A DNA stretch of 52,979 bases, taken from Bacillota bacterium (GTDB lineage: Bacteria > Sysuimicrobiota > Sysuimicrobiia > Sysuimicrobiales > Segetimicrobiaceae). The position numbers were made by a program, and so were the translations under genes. The notes under the pieces are model-generated. The model saw only the letters and a list, made by a program, of their open reading frames with translations. It was not told the origin of the DNA and did not search any database. The DNA is taken from positions 1-52,979 of the forward strand of contig JAJPJL010000131.1 in the NCBI GenBank assembly GCA_021324255.1, read 5' to 3'. Each line of letters opens with the position of its first letter. The stretch's first letter is position 1. Positions 1 through 52,979 of this stretch are shown here, piece by piece.

Positions 1-111
1 ACGCTCGACACGGTCGCCATGACCGAGCTGATCCTGGACCGGCTCCGCAAGACGCCCAACAACCAGGGGTTCCTGCGCTCGATCATCAAGAACAGCGACG
101 CCGACAATTAG
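1..111 (+). CDS. rho: Transcription termination factor Rho, C-terminal end (partial)
   Basis: Only the last 36 codons are in the window, open at the left edge and ending at TAG 109-111. The visible tail has the closing helix of Rho: a hydrophobic TELILDRLRKT run followed by NNQGFLRSI, which matches the usual end pattern (E-x-LL-x-RL-x-KT-x-x-N-x-x-FL). The rpmE and prfA genes downstream support the call, because rho–rpmE–prfA is a conserved order in Bacillota and relatives. Rho is a hexameric RNA-dependent ATPase that terminates transcription. None of its RNA-binding or Walker motifs can be checked here, so the identification rests on this short tail plus gene order. Confidence 0.72.
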   Translation, partial: TLDTVAMTELILDRLRKTPNNQGFLRSIIKNSDADN

Positions 112-578
112 TGCCGCGTCTTTGATGTTTGACGAGGGTAGATGGGCCGGCCGGATCTGCTCGGAGCGGGCGTTCGACGCCCGCGGTGCGCACGTGTGTC
201 TCTGCATTTTCGCTTGCGCGGCGGACAAAGCGACAACCCAGAATCGGTAGGCGTCGGTCCGCCGAGCGAAGGGCAGATCCGGCCGGCTCGTCCATCTTAT
301 CTAGGGACCCGGGGCTCGCCACGGACCGTCGTCCGCGTACGGGCGGGCTGGGTGTATGCGGCGCCCGGGACGCGCACGATCCGGACCACGGCCGTGGGCG
401 TGCCCGGACACAGGGAGGAAGTCGCGCGCCCGGCCTGAAGAGATAGCGCCGCAGACGTACACGACGCACACGTCGCCCGTTCAACCCCGTTCAATCTAAC
501 GCGATGCCGCGCGCGGCGGCGTCGCGCCAGTGATCCCGTCACGCGGGTCAACAGAGTCGTTGTGTCCGGGGAGGCGCG
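112..578. other. 467-base intergenic region after rho
   Basis: No reading frame here looks like a real protein; the open frames are arginine/proline-rich GC artefacts. The left part (140-297) holds a nested inverted-repeat structure listed separately. A smaller imperfect hairpin lies near 530-552 (TGATCCCG / CGCGGGTCA), just before the M23 gene. It has no T-run and is not a convincing terminator. Confidence 0.6.
140..297. ncRNA. Candidate structured RNA (about 158 nt, nested stems)
   Basis: Three nested or adjacent stems are visible. The outer stem pairs 140-160 with 273-297 (AGATGG plus GCCGGCCGGATCTGC against its complement, with a three- to four-base bulge). An 8-bp hairpin sits at 166-173/177-184 (GCGGGCGT, loop TCG, ACGCCCGC). 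An inner stem pairs TTCGCT 209-214 and CGGCGGAC 219-226 with GTCCGCCG 257-264 and AGCGAA 265-270, interrupted by a four-base bulge. CGAC 231-234 and GTCG 253-256 can extend it. The long closing stem, asymmetric central bulge and terminal stem-loop loosely recall 6S RNA, but I recognise no conserved sequence. Strand is undetermined. A palindromic element or rho-leader remnant is the alternative. Confidence 0.4.
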
Positions 579-1256
579 ATGCCGCTGATCGTGTCCCGCG
601 CGCTGGCGCTGTTCGCTGCCATGACGCTGCTCGGCACCACCATGTGGACGGGACGCCGCTCGGGCGTGCAGGGACGCACGTCCGGGCCCACGCCGCCGGC
701 CGCCGTCGTGTTTCACCTCAAGCCGGTGTCCCTGCCCGTGCCCGCGCCGCCGGACGGCGCCCGCCGCCACCCCGGAGACGCCGTGCCGGCCGACGGCGTC
801 GCGCCCGCCGGCGCGGCGGCCGCGCTCGCTCCCGGCCGGCTCCACTGGCCGGCGCTCGGCTGGGTGACATCACGGTTCGGCTGGCGGATCCATCCCATTT
901 TTCGGACGCGCGAATTCCACACCGGATTGGACATCGCGACGCGCTGGGGATCGCCCGTGCTTGCCGCCAGGCGTGGCATCGTGCGGTTCGCGGGCTGGGC
1001 GCCGGGCTACGGGGAGATGGTCGTACTGCAGCACCCCCACGGCATGGAGACGCGGTACGCCCACCTGTCGCGGCTGCTGGTGAGGGCCGGCGAGCGCGTC
1101 AGCGAGGGGCAGCCGATCGGACAGATCGGCAGCACGGGCTGGAGCACCGGTCCCCACCTCTTCTTTGAAGTGCGGCGGAACGGCATAGCGGTAGACCCGG
1201 CCCCGTACCTCGACCGATCCTCGGTGTCTCATGGCAATCGCGGCGGCCGCACCTGA
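579..1256 (+). CDS. M23-family (LytM-type) peptidoglycan peptidase-like protein, zinc site degenerate
   Basis: This 225-residue exported protein has an N-terminal hydrophobic stretch (signal peptide or anchor, about residues 1-24), a Pro/Ala-rich linker, and a C-terminal LytM/M23 domain from about residue 88. GWxTSRFGWR and the HTGLDI motif (H114, D118) are intact, as is the YAHL histidine. The final H-x-H motif reads P-H193-L-F195-F-E, so the second histidine, a zinc ligand in LytM, is phenylalanine. Family members with such losses (EnvC, NlpD) activate amidases instead of cutting. The protein is therefore likely a binding or activating factor, or has altered activity. ATG 579 follows a GGGGAGG ribosome site. 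It is monocistronic between rho and rpmE. Confidence 0.85.
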   Translation: MPLIVSRALALFAAMTLLGTTMWTGRRSGVQGRTSGPTPPAAVVFHLKPVSLPVPAPPDGARRHPGDAVPADGVAPAGAAAALAPGRLHWPALGWVTSRFGWRIHPIFRTREFHTGLDIATRWGSPVLAARRGIVRFAGWAPGYGEMVVLQHPHGMETRYAHLSRLLVRAGERVSEGQPIGQIGSTGWSTGPHLFFEVRRNGIAVDPAPYLDRSSVSHGNRGGRT

Positions 1257-1303
1257 GCCCGCCGGCACGGCCGGCGCGCGCGCGATGCGCGCGATTCGGT
1301 TGT

Positions 1304-1333
1304 TTGCGCCTCCGCGGCGGCGTGTGATATAAT
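1304..1333 (+). promoter_or_regulatory. Promoter of rpmE (extended -10)
   Basis: TATAAT at 1328-1333 is preceded by TG at 1325-1326 (TGnTATAAT), with TTGCGC at 1304-1309, 18 bases upstream. The predicted transcript has a leader of about 45 bases before rpmE ATG 1386. Confidence 0.7.
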
Positions 1334-1385
1334 GCGCTGGCCGCCTGAGACCACCCGCGCGGCGGCATTCGAGGTGGCCGGTTCG

Positions 1386-1589
1386 ATGAAAAAAGGCATC
1401 CATCCGCAGTACCAGCAGACCACGGTGACGTGTGCCTGCGGCGAGACGTTCACCACGGGGTCGACGCGGGCCAATATCCGGGTCGAGATCTGTTCGAAGT
1501 GTCATCCGTTCTACACGGGTCAGCGCAAGTTTGTGGACGCCGAGGGCCGCGTGCAAAAGTTCGCCAAGAAGTACGGCCTGCAGATCTGA
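1386..1589 (+). CDS. rpmE: 50S ribosomal protein L31, zinc-binding type
   Basis: This 67-residue protein starts MKKGIHPQY and carries both cysteine pairs of the zinc-binding (C+) L31 form: C16/C18 in TCACGETF and C36/C39 in [12 protein letters not shown]31 bridges the ribosomal subunits, and its zinc-containing form can serve as a zinc reserve. ATG 1386 is preceded by GAGGTGG at 1371-1377, and the length is normal. It sits between rho and prfA as in Bacillota, with its own promoter upstream and a strong hairpin downstream. Confidence 0.97.
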
Positions 1590-1609
1590 TCGCCCGGGAT
1601 TGCGCGGGT

Positions 1610-1645
1610 GCGGCGGGCGGGGCGGCACTTGGCCCCGCCCGCCGC
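1610..1645 (+). terminator. Perfect 14-bp GC hairpin between rpmE and prfA
   Basis: GCGGCGGGCGGGGC at 1610-1623 pairs perfectly with 1632-1645 around an 8-base loop. It lies 20 bases after the rpmE stop and 15 bases before the prfA -10 box. There is no T-run, so it would be a non-canonical terminator or an RNA 3' end stabiliser. Confidence 0.55.
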
Positions 1646-1660
1646 GCTGTCTGCGCGCGG

Positions 1661-1666
1661 TATAAT
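1661..1666 (+). promoter_or_regulatory. -10 box of the prfA promoter
   Basis: TATAAT at 1661-1666 lies 25 bases upstream of the GTG start 1692, leaving room for the GAGGAGG ribosome site. I see no good -35 box at normal distance because the rpmE hairpin occupies that region. Confidence 0.5.
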
Positions 1667-1691
1667 TGAGGCGGTCGAGGAGGCGGCACAG

Positions 1692-2774
1692 GTGCGGCCG
1701 GAACTGCTCAACAGGCTCGCGACAATCGAGACGCGGTACGACGACCTGACGCGCCGTCTCGCGGAGCCGGCGGTCTTTGGCGACCCGGCGCGGTATCAGC
1801 AGGTGGCCCGGGAGCACGCGGCCCTACGCGAGGTCATGGCCGCGTACGAGGAATACCGGCGTGTGTCCCGGGAAGCCGGCGAGGCCGCGGACCTGGCGAG
1901 GACCGGCGAGGACGAGGAGTTGCGGGCGCTGGCGGCCGCGGAACGCGACACGCTGGCCGAGCGGCAGCGCGCGCTGGAGCAGGACATCGAGACGTTGCTG
2001 GTGCCGCGCGATCCCCGCGATGCGCGCAACGTCATCATCGAGATCCGGGCCGGTACGGGCGGCGACGAGGCGGCGCTGTTTGCCGGCGATCTGTTTCGCC
2101 TGTACGGGCGCTACGCGGAGCGGCACGGATGGGGGTCGGAGATCCTCTCGGCCAGCCCGACCGGCCTCGGCGGGTTTCGGGAGGTCATCCTGGCGGTGCA
2201 GGGACGCGGCGCCTACAGCCGGCTGAAGTATGAGAGCGGCGTCCACCGCGTCCAGCGCGTTCCGGTCACCGAGGCGAGCGGCCGGATCCACACGTCTACG
2301 GCGACGGTGGCGGTGCTTCCCGAAGCCGAGGAAGTCGACGTGGTCATCCGTCCGGAGGAACTGCACATCGATACGTACCGCGCCGGCGGGGCGGGCGGCC
2401 AGAACGTCAACAAGGTCGAGACCGCGGTGCGCATCACGCACGTACCGACCGGGATCGTCATCGCGTGCCAGGACGAGCGATCGCAGCACCAAAATCGCGA
2501 AAAGGCCATGCGCATCCTGCGCGCTCACCTGCTGGAGCGGGCGGTGGAACAGCAGAAATCCGAGATCGACGCGGCGCGCCGCCGCCAGGTCGGCACCGGC
2601 GAACGCAGCGAGAAGATCAGGACGTACAACTTTCCGCAAGATCGCGTGACGGACCACCGGATCGGCAAGACCCTGCACGATCTTCCGAGCATCCTCGACG
2701 GCGATCTCGACCCGCTGATCGACGCCCTGGCGGCCTCGGAGCGACTGGAGAGCTTGACGTCGGCGGGCGCGTGA
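1692..2774 (+). CDS. prfA: Peptide chain release factor 1
   Basis: RF1 recognises UAA and UAG stop codons and triggers peptide release. From GTG 1692 the protein is 360 residues, the standard RF1 length. GGQ lies at residues 235-237 (in [14 protein letters not shown]) and the codon-recognition PxT motif appears as PVT in [13 protein letters not shown]. Longer in-frame starts exist, but GTG 1692 has GAGGAGG at 1677-1683 and gives the family N-terminus ([15 protein letters not shown]). Its stop overlaps the prmC start by four bases (GTGA), so RF1 and its methyltransferase are translationally coupled. Confidence 0.97.
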
Positions 2775-3721
2775 ACGCCACCCGGCGCGATCCGCGTGCG
2801 CCCGACCCGGCCGCCGCGACGCCCGTCCACCGGCGGGCGGCGCTGGCGTCGGCCGAAGCCCGGTTGCGCGCGGCCGGCCTGGCCGCGGATGCGGCGCGGC
2901 TCGAAGCCGAGGTGCTGCTCCGGCATGCCGCCGGCCTGAGTCGGGAGGAATTGTTCCTCCGTCCCGAGGCCCCGATCGATGACGCCGCCGCGCGCGCGTA
3001 CGCCGCGCTGGTCGCGCAGCGTGCGGCGGGCCGCCCCACGGCGTACCTCGTTGGCCGCCGCGAGTTTTTCGGCATCGATTTCTCCGTGGATCCGCGGGTG
3101 CTGATCCCGCGGCCGGAGACCGAGCGCCTCGTCGAAGTCGTGTACGAGGCCCTGCGCCGTCGGCCGGCCCCGATCGCCGCCGATATCGGCACGGGGAGCG
3201 GCGCCATCGCGGTCGCCCTCGCGCGGCAACTGCCGGCGCTCCGCGTCATCGCAACGGACACGTCCGCCGGCGCGCTCGAGGTGGCGCGGCGGAACGCGGC
3301 GCGCGCGGGGGTCGCGGAGCGGATTGCGTGGGCGGAGGGTCCGGGCACCGGTCCGCTCGAGGGGCGCGTGTCGCGCGGCCGGCTCGACGCCGTCGTCTCG
3401 AATCCGCCATACATTCCCACCGGTGAGATCGCGGCGCTCCCCGTGGAGATCCGCGCGCACGAGCCCGCGGCCGCGCTGGACGGCGGTCCGGACGGCCTGG
3501 TCGTGCACCGCCAGATCGTGAACGGCGCGGCGTGCTTCCTCCGCCCCGGGGGGCTGTTGGCCCTGGAAGTCGCGGCGCCCGGGACGCAGGCCCGGGCGGT
3601 GTGCGCGCTGATCCGCGCGACCGGCCGGTACGAGGCGCCCTCGATCGTGGCGGACTACGCCGGCGCGGAGCGGGTGGTGCTGGCGGTGAGGGGGAGGGAC
3701 GATGCGGATTCTCGGCGTTGA
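2771..3721 (+). CDS. prmC: Release factor glutamine methyltransferase
   Basis: PrmC methylates the GGQ glutamine of release factors using S-adenosylmethionine. The 316-residue product has an N-terminal helical domain (about 15-95), the SAM-binding loop in [15 protein letters not shown], and the diagnostic NPPY motif (SNPPYIP) that binds the glutamine side chain. GTG 2771 overlaps the prfA stop, and the [10 protein letters not shown]-type segment with LIPRPETE is typical. Its last 20 bases overlap ywlC. Coupling of prfA and prmC is the usual arrangement. Confidence 0.96.
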
Positions 3722-4346
3722 CCCGCGCAGCTCGGACGTGCCGCACGCCGCCACGAGGGCGCTCCTCGACGGCGGGCTCGTGGCGTTTCCGACGGATACG
3801 TATTACGCGCTCGGCGCCGTCGCCACGAACGCCGGCGCCGTGGCCCGCGTGTTTGCCGCCAAGCGCCGCGACGCGGGGGAGCCGCTGCCCGTGCTCGTCG
3901 CCGACCAGGATCAGTGGCGCGCGGTGGCGGACGCGCTGCCCGAGGTTGCGCTGCGACTCGCCGAGCGGTTTTGGCCGGGCGCCTTGACGATCGTGTCCCG
4001 GCGCGCCCCCTACCTGCCGCCCGCACTGACGGGCGGCCGTGATACGATCGGCGTGCGCCAGCCGCGCTGCGCGCTCGCGATCGGGCTCTGTCGAGCCGTC
4101 GGGGCGCCGCTTGTCGGGACCAGCGCGAACACGCACGGGCAGCCGGCGCCGGTCAGCGCCGCGGAAGTGGCGCTGGATCTCGGCGCCTCGGTCGACGTGA
4201 TCCTCGACGGCGGCCGGTGCCCCGGGGCCCGCCCCTCCACGATCGTGGATGTCACGCAGACGCCGCCGCGGATCGTGCGCGCGGGGCTGATCGGCCCGGG
4301 CGCGCTGCGGGAAGTCTTGCCGGAGCTGCAGCTCGTCGGCTCATAG
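3702..4346 (+). CDS. ywlC: L-threonylcarbamoyladenylate synthase (Sua5/YwlC/YrdC family)
   Basis: The enzyme makes threonylcarbamoyl-AMP from threonine, bicarbonate and ATP, the first step toward t6A37 in ANN-decoding tRNAs. The 214-residue protein holds one YrdC domain: FPTDTYYALGA near the N-terminus, KRRDAGEPLPVLV (binding-site basic residues), TSANTHGQPAP, and PSTIVDV. It lacks the extra C-terminal Sua5 domain of longer family members. ATG 3702 lies inside the end of prmC with GGGAGGGA just before it. The location after prmC matches Bacillota order. Confidence 0.95.
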   Translation: MRILGVDPRSSDVPHAATRALLDGGLVAFPTDTYYALGAVATNAGAVARVFAAKRRDAGEPLPVLVADQDQWRAVADALPEVALRLAERFWPGALTIVSRRAPYLPPALTGGRDTIGVRQPRCALAIGLCRAVGAPLVGTSANTHGQPAPVSAAEVALDLGASVDVILDGGRCPGARPSTIVDVTQTPPRIVRAGLIGPGALREVLPELQLVGS

Positions 4347-4425
4347 CCGCGCGGCAGGGCGGCGCCTGCGGCGCGCATAATGAGGGAGACAGCGGTTTGT
4401 TGCGCGGCCCGGAGGAGGCACCGTC

Positions 4426-5682
4426 GTGACGGAGCTCAGGCGCACGGATCCCGAGATCGCGGAGGTCATCGACCGCGATGTCGAGCGTCAGCGGTTCTAC
4501 GTGAACCTCATCGCGTCGGAGAACTACGCGAGCCGGGCGGTGCTCGACGCCCTCGGCAGCGTGTTGACGAACAAATACGCCGAGGGATACCCGGGCAAGC
4601 GGTACTACGGCGGCTGCGAGTTCGTGGACGTGGCGGAGCGCCTCGCGATCGACCGCGCCAAGGCGCTGTTTGGGGCCGAGCACGCCAACGTCCAGCCGCA
4701 TGCGGGCGCGCAGGCGAACATGGCCGCGTACTTTGCGGTCATCAAGCCCGGCGACGCCATCCTGGCGATGAACCTGGCCCACGGCGGACACCTGACGCAC
4801 GGCAGCCCCGTGAACTTTTCCGGCCAGCTGTACCGCGTGATCCCCTACGGGGTGCGGCGGGATACCGAGCAGATCGACTACGACGACCTGGCCCGGCTCG
4901 CGCGCGAACACCGTCCGCGCGTCATCGTGTCCGGCGCGACGGCCTACTCGCGCACGTTCGATTTCCCGCGCATCCGCGCGATCTGCGACGAGGTTGGCGC
5001 CGTGATGATGGTCGACATGGCCCACTTCGCGGGCCTGGTCGCCGGCAAGGTCCATCCCGATCCCGTGCCCTACGCGGACATCATCACGTCCACGACCCAC
5101 AAGACGCTCCGGGGGCCGCGCGGCGGGATGATTCTCTGCCGGGCCCAGCACGCCCAGGCGATCGACAAGGCCGTCTTCCCGGGCATCCAGGGCGGGCCGC
5201 TCATGCACTGCGTCGCCGCGAAAGCCGTCTGCTTCAAGGAAGCCGGCGGCCCGCAGTTTCGAGCGTACGCCGCGCAGGTCGTGGAGAACGCGCGCGCCCT
5301 GGCGGACGAGATGCTGCGGCGCGGCTACCACGTGATCTCGGGCGGGACGGACAATCATCTGGTGCTCGTCGACGTGCGCAGCCGGTCGCTCACCGGCCGA
5401 AAGGCCGAGCAGTTGCTGGACCGCGCGCACATCGTGGTCAACAAGAACATGATTCCGTTCGACCCGGAGAAGCCGATGACGGCCAGCGGGATCCGCATCG
5501 GGACGCCGGCGATGACGACGCGCGGGATGGGCGCCCGGGAGATGCGCGCCATCGGCGGGTGGATCGATACCGTGCTCTCCGCGCCGGACGACCCGCTCGT
5601 GGCGGCGCGCGTCCGCGACGAGGTGCGCGCGTTGTGCGCGTCGTTCCCGATCTATCCGGCGCCGGCGGAGGTTGCCGGGTAG
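4426..5682 (+). CDS. glyA: Serine hydroxymethyltransferase
   Basis: GlyA is a PLP enzyme that interconverts serine plus tetrahydrofolate with glycine plus 5,10-methylene-tetrahydrofolate, the main one-carbon source. The 418-residue protein is full length. The PLP lysine is K226 in [22 protein letters not shown] and [15 protein letters not shown] near the start are family hallmarks. GTG 4426 has GGAGGAGG eight bases upstream. The 79-base gap before it has a possible CATAAT -10 at 4376-4381 but no clear -35. Confidence 0.98.
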
Positions 5683-5750
5683 AGGCGGGCAGCGGACAGG
5701 CGGCGGGCGGTGGCGCGGCCCGTCGCAGGGCGTCGCCGGAGGGTGACCTG

Positions 5751-6380
5751 ATGGGGCAGGTCCGGGTCTTCAGCCACCCGCTGATCCAGCACAAGCTCAC
5801 CATCCTGCGCGACGCGGCGACCGGTCACAAGGAATTTCGGGAGCTGGTTGAGGAGATCGCCATGCTCATGGCGTTCGAAGCGACCGGGGACCTCCCGGTC
5901 CAGGCCGTGGAGGTGACGACGCCCGTGGGCCCGGCGCGCGGCTCGACGATCGCCGGCCAGGAGCTCGCGGTGGTGCCGATTCTACGCGCCGGGCTGGCGA
6001 TGGAGGCCGGCGTGCTGCGGCTGATGCCGACGGCGCGGGTGGGGCACATCGGCATCTATCGCGACCCCGCGACGCTTGAGCCGCACACCTATTACTGCAA
6101 GCTTCCCCCCGACGTGGGGAGCCGGCAGGTGCTTGTCGTGGACCCGATGCTCGCGACCGGCGGCTCGGCGGTCGAGTCCATCACGTTGCTCCGGCGGCAC
6201 GGGGCCAGGACGATCCGCCTCATGGTGCTGATCGCGGCCCCCGAGGGGATCCGCCGCCTGCACGCGGCGCATCCCGACGTCGCCGTGTACACCGCGGCGG
6301 TCGACGATCACCTGAACGACCACGGGTACATCGTGCCCGGGCTGGGCGACGCCGGCGACCGGCTGTACGGAACGCGGTGA
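5751..6380 (+). CDS. upp: Uracil phosphoribosyltransferase
   Basis: Upp salvages uracil with PRPP to give UMP. The product is 209 residues, the standard length. The PRPP-binding loop is [14 protein letters not shown], and YYCKLPPDV plus the C-terminal [13 protein letters not shown] uracil-binding segment are typical. ATG 5751 is preceded by GGAGGG. The TGA stop overlaps the start of the downstream deaminase, linking two pyrimidine enzymes in one transcript. The glyA–upp order is common in Bacillota. Confidence 0.97.
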
Positions 6381-6847
6381 TGGGCCGTCCTTCGTGGGAT
6401 GTCTACTTTATGAGCCTGGCCCGGCTTGCGTCGACGCGGTCCACGTGCCTCAGGCGGCGTGTGGGAGCGGTCATCGTCAAGGACCGGATGGTGCTCAGCA
6501 CCGGCTACAACGATACGCCGCGCGGCATGAAGAACTGCGGCGACGGCGGCTGCGCGCGGTGCCGGTCCGATGCGGCGCCCGGTACGTCCCTCGACACGTG
6601 CCTATGCCTGCACGCGGAACAGAACGCGATCATTCAGGCGGCGTACCACGGCGTCGGCATCGCGGGGGCGGCGATCTATTCCACCCACCAGCCGTGCCTG
6701 ACGTGCGCCAAGATGATCGTGAACGCCGGGCTCGTGCGGATCGTGTACGAGGAGCCGTACCCCGATGCGCTTGCCGAACGGATGCTGCGCCAGGGCGCGG
6801 TGGAGCTCGCGCGGCTGGAGCGGGAGGCGGCGCCGGCCGCGGACTGA
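6380..6847 (+). CDS. Deoxycytidylate (dCMP) deaminase family protein
   Basis: This zinc-dependent deaminase probably converts dCMP to dUMP for dTTP synthesis. The zinc site is visible as CLHAEQNAI (His and catalytic Glu) and PCLTCAK (two Cys). An extra cysteine cluster in NCGDGGCARC matches the second, structural zinc site of dCMP deaminases (ComEB type). It has about 155 residues, normal for the family. ATG 6380 gives a TGATG overlap with upp; an adjacent GTG at 6377 would add one residue. A tRNA or riboflavin-type deaminase is unlikely given the length and cysteine pattern. Confidence 0.9.
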   Translation: MGRPSWDVYFMSLARLASTRSTCLRRRVGAVIVKDRMVLSTGYNDTPRGMKNCGDGGCARCRSDAAPGTSLDTCLCLHAEQNAIIQAAYHGVGIAGAAIYSTHQPCLTCAKMIVNAGLVRIVYEEPYPDALAERMLRQGAVELARLEREAAPAAD

Positions 6848-6863
6848 CGGACGCGGGCGACGC

Positions 6864-6895
6864 GGCGCAGGGCGCCTCGGGCGCCTCGTTGCGCC
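6864..6895 (+). terminator. Possible terminator hairpin after the deaminase
   Basis: GGCGCA 6864-6869 pairs with TGCGCC 6890-6895, and the enclosed GGCGCC repeats can pair internally. There is no T-run. It abuts the -35 box of the next promoter. Confidence 0.3.
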
Positions 6896-6896
6896 G

Positions 6897-6926
6897 TTGT
6901 CGGGTACTCCCGGCGAGTGCTATAAT
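6897..6926 (+). promoter_or_regulatory. Promoter of the L25/CTC gene (extended -10)
   Basis: TTGTCG at 6897-6902 and TATAAT at 6921-6926 are separated by 18 bases, with TG at 6918-6919 (TGnTATAAT). It starts a new unit 75 bases upstream of ATG 7001. Confidence 0.7.
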
Positions 6927-7000
6927 GGGCCGTCGTGGCGATGCCCCGTGCGGGCCGGGGACTCGGCGGCGCCGGGGTTGGTGACGGGGAGGGTTTGCCA

Positions 7001-7711
7001 ATGGATCGGATCAGCCTGAGCGCCCTGTCGCGCTCGGCGGTCGGCAAGAATGCGGTAAAGAAAGTCCGGCGGGACGGGTTCGTGCCCGCGGTGCTGTACG
7101 GGCGTGGGCGCGACCCCATCCCGCTGTCCGTGGGCCGCAAGGATTTGCTGGGGGCGCTCGCAACCGGCCGCAACGTGCTGATCGACCTCCGGATCGCCCA
7201 GAACGGCGACGAGCGAGCCGACATCGTGATGATCACCGAGGTCCAGCGCGATCATCTGCGGCGCGACGTGCTCCACGTCGATCTTCACCGGATCAGCATG
7301 ACCGAGGCGCTGGAGGTCGACGTTCCGGTCGTTCTCGTCGGGACCCCGCAGGGGGTGGCCGCGGGCGGGGGCGTGCTCGAGATTCACCTGCGCGAGCTGA
7401 CGGTCCGATGCCTGCCGACGCAGATTCCCGACCGCATCACGGTCAACGTCGAGTCCCTCGGTGTCGGCGCGTCGCTTCACGCGCGGGACATTCGGGTGGC
7501 CGAGGGCATCGAAGTCGTGACTCCGCCGGAGCGCGTGCTGGCGGCGGTCGTGGCCCCGGTCGAGGAAGCCGAGGCGCCTGCGGCTGCGGCGGCCGGCGAG
7601 GGGGAGGCGCAACCGGAGCTGGTGGGCCGGCCGGCGCCCGCGGAAGGCGAGGCCGTCCCCACGGCGGAAGCCAAGCCGGCGAAGCCCGACAGGAGCGAGA
7701 AGAAGGAGTAG
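7001..7711 (+). CDS. rplY: 50S ribosomal protein L25 / general stress protein CTC
   Basis: L25 binds 5S rRNA. This is the long CTC form (236 residues): an N-terminal L25 beta-barrel (about 5-92, with GFVPAVLYGRG and DVLHVDLHRI), a TL5-type C-terminal domain (about 95-185), and an acidic/Ala-rich tail ending in a lysine cluster. ATG 7001 has GGGGAGGG about ten bases upstream. Pairing with pth downstream is conserved (ctc–pth in Bacillus). Confidence 0.95.
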   Translation: MDRISLSALSRSAVGKNAVKKVRRDGFVPAVLYGRGRDPIPLSVGRKDLLGALATGRNVLIDLRIAQNGDERADIVMITEVQRDHLRRDVLHVDLHRISMTEALEVDVPVVLVGTPQGVAAGGGVLEIHLRELTVRCLPTQIPDRITVNVESLGVGASLHARDIRVAEGIEVVTPPERVLAAVVAPVEEAEAPAAAAAGEGEAQPELVGRPAPAEGEAVPTAEAKPAKPDRSEKKE

Positions 7712-7756
7712 TCCCGGCCGGAGTCCTGTGTCCGTGTCGATGCCGTACCACGTGCA

Positions 7757-7778
7757 GGGGGGCGCGTCCGCGCCCTCC
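7757..7778 (+). terminator. GC hairpin between L25 and pth
   Basis: GGGGGGCGC 7757-7765 pairs with GCGCCCTCC 7770-7778 (nine pairs, one G-T) around GTCC. It lies 11 bases before the pth start with no T-run, so it could equally affect pth translation. Confidence 0.35.
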
Positions 7779-7789
7779 GCGTTTGTGCC

Positions 7790-8377
7790 GTGATCCTCAT
7801 CGTGGGCCTTGGAAATCCCGGCCCCCGGTACCGCGGCACGCGGCACAACCTCGGCCGCGCCGTGGTGGAGCGGCTCGCGGCCGAACTCGGGGTGCGGTTG
7901 AGCGACGACGGATGGGCCCGTGCGGGGCGTGCGCGGCTGGGTCAGGCGACCGCGTGGCTGGCCGTCCCGGAGACCTATATGAACGAGAGCGGCGTCGCGG
8001 TGCGGGATCTCCTCCGCCGGCGCCGCCGGAGTCCGGCCGACCTGGTCGTCGTCTATGACGACCTCGACCTTCCGCTCGGGACCCTCCGGCTCCGCCCCGG
8101 GAACGGCGCCGGCGGGCACAATGGGATCCGTTCCATCATCGATCACCTGGGCACCGGCGCGTTTCCACGCGTGCGTATTGGCATCGGCCGGCCGCCACGC
8201 GGCGTCGACCCGGCGGAGTACGTGCTCGCGCGATTCGCGCCCGAAGAACGGGCGGCGGCCGAGGACGCCGTGGCGCACGCGGCGGCGGCGGTGATCGCCG
8301 TGGCGCGCGACGGCCTGGAGACCGCCATGAACCGGTTCAACCGGCGCGCGGCGCCGATCGCCGCGCCGCTCCCGTGA
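7790..8377 (+). CDS. pth: Peptidyl-tRNA hydrolase
   Basis: Pth cleaves peptidyl-tRNA released by stalled ribosomes. The 195-residue protein starts with VGLGNPGPRYRGTRHN, which contains the catalytic histidine, followed by the YMNESG asparagine, YDDLDLPLG (catalytic Asp) and GNGAGGHNGIRSI. These are all the standard active-site blocks. GTG 7790 begins the protein right before the family motif; no ATG is available. It probably shares a transcript with L25. Confidence 0.97.
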   Translation: MILIVGLGNPGPRYRGTRHNLGRAVVERLAAELGVRLSDDGWARAGRARLGQATAWLAVPETYMNESGVAVRDLLRRRRRSPADLVVVYDDLDLPLGTLRLRPGNGAGGHNGIRSIIDHLGTGAFPRVRIGIGRPPRGVDPAEYVLARFAPEERAAAEDAVAHAAAAVIAVARDGLETAMNRFNRRAAPIAAPLP

Positions 8378-8414
8378 CCGCGCCGGCGCACGGTCCCACC
8401 GGCCGGGCGTTCGC

Positions 8415-9998
8415 ATGACGGACGCCGCCGGCGTCCCGGCCGTCGCCGCCCCCGTCACGGCGGAGCCCCACCTGCGGCGGGACGTCTCGGTGTGGGGCTC
8501 CTTTATGTGGGGGTTCGCCGATGTCGGCGCCGACATCTACGCGGCCCTCGGCATCGTCATCGCCGCGACGATGGGCGCGGCCCCGCTCGCGTTTGGCGCG
8601 GCCGGGCTCGTCTACGTCATGATCGGGCTCGCCTACACCGAATTGGCGTCGGCGTATCCGATGGCCGGCGGCGGGCAGTATTTCGTCAGCCGCGGGCTCG
8701 GCGACCTCGCGGGGTTCATCGCCGGCGCCGCGCTGCTGCTCGACTACACCATCGACATCGCCCTGTTTGCGACGTTTTCCGCAGGCTACGTGAACTTCTT
8801 CCTCCCCGCGGCGCGCGACTTCAAGATGACGCTCGGGCCGTTCGTCAACATCAACCCGGTCTGGGCCGGCGAGACGGTCGTCATGATCGTGTTCCTGACC
8901 TGGGTGAACATGATCGGCGTGCGGGAGTCCTCGCTCCTCAACGAGCTGCTCGGCGCGTTCGGGCTGGTCGTGGAGGCCGGCCTCATCGTCGTCGGACTGA
9001 TCTTCGCGTGGGACCCGGGGCTGTTGGTCCGGCAGTGGGTCCACCAGTTTCCGTCGCTCCCGCAGTTCATGTACGGCTCGTCGCTCGCCATCATCTCCTA
9101 CGTGGGGCTGGAGTCGATCTCGCAGGCGGCCCAGGAGACGCGGCGGCCGGCGACCGTGATCCCGCGCACGTCGATCGGCCTGATCGGCAGCGTGTTCTTG
9201 TTCGCCGTGTTCTTCGCCATCACGGCGCTCGGGATTCTCCCCTGGCAGGCCTACGCCCGGGACACCGGCGATGCGGTCGCGCTCTTGGCGAGCCGGCTCC
9301 CGTTCGTCGGGCTGATCGCCGGGCCGTTCGCCGCGGTGCTCGGCGCGGTCGTCCTGCTGATCTCGGCGAACACGGGCGTCATGGGGGCGAGCCGGCTCGC
9401 GTTCTCCATGAGCCGCCTCGGCCTCGCCTCACCGTGGCTGCGCGAGGTACACTCCCGCTACCGCACTCCGGTGCGCACGATCCTCGTGTTCTCGGGCCTC
9501 GGCCTGCTCGAGGCGGTGCTCGCGTTTCTCACCCCGAGCGCGGTCGACGCTCTGGCCAACATGTACGCGTTCGGCGCGACGCTCGGGTATACGCTCGTGT
9601 TCGTGGCGCTGATCGCGCTCAGGTTTCGCGATCCCTATACGCCGCGGCCGTACCGCGTGCCGGTGAATCTCCCCTGGCGGCGCGGCGGCACGACCGTCAT
9701 GGTGCCGATCATCGGCTTCCTCGGGCTGGTCGGGGTGCTGTTCACGCTCACGGAGGTCGTGCTGACCCACGCGATCGGCCGCATCGCGGGGCCGGCGTGG
9801 GTGCTCGGATGCCTCGGCTACTATTTCTGGTACCGGCGGCGGGAGCGCCTGCCGCTCGCCGGCAGCGTCGCGCACCACTGGGAAGAACATCAGCGGGCGG
9901 TGCTCCGGGATGCCGGGGAGCACGATCTGCTCGAGGAGTACGAAATCGCGCTGGCGCAGCGCGACCGCCAGCTCGCGAAGAAGCAGTCCCGTGCCTGA
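8415..9998 (+). CDS. APC-superfamily permease (amino acid or potassium uptake)
   Basis: This 527-residue integral membrane protein has about twelve hydrophobic segments and APC hallmarks: YPMAGGGQYFVSR after helix 2, AGAALLLDYTIDIALF in helix 3, and GLESISQAAQETRRP. The segment around AGAALLLDY resembles the KimA/YdaO branch, which transports K+ by proton symport, though amino acid permeases share it. The C-terminal 55 residues are a charged cytoplasmic tail. It is followed with overlaps by a two-helix protein, a Usp-domain protein and two TrkA/RCK proteins. KimA itself carries a Usp-like domain, so K+ transport is a reasonable inference. The substrate is not proven by sequence. Confidence 0.85.
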   Translation: MTDAAGVPAVAAPVTAEPHLRRDVSVWGSFMWGFADVGADIYAALGIVIAATMGAAPLAFGAAGLVYVMIGLAYTELASAYPMAGGGQYFVSRGLGDLAGFIAGAALLLDYTIDIALFATFSAGYVNFFLPAARDFKMTLGPFVNINPVWAGETVVMIVFLTWVNMIGVRESSLLNELLGAFGLVVEAGLIVVGLIFAWDPGLLVRQWVHQFPSLPQFMYGSSLAIISYVGLESISQAAQETRRPATVIPRTSIGLIGSVFLFAVFFAITALGILPWQAYARDTGDAVALLASRLPFVGLIAGPFAAVLGAVVLLISANTGVMGASRLAFSMSRLGLASPWLREVHSRYRTPVRTILVFSGLGLLEAVLAFLTPSAVDALANMYAFGATLGYTLVFVALIALRFRDPYTPRPYRVPVNLPWRRGGTTVMVPIIGFLGLVGVLFTLTEVVLTHAIGRIAGPAWVLGCLGYYFWYRRRERLPLAGSVAHHWEEHQRAVLRDAGEHDLLEEYEIALAQRDRQLAKKQSRA

Positions 9999-10203
9999 CA
10001 CGCCGCGCTTCACGTGGGCGGACGGGTACCGCACCGTCACCAGCGCCCTCATGGTGGTGGTCGGCGTGGTGATCCTCGTCCGGACGCTGCCATTCGGGGT
10101 GCATCTCGCGGCGGTGCTCGTGGGCGGGTGCTTCATCGGGCTCGGCGCCTACCGGCTGTCGTTCGTGGTGGCGTACCTGGGGCGGCGCCGGGGTGCGGCG
10201 TGA
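9991..10203 (+). CDS. Small two-helix membrane protein of unknown function
   Basis: From GTG 9991 the protein is 70 residues with two transmembrane helices (about 17-34 and 38-58) and short basic ends. Its start overlaps the permease stop by eight bases, and its TGA overlaps the next GTG (GTGA), so it is translated within the transporter operon. I recognise no family. A small accessory subunit of the carrier is the simplest guess. Confidence 0.7.
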   Translation: MPDTPRFTWADGYRTVTSALMVVVGVVILVRTLPFGVHLAAVLVGGCFIGLGAYRLSFVVAYLGRRRGAA

Positions 10204-10850
10204 CCGGCGGGGCGCACGTCAGCGTGATGGGCACGGTGCTGGCGGCCGGGTTTGCCGCCGCGCTCGCCGGCCTGCTGCTGTGGATGCTGCGGGTGCCGCG
10301 CCCGGTCTCCGCGCAGGTGGCGCGGGCGGTCCACTCCGTGGGGGCCGTGCGGGTCATCCTCGTGCCGATCCTCGAAGCCTACTACTCCGAGCGCGCGGTG
10401 GAACTGGCGAGCCGGCTCGGCCAGCTGCAGAAGGCGGCGATCCGGCTGAGCTACATCATCGAGGTGCCGCGCACGCTGTCGCTGGGCGTGCCGCTGCCCG
10501 CCACCGAGGAGCAGGCCGCGCGGGCGCTCGACGGCGCCAAGCAGATCGTGCAGATGCACGACCTCGAGGTCGACGCCGAGATCGTGCGCGCGCGCGAGGC
10601 CGGCGAGGGCATCGTGCGCACGGCGAGGGACAACGACGTGGATCTCATCGTGCTGGGCATCTCTCCGGGTTCCGGCCTGCTCGAGGGCTTGACCGCGCGC
10701 GCGGCGGAGTCCCTCCTCCGTCACGCGCCGTGCGAGGTGATCATCGACCGGCTGGCGGAGACGAGCCCGGGCCTCCCGAGCCCCGAGGAGCCGGAGGCGA
10801 GCGCCGGGGCAGGGCGCGGCCGGGAGGAGGCGCCCTCCCGGCCGGTGTAA
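10200..10850 (+). CDS. Membrane-anchored universal stress protein (UspA domain)
   Basis: The 216-residue protein begins with one transmembrane helix (about 10-30), then a UspA-type alpha/beta domain (about 48-182) with VRVILVPILEAYYSERAVELA at its first strand, DNDVDLIVLGI, and a C-terminal HAPCEVIIDR strand as in Usp proteins. An acidic Pro-rich tail follows. GTG 10200 overlaps the upstream stop. The nucleotide-binding G-x2-G-x9-G-S/T loop is only partly kept (GISPGSGLLEGLTARAAESLL). Position between the carrier and RCK genes suggests a nucleotide-sensing regulatory subunit. Confidence 0.8.
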   Translation: MTGGAHVSVMGTVLAAGFAAALAGLLLWMLRVPRPVSAQVARAVHSVGAVRVILVPILEAYYSERAVELASRLGQLQKAAIRLSYIIEVPRTLSLGVPLPATEEQAARALDGAKQIVQMHDLEVDAEIVRAREAGEGIVRTARDNDVDLIVLGISPGSGLLEGLTARAAESLLRHAPCEVIIDRLAETSPGLPSPEEPEASAGAGRGREEAPSRPV

Positions 10851-10889
10851 CCCCACAGGGCAGGGAGCGTGGCGAAGGGAGCGGATCGG

Positions 10890-11381
10890 ATGCACATTGT
10901 CGTCCTTGGCTGCGGGCGGGTCGGCGCAACGCTCGCGATGGCCCTTGAAGCCGAGGGCCATTCCGTCGCGGTGATCGACCGGAACCGGGACGCGTTCCGC
11001 CGCCTCCCCCGCGACTTCAAGGGCAAGACGGTGCTGGGCATCGGTATCGACGAGGACGTGCTGCGCAAGGCGGGGATCGAGCGCGCCGGGGGCTTCGCGG
11101 CGACCACGAACGGCGACAACACCAACATCATGTCCGCGCAGATCGTCAAGGTGCGGTTCCGCGTGCCCCGCGTGATCGCCCGGATCTACGATCCTCTGCG
11201 CGCGGAAGCCTACCGAGAGCTCGGCATCGACACGATCAGCCCGACGCTGCTGGGGGCGGGGATGTGCCGGGACTACCTGCTCGGCGAGCCGTACCGGCAC
11301 GTCGACGAGTATCTCGCGCTGCGGGACGCGCCGCGGGGCCTGGCTCGACGCTCGGGGGCGGTCCCGGAAAGGGGCCGGTGA
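10890..11381 (+). CDS. TrkA-N (RCK) NAD-binding protein, first of a pair
   Basis: TrkA/KtrA-type proteins gate K+ and related transporters in response to bound nucleotides. This 163-residue product has a Rossmann fold (VVLGCGRVGATLA, acidic end of strand 2 at AVIDRN) and the RCK segment RVPRVIARIYDP. It lacks a full TrkA-C domain. ATG 10890 has GAAGGGA at proper spacing; a GTG at 10869 is the less likely alternative. It is separated by one base from the second TrkA gene. Confidence 0.88.
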   Translation: MHIVVLGCGRVGATLAMALEAEGHSVAVIDRNRDAFRRLPRDFKGKTVLGIGIDEDVLRKAGIERAGGFAATTNGDNTNIMSAQIVKVRFRVPRVIARIYDPLRAEAYRELGIDTISPTLLGAGMCRDYLLGEPYRHVDEYLALRDAPRGLARRSGAVPERGR

Positions 11382-11382
11382 C

Positions 11383-12057
11383 ATGTATGTGATCGTGGCC
11401 GGAGGCGGAAAGGTCGGGTACTACCTGACCAAGGCGCTGTGCGCCGGCGGGCAAGAGGTCACGCTGATCGAGAAGGCGCGCCAGCGCTACGACCTGCTGC
11501 AGGAAGCGTTCGGCGAGAGCGTCGTGCTGGGCGATGCGTGCGAGGTCACCACCCTGGACCAGGCCGGCGCCGGGAGGGCGGAGCTGGTGGCCGCGGTGAC
11601 CGGCGACGACGAGGACAACCTCGTCATCTGCCAGATGGCGAAGCGGAAGTTCAAGGTGCCGCGCGTCATCGCCCGCATCAACAATCCCAAGAACGAGGTG
11701 ACGTTTCAGTTCCTCGGCATCGACGAGACCGTGAGCTCCACGAAGCTGATCTACAGCTTGATCGAGCAGGAAGTGGAGGTGGCCGACGTCATTCCGCTGA
11801 CCGCCCTGCGCCGCGGCAACCTCGAGCTCGTCGAGGTCGCGCTGACGGCCGATTCTCCCGCGGTCGGACGGATGCTGCGGGACATCGCCCTGCCGCCAAA
11901 CTGCATCCTCGCCATCCTCGTGCGCGGCGAGACCGCGTCGATCGTGACCAGCGACCTCCGGTTCGAACCCGGCGATATCCTCGTGGCCATCGTGCCGTCC
12001 GCCGCGGTCCAGTCGTTCCGGGAGGCACTGCTCGGCCGGGGTGTCCCGACGCGCTGA
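11383..12057 (+). CDS. TrkA-N plus TrkA-C (RCK) regulatory protein
   Basis: The 224-residue protein has a TrkA-N Rossmann domain (VIVAGGGKVGYYL, VPRVIARINNPKN; about 1-125) and a TrkA-C domain (about 135-220, ending with EPGDILVAIVPS). TrkA-C domains in Bacillota often bind c-di-AMP, though nothing here proves that. With the preceding RCK-only protein it could form a heteromeric gating ring for the APC carrier. It is the last gene of the five-gene unit; ECF sigma factor genes follow after 70 bases. Confidence 0.92.
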   Translation: MYVIVAGGGKVGYYLTKALCAGGQEVTLIEKARQRYDLLQEAFGESVVLGDACEVTTLDQAGAGRAELVAAVTGDDEDNLVICQMAKRKFKVPRVIARINNPKNEVTFQFLGIDETVSSTKLIYSLIEQEVEVADVIPLTALRRGNLELVEVALTADSPAVGRMLRDIALPPNCILAILVRGETASIVTSDLRFEPGDILVAIVPSAAVQSFREALLGRGVPTR

Positions 12058-12066
12058 CGGCGGCCG

Positions 12067-12093
12067 GGAACCGCGGTCCGTCCCCGGACGCTA
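12067..12093 (+). promoter_or_regulatory. Possible ECF-type promoter before the sigma factor gene
   Basis: GGGAACC (core GGAAC 12067-12071) is followed after 17 bases by CGCTA (12089-12093), resembling the GGAAC / CGT-like elements of ECF promoters. It lies directly upstream of the ECF sigma gene, where self-regulation is common. The evidence is one short match. Confidence 0.3.
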
Positions 12094-12127
12094 CAGAGAA
12101 GGGAATGTTGCGTCCAAGGGGTCGCGG

Positions 12128-12754
12128 ATGGCTGATGCGGTTTCCGTGCTGAGCGGCCGTGTCGAGGGGGTGGCGGTGACGCCCGAACCGGCCGAGCAAG
12201 GCGCTGCACACCGCCTTGCCGCCTTCGAGGAGCTCCTGCACCGCCATCTCCGCAACATTCACCGCGTCGCGTACCGTCTGTCGGGAAACGCCGACGACGC
12301 GGAAGATCTGGTTCAGGAAGCGCTCGTCGAGGCGTTTCGAGCCTTCGACCGGTACCAGCCGGGCACGTACTTCGACCGCTGGGTGTACCGCATCATGACG
12401 CGCACGCACATCGATCGCGTGCGCCGGCGGGGACGGCGCCCCGAGACATCGCTCGACACCCCCGTCGGCCCGAGCGGCGACGCGCTGGTGACGATGATCG
12501 GCGACACGCGCGACGACCCGCAGCAACGCACCGAGACGGCGGACCTGGACGGGCCGATCCAGGCCGCGTTGGACGCATTGCCCGCCGAGTTCCGGACGGC
12601 CGTCGTCCTTGCGGACGTGGAGGGCCTATCGTATGATGAAATCGCGGCCGCGGTTGGATGTCCGATCGGCACCGTGCGGTCGCGCCTGCATCGCGGCCGG
12701 GAGATGCTTCGCCAGGCGCTGCAGCCGTATCTAGGGCGTAGGAGTCGCGAGTGA
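12128..12754 (+). CDS. ECF RNA polymerase sigma factor
   Basis: This 208-residue sigma-70 relative has only regions 2 and 4. Region 2 is seen at AHRLAAFEELL through DAEDLVQEALVEAFRAFDRY (core binding and -10 recognition). Region 4 is seen at LPAEFRTAVVLADVEGLSYDEIAAAVG then GTVRSRLHRGREMLR (helix-turn-helix for -35). ATG 12128 has AAGGGG upstream. GTGA overlap with the following zinc-finger protein marks a sigma/anti-sigma pair. A possible ECF promoter precedes it. Confidence 0.95.
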   Translation: MADAVSVLSGRVEGVAVTPEPAEQGAAHRLAAFEELLHRHLRNIHRVAYRLSGNADDAEDLVQEALVEAFRAFDRYQPGTYFDRWVYRIMTRTHIDRVRRRGRRPETSLDTPVGPSGDALVTMIGDTRDDPQQRTETADLDGPIQAALDALPAEFRTAVVLADVEGLSYDEIAAAVGCPIGTVRSRLHRGREMLRQALQPYLGRRSRE

Positions 12755-13236
12755 ACGAGCACGTCATCGATCGCCTCTCTCCGTACCTCGACGGCGCGCT
12801 CGGGGCCGCCGATCTCGAGCGGGTGGAGGCGCACCTCGAGGCGTGCGCGAGCTGCCGGCGAACGTATCGGGAACTCGAGACCCTCCAGGGCCTGGTGCGC
12901 GCGCTGCCCGATCCCGAGCCGCCGCCGGGATTGGCCGACCGCCTGCACTGGCGCCTGCGGCGCGAGGCCGCGGGTCTCCGCCGCCCGGCGCCGCTCTGGT
13001 GGTTCTCCGTGCGGCCGCCGTTCCGTGTCGCGCTGGCATGCGCCACGCTGCTGGTCGTCCTCGGAGTGCCGGCCGCGTGGATGGCGAATCGGTTCGCGCC
13101 GCCAAAGACGCCCCTGGATACCGACGCCTACGTCCGCGAGTACCTGATGCTGTCCGTGGATCGGCCGCTCGGGGACGAGGCGGCGCCGCCGTTCGTGCTG
13201 TCGGACACGCCCGCATCGGAGTCACCTCGTCGGTAA
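12751..13236 (+). CDS. Zinc-finger (zf-HC2) transmembrane anti-sigma factor
   Basis: The 161-residue protein begins with a cytoplasmic zf-HC2 anti-sigma domain whose H-x3-C-x2-C motif is H28/C32/C35 (HLEACASC). One transmembrane helix lies at about residues 90-110, and an extracytoplasmic tail of about 50 residues follows. It should bind the ECF sigma factor until a signal at the envelope releases it. The zinc ligands could sense thiol stress, but the outside tail and the downstream RseB-like protein point to an envelope signal. Confidence 0.92.
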   Translation: MNEHVIDRLSPYLDGALGAADLERVEAHLEACASCRRTYRELETLQGLVRALPDPEPPPGLADRLHWRLRREAAGLRRPAPLWWFSVRPPFRVALACATLLVVLGVPAAWMANRFAPPKTPLDTDAYVREYLMLSVDRPLGDEAAPPFVLSDTPASESPRR

Positions 13237-13237
13237 G

Positions 13238-15685
13238 ATGACACGCGCGATCCGCCGCCGCGTCGCCGCCCTGGCGATCGGTATGGCGGGCGTTGCCGTG
13301 CTCGGCGCGGCGCCGGTGCTGCCGGCGGCGGCGCAGCTCCCCGGATCGCCCGCGGGCAACGAGGCCCTGGCCTGGTTGCGGGCGGCCGCCGCGGCGCCGC
13401 AGACGGTGAGCTACGAGGGCACGCGGACGTGGAGCGTCTGGGCCGGCCGGGTGCAGGCGTACCAGGTCCACGTCTACCACCGGGCGCCGAACCAGACGCG
13501 CCTGGAGTATCTCGCCGTCGGCGACCAGCCCGCGCGGATCGTCGTCGTCAGCGGCGCGACCCAGGTGACGTATACGCCGGCCGCCAACACGTTCGTCCGC
13601 GCTCCCGCGGCGCGCACCGAGGAGGCGCTGGCCCAGCGGATCCTGCCGCAGATCGCGGAAAACTACGTGGTCCGCTTCGCCGGCGCCGATCAGGTCGCCG
13701 GCCGCGCCGCGCGGATCATCGACGTCCAGAGCAAGTTTCCCGGGCGGCCGCGCCTGCGGGTGTGGGTGGACACCCGCACGCACCTGATCCTGCGCTTCGA
13801 ACGGTACGGCCCCGCCGGCGCCCTCCGCCAGGAATCGGCGTTTATCCAGCTGCGCATCAATCCCCAATTCCCGCCGGGGCTGTTCGAGCTCGCCCCGCCG
13901 CCCGGCGCGCAGCTCGAGACGCGGCGCCCGGCCGGAAAGCTCACCATCGAGGAAATTGCGCAGCGGGTCGGATTCACGCCCCAGCTCCCCGCATACCTCC
14001 CGGCCGGATACGCGCTGGTGGGCTCTCGGGTGGTGCAGGTGCGCGGCGTGTCCGCGGCGGTCTTCACGTTCACGGACGGCGTGGCGACGTTGACGCTGTT
14101 CGAAAGCCGCGGCGCGCAGGGCGAGCCGGCCAACGCGCAGCGCGTCCAGATCAACGGGGCGGCGGGCGCGATCACGACGAGGGGCGTGGCGAACGTGCTC
14201 CACTGGAACGTCCGCGATCTGTCGTTCACGCTCGTGGGCGATCTGCCGCGGCAGGAGATGGTGCGGGTCGGAGGGTCGCTCCGGTCGTTCGGCGTGTCCG
14301 AGGCGCCGGTGGACTGGGGGCGGCGCGCGCGCCTGTGGCTGGCCGCCGCGCTCGCGCTGCCCGCGGCGCAGGCCGCGCAGCCGCGGGGCGCCGCGGTGCC
14401 GGCCGATGCGTCTGCCGCGCCGGGCCCGGTGGCGCCGTACATCACGAACAACACGCACGTGATCGGGCCTGGGATCGTCCCCGAGGAGCGGGCCGTCTGG
14501 AAGGCCATGGTGGCGCGCGGGCTCGCGCCGGCGGTGGTCAAGGTCACCGTCGCCGGCGACGGGGTCACGAGGCTGCCGGACGGGCGGCTTGCCCGTCTGG
14601 CGTGGATCTGGTTTGTCTACGGCATGCAATGGACGGGCGGGGCCCCGGGCGCGGTGCACGAGGTGCAGGGCCGCGCCGCCGCGCTGGCGCGCGCGGCGTT
14701 CGGCGCGGACCCGCGGATCACGCGGGTCCTGCTGACGGGGTACTACCATCAAAGCGGCCGCTTCGACGGGCGGCGCACCGACGTGACGTTTACCGCACAG
14801 CTCACGCGCGCCCGGTTCACCGCGAGCGGGGGCGACCCCGCGCCGGGAGCGTTCCTCGCGAGGGCGGGGGACGTTTGGTACAGCCCCGCCCTCCTGGCGG
14901 GCGATCTGGTCGAGCAACCGGCGGAGCCGCACGACCCGCACGTGTCCGCCGCCGAGCGGCTGCGCCTCGCCCGGCTGCCGGGCGACCGCGCCGTGGAGTC
15001 GGCCGAGACGTTCCACGGGGGGCTCCTCGCGAGCATCGTGGAGACCAAGCGCCGGCTGCAGGGTCTGCTCTTCGGCGGCGAGAACGAGGGCCGGCTCTGG
15101 CGCGGCGACCCGCTCCGCCGCGAGATGGCCTTGACGTTCGATGACGGCCCGAGCCCGCTTGCCACACCGTTGCTGCTGGCGATCCTGCGGCGCTACGGCG
15201 TGCATGCCACGTTTTTCGTGATCGGCGAGCACGCGCGGGCCTATCCCTATCTGCTCCGCGAGATGGCCGCCGACGGCGACGAGATCGGCGACCATACGTT
15301 CCACCATCCCAACCTGTCGTCCGTCGACGACGCCACCGCGGCGCAGGAGATTGCCGCGACCGCCGCGGTCATCGAGCGGGATGCCGCGCGGCGCCCCCGG
15401 TGGTTCCGCCCGCCGGGCGGGGACTATACCGGCGCCGTCGTGACGGCCGCGGGCCGCACGGGCCTGGGGCTCGCCATGTGGACCGACAATTCCGGGGACT
15501 GGGCGCTGCCGCCGCCCAAGGTCGTCGTCGAGCACGTGCTCGCGCATGCGCAGCCCGGCGGCGTGGTACTCTTACACAATGGGACGCTCAACACCGTTCA
15601 GGCCTTGCCCAGAATCATCGCCGAGTTGAGACGCCGGGGCTACCGGCTGGTCACGCTCTCCCAGCTCGTTCGGGACGCAGAGTGA
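13238..15685 (+). CDS. Exported RseB/MucB-like sensor domain fused to a NodB polysaccharide deacetylase
   Basis: One uninterrupted 815-codon frame joins two functions. A signal peptide (about 1-32) leads into an RseB/LolA-like domain (about 38-235), then a small MucB-C/DUF4367-like module (about 245-345, with YLPAGYALVGSRVV). A middle region I do not recognise spans about 400-600. The NodB domain starts near 628: TFDDGP (D635, D636), HTFHH (H686, H690), RPPGGD (R724) and LLHNG (H780). The metal triad and motifs are complete, except that the usual Asp after H780 is Asn. RseB proteins bind envelope signals and control anti-sigma factors. NodB enzymes remove N-acetyl groups from peptidoglycan or glycans. 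The gene starts one base after the anti-sigma stop. Confidence 0.85.
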   Translation: MTRAIRRRVAALAIGMAGVAVLGAAPVLPAAAQLPGSPAGNEALAWLRAAAAAPQTVSYEGTRTWSVWAGRVQAYQVHVYHRAPNQTRLEYLAVGDQPARIVVVSGATQVTYTPAANTFVRAPAARTEEALAQRILPQIAENYVVRFAGADQVAGRAARIIDVQSKFPGRPRLRVWVDTRTHLILRFERYGPAGALRQESAFIQLRINPQFPPGLFELAPPPGAQLETRRPAGKLTIEEIAQRVGFTPQLPAYLPAGYALVGSRVVQVRGVSAAVFTFTDGVATLTLFESRGAQGEPANAQRVQINGAAGAITTRGVANVLHWNVRDLSFTLVGDLPRQEMVRVGGSLRSFGVSEAPVDWGRRARLWLAAALALPAAQAAQPRGAAVPADASAAPGPVAPYITNNTHVIGPGIVPEERAVWKAMVARGLAPAVVKVTVAGDGVTRLPDGRLARLAWIWFVYGMQWTGGAPGAVHEVQGRAAALARAAFGADPRITRVLLTGYYHQSGRFDGRRTDVTFTAQLTRARFTASGGDPAPGAFLARAGDVWYSPALLAGDLVEQPAEPHDPHVSAAERLRLARLPGDRAVESAETFHGGLLASIVETKRRLQGLLFGGENEGRLWRGDPLRREMALTFDDGPSPLATPLLLAILRRYGVHATFFVIGEHARAYPYLLREMAADGDEIGDHTFHHPNLSSVDDATAAQEIAATAAVIERDAARRPRWFRPPGGDYTGAVVTAAGRTGLGLAMWTDNSGDWALPPPKVVVEHVLAHAQPGGVVLLHNGTLNTVQALPRIIAELRRRGYRLVTLSQLVRDAE

Positions 15686-15691
15686 GCCGCG

Positions 15692-16429
15692 ATGCATGAC
15701 AAAGAGATGACCCTCGTCGAACACCTGGAGGAGCTGCGGCAGCGGCTCACCCACGCCATCCTGGGCCTCCTCGTCGCCAGCGGGGCCGGGCTCGTGTTCG
15801 TGGACACCCTGCTGCACCTGCTGCTCCGGCCCTTGGGCGGCATCAAGCTCACCACGCTCACCGTGCTCGAACCGTTTCTGGTCAAGCTCAAGGTGGCGTT
15901 CCTGTTCGGGTTCGCCGTGAGCATGCCCTGGATCGTCTACCAGATGTTCGCGTTCGTCGCGCCGGCGCTGACCGATCACGAGCGCCGCCGGGTCGTGCCG
16001 ATCGCGCTGCTCGCCGGCGCGCTGTTTGCCTGCGGCGTCGTCTTCGCCTACGTGTTCGTGCTGCCGGTCAGCACGCACTGGCTGATCGCGCAGGCCGGGC
16101 GCCAGTTCAACGTCCTGATCACCGCAAACTCCTATATCACCTACGTCCTGTTCTTTCTGCTGATCGTCGGCGGCACGTTCGAGACGCCGCTCCTCATCCT
16201 GTCGCTGGCGATGCTCGGCATCGTCAGCCCGCAGACGCTGCGCAAGGAGTGGCGGATCGCCTACATGGTGGCCGCCGCGATCGCCGTGCTCGGCACCCCG
16301 GATTGGAGTCCGGTCACGATGGTCCTCGTGTTCATCCCGATGGTGCTGCTGTACGAGTTCAGCCTGATCTTGTGCCGGATTTTCGTCCGGCCGCCTAGCC
16401 CGCAGCCCGCGCACACCGCCGGCACCTAA
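15692..16429 (+). CDS. tatC: Sec-independent protein translocase TatC
   Basis: TatC is the receptor of the twin-arginine export pathway for folded proteins. The 245-residue protein opens with MTLVEHLEELRQRL, the TatC N-terminal signature, and has six transmembrane segments with the conserved first-periplasmic-loop and ETPLLI helix 4 region. ATG 15692 lies six bases after the deacetylase stop, so it is cotranscribed. No tatA lies nearby. At least one clear Tat substrate is in this window, the peptide-binding protein at 32586. Confidence 0.96.
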   Translation: MHDKEMTLVEHLEELRQRLTHAILGLLVASGAGLVFVDTLLHLLLRPLGGIKLTTLTVLEPFLVKLKVAFLFGFAVSMPWIVYQMFAFVAPALTDHERRRVVPIALLAGALFACGVVFAYVFVLPVSTHWLIAQAGRQFNVLITANSYITYVLFFLLIVGGTFETPLLILSLAMLGIVSPQTLRKEWRIAYMVAAAIAVLGTPDWSPVTMVLVFIPMVLLYEFSLILCRIFVRPPSPQPAHTAGT

Positions 16430-16475
16430 CGCGCCCGGCCCTCCGCGCATCGCGCCATCCCTCGTCCGGAGGATT

Positions 16476-16491
16476 CCGCCCGCTCGGGCGG
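16476..16491 (+). terminator. Hairpin downstream of tatC
   Basis: CCGCCC 16476-16481 pairs with GGGCGG 16486-16491 around GCTC. It lies in the 145-base gap between tatC and the next promoter, with no T-run. Confidence 0.35.
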
Positions 16492-16567
16492 GTGGGCCCG
16501 CCGGCGTCGTTCCCGCGGCCCGGGGTATAACGTCGGCGGAACAAATCGCTTTTCCAGGCCGTCTTTC

Positions 16568-16576
16568 TGATACAAT
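16568..16576 (+). promoter_or_regulatory. Extended -10 promoter of the FAD oxidoreductase gene
   Basis: TGATACAAT at 16568-16576 matches TGnTANAAT. Its last two bases are part of the first possible ATG (16575), so that ATG cannot be translated from this promoter. Expected transcription start is near 16583. Confidence 0.5.
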
Positions 16577-16586
16577 GTTGCGCAAG

Positions 16587-18119
16587 GTGTCTCAAACTGG
16601 CCGAACGGTCGTTGCGTTGCCGCGCCTGCGCGCCGTCGCGGCCGGCGTGCTGGCCGGCATCCTGGTCGTCGTGGTGAACGGCCCGGCCGGTGCCGGCGTC
16701 GCGCCGCCGTCAGTTCCGTACGAGTGTTCCATGCTGGTCCCCGTCTACGTTGCCGGCGGCACCCCCGCCGGGGTCGCGGCGGCGGTGACGGCCGCCCGCA
16801 TGGGCGAGCCGGTGTTCATGACCGAGGAGCGTCCGTATCTCGGCGGCGATCTCACCGGCCCGATGCTCAATATGCTGGACATGGACTTCGGCCGGGACGG
16901 GCTGCAACTCGCCCAGGGCGTGTTCCTGGACATCTATCACCGTCTCGGCCTGACGTTCGACGTCGAGACCGCGAAGCAGGTCTTCATGGACGAGGTGCGC
17001 AAGGAGCCGTTGATCACCCTGCGGCTGCTCACGCGCCCGGTCGCGGCGATCGTCGACGGCCAGTGGATCCGAGGCATCGTCGTCGAAAATCTGCTGACGC
17101 ACCGCCAGGAGACGATCTGCGCGAAGCGGATCATCGACGCGACGGACGACGCGGACGTCGCCGCCATGGCGGGCGTGCCCTACGCGCTCGGGCGGGAGAG
17201 CTCGGGGATCGACCGCACCATGATGTCGTCGACGCTGGTGTTCGAGCTCGGCGGCGTGAACTGGCGGCAGGTCGTGGCCTACATCACCGGACGGAGCCGC
17301 GCGATGCTCCACATGACGGGCATCTACCGCGGGAACGTCTGGGGATACGACACGATCATGCGCCAGTATCACCCCTCGCAGCCCGGCGTTGCGATCTACG
17401 ATCTGAACATCGGCCTGCAGCACGACCACTCGGTGTTGATCAACGGGCTGTTGATCTTCGGCGTGGACGGCACGGACCCGGTCTCGGTCGCGGACGGCAT
17501 GCGGCGGGGCCGCCTGGAGCTGCCGGGTCTCGTGGAGTACCTGCGCGAGATGGCCCCGGGATTCGAGCACGCGTATCTGATCCGCGCCGCCGACTACCTC
17601 TACATCCGCGAGACGCGGCACATTCGCGGCATGTACACGCTGACGGCCCAGGACATCGTGACGAGTCGGGTCTTTTGGGACGCGGTCGGGGTCGCGAGCT
17701 ATCCGATCGACCTGCACCCGTACCGGCCGGGGGAGTTCAACCCGTTTGCGGCCCGCCGATACGTGTACACGATTCCGTTCCGCGCGCTCGTCCCGCACGG
17801 CATCGGCAACCTGGTGGTCGCGAGCCGGTCCATCTCCGCCACCTACGAAGCCGCCGGGTCGGCGCGCGTCGTGCCGACGACGATGGAGGAAGGGCAGGCG
17901 GCGGGCGCGGCGGCGGTGATCTCGATCGACAACCGGCTCTCGTTTCGCCAGATGGCGCTCGCGCCCGACCTGGTGCACACCCTGCAGCTCGCGCTGCACG
18001 CCGAGGGCGCCTACCTCCTCCCGGAGACGCTGCTGGCGGCGGGGCAGTCGTCGCGCGGGCTTGGAGACCGCCAGCCGGCGGTGCCCGCTCCGGTCGCGCG
18101 GTCGTCCACGCGCCAGTAG
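16587..18119 (+). CDS. Exported FAD-dependent oxidoreductase (FAD_oxidored family)
   Basis: A signal peptide (hydrophobic GVLAGILVVVV, cleavage near AGAG) is followed by an FAD Rossmann motif (VYVAGGTPAGVAAAVTAARMG), then RIIDATDDADVAAMAGVPYALGRE, typical of the FAD_oxidored family, and a C-terminal region GNLVVASRSISATYEAAGSARV that closes the FAD site. About 510 residues. The longest frame starts at ATG 16575, but that overlaps the -10 box, so GTG 16587 is preferred; the message would then be nearly leaderless. The signal has no twin arginine despite tatC next door. Substrate unknown. Confidence 0.82.
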   Translation: MSQTGRTVVALPRLRAVAAGVLAGILVVVVNGPAGAGVAPPSVPYECSMLVPVYVAGGTPAGVAAAVTAARMGEPVFMTEERPYLGGDLTGPMLNMLDMDFGRDGLQLAQGVFLDIYHRLGLTFDVETAKQVFMDEVRKEPLITLRLLTRPVAAIVDGQWIRGIVVENLLTHRQETICAKRIIDATDDADVAAMAGVPYALGRESSGIDRTMMSSTLVFELGGVNWRQVVAYITGRSRAMLHMTGIYRGNVWGYDTIMRQYHPSQPGVAIYDLNIGLQHDHSVLINGLLIFGVDGTDPVSVADGMRRGRLELPGLVEYLREMAPGFEHAYLIRAADYLYIRETRHIRGMYTLTAQDIVTSRVFWDAVGVASYPIDLHPYRPGEFNPFAARRYVYTIPFRALVPHGIGNLVVASRSISATYEAAGSARVVPTTMEEGQAAGAAAVISIDNRLSFRQMALAPDLVHTLQLALHAEGAYLLPETLLAAGQSSRGLGDRQPAVPAPVARSSTRQ

Positions 18120-18195
18120 TGCGCGCGCCGCCCGTGCGCTCAACGGGGATGTGTCGTGCGGCCGCCGGCGCGGGGCGGGCTCCGGCGGGCACCGG

Positions 18196-19542
18196 ATGAT
18201 CTGGAACCCGGCGGTCGAGACCCTCCCCCGCGCTGAACTGGCGGCGCTCCAGCTCTCCCGGCTTCGGGCGGTCGCGCAGCGCGTGTACGACGGCGTGCCG
18301 TTCTACCGCGCGGCGTTCGACCGGGCGGGCGTCCGGCCCGACGAGCTCCGCAGCCTCGACGATCTGCGCCGGCTGCCGATGACCCGCAAGAGCGACCTCC
18401 GCGACCACTATCCGTTCGGCCTGTTCGCCGCTCCGATGGACCGGATCGTGCGCCTCCACGCTTCCTCGGGCACGACCGGGCGTCCGACGGTCGTCGGCTA
18501 CACGCGAGCGGACCTCGCCGTGTGGGCGGAGGTGTGCGCCCGGTCGCTCGCCGCGAGCGGCGCGCGCCCGGGCGACGTGTTCCACAACGCCTACGGGTAC
18601 GGGTTGTTCACCGGGGGCCTCGGGATGCACTACGGCGCCGAGTTGATGGGGCTCGTAGTGGTGCCCGTGTCAGGGGGGAATACGGAGCGCCAGCTGCTCC
18701 TGATCCGGGACTTCCGGCCGCGCGTCATCGCCTGCACCCCTTCGTACCTGCTCACGCTGGCAGACGCCGCCCGGGCGCACGGCCTCGATCCGGCCGGGGT
18801 GTCCCTGCGGGTGGCGGTCCTCGGCGCCGAGCCCTGGACCGACGAGATGCGCCGCCAGATCGAGCGCAGTCTTCCGCTCAAGGCCGTCAACATCTACGGG
18901 TTGAGCGAGGTGATCGGGCCGGGCGTCAGCAACGAGTGCGTGGAAGCGCAGCGGGGCTCGCACGTGTTCGAGGAGCACTTTCTCGTGGAAGCCGTCGATC
19001 CAAACACCGGGGAGCCGGTCCCGCCGGGGACGCGCGGCGAGCTCGTGTTCACGACGCTCACCAAGGAAGCGCTGCCCGTGATTCGCTACCGCACCGGGGA
19101 CATCGCCGCGCTCGACCCCGCGCCGTGCCCGTGCGGCCGGACGCACGTCCGGATGTCCATGGTCGTCGGCCGCACCGACGACATGCTGATCATCCGCGGC
19201 GTCAACGTCTTTCCGTCCCAGGTCGAGTCCGTGCTCGTCCAGTTCGCGGAGCTGTCGCCTCACTACCAGCTCATCGTCACGCGGCCCCGCACGCTCGACG
19301 TCCTCGAGGCGCGGATCGAAGTGTCGCCGGCGTGGCCGGCGGCGGCCCGGGCGCTCGACCCCGGCGACCGTGAGGTCGAAGCGCTGCGCGAGCGGGTCAC
19401 GAAGCAGCTGCGGGGCGTGATCGGCATCGCCGTGGACGTGTCGCTGGCGGCCCCGGGGACCCTGCCGCGCAGCGAGGGCGGCAAGCTCCGCCGTGTGGTG
19501 GACCGGCGCGTCACGCCCGGCCAAACACCAGGCTCGCATTGA
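18196..19542 (+). CDS. paaK: Phenylacetate-CoA ligase (PaaK family)
   Basis: PaaK-type enzymes activate phenylacetate or related aryl acids to CoA thioesters through an acyl-AMP. The 448-residue protein has the AMP-binding P-loop HASSGTTGRPTVVGYT, the IYGLSEVIGPG motif, RYRTGDIAAL, and a C-terminal domain with GRTDDMLIIRGVNVFPSQVE and RSEGGKLRRVVDRR. Full length for the family. ATG 18196 has only a weak ribosome site. No other paa genes are present, so the substrate may be another aryl acid. Its 3' end overlaps the convergent ketosynthase gene by 32 bases. Confidence 0.93.
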   Translation: MIWNPAVETLPRAELAALQLSRLRAVAQRVYDGVPFYRAAFDRAGVRPDELRSLDDLRRLPMTRKSDLRDHYPFGLFAAPMDRIVRLHASSGTTGRPTVVGYTRADLAVWAEVCARSLAASGARPGDVFHNAYGYGLFTGGLGMHYGAELMGLVVVPVSGGNTERQLLLIRDFRPRVIACTPSYLLTLADAARAHGLDPAGVSLRVAVLGAEPWTDEMRRQIERSLPLKAVNIYGLSEVIGPGVSNECVEAQRGSHVFEEHFLVEAVDPNTGEPVPPGTRGELVFTTLTKEALPVIRYRTGDIAALDPAPCPCGRTHVRMSMVVGRTDDMLIIRGVNVFPSQVESVLVQFAELSPHYQLIVTRPRTLDVLEARIEVSPAWPAAARALDPGDREVEALRERVTKQLRGVIGIAVDVSLAAPGTLPRSEGGKLRRVVDRRVTPGQTPGSH

Positions 19543-20746
19543 TCCCGCCGAACCCGAAGGAGTTGCTCAGAACGTACCGGGGCGCGAGCGCCCGGCCCGT
19601 GCCCGGCACGTAATCCAGATCGCACGCGGGATCCGCCGCCTCGAGATTCAACGTCGGCGGGATGTACCCGTGCCGCAGCGCGAGCAGGCAGACCGCGGCC
19701 TCGATCGCGCCCGTCGCGCCGAGGGCATGACCGTGCATCGGCTTCGTGCCGCTCACGGGAATCCGGTAGGCGCGCCCCCCGAAGACCTGTTTGATCGCCA
19801 GCGTCTCCGTGGCGTCGTTGAGCGGCGTGCCGCTCGCGTGGGCGTTGACGTAGTCGATCTGGTCCGGCGCGACCTCGGCTTCGCTGAGCGCGTCGCGCAT
19901 GGCCCGGGCGGCCTGGGCACCCGACGGCAGCGGCGCCGTCATGTGGTGCGCATCGTTGGAATTGCCGTAGCCGAGGATCGTGCCGTACGCGGGCACGCCG
20001 CGCCGGCGGGCGTGCTCGCGTTCCTCCAGGACGAGCAGCGCCGCGCCCTCGGCCATGACGAAGCCGTCGCGGTCGCGATCGAACGGCCGGCACGACGCCG
20101 CAGGCTCGGCGTTGCGCGTGGACATCGCCCGGATGAGATCGAACGCGCCGAAGATCAGCGGCGCCAGCGGGACTTCCACGCCGCCGGCCAGCATGATGTC
20201 GGCGTACCCGTCGCGTACGGCCCGGAACGCGTTCCCGATGGCGATGGCGCCGCTCGCGCAGCTGTCCGAGTTCGCGCTGCTCGGGCCCCGCAGGTCGTGC
20301 TCGATCGCGACGTTGCACGAGGCGGCCCCGCAGAAGACGGCGAGCGCGAGGGTGGGCTTGATCCGCCGCACGCCCTGGCTGAGAAATACGGCGTGCTGTT
20401 CCTCGGCAAACGCCGCCCCGCCGAGCGCCGAGCCGACGAAGCAGCCGATCATGTCGCGGTTCTCGTCCGTCAGATCGAGGCGCGCGTCATCGAGGGCGAG
20501 GCGCGCACACGCGATCGCGAACTGGGCGTAGCGGTCCAGGCGGCGCAGGCGCTTGTGGTCGGCGTAGGCGCCGCCGTCGAACCGCCGGACCTCGGCCGCC
20601 ACGTGGCAGTGAAACGGCGCCGGATCGAACCGGGTGATGGTGTCGATGGCCGAGCGCTCTTGCCGCAGCCCCTCGTACAACGCCTGGACGCCGATGCCGA
20701 TGGGGGTGATCGCGCCGATCCCCGTGACGACCACCTGCCGGTTCAT
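19511..20746 (-). CDS. Beta-ketoacyl-ACP synthase, KAS II (FabF) type
   Basis: This 411-residue ketosynthase condenses an acyl chain with malonyl-ACP. Active-site residues fall exactly where FabF has them: C163 (SANSDSCASGA), H303 (VNAHASGTPLND) and H340 (GTKPMHGHALGATG), with K335. GFGGINASLVF closes the protein. It is the last gene of a minus-strand unit (methyltransferase, FAD reductase, SRPBCC, ketosynthase), which has no acyl carrier protein, malonyl transferase or ketoreductase. It may therefore serve a specialised lipid or polyketide instead of housekeeping fatty acids. Its ATG overlaps the SRPBCC stop. Confidence 0.93.
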   Translation of the reverse strand: MNRQVVVTGIGAITPIGIGVQALYEGLRQERSAIDTITRFDPAPFHCHVAAEVRRFDGGAYADHKRLRRLDRYAQFAIACARLALDDARLDLTDENRDMIGCFVGSALGGAAFAEEQHAVFLSQGVRRIKPTLALAVFCGAASCNVAIEHDLRGPSSANSDSCASGAIAIGNAFRAVRDGYADIMLAGGVEVPLAPLIFGAFDLIRAMSTRNAEPAASCRPFDRDRDGFVMAEGAALLVLEEREHARRRGVPAYGTILGYGNSNDAHHMTAPLPSGAQAARAMRDALSEAEVAPDQIDYVNAHASGTPLNDATETLAIKQVFGGRAYRIPVSGTKPMHGHALGATGAIEAAVCLLALRHGYIPPTLNLEAADPACDLDYVPGTGRALAPRYVLSNSFGFGGINASLVFGRA

Positions 20747-21273
20747 GCGCCACCTCCGTTAGGGGGCGAGACCGCGCCCCGCGGCGCCGGGGTCCGGCCG
20801 GCCGGGCGTTCCTCGCGCCGCGGCGCGGACACCGGCCGTTCCACGAGCCGCTTGATCCGCGCGAGCGTTCGCGCGGCGATCGGTTCCACAAACAGCGGCC
20901 CGATGATCCGGCGGGCGACCGCGCGCCCGATGAGCGGCCAGCGGAGGTCGAGGTCGTGCACGACCGTGACGACGACGTCGTCCCCGGCAGCCGGTTCGAG
21001 ACGCCACTCGACCCGCATTCCCCTCGTGACGCCTCGCACGTGCGTGTAGCGGATGCGGCGCTCCTCGGGCATCCGCACCTGCTCCGCCCACCACCACACC
21101 GGGAGCCACCCGCGCCGGGCCTTCATCTCCACGATCCGCGCCGGGCCGCGCGTGGCGAGCACGCGGACGCTGCGGTAGTGCGGCAGCCACTCGGGCCACC
21201 GCTCGACCCGCGCGGCGTAGTCGAAGATGGCGTCTGCGCTTCCCCGGATTCGTGCCACCGTCTCCGTGTGCAC
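20743..21273 (-). CDS. SRPBCC (polyketide cyclase/START-like) protein
   Basis: The 176-residue protein begins HTETVARIRGSADAIFDYAARVERWPEWLPHYR in pattern with polyketide cyclase/dehydrase SRPBCC domains (described here in parts: SADAIFDYAA, then ERWPEWLPHYRSV). It continues with a beta-rich core to about residue 140 and a Pro/Arg-rich tail. These domains form a helix-grip cavity for hydrophobic ligands and in aromatic polyketide pathways direct cyclisation. Cotranscription with a ketosynthase supports a role in acyl-chain or polyketide processing. No catalytic residues can be assigned. Confidence 0.8.
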   Translation of the reverse strand: MHTETVARIRGSADAIFDYAARVERWPEWLPHYRSVRVLATRGPARIVEMKARRGWLPVWWWAEQVRMPEERRIRYTHVRGVTRGMRVEWRLEPAAGDDVVVTVVHDLDLRWPLIGRAVARRIIGPLFVEPIAARTLARIKRLVERPVSAPRREERPAGRTPAPRGAVSPPNGGGA

Positions 21274-21286
21274 CGGTGTCCCTCCG

Positions 21287-22498
21287 TTACAGCACGCCGA
21301 GCGCGCGCGCCACGAATCCGGGGCGCAGCACGGAGCGTGGTTCCGCGGCGTTCCCGACGGCGGCGATCAGCGCGGTGCCGAGGTCGGGGCGCGCCGCGAG
21401 GCGCCGGAGCGCTCGGCCCGCGAGGGCGGGGTGAAAGGCGAGCCGCTGCAGCACCCGCGAGATCATGAGCACGCCCGCGAACTCGCGATCGCGCCGCCGC
21501 TCGTACGCGGCGAGCGCCGCACGGCGCGGGCCGGCGCCGTCGAGGGCCCGCAGCGCGGTCGGGACCGCGAGTTCCGCGCCGCGCAGCGCGAGATACACGC
21601 CCTGCCCGGTGAGGGGATCGATGTAGGTGGCGGCGTCGCCGACCAGCATGATCCCGTCGGCCACGCACCGGCGCCGCCGGTAGGCGAGCGGTCCCGCTCC
21701 CGCGACCGCCTCGGCCTGCCGGGCCCGGCCGAGGCGGTCGCACAGCCCCGGAAAGGCGAGCAGTTCGCGCCAGTAGCCCTCGCGGACCTTGCCTCGCCAT
21801 CCCTGGATCACGGCGCGCCCGAGGGCCAGGGTCACGTTGGCAATGCCGCCCGGCAGGTAGGCGACCCCGCAGTACCGGTCCGGCCGCAGGTGGATCTCCC
21901 CGACGTCCAAGCCTCCCGCGCCGCCGAGCGGCGCGAGCCCCGCGACGTAGCTCCCCACCGTGTAACGTCCGCGGCGGGACGCCCCTTCGATCCCGGCCGC
22001 GCGTGCCACGGCGGAGCGCAGCCCGTCCGCGCCGACCACGAGCGCGGCCGTGTGCGCTTCGGCGCCGCCGCGGCCGCGAAACTGGACCGCGACGGTCATC
22101 CGCGGACCCTGGCGCGCGACCGCCGCCACCGTCGCGCCCTCGTACACGCGCACGCCGGCCCGGGCCGCCTCCGCGAGCAGGATCGCATCCAGCACCCGGC
22201 GCGGCAACGACCAGCCCGGGCGGTCGGCAAACCAGAGTGTCGCCGCGTCTCCCCGCGGGCCGGCGACGTGCATGCCGCCGACGGGCCGGGCGCCCGAGCG
22301 GACCACGGCATCCCGAACGCCGAGCCGGTCGAGCGCCGCCGCCGCCCCGGGGTTCACGTAGTCCCCGCACGGCTTGCGCCGGGGAAACACCTCACGCTCG
22401 AACAGCACGACCCGGCACCCCGCTCGCGCCAGCGCAGCGGCGGTGGCGCTCCCGGCCGGACCGCCGCCCGCGACGATGACGTCCGCCGACGCCGTCAC
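21287..22498 (-). CDS. FAD-dependent geranylgeranyl-reductase/monooxygenase-like oxidoreductase
   Basis: The 403-residue flavoprotein begins with a GxGxxG motif (VIVAGGGPAGSATAAALARAG), has KPCGDYVNPGA (the PCGD-type motif of geranylgeranyl-reductase-like enzymes), VVGADGLRSAVARAAG (DG motif) and GIMLVGDAATYIDPLTGQGV (GD motif for FAD). It belongs to the group that reduces or hydroxylates isoprenoid or polyketide substrates. GTG 22498 overlaps the methyltransferase stop (GTGA). A much longer frame upstream is only an extension through that gene. In related clusters it works with a methyltransferase on lipid quinone-like products. Confidence 0.88.
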   Translation of the reverse strand: MTASADVIVAGGGPAGSATAAALARAGCRVVLFEREVFPRRKPCGDYVNPGAAAALDRLGVRDAVVRSGARPVGGMHVAGPRGDAATLWFADRPGWSLPRRVLDAILLAEAARAGVRVYEGATVAAVARQGPRMTVAVQFRGRGGAEAHTAALVVGADGLRSAVARAAGIEGASRRGRYTVGSYVAGLAPLGGAGGLDVGEIHLRPDRYCGVAYLPGGIANVTLALGRAVIQGWRGKVREGYWRELLAFPGLCDRLGRARQAEAVAGAGPLAYRRRRCVADGIMLVGDAATYIDPLTGQGVYLALRGAELAVPTALRALDGAGPRRAALAAYERRRDREFAGVLMISRVLQRLAFHPALAGRALRRLAARPDLGTALIAAVGNAAEPRSVLRPGFVARALGVL

Positions 22499-23286
22499 GC
22501 GCGGGGCTCCTCCCCGGGGCGGCGCGGCGGCGGTGCGTGCGGCGCGCGTGTCACCGGCGCCGCTCCGGCATCCTGGAGCCGCGCAAGTGACACGCGAAAC
22601 CCCGGGAGCGGGGACACGCGCAGATCCGGAATGCCAGACGACTCGGCGAGGCGCTGGTATTCCTCGATCGACCGTGCCCGGCGCATCGAGAGCGGCCCGT
22701 CGTGGCGCAGCACGCGGCTTCTGGAGAGCCGCGTCAACAGCCACACCGCCGCGTGCCCCATACCGCCGCGCACGAGGTCGACGGCCAAGAAGCCGCGCCG
22801 CGCAACCCGGTGCAGCTCACGCAGGACCAGGGCGGCGTCGTCGTCGCGCATGTGGTGGAGCGCGAGCGTGCACAGGCCGACGTCGAACGTCCGATCCGCG
22901 AACGGCAGCGCCCGGGCATCGCCGCGAACGACGGAGATCCCCCGATGGCGCCGCGTGGCCTCGCGTGCCAGCCGCGTGGTGGTCGCATGACGATCCACCG
23001 CGACGAAGCGCACGGCGATGTTCCGCCGGGCGGCCCAGCGCGCCACGGCCACCGCGACGTCGCCGCCGCCGCTCGCCACGTCGACGAGGCAGAACGCGCC
23101 CGCGCCGGGACGCCGGTGTCCGGCCGCGCGGACCGCGCGATCGAGATAGGCACGCACGAACCGGTGCGCGCCGAAGACGCGGTTGATCCGGCCGAGGTCG
23201 CGGAGCGCCAGCCGGAGGTCCTCTTCGGCGCACGCCGGATCGTCCATGAGTTCCTGCGCCGCCGGGCGTGTCCGGATCTGCGCCAC
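22495..23286 (-). CDS. Class I SAM-dependent methyltransferase
   Basis: From GTG 23286 the protein has 263 residues. It opens with an ELMDDP motif and LRDLGRINRVFGAH, then a SAM-binding motif I (LVDVASGGGDVAVAVA), ARALPFADRTFDVGLCTLALHH (motifs II/III) and a C-terminal substrate region. This N-terminal pattern is typical of methyltransferases encoded beside type III polyketide synthases and FAD reductases. Here a FabF-type ketosynthase takes that place. The start at ATG 23247 is possible, but the upstream GGCGGAG and the family N-terminus favour 23286. It is first in the operon. Confidence 0.87.
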   Translation of the reverse strand: MAQIRTRPAAQELMDDPACAEEDLRLALRDLGRINRVFGAHRFVRAYLDRAVRAAGHRRPGAGAFCLVDVASGGGDVAVAVARWAARRNIAVRFVAVDRHATTTRLAREATRRHRGISVVRGDARALPFADRTFDVGLCTLALHHMRDDDAALVLRELHRVARRGFLAVDLVRGGMGHAAVWLLTRLSRSRVLRHDGPLSMRRARSIEEYQRLAESSGIPDLRVSPLPGFRVSLARLQDAGAAPVTRAPHAPPPRRPGEEPRA

Positions 23287-23405
23287 CTGACTCCGCCTGT
23301 CGTCGATACGCGGCCCGACCGCACGCCCGAGAGCGCCTTGCGCCGAACCCGGACCGCGCCGTGTCCGCCGGTCCGGCGTAAAGGGGCCGCGACCGGCGAT
23401 GGTTG

Positions 23406-23411
23406 AGTATA
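23406..23411 (-). promoter_or_regulatory. Possible -10 of the ketosynthase operon promoter
   Basis: On the minus strand TATACT (23411 to 23406) lies about 120 bases upstream of the methyltransferase start, in a relatively AT-rich patch of the divergent region 23287-23526. No -35 box sits at ideal distance. Confidence 0.3.
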
Positions 23412-23510
23412 CCCCGGTTCCTGCAACGTCACCGTAACACATGTGGCCGGGTGCCGCGGCCACTCGCCTCCATCGCCTCCGCGCGGCCGCTGCACGGCGC
23501 GGGAGCGGTT

Positions 23511-23519
23511 TGCTATCCT
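23511..23519 (+). promoter_or_regulatory. Extended -10 promoter of the HAD gene; leaderless transcript expected
   Basis: TGCTATCCT at 23511-23519 fits TGnTANNNT. Transcription would begin around 23526, immediately at ATG 23527, leaving no room for a ribosome-binding site. Confidence 0.5.
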
Positions 23520-23526
23520 TACTCGT

Positions 23527-24291
23527 ATGGAAACCCGCGCCGTCCTCTTTGATTTCGACGGCTTGATCGTTGACACGGAGACGCCGGAGTACCTGGCTTG
23601 GCGGACGGTGTATGCCAGGCGCGGCCTCCGGTTTCCGCTCGAGTCGTGGCTCCAGAATGTCGGCCGCAACGACCGTCCGTTCGATCCGCTCGGCCCTTTT
23701 CGGGGCGGTCCGGAGGGCGCGGACGCGGTGCGCGCGGAGTGGCGGGCCGCCCATGCCATGCTGGAGCCCGCGTACATGGTGCCGCTTCCGGGGCTGCTGC
23801 CGCTGCTGCGCCTGCTCCGCGAGCACGGCTGGCGCGCGGCGATCGGATCGTCCTCGACGCGCGGGCGGATCATCGCCATGCTGGAGCGACTCGGGCTCGC
23901 GGGCCGATTTGCCGCCGTCGCGGGCGGCGACGAGGTGCCGCGGGCAAAGCCCGCGCCCGACGTCTATCTGCTCGCGGCCGAGCGCATCGCGGTGCCGCCG
24001 GCCCGGTGCACGGTGCTGGAGGACAGCGAAAACGGCGTTCGCGCGGCCAAGGCCGCGGGGATGCGATGCATCGCCGTGCCGTCGATGCTGACCCGGTCGT
24101 TGGACTTCTCGGGCGCGGATCTGGTCGTCGACCACCTCGCCGCGGTGACGATGGACACGCTGTGCCCGCCGGCCGGCAACGGCGGCGGTCGCGGGCCGGC
24201 CGCGGACACCCGGCCCGCGGGCGGCGCGGACGCGGGCGTGGCCGTGGGGATGCCGGGTGGCGGCGAGGCCGCGGAGGAGGATCGCCGGTGA
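23527..24291 (+). CDS. HAD-family phosphatase, beta-phosphoglucomutase-like
   Basis: The 254-residue protein carries HAD motif I (LFDFDGLIVDTE), motif II (SSS in AIGSSSTRG), motif III lysine (KPAPDVYL) and motif IV (LEDSENGV), with a helical cap between. These place it in the group of beta-phosphoglucomutase-like and sugar-phosphate or phosphoglycolate phosphatases. The C-terminal 40 residues are Gly/Ala-rich and probably disordered. Its TGA overlaps the BtuF-like gene start. Precise substrate unknown. Confidence 0.9.
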   Translation: METRAVLFDFDGLIVDTETPEYLAWRTVYARRGLRFPLESWLQNVGRNDRPFDPLGPFRGGPEGADAVRAEWRAAHAMLEPAYMVPLPGLLPLLRLLREHGWRAAIGSSSTRGRIIAMLERLGLAGRFAAVAGGDEVPRAKPAPDVYLLAAERIAVPPARCTVLEDSENGVRAAKAAGMRCIAVPSMLTRSLDFSGADLVVDHLAAVTMDTLCPPAGNGGGRGPAADTRPAGGADAGVAVGMPGGGEAAEEDRR

Positions 24292-25241
24292 AGATCGCCA
24301 CGCTCCTCCCGAGCGCGACCGAGATCGTGTGCGCGCTCGGGTTGGAGGGCGACATCGTCGCGGTCAGCCATGAGTGCGACTATCCTCCCGAGATTCGCGG
24401 GCGGCCCGTGGCGGTCCACCCCTCGATCGATGCCGCGCTCTCGAGCCGGGAGATCGACGCCCAGGTCGAGGCGGCCCTGCGCCGCGGCGATCCGCTGTAT
24501 CGCGTCGACGCGGACGTGCTACGCGCCGCGGCGCCCGATCTCGTGATCACGCAGGACCTCTGCGACGTATGCGCGCTGCCGAGTCTCGACGTCGAGGCCG
24601 CGGCGGCGCGCCTGCCCCGGACGCCCGCCATCGTGCGGCTGCATCCGCACACGCTCGACGACATCCTCGGCGATATCGCGCGGGTCGGCGGCGCCGTGGG
24701 GCGGCCGGAAGCGGCGGTCCGGCTCGCCGACCGGCTGCGGGCGCGCGTCGCGGCGGTGCGGCGGGCCGTCCAGGACCGCCCGCGGCCGCGCGTGTGTTGC
24801 ATGGAGTGGCTCGACCCTCCGTTTTGCGCGGGACACTGGATGCCGGAGCTCGTCGAGTGTGCGGGAGGCCGGGAGGTCATCGGCCGTCCCGGGCGTCCGT
24901 CGTTCCGCGTGGGATGGGACGAGATCGCCCGGGCTGCGCCGGACGTCGTGGTGCTCACGGTGTGCGGGTTCGACGCGGCGCGGACGGTTGCGGAAGCGCG
25001 CGCGCTCGCCGCACACCCGGAGTGGCGGCGGCTCCCGGCCGTGATCGAGGGCCGTGTCTACGCGACCGACGGCAGCAGCTTCTTCAGCCGGTCGGGGCCG
25101 CGCGTCGTCGACGGCGTGGAGATCCTCGCGGCGATCCTCCACCCCGACGCGGCCGCGTGGAGGACGCCGCCGGGCGCGTGGACGGCGGTCCCGACGCCGG
25201 CGGGCGCGTCGCCGGACGCCGGGTCCGCATCTCGCGCGTGA
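24288..25241 (+). CDS. BtuF-like cobalamin/corrinoid-binding protein without signal peptide
   Basis: The 317-residue protein matches periplasmic-binding-protein class III (BtuF/TroA-like): LLPSATEIVCALGLEGDIVAVSHECDYP in pattern with cobalamin-binding proteins, ITQDLCDVC, and CMEWLDPPFCAGHWMPELVECAGG. Unlike BtuF it starts directly with the fold (VKIATLLPSA) and has no signal peptide or lipobox, so it is predicted cytoplasmic. No BtuC or BtuD genes are near. Cytosolic homologues of this type are annotated as cobalamin-binding proteins, but their role is unclear. GTG 24288 overlaps the HAD stop. Confidence 0.85.
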   Translation: MKIATLLPSATEIVCALGLEGDIVAVSHECDYPPEIRGRPVAVHPSIDAALSSREIDAQVEAALRRGDPLYRVDADVLRAAAPDLVITQDLCDVCALPSLDVEAAAARLPRTPAIVRLHPHTLDDILGDIARVGGAVGRPEAAVRLADRLRARVAAVRRAVQDRPRPRVCCMEWLDPPFCAGHWMPELVECAGGREVIGRPGRPSFRVGWDEIARAAPDVVVLTVCGFDAARTVAEARALAAHPEWRRLPAVIEGRVYATDGSSFFSRSGPRVVDGVEILAAILHPDAAAWRTPPGAWTAVPTPAGASPDAGSASRA

Positions 25242-25314
25242 ACGCGGAGGAGCGCCCGCCGTCCGACCCGGGCTTCCGCCGGGAGGCGGCGACGGCGCTC
25301 CGGAGGGGGTGCAC

Positions 25315-26247
25315 GTGGACGTCTCGGTGAACGCGGTGATGCGCCGCGGCCTCCTGCGGCTGTCGACGCACCGCGGCGCCGCCGTCTGGATGCGGCGCTA
25401 CGGCATGCGGCTGGGAGCGGCGCGGTTCGTGGCCGGGGAGACGCTCGACGAGTGCGTCACGGTGCTGCGCCGGCTCACCGAGAGCGGGTTCGAGACCAAC
25501 ACGACCCTGCTCGGCGAAGGCGTCGGGGACGCCGAGACCGCCGGGCAGGTGACGCGCGAGTATCTCGCCGTGCTCGACCGCCTCGCCGAGGAGCGGCTGC
25601 CGACGCGGCTCTCCGTGAAGCTGACCCACCTTGGGCTCAATGTGGCCCCGGACCTGGCGCACGACAACCTCGCGCGTTTGGTCGAGCGCGCCGGGACGCA
25701 CGGACAGTTTGTCCGCATCGACATGGAAGAGTCGAGCCGCGTCGACGCGACGCTCGACATCTACCGGCGCCTGCGCGACGCCGGTTCCGCGAACGTGGGT
25801 GTCGTGCTGCAGGCGTATCTCCGGCGGACCGGCGCCGATCTCGAGGCGCTGCTCCCGTTACGGCCCAACCTGCGGCTGGTCAAGGGGGCCTACCTCGAGC
25901 CGCCGGACGTGGCGTTTTCGCGGAAGGCCGATGTCGACCGCAACCTGGTGAGCCTCATCGTGCGGTCGTTGCGGGAGGGCGGGTATACGGCCGTGGCGAC
26001 GCACGACGACAAGATCATCGGGCAGGTCCGCGCGTTCGTCCGCGAGCAGGGGATTGCCCGCGACCGGTACGAGTTTCAAATGCTCTACGGCGTGCGCCCG
26101 CAGTTGCAGCGCGATTTGGTCGCGCTCGGCGAGCGCGTCATGGTCGCGACCCCGTACGGCGCGGACTGGTACCCGTACTTCATGCGGCGATTGGCCGAGC
26201 GGCCGGCCAACGTGCTGTTCTTCGTCCGCAACCTGGTCCGCCGCTAG
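25315..26247 (+). CDS. Proline dehydrogenase (monofunctional PRODH)
   Basis: PRODH oxidises proline to pyrroline-5-carboxylate with FAD, passing electrons to the membrane quinone pool. The 310-residue protein has the beta-alpha barrel signatures: SVKLTHLGL, RIDMEESS, VVLQAYLRRT, RLVKGAYLEP and EFQMLYGVRP, with YGADWYPYFMRRLAERPAN at the C-terminus for substrate binding. GTG 25315 has GAGGGGG upstream. The matching P5C dehydrogenase is not in the window. It follows the BtuF-like gene by 73 bases. Confidence 0.95.
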   Translation: MDVSVNAVMRRGLLRLSTHRGAAVWMRRYGMRLGAARFVAGETLDECVTVLRRLTESGFETNTTLLGEGVGDAETAGQVTREYLAVLDRLAEERLPTRLSVKLTHLGLNVAPDLAHDNLARLVERAGTHGQFVRIDMEESSRVDATLDIYRRLRDAGSANVGVVLQAYLRRTGADLEALLPLRPNLRLVKGAYLEPPDVAFSRKADVDRNLVSLIVRSLREGGYTAVATHDDKIIGQVRAFVREQGIARDRYEFQMLYGVRPQLQRDLVALGERVMVATPYGADWYPYFMRRLAERPANVLFFVRNLVRR

Positions 26248-26355
26248 TCCGGCGTGTCCCATGTCTGGCGAGACGAGGTAGCGGGGCCTGCCGGACCTGT
26301 CTGAAGCATCGCCCCCTTCGGCGCCGGCGACGCTCGCGCCGGCCGGGAGGAGCGC

Positions 26356-26384
26356 GGCCCGGACCGCAGGCGCGGTCCGCGGCC
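26356..26384 (+). terminator. Hairpin downstream of proline dehydrogenase
   Basis: CGGACCGC 26360-26367 pairs with GCGGTCCG 26372-26379 around AGGC; four more pairs follow after one bulged base. No T-run. The rest of 26248-26481 holds no gene I can support. Confidence 0.4.
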
Positions 26385-26481
26385 CGGCCGGGGTCGCGGG
26401 ACGGGCGCGGGGCGGCTGCGGCAGGGCGCCTCGGGGTATGAGCATAAACTGTACCCGATACGCAGGGAGCCGCGGAGGCGG

Positions 26482-27600
26482 ATGCCGATGGCGGAACGCT
26501 CGACCGTGACCCCGACGGAGCGTTGGCTACGGGTGGCGATGGGTATGGTCATCGCCGCCGCGGCGGCGTACTTGCTCTTTCGCCTCCGCTTCGTGCTGTT
26601 GACCGTCGCGCTCGCGGCCATGCTGGCGTACGCCCTGCTCCCGTTCGTCGAGCTCGCGGCCCGCATCCGGATGGGCGGGCGCCCCGTGCCGCGGGTCCTC
26701 GCCGTGCTGGCCGTGTTCGCCGTCGTCGCCGCCGCGCTCGCGGGGACGTTCCACGTGGCGGCGCGCCCGCTTGCCGCGGAGTCGAGCCGGTTTGCGCAGA
26801 ACGCCCGGACCTACCGGGATCACGTGTCCGCGTTTCTCAGCACGACGCGCGCCTCCGTTCGCCGGGGGCTCCCGGCGCCGGCGCAGGCCAGGCTCGACCA
26901 GGCGATCGACCAGGCCGGCACCCTGATCGTCAACTCCGCCGGACGCATGATGCAGGCGGCGGCCCGGTGGCTCACCCATGTCATCGAGCTCGTGCTGATC
27001 CCGATCCTCGCGTTCTACTTCCTGGTCGATCTGCCGTCGCTCAGCCGCGAGCTGTTGGGGTTTCTGCCGGGGTCGTGGCGACCCGTCGCCCGCGGCGCGG
27101 GGCAGCGCGCGGATCGCATCGTGGCCGGATACGTGCGAGGCCAGCTCCTCCTGATGTTGATCTCCGGGGTGGTCGTGTGGATCGGCCTCGCGATCCTGGG
27201 GGCGCCGTTTCCGCTGCTGCTCGGCGCCGTCGCCGGGCTCACGCGCGCGATCCCCATCGTGGGCCCCGTCATCGGGGCGATTCCGATCGTGGGCGTCACG
27301 CTCTTGCAGTCGCCCGGCATCGCGGTGCCCGTGCTGGTGTTCTTCGTGATCCTGCAGCTCGTCGAAACGAAGTTCATCCTGCCGCAGGTCATCGGCCACG
27401 AGCTCCGCCTGCACGCCGCCACGATCCTGCTCGCGTTGTTGGTCGGAAACGCGCTCTTCGGGTTCATGGGCATGTTTCTGGCGCCGCCGGCCGCGGCGTT
27501 CATCAAGAGCCTGCGCGAGGTGGATACGGGGCCGCCGGCCGAACGCGCGGCACTCGACCCCGAGGCCGCGCCGGCGTCCGTGGCCGTGGGGCGCCGCTAG
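26482..27600 (+). CDS. AI-2E family transporter (PF01594-type membrane protein)
   Basis: The 372-residue protein has about eight transmembrane helices and the family pattern: two N-terminal helices, a periplasmic-type helical segment (about 90-150), then LIPILAFYFLVDLP, GYVRGQLLLMLISGV, and TRAIPIVGPVIGAIPIV. Family members have been proposed to export autoinducer-2 or act as Na+/H+ antiporters, so the substrate is not safe to assign. ATG 26482 has GGAGG upstream. Its TAG is shared with the convergent gene (CTAG at 27597-27600). Confidence 0.9.
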   Translation: MPMAERSTVTPTERWLRVAMGMVIAAAAAYLLFRLRFVLLTVALAAMLAYALLPFVELAARIRMGGRPVPRVLAVLAVFAVVAAALAGTFHVAARPLAAESSRFAQNARTYRDHVSAFLSTTRASVRRGLPAPAQARLDQAIDQAGTLIVNSAGRMMQAAARWLTHVIELVLIPILAFYFLVDLPSLSRELLGFLPGSWRPVARGAGQRADRIVAGYVRGQLLLMLISGVVVWIGLAILGAPFPLLLGAVAGLTRAIPIVGPVIGAIPIVGVTLLQSPGIAVPVLVFFVILQLVETKFILPQVIGHELRLHAATILLALLVGNALFGFMGMFLAPPAAAFIKSLREVDTGPPAERAALDPEAAPASVAVGRR

Positions 27601-28016
27601 GCCGGCCCGCGGGCAGCGGGCGCGTCTGTCGCGCCGATCACCGAGCGAAGCAGGCGCGGGAGATCGGCGCTGACGGTGCCGTTCGTGGCGACGAGATCGC
27701 ACCCGGCCTGGTGGGCGGCCGCCCGCCGCGCGAGATCCCGGTGGCCGCAAAAGCCGAGGAGGGGGACGGCGCGCGTCGCCGCGTCGCCCTTGGCGTCACG
27801 GATCAGCGCGACGCCGTCGAATCGCCGCGCCGCGAGGTTGATGACGGCCGCGGCCGGGCGGCGCCCGAGCGCCCGCGTAAACGCGTCGCCGCCGCGGACC
27901 ACGACGGGCGCGTATCCCAGGGCGGCGAGCGCCGCGGTGATCCGGGTCGAAAACAGCACGTCGTCGTCGGCCACGACGACGACGCTCCCCGCGGGGGCTC
28001 CTGTTTCGGCGTTCAT
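27597..28016 (-). CDS. Degenerate response-regulator receiver-domain protein (pseudo-receiver)
   Basis: The 139-residue protein has a receiver-like alternation with an acidic start (VVVVADDDVLFSTRI; D17-D19). The phosphoacceptor position reads V-I-N60-L where receivers have Asp, and the switch lysine position reads A-T-N112-G. So it should not be phosphorylated in the usual way. There is no output domain. It may bind a partner constitutively. ATG 28016 was chosen over a longer frame that lacks receiver pattern. It shares its stop region with the convergent AI-2E gene and follows the SufT-like gene by 46 bases. Confidence 0.65.
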   Translation of the reverse strand: MNAETGAPAGSVVVVADDDVLFSTRITAALAALGYAPVVVRGGDAFTRALGRRPAAAVINLAARRFDGVALIRDAKGDAATRAVPLLGFCGHRDLARRAAAHQAGCDLVATNGTVSADLPRLLRSVIGATDAPAARGPA

Positions 28017-28062
28017 GCGCTCGCGCCGGCCGCTCGGTGGCGCGCTGCCCCGGCGGGGCGGC

Positions 28063-28374
28063 TCAGACGGCGAACCCCATCGCCTGGAGCTGCAACCGCC
28101 CGTCATCGCTCAGCCGCTCGGGCGACCACGGCGGCGTCCAGACCATCTCCACCCGGCAGTCTTCCACGCCGTCGACCGTCAGCATCTTCGACTGGATCTC
28201 AGAAACCAGCTGCGGGCCCATGGAGCATCCCATCGCGGTGAGCGTCATCTTGAGATCGACCACACCGCCCGCGATGGTGATGTCGTAGATCAGCCCGAGG
28301 TCCCAGATATTGACCGGGATCTCCGGATCGTAGCATGTCTTCAAGACATCGATGACCTGATCGCGCGTAATCAT
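28063..28374 (-). CDS. MIP18/DUF59 family protein, SufT/PaaD-like
   Basis: The 103-residue protein carries the family signature DPEIPVNIWDLGLIYDI and a reactive cysteine C50 in MTLTAMGCSMGP. SufT-type proteins help mature iron-sulfur proteins, and PaaD relatives act in phenylacetyl-CoA epoxidation. Alone here, the Fe-S role is likelier. ATG 28374 is preceded by a GAGG site; the longer frame to 28416 would start upstream of its own promoter. Confidence 0.92.
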   Translation of the reverse strand: MITRDQVIDVLKTCYDPEIPVNIWDLGLIYDITIAGGVVDLKMTLTAMGCSMGPQLVSEIQSKMLTVDGVEDCRVEMVWTPPWSPERLSDDGRLQLQAMGFAV

Positions 28375-28392
28375 GGCATCCGCCTCGGTTGT

Positions 28393-28401
28393 ATTGTACC
28401 A
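28393..28401 (-). promoter_or_regulatory. Extended -10 promoter of the SufT-like gene
   Basis: On the minus strand TGGTACAAT spans 28401 to 28393 (TGnTACAAT). The start site would be near 28386, giving a leader of about 12 bases with a GAGG ribosome site. Confidence 0.6.
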
Positions 28402-28422
28402 TAGACCCTGATTCACTATCCT
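28394..28422 (+). promoter_or_regulatory. Promoter of the UPF0182 gene
   Basis: TTGTAC 28394-28399 and TATCCT 28417-28422 are 17 bases apart. The -35 box coincides with the -10 box of the divergent SufT-like promoter, so both cannot be occupied at once. Confidence 0.5.
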
Positions 28423-28443
28423 GACGCGCGAGGAGGCCAGCCG

Positions 28444-31368
28444 TTGACGATTCGCCGGGCCGTGCTCGTGGCGCTGGTCGCCGCGCTCGTGCTGGCGCCC
28501 TGGCTCGCGCGCTGGTACACGGAATGGCTGTGGTTCGGCGAGGTCGGGTACCGCGTCGCATTCTGGACGCCCATCGTGTCCGAGATCGTGCTCGGCACCC
28601 TCGCCGGCCTGAGCGTCTTTCTCATCTTCTATATCAATACCCGGCTCCTGCTACGGCTGCGCCCGGTGCCGAGGGTCATCGAGCTTCGCGCCTCGGGAGG
28701 ACGAGCGTATCGTCAGATCGTGACCCGGCTCCAGCCGGCCAGGATCGCCGCGCTCGGCGCGGCGGTCGTCGGGGGGATCGCCGGCATCGCGGCCTCGGGG
28801 GCATGGCTCACGTTCCAAATGCTCGTCCACCAGGTGCCGTTCGGCACCCGCGATCCGATCTTTGGAATGGACGCCGGATTCTACGTCTTCACGCTGCCCG
28901 CGCTGTCCCGGCTGTACGAGTGGTTGATCGGCTGGCTCGCCGCGGCCCTTGCCGTGGTGGCGATCGGATACTATCTGGACCTTGCCCCGCTGGCGATGCG
29001 CGGGGTGTGGGTGGTGCCGCGGGGCGTCCGCGCCCACCTGAGCATCCTCCTCGGCGTGCTCGTGCTCGTGCAGGCCGCGGGGCTCTGGCTGCAGACGTAC
29101 GGGCTGCTCTTGATGCAGCGGGGCGTGGTGTTCGGCGCCGGGTACGCCGACATGCACGCCGCCTTGCCCGCGCTGCGCGTGCTGTCGGTCCTCGCGGCCG
29201 CGACCGGCCTGCTCCTCATGGTCTCCCCGCGGATGCGGTCGTTCCGGCCCGCCGCCGGCGCGCTGGCCGGCCTCGTGGTCCTGTGGATCGCCGGGGTCCA
29301 GTTCTACCCTGGATTTGTCCAGCAGTTCAACGTGGCGCCCAACGAGCTGCGGCGGGAGACGCCGTACATTCAACACAACATCGCGGCGACGCTCCACGCG
29401 TACGGGCTCGACGCGGTGGAGGAAAAAGCCTTTCCGGCATCCACCACGCTCGATCCCGCGACCGTCGTGGCAAACCAATCCGTGCTCGACAATGTGCGGC
29501 TGTGGGACGATCGGCCGCTCCTGCGCACGTACACGCAGTTGCAGAGCCTGCGGCTGTACTACACGTTTTCGAGCATCGGCATCGACCGGTACCGCATCGC
29601 GGGCCGGGAGCAGCAGGTGATGCTCGCCGCCCGCGAGCTGGACGTGTCGCGGCTGCCCCCGGATGCGCGCACCTGGGTCAACGAGCATCTCGTGTTCACG
29701 CACGGATACGGGCTCGTGATGAACCCCGTCAACCGCTTCACCGCCGAAGGGCTGCCTGAGTTCTACGTCAAGGACATCCCGCCCCAGAGCGTCATGGGCG
29801 AGCCCGTGAGCCGGCCGGAGTTGTACTACGGCTTGACGGCCGCGCCGTACGTCGTGGTCAAGACCCGGACGCGGGAGCTGGATTACGCGGCCGGCGACCG
29901 CAACGTGTATGCGGACTACACGGGATCGGGCGGCGTCCCGATCGGCGGGAGCCTCAGCCGGCTCGCGTTCACGTACCGGTTCGGCGCGCTGCCGCTGTCC
30001 CTCAACACGGACATCACGCCTGCCAGCCGCATCATGTTTCACCGCGCGGTGCCCGAGCGCGTCGCCCACATCGCGCCGTTTCTGACGTTCGACCACGATC
30101 CGTACCTCGTCGTGGCCGGCGGCCGGCTGTTCTGGATCATCGACGGCTACACGACGACCGCGGCGTATCCGTACGCGCAGCCGACGGGGCAGCTCAACTA
30201 TATCCGCAACTCGGTCAAGGCGGTCGTGGACGCCTACGACGGCTCGACCCGGTTCTATGTGGCCGACGCGTCGGATCCGCTCATCGCGACGTACGCGCGG
30301 ATCTTCCCCGGCGTCTTCGCGCCGCTGTCGGAGATGCCGCGGGCCCTTGCCGCGCACATTCGCTATCCCGTGGACCTCTTCACCGTGCAGGCGCAGATCT
30401 ACGCGACGTTCCACATGACGGACCCGCAGGTCTTCTACAACCGCGAGGACATGTGGGCGGTGCCGAACGAGGCGTTCGCTGGCGCGGCGCAGCCGCTCGA
30501 GCCGTACTACGTCGACCTCCGGCTCACCCCTCGGGGCCGCGACGAGTTCACCCTGATCCTGCCGTTCACGCCGTCCGGCAAGGACAACATGGTGGCGTGG
30601 ATGGCCGCGCGAAGCGATGCGCCGAACTACGGGCACCTGCTCGTCTACCGCTTCCCCAAGGATCGTACGGTGTACGGCCCGATGCAGATCGAAGCCCGCA
30701 TCGACCAGGATCCGAGCATCAGCAGCCGGCTCACGCTGTGGAACCAGCAAGGGTCGCAGGTGATCCGGGGCAACCTGCTCGTCGTGCCGGTGGCCGATGC
30801 GCTCCTGTACATCGAGCCCCTGTACCTGCAGGCCTCCGGCAGCGGCCTTCCCGAGCTTAAACGGGTCATCGCGGCGTACGGGTCCAGGATCGCCATGGAG
30901 CCGACGCTCGACGAGGCGCTGGCCCGCATCTTCGGCACCCCGCCGCAGCCGCCCGTCGAAACGCCGCCGGCGGGGCCCGGAACCGCGTCACCGGCCGCGA
31001 TGGGCGGGCCTGCGCCGGTGTCCGGTGGTACGGCGTCATCGCCCGCGCCCGCGGACGGCAGCCATCCCGGTCCCGTGTCCGCGGGCCGGGGGCCCCTGAG
31101 CGCCGGTTCCGCGCCCGGCCCGGCCGCGCCCGCACCGCGCCCCGTGCCCGCACCCGCGCCGCGCCCCCCTGTCCCGGCCGCACCGTCGCCGACGGCCGCC
31201 CAGCGCGCCTTCCAGCGGCGGGTGGCCGGCCTGGTGGAGCAGGCAAATGGGCACTACGCTCGGGCGCAGGCGGCGCTCCGCGCGGGCGACTACCAGACCT
31301 ACGGCCGCGAGATCGCGATGCTGGGCGGCGTGCTGGACGAGCTGAGACGGGTCACCGGCGCTCCGTAG
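28444..31368 (+). CDS. UPF0182 family large membrane protein
   Basis: The 974-residue protein has about seven N-terminal transmembrane helices (to about residue 290) and a large extracytoplasmic domain (about 295-835) with family blocks such as ETPYIQHNI, NVRLWDDRPLLRTYTQLQ, FTHGYGLVMNPVN and PTGQLNYIRNSVKAVVDAYDG. A Pro/Ala-rich linker (about 835-920) leads to a short helical C-terminus. The function of UPF0182 is unknown; it occurs in Actinobacteria, Cyanobacteria and Bacillota. The TTG start 28444 has AGGAGG seven bases upstream and leads straight into helix 1. Its 3' end overlaps the convergent mobA by 17 bases. Confidence 0.95.
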   Translation: MTIRRAVLVALVAALVLAPWLARWYTEWLWFGEVGYRVAFWTPIVSEIVLGTLAGLSVFLIFYINTRLLLRLRPVPRVIELRASGGRAYRQIVTRLQPARIAALGAAVVGGIAGIAASGAWLTFQMLVHQVPFGTRDPIFGMDAGFYVFTLPALSRLYEWLIGWLAAALAVVAIGYYLDLAPLAMRGVWVVPRGVRAHLSILLGVLVLVQAAGLWLQTYGLLLMQRGVVFGAGYADMHAALPALRVLSVLAAATGLLLMVSPRMRSFRPAAGALAGLVVLWIAGVQFYPGFVQQFNVAPNELRRETPYIQHNIAATLHAYGLDAVEEKAFPASTTLDPATVVANQSVLDNVRLWDDRPLLRTYTQLQSLRLYYTFSSIGIDRYRIAGREQQVMLAARELDVSRLPPDARTWVNEHLVFTHGYGLVMNPVNRFTAEGLPEFYVKDIPPQSVMGEPVSRPELYYGLTAAPYVVVKTRTRELDYAAGDRNVYADYTGSGGVPIGGSLSRLAFTYRFGALPLSLNTDITPASRIMFHRAVPERVAHIAPFLTFDHDPYLVVAGGRLFWIIDGYTTTAAYPYAQPTGQLNYIRNSVKAVVDAYDGSTRFYVADASDPLIATYARIFPGVFAPLSEMPRALAAHIRYPVDLFTVQAQIYATFHMTDPQVFYNREDMWAVPNEAFAGAAQPLEPYYVDLRLTPRGRDEFTLILPFTPSGKDNMVAWMAARSDAPNYGHLLVYRFPKDRTVYGPMQIEARIDQDPSISSRLTLWNQQGSQVIRGNLLVVPVADALLYIEPLYLQASGSGLPELKRVIAAYGSRIAMEPTLDEALARIFGTPPQPPVETPPAGPGTASPAAMGGPAPVSGGTASSPAPADGSHPGPVSAGRGPLSAGSAPGPAAPAPRPVPAPAPRPPVPAAPSPTAAQRAFQRRVAGLVEQANGHYARAQAALRAGDYQTYGREIAMLGGVLDELRRVTGAP

Positions 31369-32026
31369 ACGCATCGCCCGCGGCGAGGGACCCGAGGCGC
31401 GCCGCTGCCGCGGCATACTCCTCCGGGGTGTTTACGTTGACGAACGACCCCAGCTCCGGATCGAGCCGCCGGAGTTCGGCTTCCTCGACCACGCGCACCC
31501 GCACCTCCGCGAGGAAGCCCGTCGCCGGCTGCCGGCCGGCGGCGCAGCGGTGGATGGCCTCGAGGCACGCCGGCGCGTAGACGGCATGGAGCGGTTCGTA
31601 CCCGCGGGCATGGCGCGGGATGATCACATCGGCGCTCCCCGCAAGCGACACCAGGTGGCGCACCAGGCGAGGGTGGAGGAACGGCATGTCGCACGCGCAG
31701 GCGAAGACCGGTCCGCCCGCGTGGCGGAGCCCGCTGTAGATCCCGACGAGGGGATGCCCCGGCGGCAGCGCATCGCGCAGGACCTCGACGCCCGAGCGCC
31801 CGAGGCGATCGAACCGCTCGGGCGTGTTGGTCACGAGGATCAACCGCGTGATGCCGGCCGCGCGAAGCCGGCCGGCGACGAGCTCCACGAGCATCCGCCC
31901 GCCGACCGGAAGCGAGGCCTTGTCGCGCCCCATGCGCCGGCTCCGGCCGCCGGCCAGGATCACGCCCGCCACGGCGGAGGGCGGCGCGGCCCCCCGGCGG
32001 ACCGGCGATCCACGGGTCGCGGTCAC
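31352..32026 (-). CDS. mobA: Molybdenum cofactor guanylyltransferase
   Basis: MobA attaches GMP to molybdopterin-bound molybdenum. The nucleotide-binding motif AGVILAGGRSRRMGRDKASLPVGG is at the N-terminus (cited in parts: VILAGGRSRRMG, then RDKASLPVGG), followed by ACDMPFLHP (metal-binding Asp) and FVNVNTPEEY near the end. Starts at GTG 32026 (224 residues) and GTG 31972 (206 residues, closer to family length) are both possible; neither has a clear ribosome site. No molybdoenzyme or other moa/moe genes are in the window. Confidence 0.88.
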   Translation of the reverse strand: MTATRGSPVRRGAAPPSAVAGVILAGGRSRRMGRDKASLPVGGRMLVELVAGRLRAAGITRLILVTNTPERFDRLGRSGVEVLRDALPPGHPLVGIYSGLRHAGGPVFACACDMPFLHPRLVRHLVSLAGSADVIIPRHARGYEPLHAVYAPACLEAIHRCAAGRQPATGFLAEVRVRVVEEAELRRLDPELGSFVNVNTPEEYAAAAARLGSLAAGDASTERR

Positions 32027-32067
32027 GAGACGCGACGGTGCCGGCAACCGGCGGGCGTCATGGTTCG

Positions 32068-32076
32068 AATATAGCA
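32068..32076 (-). promoter_or_regulatory. Extended -10 promoter of mobA
   Basis: TGCTATATT on the minus strand (32076 to 32068) matches TGnTATATT. Transcription would start near 32061, 35 bases before GTG 32026. Confidence 0.5.
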
Positions 32077-32143
32077 CGGCCCAGGACGCCGCGCGCCGCC
32101 CGACGAACCACACGAAGCATCGACGATGCCGGGAGGAGCTGCG

Positions 32144-32434
32144 ATGCACGAAGCCGAGGCCGCGAGGATGCTCAAGGCATTTGGCGCGCAGGTCGCGCAG
32201 TTCATGGACCGGCGGCGCGAACTCAAGATGCTCGCCGCAAACGCGATCGAGGGCCGGGACCGCACGGCGGTGGCGGCCGTGCTCGCTCAGCTCGGCACGG
32301 AGACGTCCGAGCTGCACCGCCAGTGGCTCCAGGTGACCAACCTCGTGCTTCAGGAGGAGCGCGAAGCCTACAGCGAGATCGCGCGCCTGCTGGAGCAGGC
32401 CGGTCAGGCGGAGGCGTCGTCCCAGGCGCCGTAA
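32144..32434 (+). CDS. Small helical protein of unknown function
   Basis: The 96-residue protein is almost wholly alpha-helical and charged, with heptad-like spacing in EEREAYSEIARLLEQAG and RRRELKMLAANAIEG, so a coiled-coil or helical bundle is likely. ATG 32144 has GGGAGGAG five bases upstream, which supports real translation; an earlier ATG at 32126 lacks a site. I recognise no family. It lies alone between mobA and the peptide transporter genes. Confidence 0.6.
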   Translation: MHEAEAARMLKAFGAQVAQFMDRRRELKMLAANAIEGRDRTAVAAVLAQLGTETSELHRQWLQVTNLVLQEEREAYSEIARLLEQAGQAEASSQAP

Positions 32435-32585
32435 CTCCGCGCGCGCCCCGCACCGCGTGCTCCGGCGCCCGCGCCCGCACGGCCTGAGGTCGCGCGAGCG
32501 CTGCGGCGCGGCGGGAGAGGGACGTGCCCGCGCCGCCACGAAGGGACGTAGCCTGAAATCGGGCCGTACCCAGGGGGAGGTTGAC

Positions 32586-34226
32586 ATGCGTATCGACGAC
32601 GCGCCAGTTCATTCCCGACGCGCTCGGAAGGGCCTGTCACGCCGCGAGCTGCTCCGCATGGCCGGTGCCGCGGCCGCGGGCCTGGGGCCGCTCTCCGGAC
32701 GCCTCGGCCGCGCGTGGGGGGCGGCCCCGGTCGGGAAGCGCGGCGGCGTGTGGCGGATGGCGATCCCGGGCAATCCCACTGCGTACCCGATCACGATCCC
32801 CGGGAAGCTCGTGGACATTCTCGTCGACAAGACGATCTTCAGCACGCTCGTCAAGTACGAGCTGCGCAACGGGGCCATCCGGGTCGTCCCCGACCTCGCG
32901 CTCTCCTGGAGCGCCAACCCCACCCTCACGGAGTACACGTTCCGGCTGCGTCCCGGCGTGAAGTGGCACGACGGCCAGCCGTTTGGGGCCGAGGACGTGA
33001 AGTTCACGATGGATACCGTGCTGAACCCGAAGGTCAACGCGGGGATGGCGGGCGTGGTGTCGGCGATCGCCCGGACGACCGTGGTCGATCCGTCCACCGT
33101 GAAATTCACGCTCAAGTATCCGTACGCGTCGCTGCCGGTGATCCTCGGGTACAACATCGCCATCGTGCCGAAGCATCTGCTCGAGGCGCAGGATCCGAAT
33201 CAGCCGGTGCAGTTCATCCGGAATCCCGTGGGCACGGGACCGTTCAAGTTCAAGTCGTTTGCGCAGGACAGCTACCTCGAGGTCTCCGCCAACCCGGACT
33301 ACTACCTGGGTCCCCCGATGCTGGACGGGATCGAGTTCAAGGTCATTCCCGACGGGAACACGCGGCTCGCCCAGCTGCGTTCCGGCGACATCGATTTCAC
33401 GGTCATCGATCCGCCGCAGGTGGCGGCCGTCCAGGGAGCGCGCGGCATCGAGGTCCGGCGGGCGCCCCAGGTCAATTATTACTTCTTTGCGATCAACCAC
33501 GACCTCCCGAAGTTCGCGGACGTCCGCGTCCGCCAGGCGCTGACCTACGCGATCGACAAGCAGGCCATCGTCAAGAACATCCTCAAGGGCGATGGGCGGC
33601 CGGCGACGGGCCCGATCAACCCGCTCTTGGGCGCCTATTACAATCCCAACGTGGAGACGTACCCGTACAATCCGGAGAAGGCGCAGGCTCTGCTCGCCGA
33701 GGCGGGGTGGCGAAAGGGCGCCGGCGGCGTCCTCGCCAACGCAAAGGGCGAGAAGTTCACGCTGCTCTTCAACGGCCCGAAGGGCTACCCGGTGATGGAG
33801 CAGGTCATGACGTATGCCCAGCAGCAGTACCAGAAGCTCGGGTTCGATGTCACGCTCGACATCGTGGAGTGGCCCGTCCATCTCCAGAAGTACCACGACC
33901 GCAAGTACGATCTGCTGATGGAGTGGTGGATCACGCCGCCGGACCCGGACCTGTACGACCATTACTACAGCGCCTCGCCGGACAACTGGTGGGGCTACAA
34001 GAACGCGGCGCTGGACCGGATGCTCGTCAAGGCCCGGAGCGAGCCGGACCCGCAGAAGCGGGTGGCGCTGTACCACGAGATCCAGGCGATGCTGGCCAAG
34101 GACGTACCGCTCGTGTACCTGTACTATCCGCCGGAGTTGCAGGCGATCAGCTCGCGCACGCAGGGGCTGCCGCTGATCGGATACCGGGACGCGCTGACGT
34201 GGATGTCCAAGGTGTGGCTCGCGTGA
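32586..34226 (+). CDS. Tat-exported peptide ABC transporter substrate-binding protein (SBP_bac_5)
   Basis: The 546-residue protein begins with a twin-arginine signal (LSRRELLRMAGAAAAGLG) and then the DppA/OppA-type fold: YTFRLRPGVKWHDGQPF, AEDVKFTMDTVL, NPVGTGPFKFKSF, VRQALTYAIDKQAIV and the C-terminal EIQAMLAKDVPLVYLYY. Such proteins bind oligopeptides, dipeptides or, sometimes, nickel and opines. ATG 32586 has GGGGAGG upstream. Tat export means it folds before crossing the membrane. The two permease genes follow, but no ATPase gene does. Confidence 0.94.
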   Translation: MRIDDAPVHSRRARKGLSRRELLRMAGAAAAGLGPLSGRLGRAWGAAPVGKRGGVWRMAIPGNPTAYPITIPGKLVDILVDKTIFSTLVKYELRNGAIRVVPDLALSWSANPTLTEYTFRLRPGVKWHDGQPFGAEDVKFTMDTVLNPKVNAGMAGVVSAIARTTVVDPSTVKFTLKYPYASLPVILGYNIAIVPKHLLEAQDPNQPVQFIRNPVGTGPFKFKSFAQDSYLEVSANPDYYLGPPMLDGIEFKVIPDGNTRLAQLRSGDIDFTVIDPPQVAAVQGARGIEVRRAPQVNYYFFAINHDLPKFADVRVRQALTYAIDKQAIVKNILKGDGRPATGPINPLLGAYYNPNVETYPYNPEKAQALLAEAGWRKGAGGVLANAKGEKFTLLFNGPKGYPVMEQVMTYAQQQYQKLGFDVTLDIVEWPVHLQKYHDRKYDLLMEWWITPPDPDLYDHYYSASPDNWWGYKNAALDRMLVKARSEPDPQKRVALYHEIQAMLAKDVPLVYLYYPPELQAISSRTQGLPLIGYRDALTWMSKVWLA

Positions 34227-34306
34227 CGCTCGCCTGACGCGGGGCCCCCCGGCGGCCGTGGCCCGGCGGTTCCGGAGCCGGCCGCCGGTCACCCCCGCCG
34301 GTCCGC

Positions 34307-35254
34307 ATGGCCGGATATCTTCTCCGCCGCCTCTTCCAGGCCGCCGTGCTGCTGTGGGTCGTCAGCCTGGTGACGTTCGTGCTGATCCACGCCGCGCCGG
34401 GGGGGCCTGCGATGCTCCAGAACCCGGATCTCAGCCGGGATCAGATCGCGCAGTTTCGCGCCAATCTCGGGCTCGACGATCCGGTCCCGGTGCAGTACCT
34501 GCGGTGGCTCCGTGCCGCGCTCCACGGCGATCTGGGACGCAGCTACAATACCGTGGAGTCGGTCGGGCGCCTGCTCGCGACGCGCCTGCCGAACACGCTG
34601 CTGCTCACCGGCATCGCGCTCGGCCTGTCGCTCGCCGCGGCGATCCCGCTCGGGGTCGCGTGCGCCACGCGCCGCAACACCGCGTTCGACCGCATCATCG
34701 CGGGCACCGCGTTTCTCGGCATCTCCACCCCGGTGTTCTGGCTGGCGATCGTGCTCCTCATCGTGTTCTCGGTGCAGCTCAGGGCGCTGCCCGCCGGCGG
34801 CATGTATCAAGTCGGCGCCGCGTTCTCGCTGGGCGACCGCATCCGCCACCTGCTCATGCCCGTGTTCGTGCTCACGATCGCGAACCTCGCGGAGACCACA
34901 CGCTACACGCGCTCGGCGATGATCGGCGCGCTCGGCGAGGACTACGTGCGGACCGCGCACGCCAAGGGCTTGTCGGGGCCGATCGTGCTGTTCCGCCACG
35001 CCCTGCGCAACGCCCTCATCCCGGTCCTCACGATCGTCGGCGTGTACCTGCCCCGCGCGGTCAGCGCCACCGCCATCACCGAGACGGTGTTCGCGTGGCC
35101 GGGGATCGGCCAGCTCGCCGTGCAATCCACCTTGAGTCGCGACTATCCCGTGCTGGTCGGGGTGACGCTGGCCGTCGCGGTGTTCGCCATCGGCGGCAGC
35201 CTCCTCACGGATCTGGCATACGGGCTGGTCGACCCGCGGATCCGCCTTGGCTAG
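34307..35254 (+). CDS. Peptide ABC transporter permease, DppB type
   Basis: The 315-residue permease has six transmembrane segments and the DppB layout: LLRRLFQAAVLLWVVSLVTF at the N-terminus, a periplasmic loop ending in YNTVESV, and the EAA-type loop ALGEDYVRTAHAKGLSG that docks the ATPase. VFAWPGIGQLAV is typical. It begins 80 bases after the binding-protein gene and is 10 bases from the second permease. Confidence 0.94.
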   Translation: MAGYLLRRLFQAAVLLWVVSLVTFVLIHAAPGGPAMLQNPDLSRDQIAQFRANLGLDDPVPVQYLRWLRAALHGDLGRSYNTVESVGRLLATRLPNTLLLTGIALGLSLAAAIPLGVACATRRNTAFDRIIAGTAFLGISTPVFWLAIVLLIVFSVQLRALPAGGMYQVGAAFSLGDRIRHLLMPVFVLTIANLAETTRYTRSAMIGALGEDYVRTAHAKGLSGPIVLFRHALRNALIPVLTIVGVYLPRAVSATAITETVFAWPGIGQLAVQSTLSRDYPVLVGVTLAVAVFAIGGSLLTDLAYGLVDPRIRLG

Positions 35255-35264
35255 GGCCGCGGGG

Positions 35265-36161
35265 ATGGCCGAGACGGCGTCTCCGCCCCGGCGCGAGGCC
35301 GCCGGCGCGGCCCCGGGTCCTCGCCGTGCCGGATGGCGGCGGTTTCGCGGCAACCGGATGGCGGTGGCGTCCGCCGTGTTCCTGGTGGGCATGTACGTGG
35401 TCGCGGCCGCCGGCCCGCGGATCAGCCCCTACGGGCCGAACGCGGTGGACATCCTGAACACCAACGCCCCGCCCTCGCCGGCGCACTGGCTCGGCACCGA
35501 CGAGAACGGCCGGGATGTGCTCGCGCGCCTCATCGCCGGCGCGGCGACGACGATGACCGTGGGGTTGATCGCGATGGTCATCGCGGTCGGCATCGGCGCC
35601 GCCGTGGGCAGCCTCGCTGGGTATCTCGGCGGGTGGGCGGACACGGTGCTCATGCGGCTCACCGACGGGATGCTGGCCATCCCCTACATCTTCTTGCTGC
35701 TCGTCATCGTCGCGGTCTTCGGCGCCAGCTTCCGCACGATCATCGTCGCCATCGGGGCCATCAGCTGGATGGTCGTCGCGCGCATCGTGCGGGCCGAGGT
35801 GCTCCGCTACCGGGGACTGGACTTTGTCTGCGCCGCGCAGGCGCTCGGGGCCACGCCGGCGCGGATCCTGGCGCGCCACATCATCCCGCAGACGGTGCCG
35901 TCGCTCCTGGTCGCGGCGACCTTCGGCGTCGCGAACGCGATCCTGTTCGAGTCGGCGCTCAGCTATTTCGGCCTCGGCATCCAGCCGCCCCAGGCCAGTT
36001 GGGGCAACATGCTGAGCAACGCCCAGGCGTACGTGTGGGAAAATCCCCGGCTGCCGATCTACCCCGGCTTCCTCATCGTGTGCACCGTGCTCGCCTACAA
36101 CTTCCTCGGCGACGCATTGCGGGACGCGCTGGACCCGCGGTACCGCGAGAGCAACGTGTAA
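35265..36161 (+). CDS. Peptide ABC transporter permease, DppC type
   Basis: The 298-residue permease carries HWLGTDENGRDVLARLIAGA after helix 1, the DppC hallmark, and the EAA loop CAAQALGATPARILARHIIP. ATG 35265 is preferred; a TTG at 35247 overlapping the upstream stop would add six residues. The EAA loops of both permeases are intact, so they need an ATPase made elsewhere. The M28-like peptidase gene follows after 40 bases. Confidence 0.94.
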   Translation: MAETASPPRREAAGAAPGPRRAGWRRFRGNRMAVASAVFLVGMYVVAAAGPRISPYGPNAVDILNTNAPPSPAHWLGTDENGRDVLARLIAGAATTMTVGLIAMVIAVGIGAAVGSLAGYLGGWADTVLMRLTDGMLAIPYIFLLLVIVAVFGASFRTIIVAIGAISWMVVARIVRAEVLRYRGLDFVCAAQALGATPARILARHIIPQTVPSLLVAATFGVANAILFESALSYFGLGIQPPQASWGNMLSNAQAYVWENPRLPIYPGFLIVCTVLAYNFLGDALRDALDPRYRESNV

Positions 36162-36201
36162 CGCAGTCTATTCCGGCACCTCGCGAAAGGAGCGAAACCT
36201 C

Positions 36202-37971
36202 ATGAGCCGTGTGGCAGAGATCACCGCGTGGAGCGACGACGAGCTCGAGCGCCGGGTGCTCGACGCGGTGTCGCTCAGGACGCCGTGGCGGGTGGTCGAG
36301 CAGTTCGCCGCGCTCACCCGCCTGTCCGGGTCCGCGGAGGAGCGGCGCGCGTTCGACCTGCTGGCCGGGCAGCTCGAGCGGTTCGGCGTGCCGTACCGCC
36401 TGCACGAACCCGTGTGCTTCATCTCCATTCCGGGGCCGTCGAGCGTCCGGTGCAACGGCACGGCGTACCGCGCGAAGACGCCGGCGATGTCCGTGTCGAC
36501 CGGCGGCGAGGAAATCTCGGGCGAGCTGGTGTACGTGCCCGGCGTCACGGGCGAGAGCGCCGGCGACGTCTTTTCGGCCGGCGTGGAGATCGATCGGGCG
36601 CGGGCCGCCGGCAAGGTCGTCGTTACCGAGGGGATGGCGTCGCCGGGCAAGGTCAAGGACCTGATGGCGGCCGGCGCGCTCGCCGGGATTTTCGTCAACC
36701 CCGGCCAGAACATTCACGAGGGGATCTGCACGACGATTTGGGGCACCCCCGACCTCGACTCGGCGGCCCGGCAGCCGACGATTCCGGTCGTCGCGGTCAA
36801 CCACGCCGACGGACAGGCGCTGATCCGGGAGGCCGAGCGGGCCGGCCGGGTGGCGATCGCCACCCGGCTCGACACGGGGTGGCGGCCGATTCCCGTGCTC
36901 GTGGCGGAGATCCCGGGGCGGCGGGTTGCCGATGAGTTCGTCCTGCTGCACGGGCACCTCGATGGGTGGCACTACGGCGTCGGCGACAACGCGACGGGCA
37001 ACGCGGCGCTGCTCGAGTTGGCCCGCGTGTTCTGGAAACACCGCCGCCGGCTCGCCCGCACGCTGCGCATCGCGTGGTGGTCCGGCCACTCGCACGGCCG
37101 CTACGCCGGCTCGACGTGGTACGCGGACGTCAACGCGATCGAGCTGGCCCGGTCGTGCGTCGCGCAGGTCAACTGCGATTCACCCGGCTGCCGCTGGGCG
37201 ACGACGTACGATCACCTGACCGCCATGAGCGAGACCGTGCCGCTCGTCGACGCCGCGATTCGCGCCACGACGGGCCTGACGCCGAGCCCCGAACGGCCGC
37301 CGCGCGCCGGAGACTACTCGTTCAACGGCATCGGCATTTCGTCGTTCTTCATGCTGAGCTCCACGATGGCGGAAGCCGACCGCAGGGCGAAGGGCTACTA
37401 CGCCGTGGGCGGGTGCGGCGGCAACATCGCCTGGCACACGGAGGACGACGTGATGGAGATCGCGGACAAGGACAATCTGCTCCGCGACATGCGCGTGTAC
37501 GCCGCGTCGCTGCTGCGCGTCCTCAACGCGCCGCTCCACCCGCTGGACTGGACGCGCACGACCGCCGAGTTCCGCGCGACGCTGTCGGACTACGAGCGGG
37601 CCGCCGGTGGCCGGATCTCCTTCGATCCGGCGCGGGCGGCGCTGGACAGGCTGGAGGCCGCGCTCGACGCGTGGTACGCGAAGGCGCCGTCGCGCGGCAC
37701 GGCCCGGACCGCCTCCGTCAAACGCTTCAACGCGGTGCAGCGCCGGCTCGGGCGTCTCTTGATCCCGGTCAACTACAGCCGCATGCCGCCGTTCTGGCAC
37801 GATCCCGCGGTCAACGTCCCCCCGCTGCCGGACCTGGCGCCCGCGGCGGGCCTGGCCCGCGCCGCGGGGGACGACGCCCGCGAAGGCACGCTGCGGGCGC
37901 ATCTCACGCGGGGGCAGAACCGGCTCGTGTGGGCGCTGGAACAGGCCCGCGAGATCGCCGGCGGCGCCTGA
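36202..37971 (+). CDS. M28-like metallopeptidase with PA domain, altered catalytic glutamate motif
   Basis: The 589-residue protein resembles the glutamate carboxypeptidase II/M28 group: a PA-type insert (about 95-225), then the zinc-site LLHGHLDGWHYGVGDNATGN (H252, D254, D262) and a last zinc histidine H412 in AWHTEDD. Where M28 enzymes have W-S-A-E-E, this one reads W293-S-G-H-S-H-G-R-Y-A-G-S, so the usual general-base Glu and bridging Glu are missing. It has no signal peptide. AAAGGAG precedes ATG 36202. As last gene of the transporter unit, it probably processes imported peptides, but its chemistry may differ from ordinary M28. Confidence 0.82.
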   Translation: MSRVAEITAWSDDELERRVLDAVSLRTPWRVVEQFAALTRLSGSAEERRAFDLLAGQLERFGVPYRLHEPVCFISIPGPSSVRCNGTAYRAKTPAMSVSTGGEEISGELVYVPGVTGESAGDVFSAGVEIDRARAAGKVVVTEGMASPGKVKDLMAAGALAGIFVNPGQNIHEGICTTIWGTPDLDSAARQPTIPVVAVNHADGQALIREAERAGRVAIATRLDTGWRPIPVLVAEIPGRRVADEFVLLHGHLDGWHYGVGDNATGNAALLELARVFWKHRRRLARTLRIAWWSGHSHGRYAGSTWYADVNAIELARSCVAQVNCDSPGCRWATTYDHLTAMSETVPLVDAAIRATTGLTPSPERPPRAGDYSFNGIGISSFFMLSSTMAEADRRAKGYYAVGGCGGNIAWHTEDDVMEIADKDNLLRDMRVYAASLLRVLNAPLHPLDWTRTTAEFRATLSDYERAAGGRISFDPARAALDRLEAALDAWYAKAPSRGTARTASVKRFNAVQRRLGRLLIPVNYSRMPPFWHDPAVNVPPLPDLAPAAGLARAAGDDAREGTLRAHLTRGQNRLVWALEQAREIAGGA

Positions 37972-38085
37972 GGGAGCGCGGGCCGGCGCACGCTGCCCGG
38001 CGTGAGGCGGCCTCGCGCGTCGCGGAGCGCTGCCCGGTGTGCGGGTTGCCTGCCGTGCCGGGGCGGATCGTTCGCTCGCGCGGGG

Positions 38086-39201
38086 CTACCCGCGTCCCGG
38101 AAACGTCTCCCTGCGCAGCGTGTACTTGTCCACGAGCGGCTCCACCACGGTGACGCCGAGCCCGGGACCCGACGGGACGTCCACCGTGCCGTCCGGGTTC
38201 ACCTCGAACCACGGATCGATGATATCCTCGTGAAAGTAGCGCCGGCTGGCGCCCAGGTCGGCGGGGAGCGTGAAGTTCGGCAGCGCCGCGAGCGCCACGT
38301 TCGCCGCGCGGCCCACGCCCGTTTCCAGAAACCCGCCGCACCAGACCGGCGCGCCGCGCGCCTGGCAGAGATCGTGGCAGCGGACCGCCGCGTCCAGACC
38401 GCCCATGCGCGCCGCCTTGATGTTGATGATGCGGCACGCGCCGATGTCCAGCGCTTTCCGCGCGTCGTCGGGCGAGCAGATCGACTCATCCAGGCAGAGC
38501 GGGGTGCGAAGCTCCCGCTGCAGGGCGGCGTGGTCGATGATATCGTCGTGGTCCAGGGGCTGCTCGATCATGAGCAGATCGTAGGCGTCGAGCGACCGCA
38601 GATGCTCGGTGTCCGCGAGCGTGTAGGACGTGTTCGCGTCCACCTGCAGGCCGATGGCGCCGAACCGCCCGCGGATCGCCTCCACGACGGCCAGGTCGAA
38701 CCCCGGCTTGATCTTGATCTTGATGCGCCGGTAGCCTTGCGCCAGCCAGGTCTCGACGCGCCGCAACACCCCGTCCACGGTAGGCTCGATGCCGACGCTC
38801 ATCCCGACCGCCACGCGTGTGCGCGTGGCGCCGAGCGCCTGCGCGAGGGAGAGGCCCCGGGACTGCGCGTACACGTCCCATGCCGCGGCCTCGAGGCCCG
38901 CCTTGGCGAGGTAGTTTCGGCGGATCGGCCGGAGCCACGCGGCGAGCTCGCGAGCGTCGGAAAAGTCGCGGCCGAGCACGCGAGGGACGGCGAAGTCTCG
39001 GAGAATCGACCAGGCGGTGTCAACCGTTTCTTCCTTATAATACGGCCTGGCCGTCACCGGCGACTCGCCCCATCCCACGAGACCCCCGGCCCAGATGCGG
39101 ACGAGGAGACAATCCTTGGCGTCCTCTCGATCCACCGAGGTCTCAAAGGGAAAGACATACGGCATCTGCAGCCGGCGCAGCTCGACGCGCTCGATCTTCA
39201 C
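38086..39201 (-). CDS. Enolase-superfamily N-acylamino acid racemase / MenC-like protein
   Basis: The 371-residue protein has an N-terminal capping domain and an enolase barrel. Catalytic lysines fall at K163 (RIKIKIKPG) and K262 (INIKAARMGG), and metal ligands at D188 (QVDANTSY), E213 (MIEQPL) and D238 (CLDES). The layout is that of N-succinylamino acid racemase/o-succinylbenzoate synthase enzymes. No menaquinone genes are near, while a COG3375-like GNAT gene overlaps directly upstream, which favours amino acid racemization. GTG 39201 overlaps the GNAT stop (GTGA). Confidence 0.9.
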   Translation of the reverse strand: MKIERVELRRLQMPYVFPFETSVDREDAKDCLLVRIWAGGLVGWGESPVTARPYYKEETVDTAWSILRDFAVPRVLGRDFSDARELAAWLRPIRRNYLAKAGLEAAAWDVYAQSRGLSLAQALGATRTRVAVGMSVGIEPTVDGVLRRVETWLAQGYRRIKIKIKPGFDLAVVEAIRGRFGAIGLQVDANTSYTLADTEHLRSLDAYDLLMIEQPLDHDDIIDHAALQRELRTPLCLDESICSPDDARKALDIGACRIINIKAARMGGLDAAVRCHDLCQARGAPVWCGGFLETGVGRAANVALAALPNFTLPADLGASRRYFHEDIIDPWFEVNPDGTVDVPSGPGLGVTVVEPLVDKYTLRRETFPGRG

Positions 39202-40097
39202 GGCGTGCCTCCCTGGGCGTCGACGACGTACGCGATGCGCGGCCCCGGGGCGCCCGCCGCACGGATGACGGCGGTGGCGGCGTATCCCCGCGCAAAGTAG
39301 TGCCGGAACACGCCGCGGGTGGCCTCCCGCCAGCGCAGCGCCGTTTGCGGCCGCTCGGCTTTGAGGCAGCCGAGATCCGGCGGGATCGCCACCAACAGGC
39401 GCGCGTCCGAACGTGAGAGGTCCGGCGCCGCGGGCTCCATGGCCCACGCGCCCGCGTCGCCCTCGGGCGCGGCGGCGGCGAGGGCCCACGGGAGGTCCTC
39501 CGCGCGCGGCGCGGGCGGCGCGCCGCCGGAGAGCCTGGCGAGCACCCGCGGCGAGCGAAGCCACCAGTCCACCTCGAACCGGTCGCTCGGGAGTCCGCGG
39601 TTGATCGCGTCCGTCATGGGGCCGTAGTAGTCGACGTAGTATCGCGACGCGACGACGCCCAGCCGGTCGAAGTTGAAGCGGGCGTTGCGCGCCTGCAACG
39701 GATCATAGGTCCAGACGATGCGCTCGACGCCCGCGTCGATCGCAGCCTCGCGCTGGGCCCACTTCAGGCAGGCCCCCAGTCCGGCGCTCTGATGCGCCGG
39801 CAGCACGCCCAGCATGTGCGAGTACCACAGCGGCCCGTCCGCACGCCGTCCCGGAAACGCGTAGGCGAAGCCTACCAGCTCGCCGTCCTCGTGGAACGCG
39901 CCCAGCACCTGGCCGCCTGCGGAGATCGCGGCGACGAGCTGGGCAAGCGGGACGATCTCGTCGGCGCCCATGCCCCACACGGCGGCCTGCAGGGCTTCGC
40001 ATCGCCGGAGGGTTGAGGGGTCGGTGATGGGGCGGATGGCGTAACCGGCCGGCGGGTCCGGTGGGGGCGGGGCGGGCGCAGGGCGGCGGTCATCCAA
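39198..40097 (-). CDS. GNAT acyltransferase, COG3375-like
   Basis: From TTG 40097 the protein has 299 residues. A GNAT fold is seen at YAIRPITDPSTLRRCEALQ, FAYAFPGRR, LWYSHMLGVLPAHQSAGLGACLKWAQRE (acyl-CoA binding loop in AHQSAGLGACL) and the strongly conserved IVWTYDPLQARNARFNFDRLG, which is characteristic of the predicted acetyltransferases encoded next to N-succinylamino acid racemases. In Geobacillus such an enzyme was reported to succinylate D-amino acids. The start overlaps the M42 stop by eight bases; no better start exists. Confidence 0.87.
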   Translation of the reverse strand: MDDRRPAPAPPPPDPPAGYAIRPITDPSTLRRCEALQAAVWGMGADEIVPLAQLVAAISAGGQVLGAFHEDGELVGFAYAFPGRRADGPLWYSHMLGVLPAHQSAGLGACLKWAQREAAIDAGVERIVWTYDPLQARNARFNFDRLGVVASRYYVDYYGPMTDAINRGLPSDRFEVDWWLRSPRVLARLSGGAPPAPRAEDLPWALAAAAPEGDAGAWAMEPAAPDLSRSDARLLVAIPPDLGCLKAERPQTALRWREATRGVFRHYFARGYAATAVIRAAGAPGPRIAYVVDAQGGTP

Positions 40098-41142
40098 GGA
40101 GCGTGTGCGCCTCCTCGACGAACGCGGTGACGAGCCTGACCGCGTCCTCCACGTCGCGCGTGCGGAGCAGGCTGAGCGGCGTGTGAATGTACCGGCACGG
40201 CACCGAGACGCCGCCGGCGAGCACGCCGGCGCGGTTGAGATGGATCGCCCCCGCGTCGGTGCCGCCGTAGAGCGGCGTCTTGAGCTGGTACGGGATACCG
40301 CGTGATGCGGCGATGCGCTCGAGCGCACGGACCAGGTGCGGCCGCACGATGATCGAGCGGTCCGCTACCGAGATCGCGGGACCGCCGCCCATCCGGGTGA
40401 CCTGCCGGGCGCCGGCGACGCCCGGCACGTCCGCGGCGACGGTGCCCTCGATCGCGAGCGCGATGACGGGGTCGAGCTGGTACGCCGCCGTGCGCGCGCC
40501 GCGCAGCCCGACTTCCTCCGACACCGCAAACGCGCAGGCCACGGTCATCTCCGGCGTGCGGGAGCGGAGCGCCGCGAGCACCTGCACGAGCACCGCGCAC
40601 CCGACGCGATCGTCGAGCGCCTTGCCGAGCACGTGACCGTCCGGCCACCGTTCGAAGGGGTACGCGAGCGTGGCGGGGTCCCCGACGCGGACGCCGCGCG
40701 CGGCTACGGCCGCCGCCGAGTCGGCGCCGATGTCGATGAACAGCGACTCCGCGGGCAACGGCTTCGCGCGTTCCTCTGTGCTGAGGAGGTGCGGCGGCAG
40801 CGTGCCAATCACGCCGCGGTGCAGGGTGCCGTCCTGGGCGCGGACCGTCACGGCCTGCGCCGGGAGAATGCGGGCGTCCCAGCCGCCGATCGTGGCGAAG
40901 CGGAGAAATCCCGCGTCCTCGACGTGGTTGACGATCATGCCGATCTCGTCCATGTGCGCGTCGAGCATCAGGACGGGCGCCGTGCGGCCGCGGCGGACGG
41001 CGATCAGGTTGCCGAGCGCATCCGTCCGGACCTCGTCCGCAAGCCCGGCGACCAGGGGGTGGAGCACCCGGCGCACGTCGTCTTCAAAGCCGGACACCCC
41101 AAACGCGTTGGACAGCGATTCCAGTAGCGTGACCGTATCCAT
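40090..41142 (-). CDS. M42-family aminopeptidase (cellulase M/FrvX type)
   Basis: The 350-residue enzyme has the two-metal site of M42: H63 and D65 in DAHMDEIG, KALDDRVGC, the catalytic pair in VSEEVGLRGA, and YIHTPLS near the end. Family members are large tetrahedral aminopeptidases that trim short peptides; some hydrolyse N-acyl groups. It is the first gene of the minus unit M42–GNAT–racemase. In this context it may supply the hydrolytic step of N-acylamino acid turnover or simply degrade peptides. Confidence 0.92.
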   Translation of the reverse strand: MDTVTLLESLSNAFGVSGFEDDVRRVLHPLVAGLADEVRTDALGNLIAVRRGRTAPVLMLDAHMDEIGMIVNHVEDAGFLRFATIGGWDARILPAQAVTVRAQDGTLHRGVIGTLPPHLLSTEERAKPLPAESLFIDIGADSAAAVAARGVRVGDPATLAYPFERWPDGHVLGKALDDRVGCAVLVQVLAALRSRTPEMTVACAFAVSEEVGLRGARTAAYQLDPVIALAIEGTVAADVPGVAGARQVTRMGGGPAISVADRSIIVRPHLVRALERIAASRGIPYQLKTPLYGGTDAGAIHLNRAGVLAGGVSVPCRYIHTPLSLLRTRDVEDAVRLVTAFVEEAHTLLG

Positions 41143-41367
41143 CCGGGCTCCTCGTGCCGGCGTTGGTGGCGCGTCAACTCTTCCGTTCCGCGTCGCCCCG
41201 ATCCTGTGCGTGGCTCTGTGGAGTTTAATAATGATAAACTATGGCAGTTTCGAGCCGGGACACCGCGGGCGACCCATCCCAGGAAGCCGAAGCGCCAAAG
41301 ATCCATCGGCGTCCATCACGGGGCCAAGCCGCAAGGCATCATCTATCCGCCTAACATAGGATGGGAG

Positions 41368-41403
41368 GTTAATGGGATCCCGGCCGGGGTCCCGGGCGTT
41401 AAC
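41368..41403. repeat. Inverted repeat upstream of the peroxiredoxin promoter
   Basis: GTTAA (41368-41372) and TTAAC (41399-41403) flank GGGATCCC/GGGGTCCC, which pair around GGCC. The element ends 27 bases before the -10 box, where an operator or activator site would lie. As RNA it would form an eight-pair hairpin with one G-U. Confidence 0.45.
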
Positions 41404-41430
41404 ATCATCGTGAGAGACCGCTCGCGATAG

Positions 41431-41436
41431 TATACT
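41431..41436 (+). promoter_or_regulatory. -10 box of the peroxiredoxin promoter
   Basis: TATACT at 41431-41436 with a weak TCGTGA-like -35 at 17 bases. The leader to ATG 41565 would be about 120 bases. A GGAGGAGG at 41437-41444 is not followed by a usable start codon. Confidence 0.4.
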
Positions 41437-41564
41437 GGAGGAGGTAACTCTCCGTCCGATGCGGGCAGAATTTCGCCCCGCGTTCCGAGTCCCGGGCTTC
41501 GTTCCGGCGCGTCTTCGAGCAGCCAGACACGTCAGGTCAACGTCGGCGTAGAGGAGGGGAGCAC

Positions 41565-42035
41565 ATGTCGGTGATGGTGGGGCAGCAGGCGCCCGATGCC
41601 GTGCTGGTCAATGGCGAACGGAAGGCGGTCCGCATCAGCGAGTTGCGCGGCAAGCCAACGGTGCTGGCGTTCTTTCCCGCCGCGTTCACGGGGACGTGCA
41701 CCAGGGAGATGTGCCGATTTCGAGACGACCTGAGCCGGTTCAACAGCCTGCGCGCGCAGGTCGTCGGGATCAGCGCGGACACGCCGTTTGTGCTCGGCGA
41801 GTTCGCGAAGCAGCATCAGCTGACGTTTCCGCTGCTCAGCGACTTCAATCACCAAGCGATGAGAGCGTTCGGCGTCTATGACGAGAACTTCCTCGGGCTG
41901 CTCGACGGGATCGCCAGGCGGTCGGTATTCGTGCTGGACCGGGACGGCAAGGTCGTCTACACGTGGCTGTCCGACGCGCCCGGGCAGGAGCCGCCGTACG
42001 ATGCCGTGCAGGCCGCGGTCGAGAAGCTGAGCTAG
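41565..42035 (+). CDS. Peroxiredoxin, AhpE/BCP-like
   Basis: This thiol peroxidase of 156 residues reduces hydrogen peroxide or organic peroxides. The active site is FPAAFTGTCTREMCRFRDD: the peroxidatic cysteine is in GTCT within the P-x3-T-x2-C motif, and a second Cys five residues later could resolve it. Length and the DRDGKVVYTWLSD segment fit the AhpE group. ATG 41565 has GAGGAGGGG upstream. Single gene, followed by a strong hairpin. Confidence 0.93.
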   Translation: MSVMVGQQAPDAVLVNGERKAVRISELRGKPTVLAFFPAAFTGTCTREMCRFRDDLSRFNSLRAQVVGISADTPFVLGEFAKQHQLTFPLLSDFNHQAMRAFGVYDENFLGLLDGIARRSVFVLDRDGKVVYTWLSDAPGQEPPYDAVQAAVEKLS

Positions 42036-42040
42036 CCGGC

Positions 42041-42070
42041 GGCCCGGCGCGGGTGGCGCGCGCCCGGGCC
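42041..42070 (+). terminator. Hairpin downstream of the peroxiredoxin gene
   Basis: GGCCCGG 42041-42047 pairs with CCGGGCC 42064-42070, and inner CGCG arms extend the stem around GGTGG. It begins six bases after the stop codon; no T-run. Confidence 0.45.
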
Positions 42071-42157
42071 CTGCCTTCACATGAGGAGCGCCGCGCCGGC
42101 CGGCGGCACGGCGGATCGATGCCAACCGTCATGCGCGGCCAGGAGAGGAGTCCCGGG

Positions 42158-43486
42158 ATGATGCCCACGGTCCGTACCACGTTGCCCAACGGCTTGGTCG
42201 TGCTTCTCCGCGAGGTACACACGGCTCCGGTGGCGACGTTTTGGGCGTGGTATCGTGTGGGGAGCCGCAACGAGGTCCCCGGGATCACCGGCATCTCACA
42301 CTGGGTCGAGCACATGCTGTTCAAGGGGACCCCGACCCTGCCGAAGGGCGAGTTTTCGCGCCTCGTGAACCGGCACGGCGGCACGTGGAACGGTTTTACC
42401 TGGAAGGACTTCACGGCGTACTTCGAGACCTTGCCCGCGGAGCACGTGCAGCTCGGGATCCGCATCGAATCGGACCGCATGGTCAACTCGTTGTTCGAGC
42501 CCGCGGAGGTGGAGAGCGAGCGCACGGTCATCATTTCGGAGCGCGAGGGTGCGGAGAACAACCCCGAGTACGCCCTGTACGAGGAGCTGGAATCGGCGGC
42601 CTACCGGGTCCACGCGTACCGGCACGCCGTCATCGGGTACAAGAGTGATCTGTGGGCGATCACGCGCGACGACCTCTACCGGCACTACCGGACGTATTAC
42701 GTCCCCAACAACGCGGTCATCGTGGCGGTCGGCGACTTCGACAGCCGGGAATTGCAGCGGCGTATCGAGGAGGCGTTCGGCGGGCTCCCGGCCGGGCCGG
42801 CGCCGCCGCCGGTCCGGAGCGTGGAGCCGCCGCAGGAGGGCGAGCGCCGCGTCGTGCTCCGCCGGGCCGGCGGCGCCGTGCCGATGCTCCAGATGGGGTT
42901 CCACGCGCCCGCGGTGACGCACCCGGACTTCTTCCCGCTCGTGCTCGTGGACGGCGTGCTGTCGGGCTTCAAGGGGCCGGGCGTGTTCGGGGGGGAGGGC
43001 ATCGGGACGCGCAGCAGCCGTCTCTACCGTGCGCTCGTGGAGCGCGAGCTCGCGGTCGAGGCCGGGAGCTCGTATCGGGCCTCGCACGACCCGACCTTGT
43101 TCGAGGTGGGGGTCACACTGCGGCCGGGCGTCGACCCCGCCCGGGTGGAGGCCGCGGTGCTGGACGAGCTCGGGCGAATGGCCGGCGAGCCTGTCGCCCC
43201 GGACGAGCTCGAGAAAGTGATGAAGCAGGCGCGGGCCCAGTGGGTCTACGCCGCGGACGGCGTCTCACCCCAGGCCGTGCTGCTCGGCAGCATGGAAATC
43301 GTCGCCGGCCCCGAGTTCCTGGGCGGATTCTGGGACGGATTGTCGGCCGTCACGCCCGAGGCGATGCGGGCCGCCGCCGCCCGCACGTTTGCCGCGCAGA
43401 ACCGGACCGTGGGCTGGTACTTCCCCGAGCCCGCCGCCGGGGGCGCGGCGAGCGCGGCGATGGAGGAGGTGGCGCACCATGGTTGA
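42158..43486 (+). CDS. M16-family zinc peptidase, active subunit
   Basis: The 442-residue protein has the inverted zinc motif H48-x-x-E51-H52 (SHWVEHMLFKGT) and the downstream Glu region SEREGAENNPEYALYEEL, typical of pitrilysin/MPP-beta-like subunits. TLPNGLVVLLREVHTAPVATFWAWY begins the fold. ATG 42158 follows AGGAGAGGAG; ATG 42161 is equivalent. No signal peptide, so cytoplasmic processing or degradation of peptides is expected. It overlaps the inactive partner gene by eight bases. Confidence 0.94.
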   Translation: MMPTVRTTLPNGLVVLLREVHTAPVATFWAWYRVGSRNEVPGITGISHWVEHMLFKGTPTLPKGEFSRLVNRHGGTWNGFTWKDFTAYFETLPAEHVQLGIRIESDRMVNSLFEPAEVESERTVIISEREGAENNPEYALYEELESAAYRVHAYRHAVIGYKSDLWAITRDDLYRHYRTYYVPNNAVIVAVGDFDSRELQRRIEEAFGGLPAGPAPPPVRSVEPPQEGERRVVLRRAGGAVPMLQMGFHAPAVTHPDFFPLVLVDGVLSGFKGPGVFGGEGIGTRSSRLYRALVERELAVEAGSSYRASHDPTLFEVGVTLRPGVDPARVEAAVLDELGRMAGEPVAPDELEKVMKQARAQWVYAADGVSPQAVLLGSMEIVAGPEFLGGFWDGLSAVTPEAMRAAAARTFAAQNRTVGWYFPEPAAGGAASAAMEEVAHHG

Positions 43487-44789
43487 GGCGCACAGCCGGG
43501 CCGGTGCCGCGAGCGAGGCGGCCGTCTCCGTCCCGATCACGCCGGAAGCGGTCGAGCGGCGCCCGCTCCGCGAGGTCGCGACGGTGCTGGTTCGGGAGAG
43601 CCGCGGCACGCCCGCGTTCACCGTGCGTGGCTACCTGCACGCGGGCGGGATCCGCGACCCGGAGGGACGCGAAGGGTTGGCGCTGCTGACCGCGTCGCTG
43701 CTGACGCGCGGCACGGCGCGGTACACGTCGGAACGGTTGGCGCTGACGCTCGACTCGCTCGGGGCGAGCCTGAACGTGCGGGCCGACGTGGAGGGCGTCT
43801 CGTTCGGCGTGCGGTGCCTGGCCGAAGACGCGGCCCTGCTCCTCGACATGCTGGCCGAGGTCTTGATCCACCCGACGTTTCCGCCGGCCGAGATTGAGAA
43901 GCAGCGGGCGAAGCTCATCACCGGAATCCGGGAGGCTCGCCACGACACGCGAGCCGTGGCGGACCGGGCGTTCCGGGCCGCGGCGTTTCCCGCCGGCCAT
44001 CCGTATCACCGGTCGCTGGAGGGCGAAGAGGAGACGGTGGCCGCGCTCACGCGCGACGCACTCGTGGATTTTCACCGCCGGTGGTACCGGCCCAACGGGG
44101 CCGCGCTCGCCGTCGTCGGCGACGTCCGAGCCGACCAGGTGTTGGCGCGGCTCGATCATGCCTTTGCCGCCTGGCAACCGGCGCCGCCGGACGGGCCCCC
44201 AGCGGTGCCCGCGGCATCGCCCGGCTCGTCGGTGCAGCGGCGGACGGAGTCCATTCCCGGCAAAACCCAGGCCGACATCGTGCTCGGCGTCCCCGGGTTC
44301 AGCCGCACGAGCGCGGACTACTACCCCGCGATGATGGCGGATCTGATCCTCGGCAGGCTGGGCCTGATGGGCCGGCTCGGCGCGACCGTGCGCGACGAGG
44401 AAGGTCTGGCCTACTACGTCTACAGTCAGGCGCAGGCCGGAGTTCTGGCGGGTCCCTGGACCGTACGCGCGGGCGTCAATCCCAAGAACGTCGAGCGCGC
44501 CGTCGCCGGCATCGTCCGCGAGATCGAGGGACTCCGCCAGGAGCCCGTGCGCGGCGGCGAGCTGGAGGACGCGCGGGACTACCTCATCGGATCACTCGCC
44601 GTCCGCTTGGAGACCGACGCGGGCATCGCGCAGGCGCTGCTCGAGATCGAGCTGTTCGGCCTCGGCCTGGACTATCTGTTGCGCTACCCGGGGCTCATCC
44701 GGGCCGTCACGCCCGAGCAAATCGGCGCGGCCGCCAGGCGGTATCTCTCGCTGGACGGCTACACCGTCGCGGTCGCGAGCCCGGCCTAG
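43479..44789 (+). CDS. M16-family protein, inactive (alpha-type) subunit
   Basis: This 436-residue partner keeps the M16 fold (RGYLHAGGIRDPEGREGLALL, SLGASLNVRADVEGV, PAGHPYHRSLEGEEETV, FHRRWYRPNGAALAVVGDV). The zinc motif is lost: where the active subunit has HxxEH, this has GLALLTASLLTRGT. It keeps the glycine-rich-loop-like region LGRLGLMGRLGATVRDEEGLAYYVYS. Bacterial two-gene M16 enzymes work as heterodimers in which this subunit helps bind substrate. ATG 43479 overlaps the preceding stop. Confidence 0.93.
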   Translation: MVEAHSRAGAASEAAVSVPITPEAVERRPLREVATVLVRESRGTPAFTVRGYLHAGGIRDPEGREGLALLTASLLTRGTARYTSERLALTLDSLGASLNVRADVEGVSFGVRCLAEDAALLLDMLAEVLIHPTFPPAEIEKQRAKLITGIREARHDTRAVADRAFRAAAFPAGHPYHRSLEGEEETVAALTRDALVDFHRRWYRPNGAALAVVGDVRADQVLARLDHAFAAWQPAPPDGPPAVPAASPGSSVQRRTESIPGKTQADIVLGVPGFSRTSADYYPAMMADLILGRLGLMGRLGATVRDEEGLAYYVYSQAQAGVLAGPWTVRAGVNPKNVERAVAGIVREIEGLRQEPVRGGELEDARDYLIGSLAVRLETDAGIAQALLEIELFGLGLDYLLRYPGLIRAVTPEQIGAAARRYLSLDGYTVAVASPA

Positions 44790-44810
44790 GCTCGGCCGGG
44801 CGGTGCGGTC

Positions 44811-45572
44811 ATGAGCAGGACCATGACGGCGACCGCACTCGCGGGCATTCCCGAGGTGCGGCCCGGTGCGCCGTTGCCGGACCTCCTCGTGGACGCGATG
44901 CGCGAGCCCGGGCCCGTTCCGCAAGAGGGCGACGTCCTCGTGGTGGCGCAAAAAGTCGTCAGCAAGGCCGAGGGCAGCCTGGTCGACCTCGGCGAGGTCG
45001 TCGCCGGTCCCGAGGCCATCCGCTTGGCGCGCCAGGCGGGCAAGGATCCGCGTCTCGTGGAGGTCATTCTCCGCGAATCCAAGCAGGTGGTGCGCGCGCG
45101 CGGCGGCGTGCTCATCACCGAGCATCGTCTCGGCTTCATCTGCGCCAACGCCGGCGTGGATCACAGCAACGTGGGCGTCGGCCCCGAGGTCGTCAGCCTC
45201 CTGCCCCGCGATCCGGATGCCTCGGCCCGGTCGATCCGGGAGGCGGTGCGGCGGGCGTTCGGCGTATCCGTCGCGGTCCTGATCAACGACAGCCACGGGC
45301 GGCCGCACCGCGAGGGCGCCGTCGGCGTCTGCATCGGCGCGGCCGGGCTGGAGCCGTTGATGAGCCTGATTGGACGGCCGGACCGGTACGGGTACGCCAT
45401 GCGCACGTCCGTCGAGGCGGTCGCCGACGAGCTGGCCGGGGCCGCCACGCTCCTTCAGGGACAGTGCGACGAGGGGACGCCGGCCGTGTTGATCCGCGGC
45501 GCGGGCGTGCCGAGCGGGGATGGGCGCGCCGCCGCGCTCTTGCGCGACCCGTCGCGGGATCTGTTCCGGTAG
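44811..45572 (+). CDS. cofE: Coenzyme F420:L-glutamate ligase (CofE)
   Basis: CofE adds L-glutamate to F420-0 with GTP. The 253-residue protein shows the family blocks EGDVLVVAQKVVSKAEG, ITEHRLGFICANAGVDHSNVG and VLINDSHGRPHREGAVGVCIGAAG. The FbiB-type extra nitroreductase domain is absent. No other F420 gene (cofC, cofD, cofG/H) is in the window. Its presence implies F420 use. ATG 44811; ATG 44823 is an alternative. It lies 21 bases after the M16 pair. Confidence 0.93.
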   Translation: MSRTMTATALAGIPEVRPGAPLPDLLVDAMREPGPVPQEGDVLVVAQKVVSKAEGSLVDLGEVVAGPEAIRLARQAGKDPRLVEVILRESKQVVRARGGVLITEHRLGFICANAGVDHSNVGVGPEVVSLLPRDPDASARSIREAVRRAFGVSVAVLINDSHGRPHREGAVGVCIGAAGLEPLMSLIGRPDRYGYAMRTSVEAVADELAGAATLLQGQCDEGTPAVLIRGAGVPSGDGRAAALLRDPSRDLFR

Positions 45573-45600
45573 GCGTCGGGGGCGTGCGGCGTCCGCGATC

Positions 45601-45628
45601 TTGCAATGTGACCATCGTCGTGTACGAT
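45601..45628 (+). promoter_or_regulatory. Possible promoter of the VOC gene
   Basis: TTGCAA 45601-45606 and TACGAT 45623-45628 are 16 bases apart, 43 bases before ATG 45672. Confidence 0.35.
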
Positions 45629-45671
45629 GGAGCGGCAGACGTTCCCAATCCCCGCAGAGGAGGAAGACGGC

Positions 45672-46037
45672 ATGGCTAACGCGTTCGTGCACCTGGAGCT
45701 CAACACGACGGATGTGGCGAAGGCCAAGGCGTTCTACGGAAAGCTCTTCTCCTGGAAACTGGAAGACACGGACATGGGCGGTGGGACGACCTACACGATG
45801 CTGAAGCCGGACCAGGGTCCGGGCGGAGGGATCATGAAGCACCCGGTTCCGGGTGCGCCCTCCGCGTGGCTGGCGTACGTGGAGGTGGACGACGTCGGGG
45901 CCGCGACGCAAAAAGTGAAAGCGCTTGGCGGGACCGTGCTCAAGGACGTGACAGAAGTCCCCGGGTACGGCTGGTTCAGCGTGATCGCCGATCCCACGGG
46001 CGCCGCGCTCGGGCTCTGGAAGGCCAAGGAGCGGTAG
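45672..46037 (+). CDS. VOC-superfamily (glyoxalase/bleomycin-resistance-like) protein
   Basis: The 121-residue protein is a single VOC module pair: HLELNTTDVAKAKAFYGKLFSWKLED starts the first beta-alpha-beta-beta-beta unit, and WLAYVEVDDVGAATQKVKALGG starts the second, closing with FSVIADPTGAALGLWK. The metal ligands of glyoxalase I are incomplete; the last strand has Leu-Gly-Leu in place of a glutamate. It may be a non-catalytic binding protein. GAGGAGGAAG precedes ATG 45672. Function unknown. Confidence 0.85.
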   Translation: MANAFVHLELNTTDVAKAKAFYGKLFSWKLEDTDMGGGTTYTMLKPDQGPGGGIMKHPVPGAPSAWLAYVEVDDVGAATQKVKALGGTVLKDVTEVPGYGWFSVIADPTGAALGLWKAKER

Positions 46038-46059
46038 GCGCCGCGTCGTTCCGGCGGTT

Positions 46060-46097
46060 CCACGGGGCGGCGACGCCGAGGGCGCGCCGCCCCGTGG
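46060..46097. terminator. Bidirectional terminator-like hairpin between convergent genes
   Basis: A perfect 13-bp stem pairs CCACGGGGCGGCG 46060-46072 with 46085-46097 around a 12-base loop. It lies exactly between the stops of the VOC gene (46037) and the minus-strand secreted protein (46125). Confidence 0.6.
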
Positions 46098-46124
46098 GGC
46101 ATCGTTCGATCTGCGAGCCTCGGA

Positions 46125-46616
46125 CTAGTAGCCCCAACCAACGCCGTTGCCCAAGCGGGCCCGCCATGTCATGTCGGTCGCGACGTTGCCAAAATCCGCC
46201 TGCTCGTACGTGATGGTCACGCGATCGCCCTTCTGGAGGTCCGTAATCGGCACCGTCGTCCCGTTGTCCATCGTGATTGACGTGCCGGGCATCACGTACA
46301 CCGTGACGGCGGCGGTCGGCGCGACGGCGTTGCCGTGATCGACTTGAGGATCAACCGGCGCCGGCGCGGAGGTGACCTGCAGGACGGCCCAGCACCCGTG
46401 GGACGGGGCCGACCGCGCCTCCGGCGTCAGGTCGCACTGCGTGAGATGAACGTCCGCGATGATCCCGTCGATGGTCGTCGTCGGCCCGCTGGCCGCGGGC
46501 GGGGTGGCGTAGGGGCCGATCTGCGGCGGTGACGCCGGCGTCTGCGCAAGCGCGGGTCCGGCGAGCGACGCCGCCGAGAGTGCCAAGCCGAGCGCGAATG
46601 TGACGAACTTGGTCAT
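46125..46616 (-). CDS. Secreted protein of unknown function
   Basis: The 163-residue protein has a clear signal peptide (TKFVTFALGLALSAASLAGPALA) and a mature part rich in Pro, Thr and Ala. It has two cysteines (TQCDLTPEA and HGCWAVL) that could form a disulfide, and a beta-rich C-terminus with TVYVMPGTSITMDNGTTVP and LQKGDRVTITYE, which resembles small OB/SH3-like secreted domains. ATG 46616 has GGAGGAA upstream. I recognise no family. Confidence 0.7.
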   Translation of the reverse strand: MTKFVTFALGLALSAASLAGPALAQTPASPPQIGPYATPPAASGPTTTIDGIIADVHLTQCDLTPEARSAPSHGCWAVLQVTSAPAPVDPQVDHGNAVAPTAAVTVYVMPGTSITMDNGTTVPITDLQKGDRVTITYEQADFGNVATDMTWRARLGNGVGWGY

Positions 46617-47196
46617 GTGGTTCCTCCTGTGTGTCGGGCTGCCACGATCGATCGGACCGGTGGTTCCGGCGGCGCCCGCGGCGATCACACATGCGCTCGC
46701 GCACGACGCCGCCGCGCGGAGGTCTGTCCGGGAGGGTCTCGCGATCCCGCGTGCCGGCTCCAACCCGGCGCGGGCCGTCTGTGGCGGGTCATGTGCGCCA
46801 TTACGGTCCCTCGCGCGCCGCGCGAGCGGCGCCGTGTGTTCCCCCGCGATGGCCTCGTATTGATCTTGCCCACGCCGGGCCGCTCCATACCACCCGCGGT
46901 GCGGCGGGTCGCCGGCACGAGCGTCATGAGCGTTTGCCCGGGCTGGACGGCCCGGCCCGGCTGCACCGGAACCTGCTCCGCGGCTGAGCACGGACCTCGT
47001 CGTTGCTCGGCATCGTCGGACCGCGCTGGATTGCCCGACAGACGCGGGATGTTCGCGCCCGCCTCGAAATGGCCGCGGGCACGGTCACGAGCATGTTTAC
47101 CCGCGGTGTGCCGGCGCAAACGGGCAGGAGTTGGCGCGCGCAGGCCGGAAGTTGCGGGCGGCGCCCGGACACGTTGGCGCGCGGAGGTGCGGTGTG
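46617..47196. other. 580-base divergent intergenic region, no gene found
   Basis: Several frames are open on both strands, but all are Arg/Pro/Ala-rich GC artefacts without ribosome sites. I see a short hairpin at 46810-46826 (CTCGCG/CGCGAG) and no convincing promoter, riboswitch or repeat. It must contain the promoters of the secreted protein and the solute-binding protein. Confidence 0.55.
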
Positions 47197-48489
47197 GTGC
47201 GGCGGTGGGCGTGTCTCGCGGTGGTCGTGGCCCTCGCGTTCCCGATGGTCGCGCTGCGGCCGGCGGGCGCGGCGATCGAGCTCCGGTTTTACTACCCGGT
47301 GGGGGTCTCCGGCCCGCTCGCCAAAGTGATGACCGCGCTGGTCGACGACTTCAATATGGCGCACCCCGGGGTGCACGTGACGCCGACGTTTGCCGGCGAC
47401 TACTATCAGACGATGGCCAAGGTGCAAACGGCCGTCATGGGCGGCGCGCCGCCCGACGTGGCCGTGTTGCTCTCCACCGACCTGTTCACGTTGCTCGACC
47501 TCGGCGCGATCATCCCGCTCGACGGGTTCATCCGGCAGGCCGGCGGCGAGCGGTTCCGCTCCGACTTCTTCGAGGCGTTCATGCGCAACTCGGAGATCCG
47601 CGGTGTCACGTATTCGATCCCGTTTCAGCGGAGCACGATCATCCTGTACTACAATCAGGACGCGTTCCGCCGGGCGGGGCTAGACCCCGCGCAGCCGCCG
47701 AAGACGTGGACGGAGCTCGCCGCCGACGCGCAGAAGCTGACCATCAAGGACGCGGCGGGCCGGGTGACGCAGTGGGGCGTCGGGATCCCCACGTCCGGCA
47801 ACACCTACTGGGTGTTTCAAGGGTTCGTGATCGAGGCGGGGCAGCCGAGCCTCGCGAATCCGGAGGGCACGCAGGTCTCGTTCGACACGCCGGCGACTCA
47901 CGCCGCGCTGGCGTTCTGGTCCAGGCTGCAGTCGGCGGGCGTGGAACCCGCCGGCATCACCGACTGGGGCACGCTGCCCACCGCGTTCGCCAACGGGCAG
48001 TTTGCCATGATCTACCATTCGACCGGCAGCCTCACGTTCATTCACGACAACGCGAAGTTCCCGTTCGGCACCGCGTTCATGCCGGCGGGCAAGACCTACG
48101 GGACGCCGACCGGCGGCGGCAATCTCTACATCTTCCGGGGCGTGCCGGCGGACCACCAGCGGGCGGCCTGGCAGTTCGTTCAGTGGATGACGGCGCCGGC
48201 CCAGGCGGCGCGCTGGAGCGAGGCCTCGGGGTACGTCGCAGTCCGCCGGTCCGCCTTCGGCGTTCCGTCCTACAAGGCATACACGGACAAGTTCCCTCAG
48301 GCGCTCACGGCCCGCGACCAGCTCCAGTACGCGCTGGCGGAGCTGGCCACGCATCAGAGCGGACAGGTCCAGTTGATGTACTCCAACCACCTGCAAGCCA
48401 TCCTGACGGGGCGCGAGACGGTCGATCAGGGGCTCGCCGCGGCGCAGCGAGAGGCGTCGGCCATTCTCGCGCCGTTTCAGAAAAAGTAG
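47197..48489 (+). CDS. Extracellular solute-binding protein, UgpB/family 1 type
   Basis: A signal peptide (CLAVVVALAFPMVALRPAGA) is followed by a family-1 binding-protein fold: LRFYYPVGVSGPLAKVMTALVDDFN, GAPPDVAVLLSTDLFTLLDLG, IPFQRSTIILYYNQDAFRRAGLDP, PTGGGNLYIFRGVP and WQFVQWMTAPAQAARWSEASGYVAV. It is 430 residues long. Related proteins bind glycerol-3-phosphate, oligosaccharides or, in catabolic clusters, aromatic acids. Starts at GTG 47197 or 47194 are both served by GAGGTG. No permease or ATPase gene adjoins it. Confidence 0.88.
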   Translation: MRRWACLAVVVALAFPMVALRPAGAAIELRFYYPVGVSGPLAKVMTALVDDFNMAHPGVHVTPTFAGDYYQTMAKVQTAVMGGAPPDVAVLLSTDLFTLLDLGAIIPLDGFIRQAGGERFRSDFFEAFMRNSEIRGVTYSIPFQRSTIILYYNQDAFRRAGLDPAQPPKTWTELAADAQKLTIKDAAGRVTQWGVGIPTSGNTYWVFQGFVIEAGQPSLANPEGTQVSFDTPATHAALAFWSRLQSAGVEPAGITDWGTLPTAFANGQFAMIYHSTGSLTFIHDNAKFPFGTAFMPAGKTYGTPTGGGNLYIFRGVPADHQRAAWQFVQWMTAPAQAARWSEASGYVAVRRSAFGVPSYKAYTDKFPQALTARDQLQYALAELATHQSGQVQLMYSNHLQAILTGRETVDQGLAAAQREASAILAPFQKK

Positions 48490-48501
48490 CGCGGCGGCCG
48501 C

Positions 48502-49236
48502 TTGCGGCTCACGTTTCTCGGGACCGGCGACGCCTTCGGCAGCGGCGGGCGGTTCCACACGTGCATCTTGGTGGAGGGCGAGTCGAGCGCGTTTCTCGTG
48601 GACTGCGGCGCGTCGGCCGTCACGGCGTTGCAGCAGCGCGCGGTGGACACGAACGCCATCGGGACCGTGTTCCTCAGCCACCTCCACGGCGACCATTTCG
48701 GCGGGCTGCCCTACGTGATCATGGACGCGCACTTCCTGCGCCGGCGGACGGCGCCCCTCGTCGTCGCCGGGCCTCCCGGCACCCGGGCGCGGATGCTCGC
48801 GATGATGGAGGCGCTCTATCCCGGCGCCTGGGCGGCGGGGTGGCGGTTTCCCCTGGAGATCGCGGAGCTCGCGCCCACCCGGCGGTGGACGCGCGGCGAG
48901 ACCGCGGTGACGCCGTACGTCGTCGAGCATGAGAGCGGCGCGCCGGCGTTCGCGCTCCGCTTCGAGTGCGGCGGGAAGGTGTTCGCCTACTCCGGCGACA
49001 CGGAGTGGACCGGTACGCTCGTGGAGGCGGCCCGAGGGACCGACCTGATGATCTGCGAGTGCAACTCCTACGACCGAAAGATCCGGTACCATACCGACCT
49101 GCCCACGTTGATGGCGCACCGGCCGGAGCTGGAGACAAAACGCTTGATCGTGACCCATCTCGGTCCCACGATGCTCGCCCACCGGGGTGCGCTGCCGTTC
49201 GAGCACGCGGAAGACGGGATGGTCGTCACGCTCTGA
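48502..49236 (+). CDS. MBL-fold metallohydrolase (RNase Z-like fold)
   Basis: The 244-residue protein begins with the RNase Z-like signature RLTFLGTGDAFGSGGR and has the zinc motif SHLHGDHFGGL (HxHxDH), YSGDTEWT (bridging Asp), CNSYD and THLGP. The exosite arm of true RNase Z is not evident, so a hydrolase of small cyclic or ester substrates is as likely. TTG 48502 is the only reasonable start. It lies between the binding protein and the aromatic cluster, tightly spaced. Confidence 0.88.
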   Translation: MRLTFLGTGDAFGSGGRFHTCILVEGESSAFLVDCGASAVTALQQRAVDTNAIGTVFLSHLHGDHFGGLPYVIMDAHFLRRRTAPLVVAGPPGTRARMLAMMEALYPGAWAAGWRFPLEIAELAPTRRWTRGETAVTPYVVEHESGAPAFALRFECGGKVFAYSGDTEWTGTLVEAARGTDLMICECNSYDRKIRYHTDLPTLMAHRPELETKRLIVTHLGPTMLAHRGALPFEHAEDGMVVTL

Positions 49237-49309
49237 CGCTCCCCGCGGCGATCCCCTCCGGCGGCGGGCGCAGAGGGACCGCGCGGGCAGCCGGTGAACT
49301 CCCCCTGCG

Positions 49310-50074
49310 ATGCGCCGGGTCCGGTTTGCCGCGGAAGGAACGATCCACGCCGGGACGTTCAGCGACGGCGTGCTCCACGACGGCGGGGGCCGCGCGCACG
49401 ATCCCGCGTCCGTCGTGTGGCTCCCGCCCGTGCTGCCCACCAAGGTCGTCGGGCTCGCCCTCAACTTCGCCGACCACGCCGACGAGCTCGGCATCCGCAC
49501 GCCGGAGGAGCCGGCGCTGTTCTTCAAGCCGCTCTCGTCGCTCATCGGCCACCGCGCGCCGGTCGTGTATCCGGCCGGCGCGGAGTACATGCACTACGAG
49601 GTCGAGCTCGCGGTCGTGATCGGGCGCACGTGCCGGCGCGTGCGCGCCGGCCGGGCCTACGACGTGATCCGGGGCTACACGATCGCCAACGATCTCACCG
49701 TGCGCGACTTCGTCAAAAACTTCTACCGGCCGCCGGTGCGTGCCAAGGGGTACGACACGTTCGGCCCGGTGGGGCCGTGGGTGGTGGAAGGCGAGATCGC
49801 CGACCCTCACGCGCTCGGGTTGCGCGCGTACGTCAACGGCGAGCTGCGGCAGGAGGGGACCACGGCGCACCTGATTCATCGCGTTCCCGAGCTCGTCGAG
49901 TTCATCTCGGCGATCATGACGCTGGAGCCCGACGATCTCATCCTGACCGGCACGCCGAAGGGAATCTCCCACGTCCACCCGGGAGACCTGATGCGTCTGG
50001 AGATCGACGGGATCGGCGCGCTGGAGAACCCCGTGGTGGCCGATCAGGTGCCGCCGGCGGCGCGCGGAGGGTAG
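49310..50074 (+). CDS. Fumarylacetoacetate hydrolase family isomerase/decarboxylase, HpaG/HpcE-like
   Basis: The 254-residue protein carries the FAH-fold signature: KVVGLALNFADHADELG, FFKPLSSLIGH, the metal ligands in HYEVELAVVIGR (Glu-x-Glu), GYTIANDLTVRDF, and LTGTPKGISHVHPGD. In homoprotocatechuate degradation, such enzymes isomerise and decarboxylate 5-carboxymethyl-2-hydroxymuconate products. Its place next to hpaB, hpaC and hpaD supports this. ATG 49310 follows no strong ribosome site. GTG of hpaB comes three bases after the stop. Confidence 0.9.
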   Translation: MRRVRFAAEGTIHAGTFSDGVLHDGGGRAHDPASVVWLPPVLPTKVVGLALNFADHADELGIRTPEEPALFFKPLSSLIGHRAPVVYPAGAEYMHYEVELAVVIGRTCRRVRAGRAYDVIRGYTIANDLTVRDFVKNFYRPPVRAKGYDTFGPVGPWVVEGEIADPHALGLRAYVNGELRQEGTTAHLIHRVPELVEFISAIMTLEPDDLILTGTPKGISHVHPGDLMRLEIDGIGALENPVVADQVPPAARGG

Positions 50075-50077
50075 GCG

Positions 50078-51556
50078 GTGCCCGCACGCACGGGGGCGCA
50101 GTTTCTTCAGGGCCTTCGGGAGCGGCCGCGCGAGCTGTGGATCGACGGCGCGCGCGTGGCGGACCCGGTCGAGCATCCGGCCTTCCGCAACGTCGTCCGC
50201 AGCGTGGCGGCGCTCTACGACATGCAGCACGATCCCCGGATCCGCGGCGAGATGACCTACGTCTCGCCGAGCACGGGCGATCCCGTCGGCCTGTCCTTTC
50301 TCATGCCCCGGACCCACGACGATCTCGTGCGCGTGCGCGGCATGATGAAGCGCTGGGCCGACTACTCCGGCGGCTTCATGGGGCGGACGCCCGACTACCT
50401 CAACCGGGCGCTCGTCGGCTACGCGTCCGCCTCGGCGTACTGCGGGGAGAACGACCCGCGGTTCGGCGACCACATCCGGCGCTACTACGAGTACGTCCGC
50501 GAGCACGACCTGTGCCTGACGCACACGCTCATCCACCCCCAGGCCAATCGGTCGGTGGGGCCGTCCCAGCAGGCGGACCCGTTCCTGGCGGCGCGGATCG
50601 CGGAGGAAACGCCGCGCGGCGTCGTGCTGCGCGGCGCCCGCATGCTCGCCACGCTGCCCACGGCCGACGAGATCATGGTGTTCCCCTCGACGCTGCTCAA
50701 GGCGGGCCCTGACGACGCGCCGTACGCGTACGCCGTGGCCCTTCCCACGGAGACGCCGGGCCTCAGGTTTCTGTGCCGGGAGTCGTTCGACTACGGGAAG
50801 TCGCCGTTCGATCATCCCCTTGCGGCGAGATTCGAGGAAATGGACGCCGTGGTGATCTTCGACGACGTGCTCGTGCCGTGGGAGCGGGTGTTCCTGCTGT
50901 GGGATGTGGACAAGTGCAACCGCGCGTTCGCCGCCACGGGGGCGGTGGCGCAGATGGCGCACCAGGTCGTGACCAAGAACGTGGCCAAGACGGAGTTTGT
51001 GCTCGGCGTGGCCTCGCTCATCGTCGACGCCATCGCGATCGAGCCGTTCCAGCACGTGCACGAAAAGATGGCCGAGATCATCGTGGACCTGGAGGCGATG
51101 CGCGCGTTTCTGCGGACCAGCGAGGTCGAGGCCCAGGTCAACCGGTGGGGGATCATGCAGCCCGCGTGGCCGCCGCTCGACGCCGCGCGAAACATGTACA
51201 CGCGGATGTACCCGCGCTTGGTGGAGATCCTGCAGCAGCTCGGCGCGTCCGGGTTCATGGCCATCCCGGCGGAGCGCGACCTCGGGGGGCCGCAGGCGGA
51301 CACCATCCGGCGGTACTATCAAGCGGCGCGCGCGGACGCGGTCAGCCGCATCAAGCTGTTCCGGCTCGCGTGGGACATCGCCCTGAGCGCGTTCGGGTCG
51401 CGCCAGGCGCTGTACGAGCGCTACTTCTTCGGCGACCCGGTGCGGATGGCGGGCGCGATGTTCAACGCGTACGACCGCCGGCCGTACATGGAGCGGGTCC
51501 GGGAGTTCCTGGAGCGCGCCGACCGCGCCGCCCCGGCGCCCGCGCCGACGGAGTAG
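50078..51556 (+). CDS. hpaB: 4-hydroxyphenylacetate 3-monooxygenase, oxygenase component
   Basis: HpaB uses FADH2 and oxygen to hydroxylate 4-hydroxyphenylacetate to 3,4-dihydroxyphenylacetate. The 492-residue protein has family motifs: AALYDMQHDP, PRTHDDLVRVRGMMKRWADYSGGFMGRTPDY (cited in parts), LTHTLIHPQANRSV, FDDVLVPWERVFL, and the acyl-CoA-dehydrogenase-like C-terminal helices up to FGDPVRM. GTG 50078 lies next to the upstream stop. The reductase gene follows after one base. Confidence 0.94.
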   Translation: MPARTGAQFLQGLRERPRELWIDGARVADPVEHPAFRNVVRSVAALYDMQHDPRIRGEMTYVSPSTGDPVGLSFLMPRTHDDLVRVRGMMKRWADYSGGFMGRTPDYLNRALVGYASASAYCGENDPRFGDHIRRYYEYVREHDLCLTHTLIHPQANRSVGPSQQADPFLAARIAEETPRGVVLRGARMLATLPTADEIMVFPSTLLKAGPDDAPYAYAVALPTETPGLRFLCRESFDYGKSPFDHPLAARFEEMDAVVIFDDVLVPWERVFLLWDVDKCNRAFAATGAVAQMAHQVVTKNVAKTEFVLGVASLIVDAIAIEPFQHVHEKMAEIIVDLEAMRAFLRTSEVEAQVNRWGIMQPAWPPLDAARNMYTRMYPRLVEILQQLGASGFMAIPAERDLGGPQADTIRRYYQAARADAVSRIKLFRLAWDIALSAFGSRQALYERYFFGDPVRMAGAMFNAYDRRPYMERVREFLERADRAAPAPAPTE

Positions 51557-51557
51557 G

Positions 51558-52124
51558 ATGGGGACCGCGGGGCGGGCCGGCCCCGAGCCCACGGAGTTTC
51601 GCCGCGTCATGGGGCTGTTCGCCACGGGCGTCGCGGTGATGACTGCCGCCGGCTCCCGGGGGCCGCATGGGATGACGGTCAACGCCGTGATGTCCGTGTC
51701 GCTGGACCCGCTCCTCGTGTGCGTCTCGGTCAATCGCGCGGCCCGGATGCTCCCGATCCTGCGGCACGCCGGCGCGTTCGCGCTCAACGTGCTCGCCGAG
51801 GACCAGCAGCCGCTGTCGCGGTACTTCGCCGAGGCCTGGCCGCACGCGACCCCGCCGGAGCACCGGTTCGAGCCGTGGGTCGGGGGACCCCGGCTCGTCG
51901 GATGCCTCGCCGCCGTCGGGTGCCGGGTCGAGCGAAGGCTGGACGGCGGCGACCATGAGCTCGTCCTGGGGCGCGCGCTCGCGCTCTACCAGGCCGCCCC
52001 CCCGCTCAGGCCGCTCCTCTTCTTCGGCGGCCGCTACCACCGCCTGCGCGAGCCCGCCGCGGCGCCGCGCGACCCCGTGGAGGTGTGGAACCCGGAGGAG
52101 GTGCAGATCTTTTATGACTCCTGA
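51558..52124 (+). CDS. hpaC: Flavin reductase component, HpaC-like
   Basis: The 188-residue protein has the flavin reductase split-barrel: EFRRVMGLFATGVAVMTAAG, GMTVNAVMSVSLDPLLVCVSVN and FALNVLAEDQQPLSRYFA. It supplies reduced flavin to HpaB. The C-terminal 20 residues extend beyond the usual domain. ATG 51558 is one base from the hpaB stop. Its 3' end overlaps the hpaD start by 11 bases. Confidence 0.92.
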   Translation: MGTAGRAGPEPTEFRRVMGLFATGVAVMTAAGSRGPHGMTVNAVMSVSLDPLLVCVSVNRAARMLPILRHAGAFALNVLAEDQQPLSRYFAEAWPHATPPEHRFEPWVGGPRLVGCLAAVGCRVERRLDGGDHELVLGRALALYQAAPPLRPLLFFGGRYHRLREPAAAPRDPVEVWNPEEVQIFYDS

Positions 52125-52979
52125 GATCGATCTCGCCGCGGGGCACCCCCCGTTCAACGTCCTGCGATGCGCCCACGTCGAGTTCCGGGTGACGGATCTC
52201 GCGCGGGCGCGCGAGTTCTACGTGGACCTCCTGGGCTTCGTGGAGAGCGGGCGCGACGGAGACCGGCTCTACCTCCGCGGCTACGAGGAGCGTGACCACC
52301 ACAGCCTGCTGCTGCGCCGGGCGCCGTCCCCGGGCGTCGCGCATCTGGCGTATCGCGTCGCCGCGGAGCAGGACCTCGCGCGGCTCGCGGAGATCGCGGA
52401 GCGAGACGGCCTGCCGGCGCGGTGGGTGGAGGACAGCCCCGGCCACGGCCGCGCGCTCCGGCTCCAGGATCCGGCGGGCCTGCCGGTGGAGTTCTTTCAC
52501 CGGGTCGAGCGCGTAGACCGTCTCCTGCAGCGCTACGACCTGCACCGGGGCGCGTTTGTCATGCGCCTCGATCACTTCAACTGCCAGGTGCCCGACGTGG
52601 CGGCCGCGGCCCGCTGGTATCAGAAGACCCTCGGGTTTGCCTGTTCGGAGTACACGGACACCGGTGACGACCCGCCGCGGCTCTTCGCGATCTGGCTGCA
52701 CCGCAAGCAAAACGTGCACGACCTCGCGCTCATGACCGGGATCGGTCCGCGCGTCCACCACGCGGCGTTCTGGGTTCAGGACCAGCTGGCCGTGCTGCGC
52801 GCGTGCGACGTGCTCGCCGCCGCGGGCGCGGTCGATCGGATCGAGCGCGGCCCCGGGCGCCACGGGCTCTCCAACGCGTTTTTCCTCTACCTGCGCGACC
52901 CCGACGGCAACCGCATCGAACTGTACACCGGCGACTATCTCATCGTGGATCCCGATTGGCAGCCGATCCGGTGGACGCT
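52114..52979 (+). CDS. hpaD: 3,4-dihydroxyphenylacetate 2,3-dioxygenase (partial, right edge)
   Basis: The frame from ATG 52114 stays open to the window edge (288 codons). It is an extradiol dioxygenase of the type I (VOC) family: an N-terminal module (AHVEFRVTDLARAREFYVDLLGF) and a catalytic module with iron ligands H154 (RLDHFNCQV), H215 (VHHAAFWV) and E269 (NRIELYTGDY), placed as in Brevibacterium homoprotocatechuate dioxygenase. It cleaves the catechol ring. About 50 or more residues are probably missing. Confidence 0.92.
   Translation, partial: MTPEIDLAAGHPPFNVLRCAHVEFRVTDLARAREFYVDLLGFVESGRDGDRLYLRGYEERDHHSLLLRRAPSPGVAHLAYRVAAEQDLARLAEIAERDGLPARWVEDSPGHGRALRLQDPAGLPVEFFHRVERVDRLLQRYDLHRGAFVMRLDHFNCQVPDVAAAARWYQKTLGFACSEYTDTGDDPPRLFAIWLHRKQNVHDLALMTGIGPRVHHAAFWVQDQLAVLRACDVLAAAGAVDRIERGPGRHGLSNAFFLYLRDPDGNRIELYTGDYLIVDPDWQPIRWT

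Follow-up and report, generated by a model that had tools for sequence, protein, structure and literature searches.

Results

Our analysis of the window (the whole stretch of 52,979 nucleotides) revealed four closely packed genes on the plus strand, encoding an ECF sigma factor, a membrane-type anti-sigma factor, a fusion of an RseB-like protein with a NodB polysaccharide deacetylase, and TatC (Table 1). The sigma and anti-sigma genes overlap by 4 bases, the fusion gene starts 1 base past the anti-sigma stop codon, and tatC starts 6 bases past the fusion gene; the four form one tight operon. An earlier note on this DNA had delimited a four-gene unit at 12128–16429 and had placed an RseB–NodB chain within it. 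Our gene calls give the same coordinates, and the chain and its setting are confirmed by Pfam and by a gene order conserved across the window's family (f1). Just 5' of the operon (8415–12057) lie a permease-like gene, a universal-stress-like gene and two TrkA-type genes, in an order kept in most f1 genomes and not seen at the loci of genus g3 (G004, G007, G009). On the 3' side (16575–19542), genes for an FAD-dependent oxidoreductase (PF12831) and an AMP-binding, phenylacetate-CoA-ligase-like protein are syntenic across f1.

Table 1. Genes, domains and predicted promoter of the operon, in window coordinates.
Feature	Position	Strand	Size and evidence
Predicted ECF-type promoter, GGAACCGCGGTCCGTCCCCGGACGCT (GGAAC-N17-CGCT)	12067–12092	+	ends 35 bases 5' of the sigma start codon
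ECF sigma factor gene	12128–12754	+	208 aa; Sigma70_r2 E 3e-18, Sigma70_r4_2 E 6e-17 (Pfam)
zf-HC2 anti-sigma factor gene, membrane type	12751–13236	+	161 aa; zf-HC2 E 1e-11 (Pfam)
Fusion gene: signal peptide, RseB, middle domain, NodB	13238–15685	+	815 aa; Pfam, alignment
RseB/MucB-like region	13343–14311	+	residues 36–358; LolA-like N-terminal and C-terminal domain
Middle domain	14423–15073	+	residues about 395–612
CE4/NodB polysaccharide deacetylase domain	15098–15682	+	residues 621–815; Polysacc_deac_1 E 4e-33 (Pfam)
tatC	15692–16429	+	245 aa; TatC E 1e-56; TIGR00945 above cut-off (Pfam, NCBIfam)

The sigma factor carries Sigma70 regions r2 and r4_2 and its partner the HxxxCxxC motif, as in ECF/zf-HC2 (ZAS) pairs. 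Among NCBIfam models, SigE (PRK09647) fits the sigma factor best, at 176 bits, below the equivalog cut-off of 265. In the anti-sigma factor, alignment shows a single hydrophobic segment in the membrane and, outside it, a tail of some 45 residues with the motif DAYVREYLMLSVDRPLGDE. The f1 form, DAYVREY...PLGDE, is a version of D-x-Y-h-R-x-(H/Y)...P-h-x-D, a motif common to the fused systems of f1, their unfused paralogues and other families of the order, and found in part beside an unfused RseB in a genome of another phylum (G048). The Pfam search detected zf-HC2 alone in the anti-sigma factor, and RsiV-type outer domains (DUF4163/DUF3298) were not found.

The N-terminal part of the fusion chain matches MucB_RseB (PF03888) at residues 43–212 (E 1e-17; 64.3 bits, cut-off 22.3) and, weakly, MucB_RseB_C (PF17188) at residues 253–347 (18.6 bits, under the cut-off of 30.1). 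A profile built from the f1 family and its unfused relatives matches Pseudomonas aeruginosa MucB (6in8; E 5e-14) over positions 5–289 of 299, covering both domains, and most of Escherichia coli RseB (2v42/2p4b; E 2e-8). On these sequence comparisons the fusion holds a two-domain RseB/MucB protein, with the C-terminal domain recognised by the profile and PF17188 alone remaining below its cut-off; since the profile spans both domains, the RseB-like character claimed earlier for this part stands. Three of the four residues named between the domains of MucB (Y119, R146, Y147 and D247; PMC7400510) map, with an offset of 17 between precursor and chain 6in8, to invariant f1 positions (Y143, R170 and D280). 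The fusion gene also occupies the position of an RseB gene, directly 3' of the sigma and anti-sigma genes.

At the other end of the chain, the Polysacc_deac_1 match covers residues 626–743, and the CE4 motifs TFDDGP (633–638), H686-T-x-x-H690-P, R724-P-P, D754-W and L778-x-H780 are all intact and invariant in the eight orthologues aligned, so that the NodB domain is complete, as had been proposed. Its motifs identify it as a CE4 deacetylase with predicted enzyme activity. The domain was aligned with 7y51, 7fbw, 5o6y and PdaC, and its nearest solved structures include 7y51/7fbw (predicted xylanase/chitin deacetylase), peptidoglycan GlcNAc deacetylases and PdaC. The best NCBIfam model is PdaB (TIGR02764), at 154.8 bits, below the equivalog cut-off of 237.4; peptidoglycan is the obvious guess for the substrate. 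Conservation along the chain is highest in NodB, with 93.8, 83.8 and 71.3% identity in G001, G002 and G005, against 88.4, 69.8 and 58.1% for the RseB part.

The earlier domain description, right about RseB and NodB, had missed a third domain between them. This middle domain of about 200 residues matched no Pfam or NCBIfam family. Together with NodB it makes up secreted proteins of about 430 residues in other families of the order, and it aligns with the N-terminal regions of these stand-alone deacetylases at an hhalign probability of 98.7 (E 3e-16). The middle domain therefore goes with the deacetylase, and the gene that became fused to RseB was a deacetylase gene of this composition (mid-NodB). 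A model of the middle domain alone was weak (mean pLDDT 60); its best Foldseek E value was 0.03, and VIA-align returned Z scores below 7, to common alpha-beta arrangements only (MamM/CzcD C-terminal domains and CamS-type proteins). A full-length AlphaFold2 model of the fusion (mean pLDDT 50, six sequences) was discarded.

The fusion is present in all 12 f1 genomes of our sample (the window's genome and 11 others), whole in 8 and in pieces in 4, the latter at contig ends in G004, G008 and G011 and in a damaged frame in G010. Whole copies share 54–90% identity, with constant neighbours in the order sigma, anti-sigma, fusion, tatC; this recurrence of a single open frame and its gene order in other f1 genomes shows that the fusion is no assembly artefact. 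Named relatives recovered by the scan are soil MAGs ('Terrabacteria group bacterium ANGP1') and Centralia MAGs ('Bacillota bacterium'), which, from their names and PMC11604079, we read as Segetimicrobiaceae of the Sysuimicrobiota. Omp85 occurs in all 12 f1 genomes, and these bacteria are therefore diderm, with an outer membrane and a periplasm.

A PF03888 search of 386 genomes, including 343 from outside the order, found RseB frames longer than 800 residues in f1 only. The longest elsewhere reached 670 residues, and those that were read proved to belong to the unfused paralogue, extended from stop to stop in high-GC DNA; in 16 genomes of one further phylum, frames reached 463 residues, none of them fusion-sized. 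Given that no frames of such size occurred in the other ~390 genomes sampled, the fusion seems confined to f1 in this sample.

In the most closely related system, that of genus g17 in family f4 (G028 and G031), the same parts occur separately: the deacetylase is encoded by a mid-NodB gene just upstream of a sigma/anti-sigma/RseB operon. The split parts are thus neighbours, and not unrelated genes, the arrangement that the earlier note had named as speaking against its proposal. Adjacent separate genes in one lineage that are fused in another are a classical sign of parts working together. In the sigma tree, the G028 and G031 sigma factors and one from G017 (family f7) group with the f1 fusion-operon sigma factor with moderate support (bootstrap 90, SH-aLRT 86), apart from the sigma factors of a second, widespread unfused sigma/anti-sigma/RseB operon that is also found in f1. 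The RseB tree kept the unfused paralogues apart and did not firmly join the fused and split forms. The unfused operon of the window's own genome (L050, G000:C103, 8401–10768) is conserved across the order and has a different upstream element, CGAACTTTTT...CGTT. As a separate observation, the split sigma operon of g17 begins with a small secreted 131-residue ORF of no known family (L046, 10052–10447), which stands behind GGAAC-N17-CGCT.

Each of the ten f1 loci for which upstream DNA is available has the element GGAAC-N17-CGCT, with identical spacing, ending 32–47 bases before the sigma gene; in G028 and G031 it precedes the split operon at the same spacing. A conserved promoter ahead of the operon supports the coexpression of its genes that had been suggested earlier. 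Genome-wide, the pattern is near chance level (41 matches against 24 for the reversed control in the window's own genome, 37 against 29 in G005), and calling targets from it without conservation was rejected; the predicted regulon is therefore defined by conservation only, and other targets may be missed. We searched f1 with a stricter GGAACTT form and fetched orthologues of the targets from all genomes. The strict search returned the operon itself, recurrent matches 5' of a DUF1800 gene and of a small secreted protein gene, and tatA once. Among the orthologues, the element precedes the DUF1800–DUF1501 pair in 9 of 9 cases (7 with N17, 2 with N18), DUF1800 in all six genomes not used as seeds, tatA1 in 8 of 11 under the strict form (10 of 11 with CGTT allowed) and the small secreted protein in 7 of 7 (one N18). 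The control paralogue tatA2 has it in 2 of 12, strictly scored.

DUF1501, encoded directly after DUF1800, carries the Tat signal TRREFLAKG, a neighbourhood noted before (PMC5122149), and the small protein, with the N-terminus MTRKEFLAG, is likewise of Tat type. With tatC in the operon and tatA1, DUF1800–DUF1501 and the small Tat-type protein behind the element, the predicted regulon is Tat-centred. Assignment of these targets to the fusion-operon sigma factor is a prediction from the element shared with its own operon, and a similar promoter could serve a different ECF sigma factor. Eleven genomes of other families yielded no DUF1800, and the tatC of the f4 split system lies elsewhere, without the element; the Tat link is thus specific to f1, and the deacetylase link is shared by f1 and f4. 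Two genomes (L105, G000:C71; L107, G002:C3) share a strict GGAACTT-N15-CGCT element together with homologous DNA downstream; in G002 the element is followed by a secreted protein with many WVWVGGHW-type repeats, a possible further target.

Discussion

Based on the domains, the operon, its conservation, the promoter pattern and the split neighbouring arrangement in another family, all observed here, we propose that the locus encodes an envelope-stress switch of the SigE/RpoE type in which the RseB-type partner is fused to an envelope polysaccharide deacetylase, a scheme that we consider, taken as a whole, reasonably likely. From these observations we infer its remaining parts, namely docking, signal, proteolysis, substrate and feedback. 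The 815-residue fusion protein would be exported, and its RseB part would dock on the membrane-bound anti-sigma factor at its short outer tail, shielding it from cleavage and parking the deacetylase at the inner membrane. Such docking is probably retained, because the tail motif is shared with the partners of unfused RseB proteins, and a signalling role of the RseB part, as suggested in the earlier note, is to this extent probable. An envelope signal, for example a misplaced lipid or glycolipid by analogy with RseB and MucB, would loosen the docking, whereupon the anti-sigma factor would be cut and the sigma factor freed; outer-membrane lipids could be the signal in f1, as they are for RseB and MucB. 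The free sigma factor would then transcribe from GGAAC-N17-CGCT promoters its own operon, tatA, DUF1800–DUF1501 and the gene of the small Tat-type protein. More capacity for Tat export, more of selected cargo and more of the fusion protein itself would result. Released or newly made fusion protein would deacetylate peptidoglycan or another envelope glycan and then rebind the anti-sigma factor, so that the effector would also carry the feedback signal. We considered twin-arginine export for the fusion itself but rejected it, since the signal peptides of genus g2 (L034, L036) lack the arginine pair.

The fusion protein is thus most likely an RseB-type brake and a carrier of the deacetylase to the envelope. 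A sensor that is also an effector, as the earlier note had envisaged, is plausible. The tighter version, in which RseB docking restrains or positions the deacetylase, so that a single signal would release sigma factor and enzyme together and the state of product or substrate would feed back on the switch, we put forward tentatively, as a possibility with the odds against it. The chain might also be cut after export.

Could the RseB-like part have lost its role in signalling? It might instead hold a lipid or glycan for the enzyme or activate it, making the gene an effector only. A precedent exists in Clostridioides difficile, where GerS, a LolA-like lipoprotein of the RseB/LolA fold, activates the wall enzyme CwlD through an interface that resembles the RseB/MucB one (PMC8496864), and the position of NodB as the best conserved part of the chain would fit such a role. 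Unlike the fusion, GerS and CwlD are separate proteins that act in spore formation with no sigma operon, and CwlD is an amidase. The RseB part of the fusion, however, retains both domains and the inter-domain residues, its gene lies directly 3' of the anti-sigma gene like unfused RseB genes, the anti-sigma tail keeps the motif found with unfused partners, and no other RseB gene able to act as a brake was seen in the operon. We therefore regard a pure effector as unlikely.

Alternatively, the system may chiefly monitor Tat export. On this view the tatC gene of the operon and the tatA of the regulon are what matters, and the deacetylase is an accessory output. Besides tatC, the genes for TatA1, DUF1501 with its Tat signal and the small Tat-type protein stand behind the same promoter, and comparable associations are known from Corynebacterium glutamicum, with sigE-cseE-tatB and a GGAAC-N18-GTT promoter (PMC10012870), and Mycobacterium tuberculosis, with rseA-htrA-tatB (PMC10027907). 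In the f4 split system, however, tatC lies elsewhere and lacks the element and DUF1800 was not found, leaving the deacetylase as the shared link, and a Tat-status switch appears to us rather improbable. A third possibility, for which the earlier note had offered lysozyme-like attack as the trigger, is a lysozyme or muramidase response: attack would switch the sigma factor on and the deacetylase would make the cells resistant, in the manner of sigma-V and PdaV in C. difficile. ECF control of peptidoglycan deacetylases is known there (PMC9044953, PMC4183432), and PgdA/PdaC-type structures are among the relatives of the CE4 domain. Against this, the anti-sigma factor lacks the lysozyme-binding domain of RsiV, no second gene for lysozyme resistance was recognised in the Tat-centred predicted regulon, and the Omp85-bearing cells are diderm, which makes this reading very improbable.

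How does the envelope-stress switch that we favour compare with known systems? Known RseB proteins are separate periplasmic brakes. The RpoE–RseA–RseB system of E. coli and AlgU–MucA–MucB of P. aeruginosa likewise unite an ECF sigma factor, a membrane anti-sigma factor and a two-domain RseB/MucB protein in one operon, whereas here RseB runs on into the middle domain and a CE4 deacetylase, the anti-sigma factor is of zf-HC2 type with a short tail, and the operon ends in tatC. Actinobacterial sigE-cseE/rseA-(htrA)-tatB loci share the SigE-like ECF sigma factor, the anti-sigma factor, a Tat gene and a GGAAC-type promoter (PMC10012870, PMC10027907), but those operons, as described, lack RseB and deacetylase, and carry tatB in place of tatC. 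In Salmonella, tatABC is induced by envelope stress (PMC9604234). In C. difficile, sigma-V also controls a peptidoglycan deacetylase, PdaV (PMC9044953), which is encoded by a separate gene, and the sensor there is the lysozyme-binding anti-sigma factor RsiV, with no RseB. CE4 deacetylases of the PdaB/PdaC/PgdA type have all the CE4 motifs found here, and an N-terminal RseB has not been described in them as far as we searched. No description of an RseB–deacetylase fusion in one chain was found in the literature searched, in which coverage of subscription papers is thin; to that extent the earlier statement that no protein of this design had been characterised holds. The chain is a new domain combination within known kinds.

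What is the relevance of this combination? In a diderm phylum that lacks a cultured model, a brake and a presumed wall-modifying enzyme are here combined in a single chain, and the controlling sigma factor is predicted to act on the Tat translocase and Tat cargo. The locus thereby offers a testable link among RseB sensing, glycan deacetylation and Tat export, which are usually studied apart, and may help to account for the presence of a tat gene in actinobacterial sigE operons, described as hard to understand (PMC10027907).
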